A DNA stretch of 64,000 nt from Protula sp. h YS-2021 (lineage: Eukaryota > Annelida > Polychaeta > Sabellida > Serpulidae), in NCBI GenBank assembly GCA_949752745.1, contig OX457029.1:12836039-12900038 (forward strand). The letters are read 5' to 3'. The notes beneath the pieces are model-generated. The model made no database searches and was not told the origin of the DNA. It saw only the letters and a program-made list of their open reading frames with translations. Of this stretch, positions 1 to 64,000 are shown piece after piece. The number at the start of each line of letters is the position of its first letter. Positions within the stretch are counted from its first letter, which is position 1. Made by a program: the position numbers and the translations under genes.

Positions 1-3000
1 ACAACCGCGAGAGGCAAGATCGGATACATTCAGTTCCCCGGTTACATGATTCCACTGATTAACATTCGTGTGGGAGTGAATGAAACCGACCCTGTTTGCA
101 ACAAATACTTGAAACCGTCTTGCCATGTTTGATATATAACCAAGAACCACTGTGCTATCTGTCCAAAAGTAATGTTTGGCCTCAAATTCCAATTCAGACT
201 CTAGAAGCTTAGCTACCTTGACAGCCAAGACAGCAGCAGTCAACTCCAAACGAGGAATCGTAATCATCTTTATGGGGGCAACTCTAGACTTGGCCATAAC
301 AAATGACACGTGAATGCCACCCATGCTATCTAATATTCTCAAGTAGCTACAGCAGCCATAGCCTGCCAAGGATGCGTCGCAAAAATGATGAAGCTGAAAC
401 TCAACTACCGTGACACCTAGAGGGACAAGACAACGAGGAACCGAAATTTTCTCTAACTCTGGAAAACTATCCAACCATTTGATACATGTTGACTGCAGTG
501 CCGATGGAATCGGGTCATCCCAGTTCACACCAGATATACAGAGCTGCTGGAGAAGCTGTTTCCCAAACAAGACGAACGGAGCTACAAAACCCATCGGATC
601 GTACAAACCAGCGACCAGTGATAACAAGCCTCGCCGTGTCATTGGCCGACTCTTTGGAGACACTCTAAATTGAAAACTATCGGACTGGATGTGCCACTGA
701 ACGCCCAAAGCTCGCTCAACTGGCAACTCATCAAAGCGAAGATCAAGGTTTTCAGAATTCAATTTCTTTTCAGGGGGGATGGACTCCAATACCTCAGCTG
801 AATTCGAGACAAACTTGTGCAACACAAGATTTGCACACTCACACATGTCTGAAGTCCTACGTATTAAATCAACAGCTTGACCAGGCTCTGGTAAACTCTT
901 CAGTCCATCATCAACATAGAAATTATTGCGAAGGAAATCACTTGCGTCAGTCCCAAACCTGTCTTCATAGTCATTGGCGACTTGACGCAAACCAAAATTA
1001 CTGCACGATGGTGACGAACGAAGTCCAAATGTGTGAACATCCATGGCATACACACATGGCTCCCTGGACAAATCCCCTGATGGCCACCACAAGAAGCACA
1101 TGTAGTATCTATCTCTTTCGGGAACGCGGAATTGGTAATACATTTTGGTTATATCACAACCAAAGGCAATGACATCTTGGCGAAACCTCAGTAACACACC
1201 GAGCAATGAGTTTGTTAAGTCAGGACCCTGTAGCAAGCAATCATTTAAACTAGTACCCTTAAACTTTGCACTGCAATCAAAGACGACTCTAAGTTTGTTT
1301 CTAACATTAACAACGCCATGATGCGGAAGAAACCAAATAACCTTTTCTAAATTGCAATTCGCAACCTTGCTTGCGTAACCCTTCTCGATCATTTCTGATA
1401 TGAAGCCTATGTATTTTGCTTTGTATTCGGGATCGCGATCAAACCGCTTTCTCAAATGTTGGAGACGTTTCTCCGCAACCGAGCGATTGTTCGGCAAAGT
1501 TTTCTTTTCTTTGAAAGGTAGCGGCATAACATAATGTCCGTTTTGATCCACGGAAACATTGGACTTCATGATATCTAAAAATTTCACATCGTCTCGTGAA
1601 AGACCAATACCCTGAGAGACATCTTTGAAGTCAGACTCTAAAACCGCTAACACTTCCCGAGGAGACAACTCTTTGGCTTGAGTGCGAAAGCACAACTGGT
1701 TAACCTTTTGGTTTTCTACTTCGTACGCCAAAACTCTGTGTGAAAATCCTGTTTGTGAACAATTTGACACGGAGGGGCAGGTAACCAATCCCACAATACC
1801 CCATCCAAGATCAGTCCTTTGAGCAAAAGGCCCACTCTGAGAAGCAACAACCTGCCTAGGTATAAGGGCCCGAGTACAATTATAACCAATAAGAAGCCCT
1901 ATCTCTGCACCAGAATCAACAGGCATTAGCTTGTTCTTCAAAAACTGTAAGTGTGGCCATCTCTTTGCCATCGACGCCGTTGGAATGTGGGCGCGATTAG
2001 CCGGCATGATAGGTCTGGAGTACAATGTTGGCAAAGAAATTTCCTTGTCACTACCGACACCTTTAACAACTAGGCCGCTAACACATTTGCATTCAATGCG
2101 GCGATCTTCGGCAAACATCGTTGACAATGATAGCGTAGTATCACGACCGTCTACTCCCAGCCATTTCAAAGTATCATCCAGGATAAAGGAGGTATCAGAT
2201 TGCGTATCTAGGAGAGCATAGACTAATTTCCTTTTCTGGGGTTTGGACGGATGATAAATGTACACTGGCACAATCATTGAACTCAAAGAACCATCAAGGC
2301 CTGATGTAGCATTCGAATAGGACTGCGCAACTGTTCCGCTATTTGAATTCGGATTATTTGATTGCAAATCCAGAACATCATTCAATGCCGGATTACTGTA
2401 CTGAGGCACAAAGACTTGAGCGTTTGCTTGCAACGAGGAAGTGTTTGATTTATTCTTCCGGAAAGCTTCCACACAATCATGCAACGATGTTGGGTGGTAC
2501 CTTTGACAAGTCGAACATTTAGCTTTGTGTTTACAATTCTTGTAGATATGACCTGCAACCAGACATCCACGGCATAACCTGTTTTTCATCACAAAGGCAT
2601 TTTTGTCTGATACCGATAGCATTGAGAAATCATTACATTTCCCGAGTGGATGATTCTTTAAACATAACACGCATGACTTTGAAGACGAAGCACCTGACAA
2701 ATTCGACTCGGCAGCATGAGAGGTGCTTTTCTTTGAAAAGGAATTTGCTGGCTGCCTTGATTGAGTAGCTTCAACCTTCTGATGAAGCAATGTGTGAGGC
2801 TCATTGGCTATATCAGCCTCTTTGAGCAAAAATTTCACAAAGACTGAAAAGGCAGGAAACTTTCCGTGCTCAGATTGATGGTCGCAAACTAAGCGCCTCC
2901 ATCGTTGAATCAACCAATCGGGAAGTTTTTGCAATAACTTCCTATTTTCACGAGGGTCGTTGAGAAACTGAAGAGAGGGAACGGAAGACATGCATGATTG

Positions 3001-3873
3001 GCATTGGTGCAAATAATCGGCGAATCTTCGCAACTCTTGAGCATCTTTGCTACCTATTTTCGGAAACCTGTCGATTTTTTCGCGCATTTTCTCACCAACG
3101 ATGAAACTATTTCCAAATCGACGGTCGAGATCTTTAAAAGCTTCCTCATAAGCCACAGACGTGTCCATATACAAGTAACATTCGATACATTCTTTTGCTT
3201 CGCCACCGATGTAACGACTGAGGTAATAAAGCTTTTCGTCATCGGGTACCCCTCTACTGGATACAAGGGTTTGGAACGACCTTTTCCATGTTTGATAGGA
3301 CAAAACATCACCACTAAAAACATCTGGTTCAGGTACAGGCAAACGCGCAAGTGACAATTGATCACACAGTGAACGAAGAAGTTCTCCAGAAGACACATCA
3401 GAATTGCCCTTTTCCTTTTCTTCAGCCACAAAAGATTGGTCATCTGGACCACGCAGCATGTTTTTTACAACGGCATTTATCTCTTTGAAAAGTGCTTCGC
3501 CACTTTGCTCGACACTTTCAAAGCGATTGACAACTGACTGAGCCAAGTCTTGGTCTGCAAATGCAAGCAAATTGTCGTACTGCGTTACAAAAGCATCGAA
3601 ATCGTCCATAAGTTTGTCACGTACGGAACGGACATGAGAAACATCACTCAATTCACTCAACAAAACCTCAGTATGGCGAAAGGCCTTTTTCATTTGGCGA
3701 CAGGACACTTCAAACTCCTTTGTTTGAATAGAGATTTGATACATGCGACCCTTTTCAGTTTGGGTCCTTGACCGAACACTAGCCTTTTGGGCAACTTCAT
3801 CTTCAGGTTCAACATTATCGGGACCAACTGCCCCTTGGTCTTCAACCGACTTAGATTCTTTGACTTTCGACAT
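1..3873 (-). mobile_element. BEL/Pao LTR retrotransposon gag-pol polyprotein, open, 3' part beyond the left edge
   Basis: A single minus-strand frame is open from an ATG at 3873 to base 1 (1291 codons) with no stop. An in-frame stop at 3933-3931 precedes the ATG and there is no other in-frame ATG between them. Domains in order: a BEL-type gag (DUF1759-like) over roughly residues 125-300; two CCHC knuckles (C401-C404-H408-C413 and C434-C437-H442-C447) and a third Cys/His cluster (C453, C456, H460, C467); a retropepsin-like site ALLDTQSDTSFI with D556; reverse transcriptase with D907 and YVDD at 986-989; then the Pao A17/RNase H-like region with a D1166-E1210-D1239 triad. Integrase should follow beyond the window. 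All visible catalytic residues are present and no frameshift is seen, so the copy looks young. An LTR cannot be confirmed because its partner is outside. The domain order separates it from Gypsy and Copia. Confidence 0.93.
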
Positions 3874-4900
3874 AATTGACACTGAATTACTGAAGCACGA
3901 TAGTACACAAAAGGCACTTACTTTGACACTTTAGTAATAATAAATCCTATTACAGAGATTCACCAAAAATCTATCACAAACTAGAACGAATACTGACCCA
4001 AGAACAATTAATCTAATTATAAGTTAATTTTAAGACTTAAGAATGAAATACACTTAAACTAAATGAATGCAAAACATTAACTAGAGAGGGCCGATGACGC
4101 ACCACCCAAGTCAGACAATCACAACAGGAAAACCATCAGGTATGAGACAAACCAAGCACAAGCCAAGGAATTTCCAAACAAGGACAAGTGTCACACCAAA
4201 ACAAAATCGAAGACAAAGTCAAGTGTTACATAAAAACAAATTCCAAGGCACCATAACCATGTTGCAGTTACAACGCAAGTAAAAGGAATTGGTATACAAC
4301 ATTTCAGTGTTGCTTCATAGGGACACAATTAGTTATTGTAACAGTTTTTATCCTAAACAATTACAACCTTTTCCTTCACACAAGTGTTGTGGTGTAATAT
4401 TTTTGTAAAGTAAGTGTTTATGAAGAGCAAGACAAAGTTATACCGCACCGCATCTGAAAATCTGAAGCTCAGGTACAAGCCTTTGACTTCACACTGTAAA
4501 ACCGTATAAAAGGACTGGACATGGAAAGCAGATAAAGTAAATTGCTTGCGAAAATGTTTTGTGAAGTAAAAGTGAGAAAAACAAATGATAAATATGTCCA
4601 AAAATGATTAATTATATTGTATTATATTACACTGTTGTTAATTTGAATGGTTAATTTGTATGTAATTGTGTTTTAATTATTTAACCAGAGGAATGTATTG
4701 TTTAAATCTCATAAAACAATACTAGGCCATCTGGCATATTATAAAGCAAAATTTTAGACCAGAGGAATATATTGTTGACAACAAATTCAACAATCATAAG
4801 ACCATCTGGTTGTTGATGATAAATAAATCCCTTTGTTTTTTCATAAAGTTAAAAAATATTAAGTATTCTTATGCATTTTAAACGGTCGAGATATACGTAG
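3874..4900 (-). other. Region upstream of the BEL/Pao frame, possible 5' LTR and leader, with two hairpin-forming repeats
   Basis: On the minus strand this stretch precedes the gag start, where the leader and 5' LTR should lie. LTR ends cannot be fixed without the other LTR. A TGG-initial stretch (minus strand, about 4102-4086) could be a primer-binding site, but this is weak. Two diverged inverted repeats of about 50 bases lie at 4685-4734 (CCAGA...TCTGG) and 4758-4810 (ACCAGA...TCTGGT, with inner ATTGTTGA/TCAACAAT). They start 74 bases apart. Confidence 0.35.
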
Positions 4901-7900
4901 TAGACCCTAATTTTACAATGAATACATTTTACCAATACCCTTGCACTCCTTAGACAGAAATTGTGTCCCTTTTTTTAACTCACAGGAGTGTATGTTTAGT
5001 AAACCGAAATTCGCTCTAGTTGAATGATGTCACAATGAAATAATCAAATACACTGAATTCTATTTCCAAACAACCGTAAAGATTTTCAAGCGCCCGTGAA
5101 TGTTTGTATCATTAATTTAACAATTTTAATAAACACTGAGCAGTTAATTTACATCGAAAACGAACTGTTTGATGAATACTCGCTAACCAAACAATACATG
5201 TTATTTTGTTATTTCATCTAAATTATTTCTAGTTGGTCATCCCAAAAAAATCACGAGTGTTTATCTAAACAAAAATATCAAGGAGAAAACTAACACTCAG
5301 AATAAAAGCACCAGAATAAAAACACAAATACGATTTCAGACAAGTCTTGAATCTTTGACGACTATTTGAGCACATAATTCGACAATTATTTTTACACGGT
5401 AAATATCAATAAGGTTTTAAGAACGAATTAAAATAAAAAAAATATTCAAATGGGCGGGTAGAATTTTTAAGTTTCTTTTCTTAGTAACTATCACGACCAC
5501 AATAGCCGACACTTTAAATAAAGGTATTTTCCAAAATTCAAAACGAGGCGATCGTACGGAATTCCCTTTTGTCACGTGATATAGGTGGTACTGTCGTAAT
5601 ATGAGCTCCAACGAGTTTTTTTGGCTATGACAAATTAAACAGAAGCGCTAAAATAACACACGGGCGTTTGATTTCGTACCGCAAACTGAACGCACGCAAC
5701 ATCTTTCGATTTTTGACGCGACACGGTGTTTGAAACGAAAACGCGAAAATAAAATCAACGCACATATGACATCATAACGCAAACCTGAAATCATGTGACA
5801 CATTGACCGTCGTACAAATTAATCACATGATCTCTGACTCCGCCCCTTTTGAAAATGATTGACAGTTAATATGAATCAATTTTACAGACGACAAAGAGAA
5901 AGGTATAAACCAGGCCTGCGTTACAGAGACAGAGGGAGGGGACAGAGGGAGAGGACGGGGGGAGGGGGGCGCCGGGGGAGGGGGGATCAGAGCAGTAACC
6001 CGGTTCATTTATTTGCCATCAAATGCAAGTAGACTTTCTTTATGGTTTTACCAAAAGCAGAACATGTTCACACCATCAAAATAGTTTTAAACTCCATCAT
6101 GGCGACTGAACGATTTCACATAGATTACAAACAAAGACACAACAGGAGTAAGTACAAGTAGTTTTTAAATTTTCACTTCAGTGCGATCAAAGACTCTCAC
6201 ATTTAGATGTTACATACGAAACCCATTTAATGAAACTCACAATCAAAGTCGCATATAAAGCGAAGCAGCTTCAAGGCTCACACAAAAAGCGAAACGCCGT
6301 TTTAGAGTGTTCAGTGTGCTGCTTGCGATCAATGCCAAGGCCATTTGACAAGTACACGCATGCAGAATACTGCTGTCATTTCTCTCGACACAAACACAAA
6401 GTACAGATGTAAATAAAACCGTGAAAACAACCTTTATGGATAAAATTTTAAAAGGAGATTTAGTTTATCAGAAAGTTGAATATACCTTTTAAGATTTAAT
6501 CAATTTTGAAGGGTGTATTTAAAATAACAACGCTAAAATCGTAGTTTAAAGAAAGGATACATACAGCGCTGTTTCCTGGCCGAAAAACAGGTGAGAAAGG
6601 ATTCTATTTGCGGCTACTTTAAACGGCGTTTTCTGTATTTTATTTAAAAAATAAATTAAAGGCCTAAATGACTGTGGAATCACTTCAAACTCACAAATAA
6701 TATCAATATGGGTTTACTCTCTTTCACTGGCTAAATTTTAAGCAGAAATATGCCGTGATAGATAAGAAACCGTGAGTTAAAGACAACCGTTTTCCAGATA
6801 GGAAATAAGCGTTGTTTTTTGCGCAAAGCTTACACATTTACTTCAGTTCAATGACAACGTCAATTCATGCCGGAATGTGTTTTTGAATGGCATGGGGGGA
6901 GATAAACCTGTATTCATTTAAACTGATCGGAACATTAATTAAACACAAATACTGAAAGCCCTCACTCAGGCTAAAGAAATGGCCAATATATATATTTTTT
7001 CATTTTTTTTTCATCTATTTAACACGAATTGGGAGAATTTTACACGCCAGGGGTGGGGGGGGGGGCGGGGGGGGGGGGACTTCCAAAGCTTTAACTATAT
7101 TTCAAACAAAATTTATCACATATATCGAACAGTTACACTTGGGTTTTAAAACATTCGTTCACCAGGAGGGCGGAGAAGATATTTTTTTATATTGAAACAT
7201 TTAATTTAACATTATAACATGCCCGTGTAAAGAATTCTAAGATCGCTAGCAAATTAACCTGACATCCATGGGAAAAAAAAACATGCAGAATTGAACTATT
7301 TCTTTCACAAAACAACTGGCGTAAACATGATTACATAAACATGACCACTGGGCAGATTTTAAACTTTTAACTCGACATTTTCACTGAAAACTATTACAAT
7401 GTTTGTTATTTACACAACAGCAGGAGTCACTAATTTGGCTGGAAATCAATGACAAGTTTTTTTAAAACCAAAACTCGATGATAGAAAGGGAGAAATATTC
7501 AATTAATAAAACAACAGTATTTACTGAACGTAATGGGTGAATTTTAGACATGTCATTGACTAATTACGAACCTTTACGAACACCACTTTGGGTTCAGAGG
7601 TTACTAGCACATGAACCCATCTGAACTGCACTAGGCAGTTATTATTTTCACTGCGGTCTTCGAGAGTCTCACGTTGGAATTCAAGGCGCTGAAGTCGTAA
7701 AAAGAAGCCAAAAGTTCACAGTCTCATTTTTCCAAGGACGAACTGGCGGAAAAAGTCACTGAAGCAAAATTGCGGAAAGTGGCGGTAAGATACATCTGCG
7801 GCAAACCTTAGTCAAAGCTCATCAACTCCAGGAAGGCTCTGCTTGGGTGGGTGCCATCGACCCCATGGTGCGTCTAACCCCTCATGGTCAGCAACCTCTC

Positions 7901-9144
7901 TCGGCGCACACTAGTCACTGTAGCGACGGAGGGCGAAGAACAAAAAAGTCGGACGTGTTGTGCTCTGTATTTATTGTCCCAACATCGCTCCGTGACTGAA
8001 ATAACAAAACAATGCGCACTGCATTTCAGCCCCGGCATACAAAGTAACATTTAATAAGTCTTTACCGCTAAAGTCATCATACAAATCCACTAATACAGCA
8101 TGTGACATCAGCCAAAACTCGTATTATAAACCAACAAACCATTCGAAACTGACCACAAAATTTATCTGAAACCATTATTTACTTAAACAAATAACATTAA
8201 AGTACCAATTTATGTAATATTTACCTAGTGTGGTGCGCCTAAAGACGGTTACAAACAAAAAGCTCTAAGCAAAACACGTCCTTTCACTTTGACTGCTGAT
8301 GATGAAATGGCAGAGCGATACCACATGGCACGGGATAATGGCAATGCCATGGGCCCCTCTCGAAACGTGTTTTCAAAAACGTCTGTCCGCTACAGGTTGG
8401 CTTCAAGCTCTTTTTGTTTCAGTGCCAGATCTGTGTCTTTCGACGTTAGTTTTTCCTGGACATCTGACAACGCTGAGAAAAATCAAAATTAACAATATAT
8501 ACTTCCTATGTGTCACAACTTATTGACTCATTTTCACTCAGAATGAAATATTAGGACAGGCAAAATAATGTTTGTCTTCATGTGAACATTTTAATATCAA
8601 TAACACCTTCGTGTTTCCTCGGACGATCAATGCTTTCTTGAAAGCGTAACTAATGCTTTATAAATAACTGCACTACCTTCCCGCATTGTAAAGTTAATGA
8701 CAATTGAGCAGATGAGCCAGATTACAGCATTTAACTGTGCTCAAATATCAGGTCTATTTTACATAATTATCTACTGGTAATTAAATATTAACTCTTTGAG
8801 CAAGATTAGAAAATATTTGATATGGGTAAATTCGTTGTTGTGTTAAAACGTGTTAAAACGAATGCTGGTGGGAGCAATTGCTATGTTTTCACGAATAGAA
8901 TTATTGATGTATTTAATTTTGGGAATTATTAGGTCAACAATATTTAGGATGGTAAGACATCTACTTAATTGATACATACAACTCGGGGGACAAACACTTT
9001 TTTAAATCCTTCATAGAGTTGATCTTCTTGGAAATGACCTTATCAACGCTTAGGAATTATTAGGTCAATAATGGTAAGAGCACTTATTTCAAAGTGTTCC
9101 AGTGATGTTCCAGTTAGGTTATAGATAATGAAATGAAAGCTAAT
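4901..9144. other. AT-rich stretch with no recognisable gene
   Basis: Only short frames occur and none resembles a known protein. A purine/G-rich block lies near 5920-5987 and a G-run near 7051-7079. No tRNA, rRNA or transposon ends were recognised. Confidence 0.5.
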
Positions 9145-9366
9145 TGGACAGAAAAAGGCAGAGAGAAAGAGAGAGATTCAGAGCTACGGGCACATACAAA
9201 GAGCGACACAGAGAAAGATAGAGAAAAGGAGAGAGAAAGAAAGGAGGAGAGAGAAACTTCAGAGAGGAAAAGAGGGAGGGAGATAGGGACACATGGAGAC
9301 AGGTAGAAGTGGGTGAGTCCGAAATATGGAAAAGGGTAGAAAGAGTGACAGAGAGACAGATAGACA

Positions 9367-9424
<58 letters not shown>
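9145..9424. repeat. GA-rich tract ending in a (GA)n microsatellite
   Basis: Purine-rich sequence from about 9145 grades into nearly pure GA dinucleotides at about 9367-9424. Frames rich in RERE or SLSL here are repeat artefacts. Confidence 0.9.
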
Positions 9425-9427
<3 letters not shown>

Positions 9428-12400
9428 GAAACAGGGGGAAATAGCTTCAGCAGGTCACTTCGCTTGTTTGTCTCATCGCGTGTGAAAGAGCAGGTTGGCC
9501 GCTTAGTGATAAATTGGAGTATTGTTCAGTCAGTTCACTGACTCACTAGAATGCAACGAAATACGCAAAATATTAGAATCACTCCAGAAAATTATCCAAG
9601 AAAACATCCAATAAAAACATTCAACAAATACCCCCCAAACAGTCATAGCTTCAAATTTGTGTTCAGAGTAAAATACTTTGAAATGTACGCTAAATTTACG
9701 TGTAAACTTGCAGTGAGAAAAAACAAGTTTCAAGCAAATTTCCATGAAAAGAGAAAATGAGTTACATTTATAAGTTTCTTTTCACTTGTCAGCATGTCAA
9801 CCTATTCAACCTATTGAATATTAATACAAAATCAGTACTTTCATAACAGATTAAATTTTTCTTAGATATCAAGGTATTTATATACGTTTACATTGTAAGA
9901 AAGACCAAAGCGTATAAGTAAACGCTATTCTGCATGCATAGTGCAATATTCAAAGTTCATCTACCTCAAGTACAAGAATACAAATGATAATTGACATTTG
10001 ATTGGTTTTAATAAATGTAAATATATATATCATGATTTCGCGATTTCAATAACGAATATGCCAATGAATGAATTTCCTATCCTCCTTTCAATGTCTTATC
10101 TTTAAGATACATAACTCACATGTCGGAAAAGTCCTGCAGCAAAACAAACTATCAGTAAAATAAAGCCAGTTGTTTTCATCATTTCGCGGTTATGTAAGGG
10201 TGCAATATGACAATATTTATTTATACATTTATACATTTATTTCAGTTCAAACTGATATAATCTTAATTAACACAATGCAATAGTAACATATGTGATAACC
10301 TTTGTATGATCGGAAGTCAATTATTCTCATCACATTTGCAGGTTTCCTACCTATTCGGAAAATGCCCGAAGATTGTAGTCTGAAGGGTAATAAGTATATT
10401 CAAGCTTCTACGTAATTTTAAGACATAGTATATGTCCAGCATATCACCTCCTCCTCGCCCCCACTGCTTAAAGAACATCCTTTACTCTGCATATTTTTCA
10501 GTAACAAGAATACATGCTTGCTATCTGTGATATCAAACCCACCGTCTCAGATATCTTGTGAGTAAGATAACTGCAACATTAGTGTCAAAAGATTAACTAA
10601 CTGCCAAACATGAATTGTTCAAATGTTCTGCTTTATGCACTCATATGTAACACAGATTTTTGTACTTAAACATTACATTTCAAACAACTGTTAGAGCTGA
10701 ATTTACTGTTATGTGTAATTGCCAATTATATCCAATATAATAACGTATTGCATTTAAATCCGGAACCTTTTAATCTAATCAGCTGAATTTACAGTCAACC
10801 CTTTATAATGACAATATATTTAACAATTTAACGTTTGATCCAAGCTAACAGTTTTTTGTATTTTTGTATAGCATTTTATAAATAATTGACGATAAAATTG
10901 AAAACGGAAATTGTACTTGAGTAATTGTAAAATCTGCTATTTCTTTGCAGGGCTTGCTACTTTCAAAAGGCTTGACTTCAGACACAATCCGATGATTAAT
11001 TGATGTCATTGAACGAAGACACTCATACATGGCATAGTTATTAGCAGACTGAACTTCTGTATGAGCTCAAATGCGGCATTTCCAAAGTACTTTTTAAACG
11101 GTCTTCAAAAGATTATGATTGTTTCAAACACATTATAAGTCATGTACAATGGCTTCTGATACAAGAAAGAACTGAAATTCGGCCCATCGTTTTTACCTGA
11201 ACTCACCGTACCTCAACGCCTACAGTTTCTGTATACAAGAACTGTTTTAAGAACATCTAGTCATAGCAATTTGTTTGAAATGCATTCTGCTGAATATAAA
11301 TTGGCACTGCGATTATGGATGATTATGAATGTGAAGTAAACTAATGACAGAGAAAACCCCAGAACTGTGGGAAATTTTACAAGTTGGCTTTCACATAATT
11401 CTATCTTTATAAAAACACAGTAACCCAATTAAGCTATATGAATCGCTTCAATCAACGCTGGTAAGAAGCTGTTACTACATTAACGACTACTGTTAAATAT
11501 TTTACAAGCAAGCTTTTAAAAATTTTAGTAGAAAACATTACCAACACATTGCAGCTGTTTTTTTTTCTTATTTATTTCATGAAAGAATTCAGACATAAAC
11601 AACTTTCAACTATCATCATAATACGTCATTTTTGATCTTGGATTACTTCAATACGTCCAATATTTCCATTGTGAAACCACGATCTGGATGCAGCTACGTC
11701 AATGTACTTAGGATCAGGGTAGTGACCTTCAGTCTGACACAGACTTAAAGAAAAACTTTAATCTCTAAGGTCAGATCCGTGTACATTATGTGCTATTAAT
11801 ATTTCATTTATAATGTAAAATGGAAAATGGACTCGAGTTTCTATTTTTAATTTAAAACGAAAATTGAAAAACAAGAAACACTATTTTCAAATTTTCATAT
11901 TTCGTCAAATATGAAAAACGAAACGTGGGTGGCGACGCAGTCGCTAAAATATGCATTAGCTGTTTCCGTTTTAAATTAAATTTCTTTTAAAAATTAAAAA
12001 TGGAAAATTGAGTTAATTTTTTCTATTTTGCATTTGAATTGAAATATTGACGGACCAAGTCAATAGAGATTGTTCTCACATGTCATCACTAATTGTGCCC
12101 GTTCGTTATTTCACAAGTAATGGAGATTCTCTTAGTGTGTATATATATACAACTAACTCGCTCTGACAAACGCTTCAAGTAGTAAAACGGGCAAATGGTA
12201 AAATAAACAGACACTTTCCAGTATACAAATACCTACTGAGAAGTATCTGAAATATTTAATTGGATCACAGATTAATTAATAACCAAACTAGTGTTGTTGC
12301 ACGAAACGTCAAACGTTTTACATGGTGTGTTATATCATAAACAACTGGACTCCCTGTGTGTAAAGGTGATATCGGGTATCAGTGTGTAAACTAAAACACA

Positions 12401-12612
12401 AAGGCGTTTTGATGGAAAATTGTTTGTTTTTACCTTTCTGGATAGTACAAAGAATACTACTGGAAGTTATAGATCTTTTCTATAATATTTTTCTTCCATA
12501 AGAAGCTGCTGATTCGAGCCAAAACTTCTCCAGTTCAACTTCGGTGCTTTAAGGGTATACAATAGCGCTGGTTGACAGTTAATCTCTGAAATGCTTAATA
12601 CCTTTCAGACTT
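9425..12612. other. Non-coding AT-rich stretch
   Basis: No frame has recognisable protein similarity. Around 11820-12050 the sequence is low-complexity (runs of TTTTAAATT and AAAATGGAAAA type), perhaps an old degenerate repeat. Confidence 0.45.
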
Positions 12613-12905
12613 CATCACCATAGTGCTGCATGTATAGCGCCTGTTAAGCGTTGCCACGGAGCATCGCATGTAGTTTCTTGGTGTCATTACCAGAGTGCTG
12701 CATGCATAGCGTTGTTTTAGCGCTGCCACCTAGCGCCTCATGTAATTTGTTGTCGTCATTACCATAGTGCTGCATGCGTAGCGCCCCTTTAGCGTTGTAG
12801 TTTTTGTTTTCATCACCATAGTGCTGCAGGCATAGAGCCCGTTTAGCGTCTCATGTAGTTTGTTGTCGCTATCATCACAGTGTTGCAGGCATAGTGCCCT
12901 TTCCA
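12613..12905. repeat. Degenerate tandem repeat, about 5 units of 55-72 bp
   Basis: The core ATCACCATAGTGCTGCATG, or a close variant, recurs at about 12613, 12684, 12756, 12811 and 12871. Each copy is followed by a TAGCGCC-like segment and a CATGTAGTTTGTTG-like segment. Unit length is variable (71, 72, 55, 60). The minus-strand frame through it simply repeats a peptide motif. Confidence 0.8.
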
Positions 12906-15059
12906 AAGAGCCCCAGATATTTATTATAGTCTTGGTTTGAATGCCAAGGTCCTGAATGGCGTTATGTTTTAAGGTACTAACGGCGATAGCAGTCTGCAAG
13001 AGAATATTCTCAGCTGCCCAAATATTCGCAGCAACCCACTACACACATAAAATACCAGTGGCAGACTGATAACAATTCCGCTATTTGTTCTCGAGCATAT
13101 CTTGCTGTATATAACTGGGTTATTTAACACCTTAATTATAACGTAATCTGTAGGTACTGTACATTTACTGCCACAAACTCATGTTAGCTGTCTGTAGGGT
13201 GATTTAGAGTGATGGACAAAATACCCAAGGCCAACTGGACAGGATGATAAGCATGGGACTTTAGCTGCAACTTCTTGAACTATACGAATGCAATGGATCA
13301 GATCATTTATCACAGAATTCAAAATTATCATCCACTGAGTCTTTCAGTAGTCGCGTTTTTTAAATATTTCAATCATTCAAGTAGGATGAAAGGCACATAC
13401 CAGTAATGCCTTTTTATTCATTATTTTGCTATGCTATTGAGAAACATTAAATACTAGATAAGAATATTTGGTATTAGAGTTAAAATTGCTTAAAAATTCA
13501 TAAAAAAGAATATTTTTTTAAGAAAATCTATGATTGAGATATATTTCAAAATTCCAATCTGACGTAAAAACGTCTTCGTTAACGTAAATTTTAAGCCATC
13601 TTAAAATGTGCCCTTTTCTGAAAAGGAAATCGTATTATACACACTTTAAAGTCGTCGAGACTTTCCTTTCATTGCAAAACTAAGTTTTGCACCAATTACG
13701 TTCAGAAGATATAAATATAGCAATGTTAGGCAGATGTGTAAAGTTTCATTTTTACAGAAAACTTCACATTCTGATAGATCAATCACGTCGTTTTCCGTGG
13801 CGTTAACGTTATTTGAGGTCGCCGTTTTCATTTGAAGCCCAACACATGTCATTTTAGACCCCCAGTTTACTGAAATGCCATGTGGAGGGCTTCAAATGGG
13901 AAAATAAGGGCCTAAAATAAAGCAGTAGGGCCTGATATTACGAAGCGATAGGATTGCTATTATTATCAACACATGTGAGTCGTTTGGTTTGCGCAACTTT
14001 ATGGAATGATGAAAAAAGCCCGGGGTACCATTCATGTATCAACTGGTTAGCAAGCGTGTCTATTACTTTTCAAAACGACCCTTAAAAGAGGTGCTAATTT
14101 TGAAATAATACTCCCTTTTTGTGCCAAACGCGGAGAACAGAATGAAACGTACCCTTTTAAAAACCAAATAGTAACCCCGCGCGTATCGTGTTTTGCCTCA
14201 AGATTAACAACCCTTTTCTGCGTTTTTGATCACATTTGACAGCATATATGCTATCAATTGCGCCTTCCACCTTCACCACCTATGCATCGTCGGGAGATAG
14301 ACGTTGATAAGATGTTGACTATATGTCGGAAGGTAGACGTTGGTTCGACTTCCATAAATAGCCAATACTGTCGCAATGCTTATTGGGTTATATATATACA
14401 ACAGGCAGAAATATAGAATTCTTTTTAAGGTAATTTATCCTGAGTTACCTGCAGCTGTTGTAAAGCTTTCCTTACTTCTAATTTTAAAATAATGACTTTC
14501 TAGGTCATCATATATGTATTTTATATTCCGTATAAATATAATCTAATATAATTTTTGATATTTTTCCACATTTCTGTGCTATTATCATACAGTTTTGTTG
14601 ACATGGAGACGTTATATACACCAGTTCAATCGTGCTTTGCCTGGTGTTTTAGTGGATAAAAGACAAGAACGCCGGTGTGTACTCAAATCCAGAACAAACG
14701 TGAATATAGTATAATTCTAATTTCATTATTACGGTTCAAACATACTCTCTTATATACTAAATATATACCATTTAAAAACCAATTGAGAAACGCAACAAAA
14801 GTGATGGGATTATTGTTGGGTCGAGCAAACTTGAAGAAACATGGTAATAATGTACTATGTGTTGATATTTAACCCATTTGGACATGAGTACTTTGTGTTA
14901 TTCACTTGCTGCAGTGCTCTTTATTAACAGAGGTCAAGGACATATGGCACCAATACATAACAAAGCACGTGTTGGCTTCTCTGTATTATATGGATATTTA
15001 ACTCATGCGATTCTTGTATCAAAGCTAGGGAAAAGTCAATTTTTTAGATTTGTTGTAAA
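12906..15059. other. Non-coding stretch with fragments of two dispersed repeat families
   Basis: No gene was recognised. About 14070-14180 resembles the CGCGGAGTACTGA family also seen at 35690, 36620, 47490 and 56880. About 14289-14393 resembles the end of the CCAGTAAAC...GTTTACTGG family (GTCGGGAGATAGACGTTGA, then TCGCAATGCTTATTGGG). Confidence 0.5.
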
Positions 15060-15960
15060 GTGTGGGCAAAACTTATGCCTATACTGACAAATATTGAGCC
15101 CGAGCGCGCAGTCAGGATGCTCGAAAGTGGGAGATTTGCGCCAGACATCGCTAGACAATTCCGTATCAATAGGTCAACAGTTCCGCGGCTAAGGATACAT
15201 TTACATGACACTGGGTGGGCCGTGGACCGCCCTAGATCAGGTAGACCATCGGTAACCACTCCGCGACAGGACCGACAAATGCGTTTATCACACCTGAGAG
15301 ATTTCTGCCAGCAATTGTGACTGCTATCGAGGATTACTGTTAACACGCGATAGACGGCATCGTCGTGTGCAGTGGGTGAATACTCACATTCACTGGACTC
15401 AACGACAATGGAATAATGTGCTATTCACTGACGAATCGCGGTTCTGCCTCAATTGCGCCAACGAATGCGCGCATGGCGCTGTTCGAACGAGCCATACGCC
15501 GACGCATGAGTTTAAGGGAAGAGACCGTTGAAAGTGTAACTGTTTGGGCTGGAATTTCATTTGCTCACCGTACTGAAGTCCGCTTCACACCAGGTATTGC
15601 CAATGCTGACAGTTATTGGGAAGTTATTCTGGAGCCAAGTGCAGTTCCATCGGCCTACAGCATGAGCTCATTCCTCAACAAGAATTTTCGCCCTATTTAT
15701 CGTCCATTAAGCACTCATGGGACATGCTCGGTAAAGCCCACGCGATCCCACAGCCGCGACGCTGCCTCAGTTGCGTCACACGTAAGTGGAAGCGTGGCGC
15801 AACATTCCACAATACAAAATTCAAGACTTGATCACTCCAATGGGGCGAAGATGGACCGCAGTTCAAAAAGCTCGGGGAGGAAACGCGCGATATTAAAACT
15901 GGATACAGGATTAATTCAAGCGTTATGCTGTGTGTTCAATGATCCATAACGAGACAAATT
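15060..15960 (+). mobile_element. Tc1-like transposase pseudogene, internally deleted and frameshifted
   Basis: The N-terminal part (15060-15320) reads as a paired-like helix-turn-helix DNA-binding domain (IARQFRINRSTVPRL, then DRPRSGRPSVTTPRQDR). After a jump, another frame gives WTQRQWNNVLFTDESRF at about 15393-15443, which holds the first catalytic Asp of the DDE/D domain. A further frame gives SVTVWAGISFAHRTEVRF (about 15532-15585), and then SSIKHSWDMLGKA (about 15700-15735), which matches the usual SPIEHLW motif region. The second catalytic Asp region (normally QDNAPxH) is missing, as is about 40-50 residues after RHLRD. No terminal inverted repeats were recognised. It is a dead fossil. 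Confidence 0.85.
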
Positions 15961-17728
15961 TCAGTTTAAAAAATTGAGAAAAATTTTGCGTATTTTCTTT
16001 CTAAAAATTATAATTCACCCAATTAAAGTTTATCTGAGTATTTCTATTTAACTCAAATATTTGCTGCGTTTTTTTTTCTTGAACAGCTGAAAAACTGAAT
16101 GATATTTTATTTATTTACAAACTAAAAATAAATGAAACTGTGAAAAATTAATTACTGATGAGGCCCTCTTATTTATTTGAAAAGAAAATTCCCTGATGTA
16201 AAAGTATTGGACTTTCGATGAAGTCTTTAAAAAACTAAACTCGTGTTCGTTGGCACTCGGGATTCAGAGGCCCTAAGAACCTGGTTGTGTAGCATGTTTT
16301 GCTTTTGCAGCACCTTTTTATGAATCTATTGGGCCATGCACTTGAAGCTGCCAGTGAGATGTGGATCAGTTTAACGATAAATTTGCCTCTAACGATGTCA
16401 TTAGCGTCATCAAACTAATTATCTCGAAAACAGCCTAGAGCTTTGGAGCATCTTCCGTTGAAATGAATAAAGTTTTTGCAATGAATTAACTAATAATGAC
16501 GTTACTTCGTTAATTTTTTGCTATTTTATTTATTTTGGTTACTTCAAAGCTAGATTTAACATAATTTAGTTCAAATAAAAATTGAAATACATGTAAACGA
16601 AGATGAACTAGGAAAAACTCAAGAACTCTTAGCACCGTCCAGCTTTGATAATACACAGTACCACAAAATATTTTCATAAAACAACATAATGTTGGAAGAT
16701 CTGTGAGGGACCGCACAGGCGTCGCGTAAATAATATTAAAATAAAAAAAACGTTGAATAATATTTTTATTTTTATTTCCCATTATAATTTTTATGATATT
16801 TAAGGCTTTACGACGATACAAAATTGCTTAAATGTTGCCAATACTCCCACATCAAAATGTATAGTATATAATTTGGTACATTTCTGAACATAAAATGAAC
16901 AACCTGTCGAACAATAATACATGGAGTTTCTTATCCCAGGAGCCTAAAGCGTAAAATACCCCCCCCCCGCCCCTGCAGTGTGTGATAGGAACGGGAGGGC
17001 GTACTGGTAGGGGGAGTACTGGACCAGCAGAGGAGCATGTCTTCCCTATAGCCATATGAAACAATTCTTTAAACCTGCCCACAGTATGGTTTTAAAATAT
17101 TTGAGCACCATTCAAAGTATTGTTAGATAGGGCCTATTTGGGAGGGGGGAGCATATTTCAGGGGGTATATTTCAGGAGGGGCATATTTCACGGAATTCTG
17201 AAATGTTGACAGACAACGCTCCACGTCCTATGGGTTAGCCAAATTTTATTCGCCGCTCTTGGTGAATTAGAGAAGCAGCAATCGTTACGAGCTGCACTTC
17301 ACCTAAAATTAAACATTAATTTAAGTAGATATTTTTGGCGTGAATTCTTCGAAATAGACATTTATTCGGGAACGATCGTTTCGAGTTATTTCAATCAATA
17401 GCTCACACACTGAACACTTTTGAAAACAAGTACCACCCCTTCATTCTAATCCACACCCCCGCCCCCCCCCCCAACACAGACATACACACACACTACCAGT
17501 AACGCGTCTCGACCTCTTCACCCCCAATTCACTCATATGAGCCACCCCCCCCCCCCACCCCCCAGTAACAATAATATTGTTTCAGTTTAATCGGAAACGC
17601 GGTATTTACCGTATCCAACACCCTTATTTTCTTTTTATTTATAAGTTCAAAAGGAAAACTTCCCAATGTTACAGAGCTCTGAAAAGTGGAATTTCAGGAG
17701 TGTGACGTCACGAGGTGTGTGACGTTAT
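15961..17728. other. Non-coding stretch downstream of the receptor gene, with poly-C runs
   Basis: No gene was seen. C-runs occur near 16961-16970, 17457-17472 and 17548-17565. A minus-strand AATAAA at 17639-17634, about 90 bases beyond the receptor stop codon, is a plausible polyadenylation signal for that gene. Confidence 0.45.
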
Positions 17729-18394
17729 CTACGTCATGCCTGGCTTTGATTCACTGACTGAGTTACTACACACTGTGATCAAAGGAATTGTTCCCGAGTG
17801 GGTACCTCGGTATTGCTCGTTCGCACTACTCGTACGCTTGTGATCCCCTTTGTCTGTTTTATCGCAACCGCACAGCTGTTTAAACGCCTGCCGAAATTTT
17901 GTAGAAAACATATTATACAAAATAGGATTACCAGCACTGTTTAAATAGAACATGACACGCCCAAAATTAAGTATATTCAGATATGCTTCTAATCCAATAG
18001 TCACAAGTTTTTCGTAACTGACGTAAATAAGCCAAATACTGATAACTCGAAACGGAAGTACACAAACAAAAAACATGACGATTACTGACAGTAACATCAA
18101 TATAATCTGCCGGCGTTGTCTGCGCGCAGAGTAAGGCAATGGATTGCCACTATGGAGGGAGTTTGTGTTATCCACCGCTAGGGAGCGCATTATACAACTA
18201 TATAGAAAGACAATGATGATAAAAGGGAGGCTGAAGAAGATGATTAGGTTTGATATGATGAAGGCTTTGTGCCATAACTGATGTGTTGGCTTGCGGCAGA
18301 TTGTTACGGTCTCGTTCCTCAGGTTGTGGTGACCATCCTCCGTGTGCGACATCCACAGGAAGGGGCTCGTCCATCCCAGCGTTATTATCCAGAT
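17729..18394 (-). CDS. Peptide G-protein-coupled receptor, coding exon 3 (end of TM4 to C-terminus)
   Basis: This exon encodes residues 173-393 and the stop. The acceptor AG is at 18396-18395 after a TTAGTTCTTGTTAACAG tract, and the frame enters in phase 0 as IWIITLGWTSPFLW, completing TM4. Visible features are an ECL2 Asn-linked glycosylation sequon N199-E-T and cysteine C205 (partner of C122); TM5 about 215-241; a basic ICL3 (RRQRRQ); TM6 about 269-296 with FVCVLPF and P286; and TM7 with NSAGNPILYN (N328-P329-Y332). A Cys pair C347/C349 after helix 8 could be palmitoylated, and the tail is Ser/Thr-rich. TM6 and TM7 resemble the ecdysis-triggering-hormone/TRH-like receptor group, but assignment below rhodopsin-family peptide receptor is inference. 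Confidence 0.9.
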   Translation of the reverse strand: MWIITLGWTSPFLWMSHTEDGHHNLRNETVTICRKPTHQLWHKAFIISNLIIFFSLPFIIIVFLYSCIMRSLAVDNTNSLHSGNPLPYSARRQRRQIILMLLSVIVMFFVCVLPFRVISIWLIYVSYEKLVTIGLEAYLNILNFGRVMFYLNSAGNPILYNMFSTKFRQAFKQLCGCDKTDKGDHKRTSSANEQYRGTHSGTIPLITVCSNSVSESKPGMT

Positions 18395-19561
18395 CTGTTA
18401 ACAAGAACTAACGAATCAGACCGTGACCATAACCGGTGCCAAATCTGGGGTAGGGGGGGGGAGGAGTTCTATGTTATAACCGCCCCCCTCCCACCCCACG
18501 CCTTAAATTCAAAACATGAAAAAGTAGACGGTTAAACTTTATGTTTTTACCAAAAAAGTTTTTCTTGTCATTCGCCACTCGCTATTTCGGGTGAGTTCAC
18601 CTCCATCCCCACCTACCAACTCTAAATCCCTTTTACATCGTTCTCGCTACAGTAAAATGATATTTCGCCAAGTGGTTTAATGAAAACGGCTTTACTTTAT
18701 CATTTATTCTTGGGAAATATAAACCACAAAGACATAAACGAATTTTAAAAATTCTAGTTAAACTAAACAAAAAGTCACTTTTTCCTTTTTAACTGACATT
18801 CTTTCTTTGGGTAGTTTTTCAAATGTAAAAACACCCTCGTTCTTTAGGTATGCACAATCCATGGCCACTTCCGAAATAGGGTCATATGTGGCTATTTACC
18901 TACTTGTGTCGACTCGTGGCGTTCTACAAAACGGAAGGCAGCAAGAACGGGGCGGAAAAGTGAACCTATTTGCGAAATGCTCCCACTCGCCGGTATCCCA
19001 GGATGCCTTGGTTTTCCAATATCTCTACCTCTCTCTGGGATATCTTTAACCCCCCCCCCCCCCTCCCCCAGTTACATGTGACTTACCTACACAGCTAATG
19101 GGTTATATCCTAAAGCCCTTGACAAAACTTAGAAAGGCAAATCACAGCATATGTGCATTTCAAATATGAACGAACATTTTCATACATATAAACGAACACT
19201 CCGGTTAATGAAATATAGAACTGTAATCTGATCTCGTGTGGTGCTGGGATTTTATTTTATTTGTTTTTTTTGTGCGATGCTGGTCGTATTTACTGTACAA
19301 GTTTCAGTCTAGTCAGAGGGCGAACCGAGATATGCTAGGGTGTCTTGTCCGGGGAGACCAAGATATCCGGGGAGGGCAAGATATCCTATTGCACCGGGTA
19401 TTCTATCTGAGGATCTTCCATAACTGGTATGAAGCATGCTAGAAGAAGTAGAAGGAGAAGAAGAAGAAGAAGAAGAAGAAGAAGAAGAAGAAGAAGAAGA
19501 AGATGAGACGCAACAGCCGGTTTACTATACCACAGTTGGTCACAACAGGTTTAATAATTAC
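18395..19561 (-). other. Receptor intron 2 with (GAA)n and C-runs
   Basis: The 1167-bp intron is bounded by GTAATT (19561 downward) and ...ACAG (to 18395). It holds a C-run near 19050-19062 and a (GAA)n microsatellite at 19441-19502, only about 60 bases inside the donor. No coding potential was recognised. Confidence 0.75.
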
Positions 19562-19713
19562 CACTAATATAACTTTCAGCGTTCGTCTAAAAGTGCATAT
19601 GTACTGAGCCTTGAGCGGACAACAGATGGCGTAGTAGCGTTCGAAGCTGATGGCGAGGATTGTGACAGCCGAGGCGTGAACCGAGGCGTTGTCGAGGTAA
19701 GCTACTATACGAC
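19562..19713 (-). CDS. Peptide G-protein-coupled receptor, coding exon 2 (TM3 to TM4)
   Basis: This 152-bp exon is not visible as an isolated ATG-to-stop frame. The acceptor TTTTAG ends at 19714 and the first two bases (GT) complete the phase-1 codon T|GT as Cys122, the conserved TM3 disulfide cysteine. It then reads RIVAYLDNASVHASAV and TILAISFERYYAIC, containing the E/DRY-type E146-R147-Y148 at the TM3 base, followed by ICL2 and the start of TM4 (LKVILV). The donor is GTG|GTAATT, phase 0. Both boundaries match the phases of exons 1 and 3. The HAS..TILAISFERYYAIC block is typical of the ETH receptor and TRH-receptor-like families. Confidence 0.9.
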
Positions 19714-19786
19714 CTAAAACATACGAAATACAATTTACATGCTGATGTATTTTTAGAATCTTTATCTTGAACTATCTCAAGGAATC

Positions 19787-19821
<35 letters not shown>

Positions 19822-20181
19822 CATGGTAGCGATAATAATAACAATAATTTATAAAACAGCCCTTGATGTTTTGGGCATGCGCACTACATACTGTGATAGG
19901 GTGGGGGGCGGTGGAGGGGTGGGGTACGTGGCGGGGGTCAAAACACACAGCTGGCACTCAGTATAGAGGCGCACGAAGGACTCACTGAGGGTGTGAGTGC
20001 GTTTGTGGTGGGGGGGGGGGGCGGGGGCGTGGGGCACGGTGGAGGGAGAGGGGGATTAGGGTCATAATACACAGCTGGCACTGAGTATAGAGGCCACAAT
20101 ATAGCTTTCCATGAAAAGAAAATGTTTAACTGCCGTTCCTCCGAGAAATGTCAGGACTTGTAACCACAACATGATTTTATT

Positions 20182-20268
20182 AGGGGACACTTCAGGGTGT
20201 CCCCTGGTGACAGCAATTCCAGCGTTGCCGCCAATAAACAAACAACAACATTGAGGCTAATGCCTCAA
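20182..20268. other. Two perfect hairpins 46 bases apart
   Basis: Stem 1 pairs AGGGGACAC (20182-20190) with GTGTCCCCT (20197-20205) around a 6-base loop. Stem 2 pairs TTGAGGC (20251-20257) with GCCTCAA (20262-20268) around TAAT. They differ from the histone mRNA stem-loop consensus. Function unknown. Confidence 0.6.
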
Positions 20269-22145
20269 GGATGACTCCTCCTTTTCATCAAATAAATTAT
20301 ACTTTGGAGAAACATTAACATTATCCTCCTAATTCCTGCACCATCTTGTGGTCAAGTGCCAAGGACGAATGTCACCATAACTGTCCAAATGTTGAAGTTA
20401 AAAAAAGAACAGTATTAGAACCATGCCACCCCCGTTCCAACCCCCTCCTTCTCTCTCTGTCCATCCCATTAGGGAGTTGATCGTGAGGCTCTAGTGAGTG
20501 ATCATTGCATAGATATCTTCTGAAGAGATAACAAGGAGAGACATGGACAATCTGCAGAACAACAAAAGACAGTTCTTGTCACAGCAGATCAAAGATCAAT
20601 CATCTTTAAAATGATCCCGATGTGTATTATTTATGTCTATTGATGTCAAATGTTTAGTAATTAATGATTCAGATCAGAGGCGACACCACTGGGATAAGCA
20701 TATTTATTTATTTATTTTTCCCCAGTTCAGTTAACGAAAACAGCACATGGTGACTGTAACAAGAGATGAATTAAGCATCACGTCCACTTGGGCATTCTCT
20801 CTCCTTACGGACAAACCTTACGGATTAGCAATTAGGACAATTATTGGTTTAATTTTAGTATAAATACTGTTTTGAATATCTGATGAAACGAAGTCGGTGC
20901 ACGATTTCATAATCCGAGAATACTTACTAATACAATGATATAAATAATAATAATATAACTGCATGGGCATAGCATGAATATTTATCGTGTGTCCGTATGG
21001 GGTGGGGCTTCTGGGAGTGGTGTTCCACTTTCAGGTGTCTTCATCCATTTTTTGATAGATTTGACAGGAGTCTCTTTTAGATTTCTGTGCTTTGGTTTAT
21101 TCATAAAAAAACAGGATATTTTGTTTGTTTTGTTATGTTTATGCACTCGATGCCACAACCCCCCCCCCCCTCCCTATCCCTCTCACAATTGATTAAAATC
21201 AGAAGAATTCGATTAATATTTAAACAAATTTGCACAAAAATGACTGTCATAGAAAGTCAGTGGAAGTTCCAACACCCACATTTAGTCCAAATGTTTTTAA
21301 GGTTGTCCAAAAGATGTTGAATAGATGGCTAAAAAATTACTGAATGGTCTACGCCATCATAAAAACACAGGATCAAGTACATGATTAGGTTGATACTCTC
21401 TGGTTATGATTGTGCGTTTACGACCAAAATCACAACTGCATTACACCTGGCCTAAATGCTACTGTTTCCCACGCCAATCAAATATCAGCGTTGGATCAAC
21501 GTCCTAAGTGTTCAGTAAGTCAATAAAGGAATCCAGTAAACATTGCGACATATTGGTTCAACGTTAGATAGACGCCACTCCCGACGTTGCATCAACGTCG
21601 GGTTTTGGTTGTTTGTGGAAACGAAAACAAACGTCTCGAAAGGCGTCGATTCTTAGACGTCTAATCAGCGTTGTGTAAAGGTTGCCAATGCAACAAAGTC
21701 TACCTCCCGACGTTGCCTGAATGTCAGGAGGGTAACGCTGGTAACGGCTCCATTAGAGTGCTGTAATCCTTGCGTCATTCTGTAAGGCAGGATATGTATC
21801 AAGTCGATGTCTATGAATGCTTTTCAAAGGTAGGTTAGAAAAAATTGCGCACTCTTAGAATTCCCATATCTTACATCATCGTTTTGGTCTATTTTCGAAG
21901 CACTCTGTCACGGCTGTCACGGTTAAACACGAGCCTGCGTTTGGTTGTGAGTCTGCCATCTATACAACTTCGAGTTTTCGACGTCTAACCAAAGTCGATT
22001 TTCTGTCGCCTTTTCCACTTTGCACCAAATACGTTTATTAGATTTCAGAAAAAGTTGCTTTTCAGTTGCAACAAAAAGTTACGTCCAAGTAACATTACTT
22101 ATCCAATGTCAATTCAACGCTGTGCCAAACACGTTTGAAAGACAT

Positions 22146-22249
<104 letters not shown>

Positions 22250-23350
22250 TTGCGACCACTTAAAACGAGATGTTTACTGGGTGTGGACAGAAAAAAGTTT
22301 CTTGAAGCGGATTGTGATTTGGCTGGTAGGATCATTTTAAAAGCTATGTCTGATAGCCGCGTTAAATTACCTCCTTATTTTCCTTATCAGTTTCTAACCT
22401 CGACCTCGGGTCTGAAGGTTTATTAAAAAAGCACCCTTAACTGCCCCCACCCCATCCTAATCCACCCCACCCCGCCTACTCACCACAAGGAGCATTGGAA
22501 TGGTTGGTAATGAAGCCTTGTCGAGATGAATCTGAAACAACTTCAATTATCTGAGTGACTTTTGCATTGCGGCTATGTTTCCTGAGTCCTATGTATTCAA
22601 AATCTGAACATAACCAGACTGTTCGCCACATAGCTGCAGCAACAACTATTTGCATGCGCAGTTAAGGGTTTCACATGACAAAAAAATTCGATATGACGTC
22701 TCACAAAGCACCAAAATAGAATCAAGCCACCCTGTTTTTTTTCCTTTTTTGCGACGAAAAAAAAAAGTTTTATTTCAATTTCTATGAAAAGAGACAGTTT
22801 TAGTTTCAACAAAGATTTAATCACTTTAAATATGCCACTGTTTTATTGTATCAAAAAGCCCACTTAATTGTATCAAGTAACGTCACATTGGTTCATCTAT
22901 GACGCGGAAAACTGATATTTGATTCTTAAAACGCCTTTCAAAAGTGAGAAAAAAGTACAGCTTGAGACCATAACCTTTATACAGTAATTTTCAGAGTAAA
23001 TAATCAAAATTAAATACCAAATAAATTAAATTAAATAAATTAAATTTCTATGGAATAACTTTGAGTAGATGATGGGTTAAAACTGAACAAAAGCATCCAA
23101 AATAAATCATCTGTTCAGTAAACAAAAGTATAAATCAACATATTTAAGCAAAATAAAACAGATAATAATCATCGCTTTTTTATTTTTATTTTGTTTTTGT
23201 TTATTTCTTTTCAAATCCTGTAGAATTGTCACAATACATGTGAATATTGTTTATTCTTTGCTATTTATGTTATTGTATAGACGATGGATAATCTAATGTT
23301 AAGTTTTATTTGGGAATTGCTGAGTGATTTGAAAGCAATGTGAATTTCCC

Positions 23351-23763
23351 ATGTACTTCATATGCAGTGCCCATGTAATTTTTATATACTCCATATGTAC
23401 TTCTTACCTAATTTATATGTATTTTTTACGTGTTTCATATATACTTCTTACGCACATTCGTATGTACTTCTTATGTACTTCATATGTACTTCTTTCGCAA
23501 TTAATGTGCACTTCTTGGGTACTCCGTATGCACTTCTTGCCTAATTCAAATATACTTCCTAGGTACTTCATATGTACTTCTTATGTGCTTGTATCTACTT
23601 CTTAGTTATTCATATGTACTTCTTGCGTATTTGTGTGTACTTCTTACGTAATTCATACGTACTTCTTGGGTACTTCATATGTACTTCTAACGTACTTCAA
23701 ATGTAATTCTTACGTTTTCATATGTACTTCTTGCGTACATGATATGTACAGTTTATGTACTAT
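23351..23763. repeat. Minisatellite, period about 22 bp, about 18 units
   Basis: The unit is approximately TATGTACTTCTTACGTACT plus TCA, with frequent substitutions and 1-2 base length changes. The TATGTACTTCTT half is best conserved and the second half more variable. Confidence 0.9.
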
Positions 23764-24389
23764 ATATATAGCACTGAGCCATGAAATATGAAACTGCATT
23801 GTTGCTCCTGCTCTTCTGTAGCATTGCCCACTAAGCACCGATCACTAAGTTGGTCCTCGACCTTGGTTCAACGTTGGATAAGCGTTGGATCAGCGAAGGA
23901 TTTTGGTTGACTATGTTTATTAAGACCAAAAGCAAGTCAAAATTACGTTGCGCATCCAACGTCTACTGAACGTTGTTTCAGAGAGTTCGGTTAGACGTTA
24001 ATCTATTATGGGAGTATAATTGAACAAATAGCATTAACATTTGCGCTGCAACAGGTAGTTTGTATCACCGTAGTAATTATGTATACTAACGTACCCTAAC
24101 TTCTTAATTCTTTCTCGAACCCGCGATAGCCCTCTAACTAACTATGGCAGTATAAATGCATAAAACTTTCACAGATATTTTGTATCGCGGTGGTCTTTAT
24201 GTATGATTAATACACCAAAAAATTATTCTTTCTCGAACCACTATTTTTGTTATCCAGGTCATTTCTATTCTCTACACGTGATTTTTATTATTCTGAAAAT
24301 GATATACAGAATTTGCGTTAAAATGCATTAATTTTACGTTCCAAAATTAAGAAATCTATTCGAAAGGATGTAATATCCAACAATCAAAA

Positions 24390-24395
24390 TCGCAA
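24390..24395. repeat. Left copy of TCGCAA flanking the palindromic element (candidate target-site duplication)
   Basis: TCGCAA here and at 30125-30130 directly flank the two ends of the inverted-repeat element. A 6-bp duplication fits several integrase-type DNA elements including Polinton/Maverick. An alternative register, CGCAAC/CGCAAT, has one mismatch and gives more symmetric AGTA...TACT ends. Confidence 0.65.
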
Positions 24396-24449
24396 CAGTA
24401 TTAGGAAAGTAAGGGTTCTGCCACAGTGACGTCATTCTACCCCCCCCCC

Positions 24450-24565
24450 CCAGCCGGCAGTCGGGACAGACCCCCCCTAGCCGGCAGTCGGGACAGACCC
24501 CCCCAGCCGGCAGTCGGGACAGCCCCCCCCCCCCCCCTAGCCGGCAGTCGGGACAGACCCCCCCC
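24450..24565. repeat. GC-rich subterminal tandem repeats of the left arm
   Basis: AGCCGGCAGTCGGGACAG recurs about four times, separated by C-runs and spaced about 26-40 bases. The right arm (30014-30080) has two. The copy-number difference suggests slippage or unequal exchange. The element's outer end contains a CRE-like TGACGTCA next to these repeats. Confidence 0.85.
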
Positions 24566-24570
24566 CCTTA

Positions 24571-24935
24571 CTTAAAATTGCGATAACTTTCGTTATTGTT
24601 GACCGATTTGTATAAAAATTTCACTGTTTGATTCAGTTTTATGTAAAATTTTAACATAGTCATGGGCTACTTGCACCAACGGCTGTATTCATTTTTGCAA
24701 CAAGCCGCCATTTTAACTTAAAATTGCGATTACTTTCCTTATAGTTGACCGATTTGTATGAAAATTTCGCTGTTTGATTCAGTTTTATATCTAGTTTTAA
24801 CATAGTCATTGGCTAGTTGCACCGACGGCTGTATGCATTTTTTGTCGCATGCCGCCATTTTAACTTAAAAGTGACCTAACTTTCGTTATACTTAACCAAT
24901 TTGTATGAAAATTACACTGTTTGATTCAGTTATTT
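24571..24935. repeat. Tandem repeat of about 146 bp in the left arm (2.5 units)
   Basis: Units begin CTTAAAATTGCGATAACTTTCG at 24571, 24717 and 24864, the last truncated. Each contains TGTTTGATTCAGTTTTAT and GCCGCCATTTTAACTTAA. The array is mirrored in the right arm at about 29655-30012. No coding frame was seen. Confidence 0.85.
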
Positions 24936-25231
24936 CCTGTGTTCGCGGATGAATACCATTTGGCGGATGAATACCATTTGACTTCACCGCTAGATGTCTC
25001 TGCTGCTCTACAACTGCAGGTGAGACATTCAAGAGAGTAAAATTCTGCTGAGTCAGCAATTCTGAACAAGTTTTAAAAGTTACACATCATATTTTGATTA
25101 CATGTAAGTAGCATAAATTTCAGAGTGCACTCGTTCAGAGCGTGAAACGATCAATAAATTTGAGAAGGAATGGGGTTTACCCTACGTTAAGCCCAATGTT
25201 ATGTTTTATGTCATAGTAGTTGGAAAATGAC

Positions 25232-25455
25232 ACTTCTAAAGCACATTTAACAAATGTAGTTTTTGGAAAACATATAATGTATAAAATAAGTTTGAACATT
25301 TTACTATGGTGTAGTAGGGTAAAAATCAGAGTTCTAAAGCACATTTAACAAATGTAGTTTTGGAAAATATAATGTATAAAATAAGTTTGAACATTTTACC
25401 ATGGTGTAGTAGGGTAAAAATCAGAGTTCTAAACACAATTTAACAAATTTAGTTT
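25232..25455. repeat. Tandem repeat of about 97 bp in the left arm
   Basis: TTCTAAAGCACATTTAACAA recurs at about 25232, 25331 and 25426 (last unit partial), with ATAATGTATAAAATAAG and GTGTAGTAGGGTAAAAATC inside each unit. It is mirrored at about 29125-29350. Confidence 0.85.
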
Positions 25456-25537
25456 TTGACAAGCCCCATTCGAAACACGTGTTTGAATTATTTTTTTAGA
25501 ACATATTACGTCATGGTATTGTTCAATAATATTTTTA

Positions 25538-25675
25538 ACAAGTTCAACAGTTGTTCAACAAATTGTTCAACAAGTTGTTCAACATGTTCAATAAGTTGTT
25601 CAACACGTTCAACATGTTGTTGTTCAACATGTTGTTCAACATGTTCAACAAGTTGTTGTTCAACAAGTTGTGTGT
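25538..25675. repeat. GTTCAACA iteron cluster upstream of the left zinc-finger gene
   Basis: About a dozen GTTCAACA or TGTTCAACAAGTTG-type units lie head to tail, many forming small palindromes (GTTCAACAAGTTGTTC). They end about 57 bases before the zinc-finger start. The mirrored cluster is at 28907-29043. Iterons of this kind can be transcription-factor sites or a replication-initiator array; neither is shown here. Confidence 0.8.
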
Positions 25676-25731
25676 AAAGCTATGTTCAAAGACTTTCTTA
25701 TCATTTGAATAGTGTAGGTTGAACCGAAACG

Positions 25732-26478
25732 ATGTATCAATGCAACATTTGTTCGAAATCTTACAATTGGCCACAAAGTCTTAAAAGACACTTAAAGGTT
25801 GCTCACACTTCAGAAGTGGATGAAGAATATATGGAATATATGGAAAACCCTGTAAAACTACCTTTCACGGAAACTTTAGATGAGTCTTCTATGGAAAGTC
25901 AAAGCGTCAACATAGCTGAAAAGAATGCACATGCTTGTACAGAATGTGGTGCATTATACAACAGCGAAGAAGCTTTGCTCAAACATATGGAGACGTGCGG
26001 TAAGGATGCTGATGACAGGAGTTCTGAAAGTGAGTCAGAAACAGACTCTGAAAGTGAGTTACAAATAGACTCTGTTTGGCATGATATGGTTCAAGAAGTC
26101 TACGACGACTATGATAACAAATTTCAAGAAAAGGTTTTAGAATATGAAGAACAAGGACTTGAAAATGCGCGTGAAATAGCAAGTTATGACCCCCGACCCA
26201 TTTATAAGCATGGACTAAAACAACTGTTTATGAGACTGTTCAACTATACCCAGCGTCTAGAACAAAGCCAACATTATCAAAAGATTTTAGAGGACGTTAA
26301 TTACTTTGTTGATGAAAAACATTATAAGTATTCCAAAGCACTAAAGGCGGCTATAAGGAAAAACAATACATTCTTTGAAGAGCTACTAGATATGGAGGAG
26401 GAGGAGGATGGTAGCAGTGACGAAGAAAGTGGCATGGACAATGAGGTGAAACAGATGCAGAAGAATAGTGTTATTTGA
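25732..26478 (+). CDS. C2H2/C2HC zinc-finger acidic protein, left-arm copy (altered C-terminus)
   Basis: This 248-residue protein is of unknown family. A classical C2H2 finger begins at the N-terminus (C4-x2-C7-x12-H20-x4-H25), and a second C2HC finger follows (C69-x2-C72-x12-H85-x3-C89). An acidic Ser/Glu-rich linker (about 93-110) leads into a mostly alpha-helical-looking region (about 115-215) and an acidic cluster (LDMEEEEDGSSDEES). The layout suggests a DNA-binding regulator. Compared with the right-arm copy a 10-bp deletion changes the last 11 residues, from EVQQSETDAEE to EVKQMQKNSVI-like, after the acidic patch. An AATAAA signal lies at 26490-26495. The gene converges on the PC4-domain gene. 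It is intronless, and lies antisense to the receptor gene within its intron. Confidence 0.85.
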   Translation: MYQCNICSKSYNWPQSLKRHLKVAHTSEVDEEYMEYMENPVKLPFTETLDESSMESQSVNIAEKNAHACTECGALYNSEEALLKHMETCGKDADDRSSESESETDSESELQIDSVWHDMVQEVYDDYDNKFQEKVLEYEEQGLENAREIASYDPRPIYKHGLKQLFMRLFNYTQRLEQSQHYQKILEDVNYFVDEKHYKYSKALKAAIRKNNTFFEELLDMEEEEDGSSDEESGMDNEVKQMQKNSVI

Positions 26479-26861
26479 CTAAACTTTATAATAAAGACTT
26501 TGTAAATGTTGTAATAGTTTATTAATTTTGTATTATTATCTATTACATTCCAGTATTGTATCATTATGTATATTATTCAAGTATTTTATTATTACGTATT
26601 ATATCCAAGTATTGTATGAGAAAAATAAATAAGTTGAAAAGCATCATAGGCGGTTCTTTTATTAAATATTACAAATATTTACAATTATGATAAAAACAAA
26701 ACTATTTCAAATACATATTATGCTAATACATGCACCTACTCATAAGAACTTTAATTGATAAGTTTACAAATGTTATAAAATCTAACTTTACATCAACCTA
26801 GATAATGTTAATTCATTTCATAGTCATACTGTTAAAATTGTATACAGTCACATATGACTTT

Positions 26862-27419
26862 CTACTCAACCATCTTCTGACAGTCACTACATTTATACAC
26901 ATCCATTTTCTGAAGCATGAGATCCACTGACGTCATTTGCTGCTTCAGCATTTGCCAGTCTTTCAATGACAACAAAATTCCCTTCTTGGTAGGATATAAC
27001 CTCCCAGATGCATGATTCGTAATATATTTACGAATGTTAACCATCACTTTCTGTTGATATTTCACCAATTTAATATATGTTTCTCCATTAATGGGTATCA
27101 TAACCAGTGAATCGTCTACACGCATCTCCTTCATGGTGGTATCAGCTTTACGCTCCGGTTCTCGCTTCATCTTAGGCTCTGTCTTAATTTTTTGCATTTT
27201 ACACGACGTAGTCTTAGCTGTTAACTCATCTCGTTTTATCTTTCTAAAATGTGGTCGCTTTTGACGCTGCTGATGTGACTTCACCTTGGAATCTACCCTG
27301 GGCATTGCCTTAGACTTTGCTGTAGGTATTGTCTCAGGCTTTACTATAAAATTTTCTGCAGGCATTGTCTCACTCACTATAGAGCATAAAAGGCATCTGT
27401 CCTCAGACATAACGTACAT
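26862..27419 (-). CDS. PC4-domain (transcriptional coactivator p15-like) ssDNA-binding protein, 185 aa
   Basis: The start codon and residues 1 to about 114 lie in the unique spacer; the 3' third lies in the left arm. The N-terminus has a CxxC (C9, C12) and a basic, low-complexity linker with KRPHFRKIKRDE and KTEPKMKREPER. Residues about 112-168 read as a PC4 C-terminal domain: strand-rich YIKLVKYQQKVMVNIRKY, the TKKGILLSLKDWQMLKQQ turn-helix, and a terminal CSDC (C177/C180). PC4 domains bind single-stranded or melted DNA as dimers and occur in host SUB1 and also in some phages and mobile elements. The pairing with a zinc-finger regulator suggests a role in element transcription or replication, but this is inference. 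A minus-strand AATAAA lies at about 26661-26656. Confidence 0.8.
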   Translation of the reverse strand: MYVMSEDRCLLCSIVSETMPAENFIVKPETIPTAKSKAMPRVDSKVKSHQQRQKRPHFRKIKRDELTAKTTSCKMQKIKTEPKMKREPERKADTTMKEMRVDDSLVMIPINGETYIKLVKYQQKVMVNIRKYITNHASGRLYPTKKGILLSLKDWQMLKQQMTSVDLMLQKMDVYKCSDCQKMVE

Positions 27420-27490
27420 TCTGTATCAAGATACTGAAGTGTGAACATGTCGACAGTGAGTGAACAACAACTACCATCTATGTCAAATGT
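27080..27490. other. Unique spacer at the palindrome centre
   Basis: This is the only part of the element present once. It holds the 5' two-thirds of the PC4-domain gene (minus) and, 27 bases away on the other strand, an ATG at 27447 opening a 17-codon frame (MSTVSEQQLPSMSNVIY) that stops just inside the right arm. The latter looks like the start of a third gene cut by the rearrangement. Confidence 0.6.
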
Positions 27491-27708
27491 CATATATTAA
27501 ATTGGTGAAATATCAACAGAAAGTGATGGTTAACATTCGTAAATATATTACGAATCATGCATCTGGGAGGTTATATCCTACCAAGAAGGGAATTTTGTTG
27601 TCATTGAAAGACTGGCAAATGCTGAAGCAGCAAATGACGTCAGTGGATCTCATGCTTCAGAAAATGGATGTGTATAAATGTAGTGACTGTCAGAAGATGG
27701 TTGAGTAG
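27487..27708 (+). pseudogene. Truncated PC4-domain gene, right-arm copy
   Basis: This is the right-arm counterpart of the PC4 gene's 3' end, with the same domain and CSDC terminus. It has lost all upstream coding sequence. The first ATG in frame is at 27487, four bases before the arm boundary, so at most a 73-residue domain-only protein could be made. Any use of the GTG upstream at 27460 is unsupported. The retained part is essentially the entire PC4 domain, so a short functional product is conceivable. Confidence 0.7.
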
Positions 27709-28101
27709 AAAGTCATATGCGACTGTATACAATTTTAACAGTATGACTATGAAATGAATTAACATTATCTAGGTTGATGTAAAGTTAGATTTTATAACAT
27801 TTGTAAACTTATCAATTTAAGTTCTTATGAGTAGGTGCATGTATTAGCATAATATGTATTTGAAATAGTTTTGTTTTTATCATAATTGTAAATATTTGTA
27901 ATATTTAATAAAAGAACCGCCTATGATGCTTTTCAACTTATTTATTTTTCTCATACAATACTTGGATATAATACGTAATAATAAAATACTTGAATAATAT
28001 ACATAATGATACAATACTTGAATATAATAGACAATAATACAAAATTAATAAACTATTACAACATTTACAAAGTCTTTATTATAAAGTTTAGTCAAATAAC
28101 A

Positions 28102-28848
28102 CTATTCTTCTGCATCTGTTTCACTCTGTTGCACCTCATTGTCCATGCCACTTTCTTCGTCACTGCTACCATCCTCCTCCTCCTCCATATCTAGTAGCTC
28201 TTCAAAGAATGTATTGTTTTTCCTTATAGCCGCCTTTAGTGCTTTGGAATACTTATAATGTTTTTCATCAACAAAGTAATTAACGTCCTCTAAAATCTTT
28301 TGATAATGTTGGCTTTGTTCTAGACGCTGGGTATAGTTGAACAGTCTCATAAACAGTTGTTTTAGTCCATGCTTATAAATGGGTCGGGGGTCATAACTTG
28401 CTATTTCACGCGCATTTTCAAGTCCTTGTTCTTCATATTCTAAAACCTTTTCTTGAAATTTGTTATCATAGTCGTCGTAGACTTCTTGAACCATATCATG
28501 CCAAACAGAGTCTATTTGTAACTCACTTTCAGAGTCTGTTTCTGACTCACTTTCAGAACTCCTGTCATCAGCATCCTTACCGCACGTCTCCATATGTTTG
28601 AGCAAAGCTTCTTCGCTGTTGTATAATGCACCACATTCTGTACAAGCATGTGCATTCTTTTCAGCTATGTTGACGCTTTGACTTTCCATAGAAGACTCAT
28701 CTAAAGTTTCCGTGAAAGGTAGTTTTACAGGGTTTTCCATATATTCCATATATTCTTCATCCACTTCTGAAGTGTGAGCAACCTTTAAGTGTCTTTTAAG
28801 ACTTTGTGGCCAATTGTAAGATTTCGAACAAATGTTGCATTGATACAT
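28102..28848 (-). CDS. C2H2/C2HC zinc-finger acidic protein, right-arm copy (probably the intact form)
   Basis: 248 residues, identical by eye to the left copy through the second finger, the helical region and the acidic patch. It ends EVQQSETDAEE, continuing the acidic character, so this is probably the ancestral C-terminus. Finger ligands are C4/C7/H20/H25 and C69/C72/H85/C89. The start follows the mirrored GTTCAACA iteron cluster, and the gene converges on the truncated PC4 copy. Two conserved open copies in opposite arms imply recent formation or arm-to-arm homogenisation. Confidence 0.85.
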   Translation of the reverse strand: MYQCNICSKSYNWPQSLKRHLKVAHTSEVDEEYMEYMENPVKLPFTETLDESSMESQSVNIAEKNAHACTECGALYNSEEALLKHMETCGKDADDRSSESESETDSESELQIDSVWHDMVQEVYDDYDNKFQEKVLEYEEQGLENAREIASYDPRPIYKHGLKQLFMRLFNYTQRLEQSQHYQKILEDVNYFVDEKHYKYSKALKAAIRKNNTFFEELLDMEEEEDGSSDEESGMDNEVQQSETDAEE

Positions 28849-28906
28849 CGTTTCGGTTCAACCTACACTATTCAAATGATAAGAAAGTCTTTGAACATAG
28901 CTTTAC

Positions 28907-29043
28907 ACACAACTTGTTGAACAACAACTTGTTGAACATGTTGAACAACATGTCGAACAACAACATGTTGAACGTTTTGAACAACATATTGAACATGTTG
29001 AACAACTTGTTGAACAATTTGTTGAACAACTGTTGAACTTGTT
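28907..29043. repeat. GTTCAACA iteron cluster, right arm
   Basis: This is the mirror copy of the left cluster, read as TGTTGAAC on the plus strand. A few units carry substitutions, such as an ATATTGAAC unit, relative to the left arm. Confidence 0.8.
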
Positions 29044-29124
29044 AAAAATATTATTGAACAATACCATGACGTAATATGTTCTAAAAAAATAATTCAAACA
29101 CGTGTTTCGAATGGGGCTTGTCAA

Positions 29125-30080
29125 AAACTAAATTTGTTAAATTGTGTTTAGAACTCTGATTTTTACCCTACTACACCATGGTAAAATGTTCAAACTTATT
29201 TTATACATTATATTTTCCAAAACTACATTTGTTAAATGTGCTTTAGAACTCTGATTTTTACCCTACTACACCATAGTAAAATGTTCAAACTTATTTTATA
29301 CATTATATGTTTTCCAAAAACTACATTTGTTAAATGTGCTTTAGAAGTGTCATTTTCCAACTACTATGACATAAAACATAACATTGGGCTTAACGTAGGG
29401 TAAACCCCATTCCTTCTCAAATTTATTGATCGTTTCACGCTCTGAACGAGTGCACTCTGAAATTTATGCTACTTACATGTAATCAAAATATGATGTGTAA
29501 CTTTTAAAACTTGTTCAGAATTGCTGACTCAGCAGAATTTTACTCTCTTGAATGTCTCACCTGCAGTTGTAGAGCAGCAGAGACATCTAGCGGTGAAGTC
29601 AAATGGTATTCATCCGCCAAATGGTATTCATCCGCGAACACAGGAAATAACTGAATCAAACAGTGTAATTTTCATACAAATTGGTTAAGTATAACGAAAG
29701 TTAGGTCACTTTTAAGTTAAAATGGCGGCATGCGACAAAAAATGCATACAGCCGTCGGTGCAACTAGCCAATGACTATGTTAAAACTAGATATAAAACTG
29801 AATCAAACAGCGAAATTTTCATACAAATCGGTCAACTATAACGAAAGTTATCGCAATTTTAAGTTAAAATGGCGGCTTGTTGCAAAAATGCATGCAGCAG
29901 TCGGTGCAAGTAGCCCATGACTATGTTAAAATTTTACATAAAACTTAATCAAACAGTGAAATTTTTATACAAATCGGTCAACTATAACGAAAGTTATCGC
30001 AATTTTAAGTAAGGTGGGGGGGGTTCTGTCCCGACTGCCGGCTAGGACGGGGTCTGTCCCGACTGCCGGCTGGGGGGGGG
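29125..30080. repeat. Mirrored tandem arrays of the right arm
   Basis: It contains, in inverted order, the array of about 97 bp (29125-29350), the array of about 146 bp (29655-30012) and two GC-rich repeats (30014-30080). It corresponds to 24450-25455 in the left arm. Confidence 0.8.
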
Positions 30081-30124
30081 GGTAGAATGACGTCACTGTG
30101 GCAGAACCCTGACTTTCCTACTAC

Positions 30125-30130
30125 TCGCAA
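30125..30130. repeat. Right copy of TCGCAA flanking the palindromic element
   Basis: It directly abuts the outer end CCTACTAC of the right arm and equals 24390-24395. Confidence 0.65.
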
Positions 30131-32541
30131 TAAAGCGCATGTTTACAGACGTTCTTAAAAACAGACTTTACGTTTAATTATACTGTGCGAAAAAATTATG
30201 ACGAAGTAAAAGAGCACGAATAAATAGAAACTAAAATGTATGAAATATAAATGTTTCGATACAAGTGAAATTGTCGCGAGGCCACTTTAGTGATCGCGAG
30301 AAAAATTTTGAATTTATAGCATACTGGTTTTGATGTTTTGGACGAATATACGCCCATACCAACTCGGCACTGTGTTTCTTCGCTTTTACTCTAGTTTCAC
30401 TTTAGATGTAGTATTATGATGATCCCTTCATGGAACTATTTTAAATTTTCTACATAATGAAACTGATATAGTTTGTATTCGTTTGAGTTCCGCACAGTTT
30501 TCTTTCTTTTTTTGTTTTTTTGTTTTTTTTTTTTTGTTTTTTTTTTTTTTTTGAGCTACGAAAGAAATCTCCTGCTTTTCAGGAGTGTAACAGCTGTTTT
30601 TACAGTGCAGTATTTTTTATTTTGTTTTATTATTTATATTTTTTGTTGGACATGTTATTCAGCGAAACGGTACAAAGACACATGCTGTCTTTGACTTTGT
30701 TGTATTCAAATAGCTATAAACAGCTGTATTTAAACTGGTCATAGATTGCCGATATAGTCTACTGGAAACTTTTATTATGAAATTAATTTCATCTTTGTGT
30801 CAAAAAGTGACATTTTTTGTAGATTTTTATTTATTTATTCCGTATTTAAGGCGTTATTTGTTTGACTGGATTTAATTCTTGAAATAATATAAGACTCTGT
30901 AGGTTTTTGTATGTAATTTTGTACAGTTGAGGAGTATTCTTGAGTTCATCTCAGTTAGCGTCATGCAAGAGCGTCATGCAAGAATTAAATTCTCGGCACA
31001 ACGATCTTTCGTATTGATGCGTATCTGCAATTTTGGCTCGAAGACCAAAACGAGGACGAGCTTAAAAAGTCTTTAAATTTCATACATTTTGTAAATGTCT
31101 AACTTGAAATTATTTCTGAAATGTTTTCTGTCCCTCTATATGCTATCTTTCTTTAAAAACAGTTTCTAAATCCTCCCCTTTTAAGAGCTTTTTGGATTAG
31201 TTCTTTTAATTATGCATTACGACTTGCGATTGTTCGCGAAGTAAAAATGTCTTACTTGATTATTTATTTGGCTGAGGTTCTTTTGTTGACATTTTAAAAT
31301 GTCAAGAACGAAAGTACTTGGAGAAAAACATCATTTTCTCCACACAAAATTATTTTGTTTTAAATAATATTCGTGGCAGAGCACAATAAGTTTGTTTGGA
31401 ATTGGCTTTCTAAGCTGGGTATTTTCACCCCCAGAACAAAAAGCCCAGGAGACGTGTTACGTCACACAGTAAAAATTAAAAACAAAACAATCAACTAACT
31501 ATCAAAACTAAAGCAAACAAGTTTATTAATCACTTAGAAATTTTCAGCGGATTCCCTACTGGGTGGGAGGAACAGGAACATCTTATACAGAATAGACCGA
31601 ACAGCCCAGAGGTCGGCAGTTGGACAACAACACAGAATCGTGTAATAACATGAAGTGCCGTTAAACTATGCTCAAAGGTTATCTGTAGGCAACATGTCAC
31701 CATATTTCTTTCTAATTATTTTGGCTGAAAGAATGAGGACTTCTGCATCAGTTCAGTGCATTGACAAACTAATTAAAAAGTGATGTGACTAAAGTGTAAA
31801 GATTAAAAAAAGCAGTTGCAAATACATTGAATTATGGTATCAGAGATTTAGCTACCCCACTAGACTCTTCTCAGGACACAACGGTATAGATACTATGCCT
31901 CCATAACATAAAAAAGAAACGTAAAACACCATCATACTGCTAAAAAACGCACTAAAACCGTAAGTAATAATTGTTCAATGTTAACCGCAACATAGAAGTC
32001 TATAGTCAAGCCATGCAATAAAGCACATACTAAGGCATACTGACTTATTTCAGAGTCAAAACATATGTTGGCACATGTAGACATATATCAGAGTCAAAAC
32101 ACATGCAGACACATGCTGACTTATTTCGAGGTAGGTCAACATTTTCACACTAGTCAATATTATTTCATGTGGACTCAAAATAAGTCAATGTCTGCTTGAC
32201 GTCAAGCCGCCGTAGATCCACAAGGCCTTAAAGTAATTAATATAAATAAATCTCCGCTGCAACATTTCCAAAAAACCTGCACGTAGGGTTACAACCTTGT
32301 CAGCTAAATGCTTGTCATATCAAGCAGTCTGGGTTCTGATTTAATGGCTGTCTCAATTCCATTATGACTTCTTAACAAAAGAGGCGAGATTGGATTGATG
32401 CTGTTGTAGACTTTCTAAAATAGGACTAGGAACGCAAATTGAGTGAGAAACTTGATTTCGAGTGAGCGCACAGTAATAACTTGACTTTGTAAAATAACGG
32501 AAACAAAGCTTTATGAACTTAATGGTTTAATAGAAGGAATC

Positions 32542-32601
<60 letters not shown>

Positions 32602-32623
32602 CAGACAGATAGGTAGATAAATG

Positions 32624-32664
<41 letters not shown>

Positions 32665-32665
32665 G

Positions 32666-32758
<93 letters not shown>
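32542..32758. repeat. (TAGA)n microsatellite, about 215 bp
   Basis: Nearly pure GATA/TAGA repeats with a degenerate block near 32600-32625. The YLSI-type minus-strand frames across it are artefacts. Confidence 0.97.
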
Positions 32759-33067
32759 TTGGAACCAGTCATAGGGGGGCATGCCTTATGTATAGCACTC
32801 AGGGAGACCATTTGTTCCTAGACGTTGTAGGAACTGTGTGTGATTTTTTCTTCTTTTCATCTTAAGTAGCAAAAAAATTAATACATAATATTTAGCGGAT
32901 ATTAAATAAAAACCGCAGTTTTCTCTTTGGTTTCCTTAAAGCTGATTTTTCGACACATATTTATACACGGTATCAATTTTAGGGTCAAATTAAAAGCTTG
33001 TTATCATGTGGCAATACACAAATTTTAAAACAAATTACTATATTCACTATGCTATAGAATCATTCGT

Positions 33068-33089
33068 TTATTATTATTATTATTATTAA

Positions 33090-33132
<43 letters not shown>

Positions 33133-33239
33133 TGCTGTGTAGTTTCGTAATGTTTGAGCACGCTAAGAATTACCTGCTTTTGGTATCCCTCAATTTTTGG
33201 TCTCCCTAATACCGTTGTTTTTGCTATTGCTGGAGGTAC

Positions 33240-33316
<77 letters not shown>

Positions 33317-33330
33317 CATATATATATTTA
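33068..33330. repeat. (ATT)n and (TA)n microsatellites
   Basis: (ATT)n covers about 33068-33131. After about 110 bases of other sequence, (TA)n covers about 33245-33330 with a few interruptions at its end. Confidence 0.93.
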
Positions 33331-34692
33331 TTTCTGTGTGTCACAGGAAATTCGAGTGATCAGGTAAATGTCTAGGGAATTCACGTATTTGATGCGACCT
33401 CAGGGGAATACAGGTATATCATATTGATGGGGAGCGGGGTTGCTTAAGGTTATAAACAATTGTATATTTTCACGTTGCGCTCAGAATGTAAACTGACCTC
33501 CCCCCCCCCACACCCCCCCCCCCCCCCCCCCCCTGTATGCTCCACCCCTCCACCTGAATATAGATGCAGAAAGTGATTGTTTGCTTCTTGGTTCATCTAC
33601 AACCAGGGTACACTTAGCAAAATAATACCTTCATAAATGACAGTAAAATAATTCGCACACATCCCAGAAGAAGAATAAAAATGTGATTAGTATATTACAG
33701 ACAAATTACATGTTTGGATTATTGACAATAATCCACTACAAGGCAGTTACGAAGTCACCGAATTGGCTGTTATATGTCAAATACTGAAAAGAGAAGTGTC
33801 ACACTTCAAGTGTGTTATTTCAATGAAATAAGGCCAGTTCGCAGAAAAATCAGCGGATAGATAATGAAAAATAGAGAGTTTGCGTAGAACGTTCACTCGT
33901 AGTCTTGGCAATGCTGAACGCGGAAGGAGACGGACAGTTTTTCAGATTCTATGCCAGTCATTGCCTAACGCGCGGAAGTAAACTTTCTATAAAAGCCTGC
34001 CTACTGGGTCTTGGACGCGAATCCAAGGCCTACTTAACCTCATAACGAAGTGTGAGAACTATCATCTAATTCAGTCTTTATTTCACTCTTTCCTGTGTAG
34101 TTGTCTCCAGTTTTCTAGTTTACAACACATCCGAACTCACATATGACAGGAAAAAATTTGAAAGGTAAATCTGAAAATACATTTTAACGATTTTGATTGA
34201 CTGAAAGCAGCACGCTGTCAATATTACTTCAATTTACTTGATAGATTTTGAATGGCGAAATTTTTAATGCCAATTGGCAGATTTAACCTTATGCTAAACG
34301 AGGACGATGCAATTTTCAGGGGCACTGCCGAGGGTGTTTTCATTCTGTATCTTAAGCTAGAGCTACAGTCATAAAAAAAAACTAAAAAAAAAAAAAAAAA
34401 GAAAACAACAAGTCACAAAAATAAATAGGGATAAACAAGACAAGTTTCTATTTTTTGTTATATTATTTATTTATTTATTTTATATTACTTTTCAGTCTCA
34501 AATATAGGTCACAAAAGATTGTTTAACACGGTCCACTGTGCTGTGTCCACTTTCCTATTTGGTCTATTTCCTGACGGTTGCTAATATAAAGAATTAAAAG
34601 TTCATCAATGGCCTTTATTTCTGGATTAAAACAAGTAAAAAAACTAAAATACCAAAATGATGCTGTCGTTTATTTCTTGTAAGTAATTGCAT

Positions 34693-35222
34693 CAACCAAA
34701 ACAAAGACAAGATGTAGTGTATATTGAGATACAACGCATCGTTAAAGAATGTAATTAAAACATTTTCAGTTTATCAAGAATTAGTTTCAATTTTCTCGTT
34801 TATATATGTCGTTGGCAACTAAAGTTGGTTAGAGTTCAAATAAGCTACTGTCTTTTGTGTCTATAGTATTATTATAAATTTACATAGAGAACTGCTGCTT
34901 TAACTGAAATGTTCAATGAGTGCTGTGGTTGAAAAAGAATACTAGGAAAGTTTTGCAGAAAAAGTGATTCTGTCAACCAAATAAATATCAGATGCAGTGT
35001 ATATAAATATTTAAGATATTAAAATATTTAAGATACAATGCATCGTTGAAGAATGTATTTTAATAAATTTTCAGCTGATCATGAATCAGTTTTCTCGTTA
35101 GCATCTGTCCTTGGCAAACTAAGGTTGCTTGAGTTTAAATAAGCTATTGTCTTTTGTGTCTATAATTATGTGTTTACATAGAGAACAGCTGCTTTAACTG
35201 AAATATTCAATGAGTGCTGTGA
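34693..35222. repeat. Diverged tandem duplication, unit about 280 bp
   Basis: 34693-34928 and 34974-35222 are related. Shared landmarks include CAACCAAA, ATACAACGCATCGTT-like, AAATAAGCTA(C/T)TGTCTTTTG and TTTACATAGAGAAC(A)GCTGC, ending TCAATGAGTGCTGTG. Indels and about 10-15 percent substitutions by eye suggest an old event. Confidence 0.85.
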
Positions 35223-37127
35223 TGAAATGAAGAATGTTTGAAATAAAACTGAGTGTTTTCGTTATTATCGTTGTTCTTTTCTCCATATTTGAGCTTTGCT
35301 TACAGTTGAGAAGGACGTTGAATCTTCTTATCGGAAAAAAGATAAATTTATAAATGTAAAATTAGATTTAGTCTACCAACAATAGCAAATGTTTTTTTTT
35401 TTTTTTAAATTAGATGGTGTTTCCCGAACTCCTAACGATACTTTCCCCTGGGTGAAAAAATGCCTGTTTCACTTTTCAACTAATTATTTTCATAATGCAT
35501 TTTGATTGAAAGAGCTATGGATATTGACCAAATAGGAAAATGGACATGAAGCATTAGACTGTGTTGTTTTCTTTTTTTTAAAGCTGACATACTTTTACCT
35601 ACTTTAACCCTCCTTTGACCTTTTTTGACCTATTTTACAGTGGTGAAATAATGCCTACCCCTCTTTTTATAACCATATGCGGAGAGCAGCTCCGAAATCT
35701 GTTCTGTAGGAAACGAGGGGTACTGAATGAAAATTACTTCTTTAAAAAAATTGGCTTTCCGCGTAAAGCACCTGGTCTCAAACTTTTCCGGACAGGTGGT
35801 AACACATATGACATCAATCGCCTCCACCCCCCTCCTCCCCCCGGTGGAAGATCCAAAGGAGTTTGGGATTTAGGAGTTTCGACACTTCCCCATCCCCTTC
35901 GCTACTTCGAGGGATTTTTTTCAACTTGAAACTACCCCACCCCCTAACTACCCTCACCCCCACTTGACCAAAAGCTATACCCGCCAGCGAACGCCTCTGT
36001 GGAGTCAAGTCTTTCAGTGCATAAACACTTCACTTATGCTCAATGTCGTAAAAGGGCTGCTGGTCTCTACCTGAGGAAAACATAAAGGGTACTTTTAGGT
36101 AATTTACGTCCAGATTAGATTGTGATGGTATGACCTTGAGTGTTTCATATGAATGGCTGCAATTTCTGCGGAAAGGTGTGTAATAAAATCTATATGAAAC
36201 CTTCATGTGATGAAAACAATGTTTTGACATGTTACACAACAAGTTCTAAACAATTAAAACTGGTCAATATGATTTATGACCAAATGACGTCACGTAGACG
36301 TCGTCACAAATTGCCAGACCAGTCTGCTGTGGACTAATCTTAAAACAATTTTTATTCATTGAGTTGATTCATTTATTTCGTGACTGCAAATTTGATGTAA
36401 AAAGGTAAAGTAGTATATTAAGCTGTAAATATCCCCGGTAAGTGCTTGTAGCCCACCAAACCCCACCCCCAGGGGCGGGGCTGGGGCACGCATGTACAAA
36501 CTGGTTATCATGTGTGTCCGTAACTTTTGACAATGACCACTAAAAGCCTGTTGTTAATTTCGAATTGATATACCTCCTTTGTCAACCAAACATGAACTAT
36601 AATTTTAAAATAACCCTGATTTTGTGGGAAACGCGGAGTACTGAGTGAATATTACCCAATTTTTAAAACGAAATTGGCAGTCCCCACGGACCGCGTCTGG
36701 TCAAGTGAAGCGCCCCCCCCCCCGCCCCTTTTCTCTGCGTTTTTTTTCTTGGGGGACGTACGGTAACACACAATGCCAATTGGGTATCCTGGGGCAGAGA
36801 CGCACTCACGGCTCTTCACGCTGTGCAGTACTGAAAGGGTGTACTTGAAATTGCCGGTACAAGATACCTACGCAAAGGAAAGCATTACAGAGGAGTGCAA
36901 CAAATATGTGATTTATAAGAAAATATATTTGTACCAATAATCACGATGTGATCATTTCACGCCAGCCCTTGTATTCGTGGCATTACAGAAAACACAAAAA
37001 ATCATAATATTTACAAAACTGGTCAGTATTATAAAGTTTCCAGTTCGCAAGCCACATGGTTTCTTAAGTACCGATTATTCTATGCTTTTTTCTGGAATGA
37101 GATAGAAGTTAAAATAAGAAGCAATTC

Positions 37128-37405
37128 AGCCAACATTGCGACGTCAGGATGACGTCAGAATCCGACGTTTTTGACGTGGGGGGCGACGTTGGATTTTGGT
37201 TGTATATGAAATGAAACCCGGCGTCGGTTTTTTAATTAAGTCCGACGTCGTTTTGCAACCGAAACCCGACGTCGGGTTTAGGTCGGATTGTGGTTGTATA
37301 TTCAGTAACAAAAATATTTTTAAGTCATTTGACATCTTGGAATATTAATATATTGGAATATATTCACATAAACAACCATGATTGAAAATCCGGTTGTTTG
37401 CTAGG
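37128..37405. mobile_element. Short GACGTC-rich MITE-like repeat
   Basis: It begins CAGCCAACATTGCGACGTC and ends GGTTGTTTGCTAGG, an imperfect inverted pair. It contains GACGTCGG and TTTTGGTTGTATATGAAATG blocks shared with other copies in the window. It is non-coding and probably non-autonomous. Confidence 0.65.
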
Positions 37406-37511
37406 AATTACCCGAGACCCGAGATTATTTCGCGTTTATTTTTACATTTTTGTGAATCGGAGATTCATTCCTGTGACTTACATCACTTTTGAAGGATATT
37501 TGGAGCCAATA

Positions 37512-37700
37512 AATAGCGACATCACTGTGATGGAATGTAAGGTCACATATACTGACATCACTGTTGTAGAGTTTGTGGCGTCATAAGTACTGACATAACT
37601 ATAGTAGCCTGTCTGACGTCACAACTACTGACATAGCTGCAGCAGAGTGTGTGACGTCACAAGTACTGACATATATTTGGTATGACGTATGAGGTCACCA
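37512..37700. repeat. 38-bp tandem repeat carrying GACGTCA
   Basis: TACTGACAT recurs at 37550, 37588, 37626 and 37664, exactly 38 bases apart. A degenerate first unit lies near 37512. Most units contain GTGACGTCA or TGGCGTCA (CRE-like) sequence. Confidence 0.88.
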
Positions 37701-38342
37701 ATACTGGTATCGTCGTTGTATCGTCGGATGTCATTCATATCTACATAACTATAAATATAACAAATAGATTAAAAGACTGTTAATAAAATCTAGCTGTGTT
37801 TAAATGAAACTTGTTTTTTTTATTAAACCGAAAACCTAACTATCCATTTAAATGCTACCCACTGGCATTTGCGAGCGTTTGCGTCAACTTCCAACATAAT
37901 TGCAAAAGTTCTTGGCTTAAAGGCTTCAAGTTACTCAGTAAAATGTCAGCCAAAGTGAAGAGACGTGTTGATACTTTAAGGGCCCTCAAGCAAAATAGAT
38001 ACAATTAGTGTGTGATGGAGCCGCCGTCTGCTACATGGGATGGACAAGGACATGCCAAAAGCATTTGTTTACATGATTTCTCCTTATTTTGTTTTCCAGG
38101 TCAACGTGTGCTTGAAACTACTCTTTTGATTCGCTATCTAGAACACTGGTATATTTTGTTTTCAAGCTGTTTTAAAGGAAACCGGAAAAGTATGCCTCTC
38201 TTGTTGACAGTATTAAATGTTGAAATATATTTATTCTGGAAGGAAGAACTTTACCTTTCTATAGGTAACTTTTGTTAAAATTTCATGCTTTATAAATTAA
38301 AGATTATACCAGTCAAAACCATTAATATTACTGCATTAACAA

Positions 38343-38466
38343 GGTTATACGACAATATTAACATGGTTATATGACTACTTTAAGATGATTACATAGCTGC
38401 ATTCAGATGGCTATACGACTACATCCAGATGGCTTTATGACTACATTCAGATGATTATATGACTAC
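38343..38466. repeat. 22-bp tandem repeat, about 5.6 units
   Basis: Units of the form GGCTATACGACTACATCC plus AGAT repeat in exact 22-base register from 38343. It is followed at 38672-38802 by a low-complexity ACAACCAAAT-type array. Confidence 0.88.
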
Positions 38467-40350
38467 AACAAGAAATAAACAAATAAATAAATAAATAAAC
38501 CTGAAATGTTCCCTAATTTCAACGTTTGAAAGGATTAATGTGGGTAAAAAGCATCCCACAACAATGAAGATGATCTTTGTTAAAGTTCTAAATGTTAAAT
38601 GACTTTGTTCAGTTTAAATAAATATTTCGGGTTTGATGAACATTGTACCGATGTTGAATACACAGTTAAGTTACAACCAAATCACCCCAAAATCACAACC
38701 AAATAACAACAAAATTACGACACAATTACAACCACATAACAATCAAATAACAACCAGATAATAACCATATCACGATCAAATTACAACCACATCACAACCA
38801 TAATGCTCTTACAGCATTGGGTATTGCCTAATAAAATCTCATTTCGGCATGTAAGAGTTTACATAAAAAAGGATTCATTGTAATTAAAAACTTGTTTTCG
38901 AGATTGCAACTATAATGTCACGTCTAAAATGGATGCTTCGCGTCGAGGGATGAAATGATTTGTAAACACGCAATCGTGTTTTAACACCACTTAGAGGGGT
39001 GACTAAAACACAGCACGCACGCACATTTCTCTGACGTTTCTGACAACCTCACCACAATCCCTCTCCCCCACCCCACTTACCCTACCCCATGCAGACAACA
39101 GTTGCGGCGTAGTTAATTCATCGTATCATATCCAGGCATAGAGGCAGTTTTATAAAGGTTGGAAATTGGCCCATAGACGTCTTGAACTCCAATCGGCTTT
39201 GAATAGACATAATGCTTATTGCTTTGGGTGGGTGGGGTGGGGATCACATGATAAGATAGTTGCTTGGTTAAGTCCACCTCTAAATTGAGTCCACTTTTGT
39301 GTGATCCACTTTCTAATCCCTTCAGTTTTCAGTTGTCCCTAAAGTAAGACTGCAAAAGTAACTCCAAATTAATAAGGTTTACAAAGATCCCGATCGCCCC
39401 CCCCCCTACTCCTCCAAACGTCTGCACCCTTATAAGGTACCCCCTATAGTTAAACTGGAAACTTCAGGGCAAAAAAGTCGATCTCTGAAACCCAACCATC
39501 ACCTGACCAATAATGTAATTGCTTCTGAAAAGCACCTGCAAAATGTGCCCCAAATCCGTTCAGCCTTGGTTCGGGAGTTGTCCTGTCCTAAGCAATCCGC
39601 CTCACCCACTTTGATCCTTGTTAGGCTCTGCGGCAATTCTCGTCAATTAAATTAGCAGTGTTTATTCAGCCTTGTCAATGTTACAATGTTTCACTATTAC
39701 ACCTCCCACAGCCCGTGGTTATTTTTCAGCTTTTATTTACTCAGACACTTGTATATCTTTTCTGTTTTTAAAGTTCTCTGTTAGTTTCTTTTTTTCTTTT
39801 ACATTTATCTCCTTTTTTAATTAATTTTAACCGAAGAAAATCCAAGTATCGCAAAACGATTTGGCAGTGGTATAGAAATGATCAAACAGCGGGTTGGGGG
39901 GGGGGGGTGGAAGGGCAAGGCAGGGGGTAAAGGCGTGGTGCTTACAGCAAGAACAAAAGAAAAGAAAACTGTTCCATAGGTCCCACCAGACATGTGACGG
40001 TTGATACGAGGGTCTGGATACATTCTGGGTAGATTTTTTTAGTGAACGACTGGAGTCGGTCTATCGGGTAAGTAAATCCAGATTTCGATTGCTTCCTGTT
40101 TGTGCTGAACAGGAGTGACTATACGTGTCGTGTAAAAATGTTGTTGTTCATTTGAAGGGAATCAGTCATTGATCGCTCTCTCATCAATAGTTCCACATAT
40201 TGATGTCATTTGATCTCATCGCCACGAGTAACATCTAACTTTTGTACATATCCGGATTTATTCTGCCATCTTATTGCCCATGTTAAATATAGCCGTGGAC
40301 CAGTGTGGCCAATATTAGTAAAGTAAAGGTATCACTATAACTGACTTATT

Positions 40351-40352
40351 GC

Positions 40353-40443
<91 letters not shown>

Positions 40444-40456
40444 CTCTCTCTCTCAA

Positions 40457-40498
<42 letters not shown>
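40351..40498. repeat. (TC)n microsatellite
   Basis: Nearly pure TC with two AATC interruptions, grading into TTTC at the end. It causes RERE-type frames on the minus strand. Confidence 0.97.
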
Positions 40499-40659
40499 CT
40501 TGACAACGCACAGTTTTCAGTACCTTGAATAACAAACCATTGAACGAATACACCAAGTCCATGTTTTTTGCAGGACTAGAAATTTTTATAACGAACTATT
40601 CGGGTTTTTTTTTAATTTCTTATATGTAACAGTAACATACTTTGCTGCTGCAACGTGTT

Positions 40660-40830
40660 CTTATTCTTCTTTTTTCTTCTTCTTCGCTTTCTTCTTCTTC
40701 TTCTTCTTCTTCTTCTTCTTCTTCTTCTTCTTCTTCTTTTTATTCTTGTTCCTCTTCTTCTTCTTCGTCTTCTTCTTTGGTATCTTCTTCTTTGTCTTGG
40801 TCTTCTTCTCCTTCCTATTATTCTTTTTCT
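40660..40830. repeat. (CTT)n trinucleotide repeat
   Basis: Imperfect CTT/TTC repeats giving poly-Ser, poly-Leu, poly-Arg or poly-Lys in different frames. No protein claim is justified. Confidence 0.95.
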
Positions 40831-41661
40831 TATGCTCACAACCTTTGTTAGAGGACCAATATTGAGATCGCGTGTTGCCGTCTCGGAGGACACCGGAATG
40901 ACGTGACCAGCACAACCAGATGTCTGTTGAACAAGTAATCCATAAATTTACAGAAAAAAAGACCACGCCTGTTGTATGTCACCCAAAAACGTCCAGTGAA
41001 TTGCTCTGGAGATTGGCCATGTTATTTAAATCAAAGTAGTGTTGGACACAAAAAAAAATAATCCTAATTCGGGCATTTCGTGACGTCACCGAAGCAGATC
41101 CTCATGTGTCCAAAAATATAATCTCTCTGTAATATACTGATTTCCCAATTTTCATTTGCAAGAATAAACACATTGGAAAAAAACGTCTATAAACAGGTGA
41201 TTGTTTTCTTGGTCTTTCAAGGATAACAGAATCGCGAATCTTCCCCCGAGACTACAGCCGTGCGATAATTGACCTTGGTATAAAACTGAAGCCCCCTTGC
41301 TGTGATTACCACTGCTCTAATCCAGTACTGCTGATGGGCAAAGTGCATTCTGCGGGTGTTAAACGCGTTCATGGCGAGAAGATAATGATATCGGACAAAT
41401 TTGTCTCAAGAGTAACGACTTGACTCACTCAGGAATACAGCAGTATTCATAAACGTAGAAGTGGTTGCTTCATTTTTTCTTCACACTTCGCACTAGCTTA
41501 GCATTTGCTTAACTATTTTTTCAAGATGACTGCACTTAAGAAAGCTAAGCTAATACTGCGATATTCCTTTCATACCTGCGGCTTAAATCTAAGATTAACC
41601 AATTTTGATTGTCTAAATCCGTGCCTTTTCATATCACATGTTTGCTTTGGATATGCAGTGC

Positions 41662-42150
41662 CCCAGTAAACATTGCAAAACTGGACAACGTTGTATGGAC
41701 GTCGTATTGGACGTGGAATCAATGCCGGGTTTTGGTTGTATATAAAAGTCAAACCAACGCCTACTTTTCGACGTTGGATAAACGTCTATTATCTGACTTA
41801 AAGGGTTTAAAGGGAAGTCGAAATAAAGTCTGTCTCCAGGCGTTCTGTAGACGCCGGGAAAATAAGAATCTGGAATCATCATGAAGACAGCTACAATCAT
41901 AGTGTGGTCACCTTCCCTCAGAATACCGCCAACTTAAGGTCATCAGATCACACGGGATACGCATATAAAGTCGATTTCAATTACTGTTTTTCAAAAGTAG
42001 GTGGGAAAAACTTGCGCGCTCATCAGATTATCATGTTTCGCATCCTCGTTTCGGACTACTTTCAAAGTGACGTGACATGGCTACCATTTCCGGTGAGCGA
42101 TAACACAAATCGACGTTGGTTCGACCTTAAATGTTTTCTAGGTTTGTATC
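41662..42150. mobile_element. MITE-like repeat with CCCCAGTAAACATTGC end
   Basis: It begins CCCCAGTAAACATTGC and appears to end ACCTTAAATGTTTTCTAGG, an imperfect inverse of the start. The interior has GACGTTGGATAAACGTC and GGTTTTGGTTGTATATA. A CATAGTGTGGTCACC block (about 41899) occurs inverted in the copy at 51340-51636. Confidence 0.65.
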
Positions 42151-45100
42151 AGAACATGATGTTACTCTTCAGTGTTACGTCATTATAATTTAAAGCTAAG
42201 CTAAGGGAATTCGGTGAACGTTCGTACCGCGGCTTTGCTTGGAACTAACTCATCCAGGCAGGATTAGTTAATAGCGACTGTGTGCTTTTTATACTGTGGA
42301 TTTCTCGGAATTAGTTAAGCTAATCCTAAACAAATGCACAGTATGAAAAGAGCTTAACAGACAGTGACGGTTACAGTTTTGTCGATGAAAACTTTCCTTT
42401 TCGAATTTGAAAGGGGGGTTGCAACCCTTGGATCCCTCCCCCCTTTGCAATATTTTCCAGTTATTTTTCGCTTATTTCTAGTCCGGTCTAATCCCTTAGA
42501 ACTACGGAGAATATCAGGTAAAAGTACGAACTATTATCTCAGGGGAAAGTCTATTGTGTGACCGTTGTTAGAAAACAGCTGACCTCTGAGGAGATGCATA
42601 AATACAGAACGGATACATATTTTAAAAATAGTTCCTATCTTTTGTGAGAACTATTTCCGCGGTATCCCCAGTGGTTCTGTGGAGTAAAAAGGTGTTCTAC
42701 ACAACAGACCGAAACGCCATAGAGGTTGGCTTATGGACAACTAGGATTGCATGACGTGTTTTAGGGACCATTTCCGGTAGATCCAACTTCGTTAAGTACG
42801 TCTTCTTTCCTCGGTAATGGATTTATAAGAAAATAACCCGCCGGGGGTGATAAAGACGGCAATGTGGAACCCACTGCTCTCTCACGCAAGTGTTGAAGTA
42901 CCTCATCAATGACAGTAATTCCCCCAAAGGCACATGTTCCCAGGCAAAAGGGTGGGTATGGGGGGTGGGGGGGGGGGGGAGTCGGTGTGGGAGGATGGGG
43001 TGCCGGGGAGGCCTAGTTCGTGCATTATTTGTTTGCATGCTTTGGTGTGTGGTTGTGACTGTTTCTGTGTGTTATTTCGCTGACGTAGATGCTCTTCATA
43101 TGATGGGAATCACGAAATGCCGCGATCGGTTAAGTATTGCAAAACACATTGGAACTGGATTCCAAAGTACCGTTCATAAGTCTCGTATATTTTGAGTACA
43201 AAGTACCGGGCACCAAGCTATGAACGACGTTAGTGAACAGGGAAACTGACACGTAAAGTTGGCTTCCCATGGAGCACAGAAAAACCCAAGTACAACAAAG
43301 TTCTATTGTACCGATTCGATAGAAGTGAGATTTAAGCAGTAAATATTCTAAGGTCTATCCAACATCAATTTGAGGTTGCGAACTCGATCCGACAAAACCA
43401 CCATATTGAGTCGGGTGGTACTCTGGCTGTGGTTGATCGTAACCACAACCTAACATGAAACAAAGTCTTTGACACAATGTTATTTTGTTTTTATTCTAAC
43501 CCACCCATTATCACCTATTTGCTTTTGTCTTTAAGCATTAAAATAGATAATGAAATAAAAGTAGCTATTTTGTTGCCGGAAATCCACGATTTAAAACGGA
43601 TATAGAGACTTTACAAATGTTTCGTGGTCGAAAACGAATTTATATGTATAGATTTTTGCGGCGTTTAGATGATACGATTTAGTTGAACAGCTTTTATGAA
43701 CGACAAAATTTGATCGTGTAAACACATTAACCAACTCGTTGCCAACTGTTTTTGTTGTCTCATTAGCGCCATCCAACTTTTTTGCTGAGATAGAGCTCCG
43801 TCCTATTTTTTGAAAAGGATGGACGACTCATAAAATGAAACATCAAAAAGATGGCTCGATTATCAGCGGGATCCGGGGTCACAAGTGCAAAACAACAAGA
43901 TTTTTTCAAATTGTATCCGACTTTGACGCCACATGTTAACCCCAAATCGAATGGAAGGTGGGGGAGCTGTTAACGCAGCATGCGGTCAAGGTTGTTCGAT
44001 GAAATCGAATGGTGTAAACTCGCCATAACACATACCTTACAGTCACTACTGGCTAAACAATTGTGTTAAAACACAGCTGAATATGCCATTAGAGTTTTTA
44101 TGCAATATGTGAAATCACGGCGCATGTTGCTAAAAAGGTCTTTGTATGAAGGGCACTCGACGAGCTGTTCCTTCGAACATACGTTCCATCACGGAAAGTC
44201 AAGTTAGGCAGCAAAAGGAACAGATGCTGAGGAACCTATCAATCATGTCGTACTTCTGTCGCCTAGCTAGGAAATCTGAGGAACAGATCATCTCTATCAC
44301 TCTAACAAGCTAGAGAGCAACAAAAAACAAACAAACAAACAAAACAAATAACAAAAACAACAACAAAAAACATAACCCAACGTAAAATGAAAATGATTTA
44401 TACTGGATTTCCTTGACATGTCTATGAAAGATTTAAAAAAGATCTTTTTTGTTTGCTATGTTTTACTAGCAATGTCTTATTTATTCATTTGAGAACCAAA
44501 ATGAAGGTTATAAGACACAGTTTATATTCTTATTGCAGTACACTAGCAGATGTGAAGGAACAGATAGTTCATTGCTGTTACGTTTGGTTCATCCCCCAAG
44601 CATGGATTGGAACAGCTACATCCGAACAGACCTGAAGTGGCTAGTAAAACATGTAGAACTCTATGTTCCTTGTGACATTGAGGTTGCCAGCTAAAAACTG
44701 ACCCGCAAAAGGGAATCCGGCACAAAAGGGAATCGGACATAACGGCACATTATGTCTCCGTCCATTTGGGATCCGGGTATAACGGCACCAAGTAAAAGGC
44801 AGAAATTTAGGTTCTAAGGTTATATCTTTACGACTTCGGAATTTTCAACAAAATATTGAAAAGACAAACTTCAAACAATTTTTTATTCCTATTTTCTTTT
44901 TCGCAACTATGAAAAGATTGCTACGGTCTGATTTACACAAGTTCAAAACAGAGTCAGTCTCATTTCACTCGTTTTCACAACTATGAAAACGCTGCTATGT
45001 TTCCTACGAGATTCTGCATGTTGGCAGGGCGCCACCTGGTCTTGTGTCCAACACGACGGAGGAATTATGGGATGGCCTTACCTCCAGCAGCTCGATCTTG

Positions 45101-45299
45101 ACACAAAGTCTTTAGGAGTTGCTGAAATTCTCTGTACTCGATCCACACACGCTTTTTTGGATGGATTGTCTCTCAAGTCTTGATGAATCAAGATTCTCAC
45201 TGTGCAGTCTTCTTTCTTAATGACAAAAATCAAGACCCAAATCGATGGATGGGCGCAATCTTCGAGGTAGAAAAACGGTTATTCCACCCTCACTTTGAT
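42151..45299. other. Receptor intron 1, part D: no gene recognised
   Basis: It contains a G-run near 42959-42979, an AACATC-rich repeat fragment near 43340-43460 similar to 50930-51010, and an AAAC-rich tract near 44320-44365. The 3' end of the MULE-like remnant may extend into the right side. Confidence 0.45.
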
Positions 45300-46290
45300 T
45301 ATTTGTCCTCGGGGTTGGGTTGTGTACATTCCACAGTCGGAGAATAAATCTTGGTGGCATTCTTCTCATCTAATTAGCGGCATGCCCCTGGAGTGCACGA
45401 GCCCGATCACGACGAAAAGTACCAGTGACATAGGTCGACGCAAAGTAGTCTACCAGGCATTCTGCATCATCCACAGCATTTTCGCTTAGGTGCTGCATTC
45501 CTTTTTCCACCTCATCTATGGGAGAAAGGCTACAGCGTCTAGCTTTCCTGCAAAAGCTTGAACTCTTCGTCATTCTGGTAGCGTAAGCCAATCCCAACTC
45601 CTGTATCTTTGCCTAAGTGAAGTGGTAGAAACAACCACGTACGCATAGTTTTCTTCATAAACTGACTCTTTCCTTGAACGAGACCAAATGCCGTGGCCAT
45701 AATGGTGTAACCAGCGGAACGCGTATGATGACGTAAAGCTGAGTAAACCGCCGGGGTGCCAAAGCAAGGTTACCGTCCATGCACTACGTTTCAGAGGAAG
45801 CCAGTAAGCGCAAGGCCTTCCGGGATCCAAAGACTAATATTCTGCTATCGGCATTCTGGCCTTTGTCGTAAAACAAGAAGGCCTGGGGATCGTCGCTGAT
45901 TGTTTGTGTCCATTCTCCCTCAATGTGGAGATTTTCCACGATATCAGAAACTGATTGGGCGTTGGTTGCACGTTTGCGTCCAATCATCTTTTTCATTGCC
46001 TCTTCTTTATCCATTAGCGGTCGGGCCTCGTCCAGTGCATAAGCTAGTGCTGACGGCACAGGGCACTTGGCTTGTCTTGTGAATCGTTTGCCATTTCTTT
46101 GAGAATTGCCTTTGCTTTGGCAGCTTCTACTTCGGCGATTCAAGCATCATGGTTGTGCTCTGTAGCATCTTGAGCGTCGTCCAAGTTAGCCAATATTGTT
46201 ATTGCGTCATGGCAGTGTGTGCTGCGACGGACACAGACACACCTCCAAGATATTCTTCCCGATTTCAAGGCGCTTTATGCACATATATGA
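45300..46290 (-). pseudogene. FLYWCH/MULE-like transposase remnant
   Basis: In shifting frames the minus strand reads EHNHDA followed by AEVEAAKAKAILKEMANDS (about 46170-46080), resembling the end of a FLYWCH zinc-binding domain. Next come GRKRATNAQSVSDIVENL and DSRILVFGSRKALRLLASS, then WCMDGNLALAPRRFTQLYVI (about 45800-45745). The last is the MULE domain start, where an FGxxxxLxLLAxxxxWxMDGTF-like motif is usual and the Asp is catalytic. Farther on, LVDYFASTYVTG near 45440 recalls the C-terminal LDYFExTYIG segment of such proteins. Stops and frameshifts throughout mean it is dead. The longest open piece is 46143-45784. Confidence 0.75.
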
Positions 46291-48129
46291 GACTATTCCA
46301 ACAGAGTTTTGGTTTGCTCTTATTGCTCTGAATAATTTCCATTATCACGCAATAAATGCCATAAGGGTTCTGGTGACAACAACCCTTTATATAGCATTTT
46401 CACAAGATGTGAATTCAATGGAATTTTAAATCCACAGTAAGGTTCAATCCAGTGCGAACTCGACCTCAAATGCAGTATTTCCTAAAAGAGCTGCAGAACA
46501 ATGGCATCAATGAGGGAACTAATCAGCAAAATAATTCATTGGATTAGAATAACGATAATCTCCCAGCCCGTTGACTAAATCAGGGACTGGTTAGAACACC
46601 TTGCACAAACTTCAAATACGACAATCCTATTAAAATATTTAAATTTAATAGCATCTGGAGTGAGGATTAAGCTAGGTAATTCTACCGTACTTTCTTGAGT
46701 AAATAGTTCATTCAACTTTGAGTATTTTCTTGAGTAAATATTTGAGTAAACTGTTTTTCCTTGAGTAAATCTCTAGCAGAAGCTTACGTAATAATTTTAT
46801 GTTTTGTTTATAAGAACTTTTTTATTTTCGCTGAGCCTAGATGCCTACTTTTTCACTTGAGGCCATTGTGTCCGGCTCCCAAATGGCGGGACCGTAAAGG
46901 GCGGGGCCGTTATGTTCGAACACCACAAAAAGGATAAGTGTTTTTCACTACATGTTACATTTTCACTGCCTGTGAAGGGACTAACAGTGCTTGATTACTA
47001 TTAGGACCGTTTACAGTTAAATGACACGAATTTTGTTTCAAATTGTTTAAATTTTGTATCATTGAGTGCTCTTTTTATTTTGGTTGCAACAGCAGACAAA
47101 GCCATGTTCATTCCGTAAACAGTCCTTTCTGAGCAATTGCAACGTTCCTCACAGCTCACCTCTTTAATAAAATAAACAAATAAGATATAGAGATACGATG
47201 ATTGCAAAGACAGCTGTTACAAAGGATACCATATATATAGAGAATAAAGCCTCATAAAAATGGGAATATGCTCTTTGCCCAGCATTAACCTCACTTCTCA
47301 GTCGTGCTGCGTAATACGGCACAGCGGAAGAAAAAGACGTAAGTAAGTATCTGATTTATTGTGATGGCTGCCCAGGCAATGGCTCTTCCTCTGCCCAGAC
47401 ACTTCCTTCTAACAGTACGTAAAGGTCTCCCAGGGAAAGTTGAGTGGTGGGCTGCTCACGTATCTTCTGGTTACTATGCATATCCATGACGTTTCAAAAC
47501 GACTCCTAAACGCGTACTAAGTTTGGGTAAAAACACTCTCTTTTTAACCAGAGGCAATGCCACGTTCAGAAAGAACCCCTCTGTTCACCCCTTTAAAAAT
47601 AAAATCGGCAATTCGAAGGGGGAGTGCCTGTTCTGAAAAGTAATCCCTTTCTCCGCATTTTCTTGCAAACGCTAGGCACACATATGATACGATGTGGGGC
47701 GCCCGGGACCTTTGTTTTGTTTATTATGATGTCTGCTCTAGTGATTGCTAAATGTCTGCGAAATAAAATTAGACTATTCGCCATTTAAATTAGTTTCAAT
47801 CCAGTCTCATGAAGTTGTCAATTTAGGGATAATCCTATGCATGGTTCATAACTGCCAAGTGAGCATGATTCATTTAATTATGGGTTACAGAAAAATGGCA
47901 AAGTAAAATGGTAACGGAATTAACGGTAAGCGGCTAAAATGGCAATCGGAAAACAATAAAATAGTAAATTTTCCAAACACAATAAAACAATCAAAATGTT
48001 GTCAGCTTTAACCTATTTCTCAATGACGGCAAAAGAATTGCTTCGTAAGTCTCCTGGAGTATGGCGGGTTTTTTTCTACACCCTTAATTACAGTTAACTT
48101 AGAAAATAGGGTTGTTAGTGAACTTAATT
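46291..48129. other. Receptor intron 1, part E: no gene
   Basis: About 47490-47660 carries two fragments of the CGCGGAGTACTGA-type dispersed repeat. TTGAGTAAATA recurs three times near 46690-46770. Nothing else was recognised. Confidence 0.45.
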
Positions 48130-50590
<2,461 letters not shown>

Positions 50591-50690
50591 AGTTACATTT
50601 AATGCTGCACTTCGAAAGTTTTTTTAGTCCACACCACCTACTCTCCTAGCGTAAGAGAAGTGTCCAGTCCTTGGATTTTTGTGACGTTTG

Positions 50691-50900
50691 CACTCCTTAG
50701 AATACTGTTCAGTCTACAGCGCTTCTTTTACTATCAAATCTACACTACTTGGATTACTTGCAAGTCTACACGCTTTGAAATGCTGTTCAGTCTACACCGT
50801 TTCTATTAATGTCAATTCTACACTCCTTGGGAATCTGTTAAATCCACACTCATTAGAATATTGTTTTGTCTACACCGCTTGTATTACTGACAAGTCTACA
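50691..50900. repeat. 26-bp tandem repeat, about 8 units
   Basis: Each unit ends AAGTCTACA or CAGTCTACA, with a period of 26 bases throughout most of the array. The variable half alternates between CTCCTTAGAATA-like and CCGCTTCTATTA-like versions, hinting at a 52-base higher-order unit. Confidence 0.85.
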
Positions 50901-50904
50901 AACT

Positions 50905-51636
50905 TGAAATCTCAATGTGCATTGTAAGGTCGATGTAACGTCGATTTCAGTTTGCGACGCCGATCCGACCAAACTACAACATAAATTCCGGTTGTACTTT
51001 GGTTCTCATTGGTCGCGACCAAAGATCAAAGTCTTAACAACGGCTTTGGTACAACGTTTAATAGACGTCATGAAAGCAACGTTTTTTTAGACTTTGCTTT
51101 TGATCGTAACCAAAATGCAACTTTTTCTGACGTCTTATCAACGCCTTTGTGCAACACTGAAAAGATATCGAAAAATCGACGCTCTATAACAAAAAAAAAC
51201 CTCTTGTGTTATTGGTCACAGGAAATGCTAGCCATGACAGGTCACTTTGAAAAAGGACCAAAACGTGATTATCATATGAGAATTGCAAGTTTTTTCACAC
51301 CTACTTTTGAGAATTGCCAAAGAAATTGACTTCATACATATCCTGCGTGACCGGATGATCCAAGGGTGGGGGAAGTGAGAACGCAGGGGTGACCACACTA
51401 TGATTGTGGATGTCAAGATGGCGATTCATAATTAATATTTCCTTTTTATAACGTCGCTTCCCGAAGTTTATACAAAGTCGGGAGATAGACGTTGATTCGA
51501 CTTCCATTTTCAACTATCCGCAACACTGAGTAGACGTCGGATAATCAACGCCGATCCAACGTCGGAAGGCAGATTTCTCCGACATCGGATGCGACGTCTG
51601 TTCAACGTTGTAGAACGTCGCAATGTTTACTGGGAT
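50905..51636. mobile_element. MITE-like repeat ending GCAATGTTTACTGGG
   Basis: It ends CGTCGCAATGTTTACTGGG, the inverse of the CCCCAGTAAACATTGC start at 41662. It contains GTCGGGAGATAGACGTTGA shared with 14289 and GGTGACCACACTATG (inverted at 41899). The 5' limit near 50905 is uncertain and may be a second, related element. Confidence 0.6.
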
Positions 51637-53523
51637 GCTGTTAACTCTGGCCGAGACGAAGGAAATGATACATTTAAAGGGAAATGAGGGTATCTCTGCG
51701 CCATCTAGCGACCGAAATGCGCATTACATTGAATATCGCTGAGTTTGAATCCATGTTTACACAGTATAAACAACTAATAAATCCGTCTAGATTGAAACAT
51801 GCTTTTCAAAGACAAATGGGATCGTGTCCAGAAATGGTCTGTATTGATGTTTTGTTCCTAAAAGGGCCTGTGTTGATAATATTGTCCATTAAAAGCATAT
51901 TACACTGTTTTCACCATTTATCCATTGAGTCAATGGGATTTTGTCAAAATAATTTTATAATTCTCTTGTTGATACATTTGACATATATTTTTTATTTGCT
52001 TAAAACATTTCGTATGCCGTGTTCTTCAAACAGGGAAAAAATGAGGCAATTGTCAATTGTGATTATGTGTGAATTTTGCATTTTGATTTAAATTTCTTGG
52101 TTTTCCCAATGGTTTCTATAGTAAAAGTACGCGACCTTTCAGTGTCTTCATTTCTCTTATAACATCGGTGACCCCCCTTTTTCTTTTTTAATTTTTGAAT
52201 GCATATCCTCAAAGCATTAAACTGTGAAAGTATGAAGGAAATGTCAATTGTAGGTGAGATACCCGCATTTCCTTTAAAGTTGTTTTCGGGGAGATATTTA
52301 GCCAACGCAGAAGAATACTACCCGAAGGTAGTGATGTCACTGCGCATTTCGCACTTGCAGAGCCGCTCCTGGAGACGTTCGGAGAGGCCCCAGGACTGCG
52401 TTACCCTCAAGCAGAGCATTGATTATGATGGCTACGAGTTGAACTCTTTTTGCTTTCGCTCCTCTGCTTCACGGGTCAGTCACAACAGACTGGCCGTGTC
52501 TTATGAGGAGCTGTTTTTATGTTTAGTTAGATTATGATACCCCATTTTTACCACCCCCTTCCCCCACCCCCCCCCATCCCCCCCCCAAAAAAAAACATAA
52601 AAACAACAACAATCTGAAAAAAAAATCACTTCTGAGTTTCCAAGGGAAAAGGTATGCTAAGCGATTGTGACCCCAGCTCCCTCTATCGAAAGTTTCAGAT
52701 CTACGCTTCAACCACCCACTTCCTGTAATCCGACAATATGTCAAGAAACAAATAAGCAAACATAACATCAACATGACGAAAATCCAAAACAACAGAAAAA
52801 AATAACAAAATGGCGGCTAAGAAATGGCCAAGGTTTAAAACCACCGCATCAGCCATTTGAGGATAACTTATACTAATTGTACAGCAAGCGTGCTCTAAAT
52901 TTTAAATTTTACATATACTCCCGGTTACGGACGAGTAAAAAAACACTTTTTGCTCCAATGCCGTGACGTCTTGTTATATTACTGGTCGGATCGGATCCAG
53001 ACATATGTTTTGGGACTCTGTCCATACGGCAACTTACTACACATACACAAAATGTTTTCATGTAAACTGGTATTGACCTTTTTTTATTAAAAAACGAAGA
53101 GTTGTACTGTTATGTATTTGTTTTTTATATAAAGTTTCTGGCCATATGCTTAACTGCATTCTAATCGCACCATACACGGGTGATGTTTCTTAAATTCAGT
53201 ATTATTAACACAGTTAATGTCCATTTAACGAGCATTTAATGATTCTTGTAAGAAAAACAAGCAATATTTTTTATTCACATTGCAAAATCAATAGCTGATA
53301 CGATACAGATCAAAACTCGATTTAACGTTCCTCTTTATTGATATTTTGTGGCCTTACGCGAATTCACTCTGTTGTGATATATTCCCACCCTATTTTTATA
53401 TTAAAAAGTTTTCATTGGCTTATTTCCAGCTTGAAGGTTATTTTCCACGATTTTAGTCATGCAATATGTGCAATGCTTCAGTATGGATAACTTACTCTCA
53501 ACTGATAACCTATCAACTTTACG

Positions 53524-53526
<3 letters not shown>

Positions 53527-53601
<75 letters not shown>

Positions 53602-53623
53602 ATACACACATACACACACACAC
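53527..53623. repeat. (TC)n followed by (CA)n
   Basis: TC covers about 53527-53599, followed after a few bases by CA to about 53623. Confidence 0.96.
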
Positions 53624-54161
53624 AGAGCAACACCAATTAATTCCAACATTCGCAATAAGTAGTTTATTGCCTTGAGCTGATACCATAAGATCATCTTTTC
53701 CTCTTGACCAATCAAAATTAGGAACGAAATCAACGCGGACTGTTATCATGACCCACTACTTTCTGGCGAATTCTTCAGCCACCGTAGTTACCAAATTCTG
53801 CTCCCAGCGCCCACAACAAGTGTGCAGTTAACTTTTGTGAATCGGCGGTTGCAACTGTAGTAAAAAAGTTAAATATGCAGTTAACTGTACTCCTAGAAGC
53901 GAAAATCGGTTGACCTGGCTGTACCACGCAAATAATTCTCGGTGGATATTTGTATGTGAAATGGATTAAATTTATTAATTTTCTTTCGGATGTTCTGGAT
54001 GCCAGTGGAGCAGTTAACGGAATCAATTAACTGTACAGTTAACTTCTGTGAATATGGCCACTGGTTGTTAACGGAAAACAGTTAAACTGTACTGTTCACT
54101 TTTGGCATGGCTTCCCCAGGTCAATAACCAAACAAGGTTCAGGTTCAAGGTCAAAGTTCCA

Positions 54162-54162
<1 letters not shown>

Positions 54163-54239
<77 letters not shown>

Positions 54240-54285
54240 GATTATTATGATTATGATTATTATTATTATTATTCTTATTATTATT
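54163..54285. repeat. (ATT)n microsatellite
   Basis: ATT repeats with a few GATT variants near 54240-54260. It lies about 330 bases from the donor of receptor exon 1, within the intron. Confidence 0.96.
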
Positions 54286-54617
54286 TTGGCATTGAAACCA
54301 ACGGCATCTTTTATAAACAGACATTTATTGATTATCACAGAAAGTGACAAAAGTGATTGGAACGGATGATTATTATTATTACTATTTTTTTCTGTTGGTT
54401 TCTGGGACTAAGCAATATCGTCAAATACACGAGTTCTTTATTAAATATGTAATATATTTTTTGGCGTTATATATGGAACTTTGAAGTCACTTGATGAGTA
54501 ATTCTAGAAGATAAGGCAAAATATACTTTCAGCTAAACACTGTGAAAATGAACTTCAATTAAAGGACACACATTATTTCATGAAATTTGAAATAAACTTA
54601 AAAACAAATCGACTTAC

Positions 54618-54981
54618 AAAGCGCGTCTCCGAGATGCCAGATATTCTCCGAGTAGAACTCCAACAGTGCGGCGGGCATACAGACGAGGATGACGGATAAA
54701 TCCGCTACGCTCAAGTTGACGAGAAAGACATTGGTGGAATTACGCATCGTTTTATTACGCCACACGACTAAGATCACCATGACGTTGCCGATGACGCCAA
54801 AGACGAAGATGATGCTATAAAAGAACGTTACGAGAATCGTCAAGTACGACGGTTTGGTTAGATCCATGGGTGTTCGCGTGGTATTAGGTATATCTGTGGC
54901 TGATGTCTCCGGCATCCATAACATCTCCCCCGACGCATTCGTCCCTTCTCGAGCTTCATACGTTACATCCAGTGACGTCAT
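54618..54981 (-). CDS. Peptide G-protein-coupled receptor, coding exon 1 (N-terminus to TM3 start); 393-aa gene with exons 2 and 3
   Basis: The start is ATG at 54981; an in-frame TGA lies 9 bases upstream. The extracellular N-terminus has sequons N15-A-S and N33-T-T. TM1 (about 46-73) carries G65-N66-V, ICL1 is WRNKTMRNST, and TM2 has NLSVADL with D94 (the conserved 2.50 position). ECL1 contains W and LGDALC. The exon ends at 54618 with a perfect donor GTAAGT, leaving T in phase 1 that becomes Cys122 with exon 2. The protein would be a plasma-membrane receptor coupling a neuropeptide to G proteins. The NSTNVFLVNLSVADL block favours an ecdysis-triggering-hormone or TRH-receptor-like type (inference from memory of the family). 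The 34.9-kb first intron contains most of the mobile elements in this window. Further non-coding 5' exons may exist. Confidence 0.9.
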
Positions 54982-57006
54982 AATGAATCACAGTTGCATT
55001 ATTCTCGGCATTTTCTCGGTATTTTCAGATAATTTTATACACAAAAAAATAATATACAAATTCTCCACGATGTTCAACGTCTTTTAATTAATACGTCTTT
55101 CTTGAAACCCACTGAAACCACCATAAAACGACTTCGAATTGTCATACAAGTCTCCTGTAGCATACGTAATCGTGCAGAATATGATAAAGCAAAATCTAAT
55201 GAAGTAATAACCTCCGTATATATTATTATTACAACAATCCAGTCCGCCTCCACCCCAACGTATAATTTATGTTGTGGTGGTTGGTGCTGAGGGTGTCGTT
55301 GTTGTTGTTTTATGTTTTAAGTAAAAATTTAAAAGCAATTTAATTAAAATTTATCTACTGTAAATGACATGTTTCAGCTATTCATTATGCGCTACTTCTG
55401 ACCTTGATCCAGTTTATTAAGTTCATACATTTAAATCCAGGTTGAAATTCAACAATGAAAGAAACAGCATACACAGACTGTGCACCCACAGTAACCTCTC
55501 TCTTCTCGTAGCGTGCGAGACGCTGATGACTCGCTTTAGTGTTCACACGAGTAGTTGTGGCAGTCTCTTATTTAACGTTACCTCCCTTGTCTCTCTCGTT
55601 TTATGCTCAACTGGTCTTCAAGCGTTGTTCCCCTTTTTTTACAAACACGAGGATGGAAAAGTGTGTGTATCTCATTCTCTCCAGAGGCTTACTTGGAATT
55701 GGCTCATATACGAGATGTGAATTTTAAGGAAATGTTAAATTCGTTTCCCTCTTTTTATGATTGATTCTCCCCAGGAAGCGCTGCAGAATGCTAAGATCAC
55801 GCCTTTACAATTAGCTTTCGTCAAGTGTAAGCACGACCTGTGCTTTCCGTAACCCCCCTCCCACTTCCAACCCCCCCCCCCCCCGTAAAACAATTTTGGT
55901 TGTATCAACGTTTTAAAAACTTTTTTCCCGAACCTTTTAAAGTTGCAAAAAACGTTTTCTAAAGGTTGTATATGAAATGCCGAAAACGTTTTTTTCGCAA
56001 CGTTCTAAAAGCGTTTTGTAAAAAAACCTTTTTAGAACGTTTCATACACAACCTTAAGAAAGCCTTTTTCGTGAAACAAAAGATTTAAAAAAATATCCTT
56101 CAACATTCTTCAAAATAGTTTTCATTCTGGGAGGCTGCATCTTGGACCATCATCACATCATATTTCATTTTTATGAACTTTTTGCAACTAGCATTTCACG
56201 AAACAGTCATACCTGGCTGGGTTTGAACCGGGAACCTCTCGCGTCCAAAGCGACGAACTTACCTCCACTCCACGGCGCATCCATTGAAATGTGCGTCTAA
56301 GACAATTCCCTTATACCAACTCCCACCACCCCTACTCTTTCCACTTCTCCCGAACAGTTCCCCCGTGTGAAAATTCCCCCAAGGCCTATCCCCTCCATTT
56401 TTATGGGTTTTTTTATCTGCTCATTAATGCTTTGTTATAGATTACAGTAATTAGTTAAATATATGTGAACTGAATTTGACGTATCGCATCTAAGATGTAA
56501 TTCTTGTTATTGCGAATATATTGTTCATATCTAAAATTACTTTACAAAAGTATTAAAATGCCTATAACATTTCCTTGACGTACCAATATATGACATTCTT
56601 TAAAATTGATATAATAACTTATACAAAACGTTTGTTTTTGGTTTGTTTTTGGTTCTTTAAAAATCGATTTCAATAATACCATACTTTTGGTTTTGGTTTG
56701 AAAAAAAAAAGTTTTTATTTGGTTGGTAAATGTAACGTTTTTACAACCAAATTATTTGATTTTGGTTTGTAAAATAACGTTTTCATTTACTGAATATAAC
56801 GTTTTTACAACCAAAAAGGTTCGTTTTTGGTTAGGAAAACGTTATAACCTTTTCACAACAAATTCGCGCCGAGCGCCCATTTCATTTAAAAAAGGAGTAG
56901 TTTTTCGTTAGCACTCCGCGTTTCCTGCAAAAGGTTAAGTTAACTAGAAATTTCACTCTACGTTTGGTTAAAAAAGGGGTATTATTTCAAAATTAGCACT
57001 CCACGT
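54982..57006. other. Upstream of the receptor start: no gene; dispersed-repeat fragments
   Basis: This is the presumed 5' flank of the receptor gene. 55890-56100 and 56630-56830 are rich in AACGTTTT and TTTTGGTTGTA motifs, probably old copies of the CCAGTAAAC-ended family or a relative. 56880-57000 matches the CGCGGAGTACTGA family. C-runs lie at 55869-55884. Confidence 0.5.
56212..56285 (-). ncRNA. tRNA-like sequence, probably a tRNA-derived SINE head or tRNA pseudogene
   Basis: On the minus strand, an A-box-like TGGAGTGGAGG (56272-56262) and a B-box-like GGTTCAAACCC (56229-56219) lie about 33 bases apart, the spacing of a pol III internal promoter. The T-stem and acceptor stem do not pair well, so it is not a functional tRNA. 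SINE boundaries were not found. Confidence 0.4.
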
Positions 57007-57583
57007 ATAACCCAGCAAACGACCGACGTCTTTTTTTTGTTAAAAAAAGGTTGGATTTTGGTCGCGACGACTCTACAACCATATTCTGACCTATTACCCC
57101 AAAACCCGTCTTTATTTCGACGTCAAGGCGACTTCGGTTCTCTGACGTCATTCCGACGTTGCAAAATCGACCAAAAAGCGATAAGCATTATTATCACTCA
57201 CCGGAAATGGAAGTCATTTTGAAAAAGAGGAAGAAAAAAAGTGATTTTTACATGAAAATTTTAGAATTTTGATGGCGCGTCGGAATTTTTCTTCCTAGAT
57301 TGTAAAAATGTACATGAAAAATGCTTTGGTATGTATTTCACAACAGCAGTTGAATGATTAATTATCTATTAATTATATAACTCTAGTCAGTTTGAGGTCG
57401 GAATCCGACGTCAATTCCAATTTCATATACAACCCAAAACCGACTTAATTCCGACGTCGGATTTAGGTCGGAACCCGACGTCATTCTGACGTTGAAAACC
57501 CGACGTCGGTTCCATTTCATATACAACCCAAACCGGTACGTCATTGACCCGACGTCATTCTGAAGTCTTAATGTTTGCTGGGA
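57007..57583. mobile_element. MITE-like repeat with CCCAGCAAAC...GTTTGCTGGG ends
   Basis: It begins ACCCAGCAAACGACCGACGTC and ends TCTTAATGTTTGCTGGGA, a clear inverted terminal pair. Both halves carry CCGACGTC and CATATACAACC(C)AAA blocks in inverted orientation. It is the best-bounded copy of this family here, about 577 bp, and non-coding. Confidence 0.75.
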
Positions 57584-59039
57584 ATAGGGTTCTTTTAAAA
57601 GTCATGGACACGCATGATGACCAGTTAATTGTTACTTGAGTGCCTCCCCCACCCCCTTCCCTGAGGGTTTTCGAATCAGTCTGAACACTAGTGTGGTTTC
57701 AGTTCATAATGGTGCATTCATTTGGTGCATATATATTCCCTTACAAGTTACATTTTTTGCACTTCTCTAAGGTGCTTTCTGGAGGGTAGTTACGTAATTG
57801 TAACGATATCAAGTACACGCTTGCAGTACTGCGTAGCGTGACGTTTTAGATACTGGAAGAACGATGAGTACGCCTGTGCGTATCAACCGGGCATATGTAT
57901 CAGTTACAATAGACGTCTACCACTGTTCTTTTTGTACGCGACGTATTAGGAATTTAAAAAGAACCAAAACCTAACATCTGCAGTAAGAGAATGTTTTTAT
58001 TTCTTCATTTAGGGCAGAAAAAAAATCGAACAAACAACTGAGCATTTCCTTACAAGTTTCCATTTTTTTAAATTTTAAGTAGCATTTTTGATAAAATTTT
58101 TCGCAATTAAATAAAGGATCCCACCTGATGTTTAAAACTGACATTTTATTTTCGTAAAACGCTCTTTTACGTGTAAAGGCGTACTTCGCGTTCTCCACTT
58201 TTATACGGGTTTTTTTTTCGTTAAACTCTAAGAATCACGCAATTAGGGCGAACAGAGGAAAGAGAACAAGTAGAGAAAATGCACCCACGACCAAGCTCTT
58301 CTCCGTTACTAAGCCTTGCTAACACCATCCTCCCACGAGATGGTAGCCAACCTAATCGAAAAAGTCGAAATGAATATACGTATAGTAATTTCTTTTTAGG
58401 GGTGCGTGTTCACTCACAAACTTATACATTAGAAAATTCATTAACATGAACGCACGAATTAGTTATGGTTAAACGCAAACTGGCAATTCAAGTTCCCAGA
58501 AAGTAACCAAGAACCTACACAGAACGCACTACAATACACTCAGTTAAGACACTGAGCACTCTTTAATGACCTATGACGCACTGTCATGTGCTCATTCAAT
58601 GCAAATTCAGAAATTATTAGTTACGAAACGAATGCACTAAAACGTGCCTGTGTAAAATTCGGTTACTAGCTGAGTGAACTAGGCTAGTCTTGGTGCCCGA
58701 TCCCTGTGAACCCGACTCTAGTGGCCGCGAAGGACGCATCGAGGGGGATGCGTCTGTGTACTGAGTACGCACTTACACCCCCCCCCCCCCTTTCATGTCA
58801 AGGGAAGGTGGAGAATCGGATTTGCAAGGGTAAAACACCGAGACTAGTCCCCACTAACGTATGGTTGCGAGCGCAACAGTAGCTCTGTCCTGGATACTGC
58901 TCCATAACTAAAACACCCGGTGTCCCTATCCTCACTGCGGGAGGGGATCTGCCGACGGCCTTGGTTCTGGCCTTTCTTGTGTTTGCCCGCGCCGTTGTAC
59001 CACAGCGTTGGGAGAAGGCTTCATGCGCTTTGATTTGCC
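57584..59039. other. No gene recognised
   Basis: A C-run lies at 58779-58790. The right part (58700-59039) is more GC-rich and may be the 3' continuation of the DIRS-like element on the minus strand. Confidence 0.45.
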
Positions 59040-61300
59040 TTTGCCCTTAGTCGTCGGTTCACTGCAACATACAAGGGTTAGAGACTACTACCGCCGCAGT
59101 TCGTAGTTGTTGAGGTTTACTAAGAGACCTACCTTTGTTGCTTGATCGACCAAGGCCTGTGTTTGCTGTCTTACCGTGACTTGGTCACGCGTCCAGGTCT
59201 TCAACACCTTCATGATTTTCGTGAAGACAAAGGGCGCCGTAAAGAGCTCGAAACCAGAATTTACTTTCCTTTACTTGGAAGCATAGGTACTTTATGGCCG
59301 ACGAGTGTAAAGGCACGTGTAGCTCTATGGATGCGCCTCACATGTCTCCGCCCAGTGAGCTCTTAATAACCAGGGCTGTGTCCATCTGAAAGGGTGTCAC
59401 GTGAAGGAATTGATTCAGGTTCATAGATTTATGAATAAAATATAATCCCCCGATATCTTGGGTACCAGAAGGACCCGGCTGAAAAACCCCTTCTGGTTTT
59501 CTGATATCTCCCTTATCGCTCTCTTGTGCACCAAGTGTTCGATCATGCTCCGTAGGGCTTCGTGCTTTAACGTTTCTTGGTCACAGGATGCAATTAGACT
59601 GTCTTGGGCATGATCGCGCAGAAGTATGGGTGGAATATGCCCTCGTCAATTCCGTCTGAACGGGAGTGCGCAACCTTCTGCTAGCCAACGCACTACTCTT
59701 TTCGGAGCACCCATCTCTCGCCAAGCCTGATAGAACTTGCCTAGCCTGTCTGCTATGGGGAAGCAGTCCTCGGAGGACTGGGAGCCCTCCTTGCCTTTTG
59801 ATCTTATAAAAGTATCTGTTAGACACGAGGCGCTTCCCTCTGAGAGATACTTCGGCTGATTGTTACCTGCACTGCTGCGAGGCTCGCGGAGGCGTCTTGC
59901 CAATACCCTGCTGCCTCGGCTTCTTCGGAGGAGAAGCCCTATCCTTGCTACTTGATCTCGATTTTCGTGGCGAGGGGCTGTGAGTATTGGCGCTTCTGTG
60001 GACGTGTGAGAACTGTATTTTTGCCCTTGCCATGAGTGTAAAGTCTTGTGAGAGGGATCTGCTTCTTGGTGCACTCTGTCTATCTCCACCGGGGGAAAGA
60101 GTGCTCTCTGTCTAAAATCGCAGCGTGGCGCAGGTCTAGGAGGCCTTTGACGCTCGACCAGCAGTGATGTAGGAAGGCGCCACGTCTCAGGTATACTAAC
60201 GAGGTGATCAGGTAGGTTGCCAGTTTCACCATATCCCTGGTAGCCAAGGCAAGGCACTCCAGCAGTTTGATTACTCCCGGGTTCAACAGTCGCCGATTAT
60301 CCATAGGTTTCTTAAGCGCTCTCAGAGTGTGAGCCTTGAATGATATAATGTTTAGAACATGCCTTGCTGAGCTCTTCATGACGTTAGCGTCCTTCTCCAC
60401 TAGGAGGATATCTGAGTCCTGGCGGACCGACGGCATCCAAACTGTTCGCTTGGTGGGTTGTTCCAAAGCTTTCAGAGGTATGAGGTCGTCCCGAAATGGC
60501 GCGTCCTCGGGACTGGGGCTTCCTTGGTGTCCACATCCTGCTGTTGGTGTGCAGAGAAAGTGGTAGACGCCGAGGGAGGCAGTCGGTGTGTGTCTGCGTC
60601 TCGGTTCTGGCCTTGAAGCACGAGCCTCTCAAAGATCCTGGATCTACTACTGGAGCTGAGCTTGTATTGCCAGGAACGAGGAAATGTTCAATGCCTCCGA
60701 TTGAGGCAGCAGGGGATATCCAGAGCTTTCTATGGAGCAGAATCCGGGCGTGGGGGGGGGGTGCCGAATTCTCCCACCCGGCTAGCCAAATACGCCACCG
60801 ACTCGGCATGCGTTACTATCACACTCTCCCTCGAGACTGGGACGGATGTGGCGATGTGAGGTTTGAGTCCTCCGAAATGACTTTCTCCGTTTCCTTGCGA
60901 AGGGTTGATCAAGCTCTATCCAAAAAAACCCTCTCACTCACCTGAGGTAAGTTTAACTGTTCCACTGTTTCTGACGTTGCTGTGGACTTAGCTTTTTTCC
61001 ATTTCCGGGGCAAGTCAAAGCCTGATTCTGTGTCCCTGTCTGTGCATACAGGAGAGGACACTTGTCCAAGCACTAGTGAACTGGCTCTTGGCATATCAAA
61101 CGACAGGAATTGAACCCTACGACGCACTTTACGCTTTATGTTCTTGGTGTGTATCTTCTCCAATGCGACCCAGTCCTAAGGGGATAAATGAGCACACTCC
61201 TCGCACGTGTGTAACGCGTCGGACAGAGGTATGTCTCTATCCCTCCTGCACCGATCACAGAGTGAGTGAGGGTTCGCTACCGAAGCTGGGAGATCTTCAA
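59040..61300 (-). mobile_element. DIRS-like (tyrosine-recombinase type) retroelement remnant, gag and reverse transcriptase
   Basis: Minus strand, several frames. A Cys/His segment CDRCRRDRDIPLSDALHTC then EECAHLSP (about 61270-61180) looks like a gag zinc-binding motif. A central region contains RRLLNPGVIKLLECLALATR and LVYLRRGAFLHHCWSS (about 60300-60150). Next comes the RT leader DRLGKFYQAWREMGAPKRVV (about 59750-59690), then RAIREISENQKGFFSRVLLV (about 59525-59465), NLNQFLHVTPFQMDTALVI (about 59420-59365), HVPLHSSAIKYLCF (about 59320-59280) and APFVFTKIMKVLKTW (about 59235-59190). These match the DIRS/Ngaro-type RT fingers and palm in order. Stops and frameshifts show decay. No recombinase domain or inverted repeats were recognised, so the superfamily call is inferred from RT style. 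Confidence 0.72.
61133..61250. repeat. 118-bp direct repeat, copy 1 (within gag-like segment)
   Basis: It starts GCTTTATGTTCTTGGTG and ends ATCCCTCCTGCA. It recurs at 62108-62225 with about seven differences. Both copies encode the same Cys-containing segment on the minus strand. Confidence 0.9.
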
Positions 61301-62107
61301 CTTGCTGAGGTGTAGGCTGGCCTCTGTCATGTCTTGAACCAAGCAAAAGATAAATGTGAATAAGTAACTTGTCTAAAAAAATTACTACACTCATCCAAAG
61401 ACACTGAAACCTGTACTGAACCAAGCTATTTGCCAAAGTAACGCACATATAGGCGCATCCGAGCACATGTGAACGCAAGGGTGACGCAGGACTTGACCAA
61501 GACGCACCTAGGCTTGGTCATAACCCAAGAACCCTGATGGCGCTTGATCCTCGGTGCCCTGATCCAGACGTACCAAGCCTTGGTGACCCACCAAAGTCTT
61601 GGTAGCACGCTGATACTTGCGTCTGCAGAGCAAGTAGTCGACCCAGATGGTTGAAAATCAACTCTTCTGCGTTCAGGCAGTTCCAAGCAATCTCGCACTG
61701 CTCAAGAACTAGGAAGCACCAAACTACGCAGCTCGGTCTGGGGTGGCCAAGGTGCAGCAAGTAGCTTTAGATCAGAACAGACGCCAGTAATCTGAATGAT
61801 CTGTGCACTCCTATGGGTGGTAAGAAAGTACGCCCATACTACTACTTACCTACGAGTAACCCTTTTAGGAAAAACATACGAAACCCCCGAGATGCAAACT
61901 CAGAATACTAGTAGTAGAGCGTACGAAGGCAAACTCTCCAAATTAGATGACAACCTTCGTCTCGAAATATCCCATAATTGAACATCAAATGCAACAAATA
62001 GTATCTATATAGAGCGACAACTATTTCATATATTGTTAAAAATTTAGATTTTGGATTAGAAACACAAAATGTGCAGCTGCAAAATTAATATATATATAGA
62101 TATATAT
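61301..62107. other. Stretch between two direct repeats, no gene recognised
   Basis: The minus strand may hold further decayed upstream DIRS-like sequence. CTTGG...CCAAG and TTGGTGCC-type short repeats occur around 61500-61680. Confidence 0.4.
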
Positions 62108-62225
62108 GCTTTATGTTCTTGGTGCGTATCTTCTCCAATGCGCCCCAGTCCTGAGGGGATAAATGAGCACACTCCTCGCAAGTATGTAACGCGTCGGAGA
62201 GAGGTATGTCTTTATCCCTCCTGCA
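62108..62225. repeat. 118-bp direct repeat, copy 2
   Basis: This is a partial second copy of 61133-61250. It runs directly into an (ATT)n tract at its right end and is preceded by a short TA-rich tract. Confidence 0.9.
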
Positions 62226-62227
62226 AC

Positions 62228-62255
62228 TTTATTATTATTATTATTTTTATTTTTA

Positions 62256-62324
<69 letters not shown>
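62228..62324. repeat. (ATT)n microsatellite
   Basis: ATT repeats beginning within a few bases of the end of the second 118-bp repeat. The NNNN and IIII frames here are artefacts. Confidence 0.96.
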
Positions 62325-62325
<1 letters not shown>

Positions 62326-63120
62326 ACTGGAGTTTACGAAAGTAGTCAAAACACAATAAATAGAAGAAAATGAATAGTCTTTAAAATATTTAACTCAACG
62401 TACAGAATACATTTGACAAAATAGTTTGTCAAATAGTTTGACAAAATAAAACCACTACTAATTACCACTATCAATTACTAGTCTTGTATCTGTCTCAGAA
62501 ATCTTTACAATAAGAATGCACAAAACTAAGTAATAAAGGAAAATCGGGGATTTAGCAAACTGATTTTATAAAAATGAGGCACAGCTGATGCCACAAATTG
62601 GAACTTGTAGGGAACAAAAGTGACTTTGTTTCCGTATTGGTCACGTTGATTTCACGACAGTGAGTTTTCTGCATCAGGTGTTTTCAAAAAGGTGGTTGTC
62701 TTGAGGTTTCTTGATTCTTTTTTTATCAAATTGTATTTTAGTGTTTGGGCAATTTGTACTCGATCAGCTCTTTTTGTGTATCTTTTGGCTCAAATGCTCA
62801 CGCTTTTGTTGTGGCCTTCAGGGAATACGTGAATTCCCTAATGTTTCTAGAGAATATTGGTATTCCCTGAAATTAAGCGTGTTTCACTGCGCGAATTCCC
62901 TGAACGCTTCTGGGAATTTGTGTAAAACTGAAAAAAACTAAGCAAATTTTTTGAATGAATAGGGATATCATGCCCCAAATAATAAGCAAGCCTGCTAAAT
63001 ACACACCAGGTCACTTCATCCCTGAAATGGTTTCTCACTAAGGGTTTCTATGGGAAGTGGACTTCGGCGGTAACCTTTCAATTGTGTGAGGGGGTGGGAG
63101 GGGGGAGAGGGGGTGGGGAG
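62325..63120. other. No gene; inverted GGGAAT motifs
   Basis: CAGGGAATACGTGAATTCCCT and related inverted AGGGAAT/ATTCCCT pairs cluster at about 62818-62915. The same motif set recurs at 63530-63630 and, once, near 33374. Confidence 0.5.
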
Positions 63121-63121
63121 T

Positions 63122-63375
63122 GGAGGGAGAGTTGAGGTGCTATTTAACTATACATATTTGGATCCGATCCATTGATTTTGGTATGACTTGACTATCATCA
63201 CTGACTGTCAAACTCAAATGCGGTCTCTTGACTAGCCGAACTGGTCTTGGAGGGAGAGTTGAGGTGCTATTTGACTATACATGTTTGGATCCGATCCATT
63301 GATTTTGGTATGACTTGACTATCATCCCTGGCTGTCGGACTCAAATGCGGCCTCTTGACTAGCCCACTAGTCGGA
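63122..63375. repeat. 127-bp tandem duplication
   Basis: GGAGGGAGAGTTGAGGTGCT starts at 63122 and again at 63249. Both copies include GGATCCGATCCATTGATTTT and CAAATGCGG(T/C)CTCTTGACTA. Few differences, so recent. Confidence 0.9.
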
Positions 63376-64000
63376 CTGGTCTAGTCACATCACTGGTCAT
63401 CCGTCAGATGTCCGAATGTGCCTTGGTTTGATTCAATATGTTTCGTGTCTTACAGTGATGATCTCATTATTTTCAGAATTTATATGAATCATCTCTGTTT
63501 GTCACTTCTTCGAGCGTAACTTTTATTTTTAGGGAATGCGCATATTCCTTGGCGTTCACATAGAACATGTGAATACCCTGAGCATGTCAGGGAATACACG
63601 TTTTCCCTGATTACACGAATTCCCTGAAAACTGGGCATGGTGTCGTCGAGAGTTGTTGCTGCCGTGTAATTATTTTGCACTTAACACTCATCTATGTGTA
63701 ATACCAGCACACTGATGTTGAAGTAAAACACCAGAACCCCGGAAATACGACCACCCGCGGGACTGGGCTAAAGTGCTCGTATTTGCAGAGTGGTCTTATT
63801 GGAGGGGTTGCATGCACGGTGTCCGATATTGAGACATTATTTGGACCATTATGAAGTCTTAACTGTTGGTGAATAAGAAATAACAACAAACATTGATTAC
63901 ATTAATTACTTTATCCTTTAATTAGCTTTATTTTATCCTGAATTTTAAAAACTTTTCATTTACGTTTCCATTATCTGCCATGTTTCAAAAAATCTTTTTT
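63376..64000. other. No gene; second cluster of GGGAAT motifs
   Basis: About 63530-63630 repeats the AGGGAAT/ATTCCCTGA motif set of 62818-62915 in diverged form. Nothing else was recognised to the window end. Confidence 0.45.

Follow-up and report, generated by a model that had tools for sequence, protein, structure and literature searches.

A palindromic zinc-finger and PC4 element of Protula as a probable copy-back derivative of a Polinton

How a mobile element can come to be its own mirror image is the question raised by a palindrome in a 64,000-nucleotide stretch of the Protula genome, referred to below as the window. Replication of Maverick (Polinton) elements has been inferred from their gene content. 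According to PMC8097293, no viral particles of these elements had been seen by 2021. Palindromes produced by snap-back, ending at element termini with target duplications, would constitute a fossil record of free linear replication followed by integration.

Architecture and genes of the palindrome

The element occupies positions 24397-30125 of the window; the initial annotation (24396-30124) had its length right, and both ends lie one base further rightward. As that annotation described, it is a continuous inverted repeat with arms of 2.6-2.7 kb around a 411-bp spacer. The left arm (24397-27079, + strand) begins with the terminal AGTATT, and the right arm (27491-30125, − strand) ends the element with ...ACTACT. 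The arms are 98.57% identical across 2594 aligned columns and 94.5% identical in the outermost 110. One alignment counts 21 substitutions between them, none of which falls within 25627-26537, along with indels: two of a single base, one of 58 bp in the GC-rich array and one of 10 bp where the zinc-finger gene has its 3′ end. The 6-bp flanking repeat previously noted is present as CGCAAC on the left (24391-24396) and CGCAAT on the right (30126-30131), a match at five of six positions rather than a perfect one (the chance of at least five is 0.0046). The host flanks have no mirror symmetry (best ungapped identity 35%), and the mirror ends at the element termini.

Behind the left terminus is a GC-rich tandem array with units of 26-34 bp (24444-24567, + strand). 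Both arms contain a 146-bp tandem repeat, in 2.5 copies on the left (24570-24931, + strand; right, 29649-30010, − strand), a 95-98-bp tandem repeat (25207-25462, + strand; 29118-29373, − strand) and an array of GTTCAACAAGTT-type iterons (25542-25671, + strand; 28909-29038, − strand). The spacer includes a part S1 (27080-27367, + strand) oriented as in relatives and a part S2 (27372-27490, + strand) that is inverted relative to most sampled relatives and holds the native start of the PC4 gene (ATG at 27447). By eye, this centre junction is absent from the other 24 mapped loci, and Rfam has no match at gathering scores within the window.

Each arm carries a complete 248-aa C2H2 zinc-finger frame, as had been claimed (25732-26478, + strand; 28102-28848, − strand); the 10-bp deletion alters the C-terminus of the left copy. 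The PC4 domain attributed to the 185-aa frame (26862-27419, − strand) is also confirmed (PF02229, E 3e-10; PC4 structure 1pcf, E 6e-6), whereas the frame as a whole is not native: its N-terminus is chimeric in comparison with relatives, which begin with MSxVSEQQLPS or close to that, because the native 5′ part of the gene sits in the flipped piece 27372-27490. Of a second PC4 copy, severed mid-gene, the 3′ part lies at 27491-27709 (+ strand). Apart from these frames, the element has a single ATG frame of at least 80 aa, which is antisense and 80 aa long. This agrees with the reported lack of a transposase, and the element has no rve integrase, PolB or packaging-type ATPase.

The sole protein homologue found for the zinc-finger protein is P0001, in which the same zinc-finger protein is fused to a packaging-type ATPase. 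A search with the PC4 protein gave 14 candidates, none of which reached E 0.001. Among IMG/VR viral contigs, there was no relative of the zinc-finger protein, the PC4 protein, P0001, the L019 protein described below or the ATPase, nor did a pattern of the terminal inverted repeats (TIRs) match any of them exactly; PHROGs gave weak matches at most. Neither P0001 nor the ATPase alignment gave a usable structure model (mean pLDDT 39 and 43, respectively). The dN/dS ratios of 0.51 for the zinc-finger gene (31 copies) and 0.69 for the PC4 gene (20 copies), pooled over non-independent pairs, are only weak evidence of selection.

Relatives in the host genome

When a piece of the zinc-finger gene was searched against the 863-Mb host assembly, about 2,350 matches were found. 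Twenty-five loci were mapped, with blast pieces shorter than 60 or 50 bases omitted; in 11 of them one or both ends were not located, and where a locus had several end candidates, the one mirroring the other end was chosen. Exact 6-bp target repeats flank 11 of the 14 copies with both ends located, and imperfect ones the window element (5/6), c6 (4/6) and c14 (a repeat of 7 bp, offset by one base). Relatives of the window element (AGTATT...ACTACT) begin with AGTAGTAGG... or AGTAGGG..., and one end of c3 is AATAGT. The end motif given for Polintons/Mavericks in PMC8097293 is (AGT)2//(ACT)2, with TIRs. The AGT...ACT element ends and the 6-bp target duplications of the sampled relatives are Maverick hallmarks.

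The arms had been described as long TIRs, but they are more than that. The inverted repeats of sampled non-palindromic relatives are shorter: they extend inward by about 0.4 kb in c4 and 1.1 kb in c17, and c3 has none of at least 100 bp. The extra arm length of the window element is attributable to a fold-back duplication.

In one sampled relative only (L019/L023), whose frames are broken and whose right end was not located, the zinc-finger-PC4 block is followed by an ATPase of the packaging type and an rve integrase. The integrase matches PF00665 (4e-9) and, at 37%, the integrase of another Polinton, L038. PolB of L045 used as a query had no match in L019/L023, and given also the broken frames and the unlocated right end, a nested insertion is possible at this locus. 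PolB, integrase or capsid genes in relatives had been proposed as support for a derivative origin: the integrase is present in L019/L023, PolB is absent there and present in other Polintons, and a capsid gene was not established. The frame at L019:4049-4738 may resemble a minor capsid protein; it matches no Pfam family at cut-off and has no relative in viral contigs. The ATPase of relatives matches Adeno_IVa2 at E 1e-3, below the Pfam cut-off, and L038 has the P-loop GPSQSGKS. DNA_pol_B_2 was found at 49 loci among the matches listed, after merging, and 37 of these lie within 6 kb of a same-strand ATPase locus on a list that left out rows matching the zinc-finger half only. The relative with ATPase and integrase, the fusion protein P0001 and the Maverick-like ends with 6-bp duplications support the earlier suggestion of a Polinton/Maverick-related deletion derivative.

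Palindromes across the genome and their origin

The window palindrome has company. The zinc-finger gene is found on both strands at 14 of 37 sampled loci, with varying centre points; this count is the author's grouping of a table in which only the best-scoring candidates were sampled, which may favour palindromes. Among the 100 exact matches listed, three mirrored zinc-finger pairs lie within 3 kb, and with the sampling of best candidates this indicates that palindromes are probably a minority of copies. Exact target repeats surround six palindromes of the zinc-finger-PC4 family (c8, c9, c10, c18, c32, c41). In a tree of arms built from rows of at least 220 bases, 11 of the 13 palindromes tested have their two arms as a strongly supported sister pair; the pairing is weak for c6 and absent for c13. 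The sisterhood could derive in part from gene conversion between arms.

Other Polintons form palindromes as well. L038 is a 7.6-kb palindrome with arms 99.6% identical and an rve integrase with a chromodomain; L042 (8081 bp, target repeat GCTAAC) matches its reverse complement at 99.7% identity, and its central 5.7 kb also occurs at a second chromosomal place, L043. The rve integrase is encoded in the palindromes L038, L042, L043 and L045, and PolB in the loop of L045 and in the arms of L046. Literature searches found no palindromic Polintons.

The window element is best read, with a probability of about 0.8, as a non-autonomous palindromic Polinton derivative that arose as a copy-back product of free linear DNA and was then integrated. 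The parent Polinton would be present as free linear DNA, with replication starting at the ends, presumably by protein priming. A growing or displaced strand would run from one end through the zinc-finger gene into the PC4 gene, snap back on itself and be copied back to the same end. The product would be linear and carry one and the same terminus on either side, and one of its arms would lose about 290 bp beside the centre. The Polinton integrase, presumably acting in trans, would insert the palindrome with a 6-bp target duplication. The zinc-finger protein may bind the iterons and the PC4 protein may cover displaced single strands. The unmirrored host flanks of the window element are as expected if fold-back preceded insertion. 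The build of these palindromes, known from integrated copies alone, suggests that Polintons replicate as free linear molecules, which occasionally fold back on themselves before insertion.

Inverted duplication might instead have followed integration, if a break in an integrated element led to fold-back and chromosomal repair. Fold-back repair with 0-4 overlapping junction bases would give a similar centre, and the blast pieces overlap at the centres of c13, c8 and c18 by 0, 1 and 4 bases, respectively. However, outward repair would mirror the host flank as well, whereas the window mirror stops at the terminus; the exact target repeats around six palindromes and the same palindrome centre at two places (L042/L043) also make this course of events unlikely. 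The mirror image could also stem from nested or tandem mini-Polintons in opposite orientation, or from ectopic recombination between copies. The 2,350 or so zinc-finger matches imply that close insertions occur, and in L044 a further mini-element lies some 5 kb away from the copy at C3:88075857. Against nested insertion, the arms of the same palindrome are mostly sisters, a single pair of target repeats surrounds the whole where both ends are located, and the terminus pattern is absent at the centres, so that such an origin appears quite unlikely.

Fold-back (hairpin) sequencing reads are known to create false palindromes, but an assembly artefact of this kind would not stop at element termini with target repeats between unlike flanks, and the window arms differ by substitutions and indels; this explanation is very unlikely. 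Long TIRs with layered internal tandem arrays and a variable structure are typical of foldback transposons (Galileo, FB, Tm1 type), and a DNA transposon of that type, lacking Polinton kinship, would resemble the element in these respects. It is scarcely credible here in view of the 6-bp target repeats, the AGT/ACT ends and the linkage of the zinc-finger gene to a Polinton-type ATPase and integrase; both the gene set and the target-site length differ from those of foldback elements. Nested insertion and a foldback transposon are already disfavoured.

Comparison with known systems

Adenoviruses and other protein-primed linear DNAs produce defective palindromic genomes, in which one end is present at both ends as an inverted duplicate around a variable centre, and which depend on a helper. 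The palindromes described here share the inverted duplicate of one end and the variable centre, and differ in being integrated copies in a host genome, recognised by sequence. With Polintons/Mavericks, the family shares 6-bp target duplications, AGT...ACT ends and TIRs, and has relatives with rve integrase, P-loop ATPase and DNA_pol_B_2. Unlike those elements, the mapped mini-elements lack their own polymerase and integrase, can be palindromic, and carry PC4 and an ATPase-less zinc-finger protein; they measure about 3-6 kb, versus 12.7-24.6 kb for intact vertebrate elements in PMC8097293.

Mobilisation of the palindromes would occur in trans, in the manner of defective interfering genomes, and the zinc-finger-PC4 block is predicted to be a candidate replication or interference module. 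It is conceivable, though doubtful, that the Polintons of this animal yield defective-interfering-like palindromes that form lineages of their own, replicated and integrated in trans. The palindromic state would double one chosen end (iterons and zinc-finger gene, or integrase and ATPase) and be amplified as such, and the zinc-finger-PC4 mini-elements, whose protein would be the Polinton ATPase/zinc-finger protein minus its ATPase domain, would be satellites interfering with their parent.

The palindromes make the free stage of a Polinton testable through sequencing, and they map the fold-back points along its genome. Fourteen mirrored ATPase pairs, some of which share their spacing and are not independent, occur among 94 ATPase rows (best-scoring candidates only), and all fourteen have the same polarity, which shows the end that was retained.

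Architecture and centre of the window element

The assembly comprises 863 Mb in 218 contigs, and the window corresponds to C6:12836039-12900038. Self-comparison of the window delimited a palindrome at 24397-30125, in which a left arm (24397-27079) and a right arm (27491-30125), 98.57% identical over 2594 aligned columns, are separated by a 411-bp spacer. Each arm opens with a 54-bp terminal repeat, the AGT/ACT motif outermost. Next inward come a tandem array of GC-rich units (26-34 bp), repeats of 146 bp and then of 95 bp, the GTTCAACAAGTT-type iteron array and finally a C2H2 zinc-finger (ZnF) gene of 248 aa. A PC4-domain gene (PF02229, E 3e-10) begins in the spacer and continues into the left arm. 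Both termini (24397-24450 and 30072-30125) contain TGACGTCA, the CRE/ATF consensus, which recurs close to the ends in many of the mapped relatives. Just beyond the element lies an imperfect 22-bp tandem array of 16 copies (23392-23749), and long TAGA and CT microsatellites are found at 32542-32758 and 40352-40495.

The PC4 protein of relatives in the same genome begins with MSxVSEQQLPS or a close variant; a full PC4 frame with such a start is present in 12 of 27 PC4 rows, and a full ZnF frame (243-248 aa) in 15 of 40 ZnF rows. In the window, the left arm reaches approximately codon 12 of PC4, numbered from the normal start, before the strand reverses; the piece that bears the native-type start (27372-27490) is inverted, and the right arm lacks about 290 bp beside the centre, where there are a few filler bases. 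If the strand folded back around a loop of about 115 bases and a single deletion came later, both the flipped piece and the loss would be accounted for.

Relatives, target sites and the link to Polintons

Searching the genome with 26 bases of the ZnF gene, at most two mismatches allowed, gave 1212 + 1138 matches, and the reversed control gave none. A genome search with the left arm yielded 8788 candidates, of which 40 were scored to give 147 scored matches, grouped by hand into 37 loci; 25 of these, including the window, were mapped. Both ends were located in 14 mapped loci, and in the other 11 one end or both escaped detection; where a locus offered several end candidates, the one mirroring the opposite end was chosen. 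Exact 6-bp target repeats flank 11 of the 14 copies: c3 (AACGGA), c4 (AATAAC), c8 (CAGCAA), c9 (TCTTCA), c10 (CATATG), c17 (GATATT), c18 (GTTTTA), c32 (ATGTTG), c35 (CCCGCA), c36 (GAGCCC) and c41 (AATATA). The remaining three are the window element (CGCAAC on one side and CGCAAT on the other, a 5/6 match), c6 (4/6) and c14, whose direct repeat is 7 bp long and out of register by one base. Vertebrate Mavericks are described with the end motif (AGT)2//(ACT)2 and 6-bp target duplications (PMC8097293). The ends and target sites of the Protula elements are Polinton-like.

The 3776-bp c3 is a plain mini-element, running from one terminus through the repeats, a forward ZnF gene, a reverse PC4 gene and an iteron piece to the other terminus. 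Elsewhere, at 4420-7806 of C3:88077600-88087000, a mini-element that lies about 5 kb from another copy has full-length frames for ZnF (243 aa from ATG) and PC4 (188 aa) and iteron-like arrays in both orientations. The dN/dS values of the ZnF and PC4 proteins, 0.51 and 0.69 from pooled, dependent pairs, are compatible with some selection.

Relatives also link the ZnF-PC4 pair to an ATPase and an integrase. At C5:14283862-14298631 (L019/L023), the broken ZnF and PC4 frames precede a frame that may encode a minor capsid protein, an ATPase matching the database protein P0001 (E 3e-19) and an rve integrase (PF00665, 4e-9) 37% identical to that of L038, a palindrome described below; the PolB of another locus, L045, had no match in this stretch. 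P0001, the only protein at E 0.001 or better in the homologue search with the window ZnF protein, combines an ATPase-like domain with a following ZnF-protein part (43% over 162 aa). By alignment, the window ZnF protein looks collinear with both ends of the L038 ATPase/zinc-finger protein, the ATPase domain between them being absent: the N-terminal finger matches at 42% over 26 aa (E 6e-5). The match of the C-terminal part (finger, helical part and acidic tail) is non-significant alone (18%, E 1.5) and is bridged by P0001, whose alignment with the L038 protein spans 414 columns at 33% (E 4e-57).

PolB (PF03175) was found at 49 genome loci after merging of the listed matches, among which 37 have an ATPase locus within 6 kb on the same strand. 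Several, including C11:15395373 and C3:71943239, contain 1351-aa PolB frames without stops, and several of these adjoin stop-free ATPase frames; they are perhaps young full-length Polintons. In titles and abstract openings, mostly the top 20 per query and with most subscription papers outside reach, we found no palindromic Polintons and no treatment of a ZnF-PC4 pair.

Origin of the palindromes

ZnF-gene matches occur on both strands in 14 of the 37 loci. Twelve of these are mirrored with the ZnF end outward, and two (C9:27711325 and C4:24294793) are mirrored the opposite way; the former, c41, is complete at 5.8 kb and is flanked by its target repeat AATATA. Palindromes are probably a minority of ZnF copies, since only three mirrored pairs less than 3 kb apart were present among the 100 exact ZnF hits listed. 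Centre points vary (c18 2094|2630, c8 2587|1564, c13 1890|2682, others more complex), with junction overlaps between blast pieces of 4, 1 and 0 bases, respectively. For 11 of 13 palindromes, a tree of 39 arm rows groups the two arms as exclusive sisters and supports the grouping strongly (sisterhood is weak in c6 and absent in c13), which argues that in most of the cases tested the inverted duplication took place inside one molecule, unless gene conversion has equalised the arms.

If a chromosomal break had folded back, copying of the flanks would be expected too, but the mirrored host flanks of the window element have a best ungapped identity of 35% and the mirror stops exactly at the termini. 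The hairpin-end dimers of poxviruses and parvoviruses would place the terminus at the centre, whereas in the window palindrome the termini are outermost. We infer instead that a free linear form is copied by end-primed strand-displacement replication, during which a nascent or displaced strand would snap back and be copied to its end; the integrase of the parent would then insert the palindromic product. The ZnF protein may bind the iterons and the PC4 protein may cover single strands.

Other Polintons form palindromes as well. Among 94 ATPase rows, drawn like the left-arm sample with a bias to strong matches, 14 mirrored pairs at most 4 kb apart all have the same polarity, although several of them have a common spacing and thus do not count independently. 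PolB gave two mirrored pairs, of which C5:28717970/28723094 has the ATPase-pair polarity and C3:98126045/98130170 the opposite. The L038 palindrome measures 7584 bp, and its arms are 99.6% identical. It contains two integrase frames, of which the one scanned has a chromodomain, plus two frames for the ATPase/zinc-finger protein; the TAGATA target repeat on its flanks falls within a GATA microsatellite and counts for little. In L042, a palindrome of 8081 bp flanked by the target repeat GCTAAC, the sequence and its reverse complement are 99.7% identical. The central 5.7 kb of L042 recurs at L043 (99.2% over 5703, in the inner part of the L043 copy that was compared), so that one palindrome centre exists at two places. 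The fold-back point shifts along one gene order: the L045 PolB is unmatched in L038, and only its last codons are present in L042/L043, where they lie centrally; PolB occupies the loop of L045 and the arms of L046. The L046 palindrome (1-9398 of C5:28716200-28726000) spans at least 9.4 kb, matches its own reverse complement at 99.3% identity and contains mirrored PolB frames.
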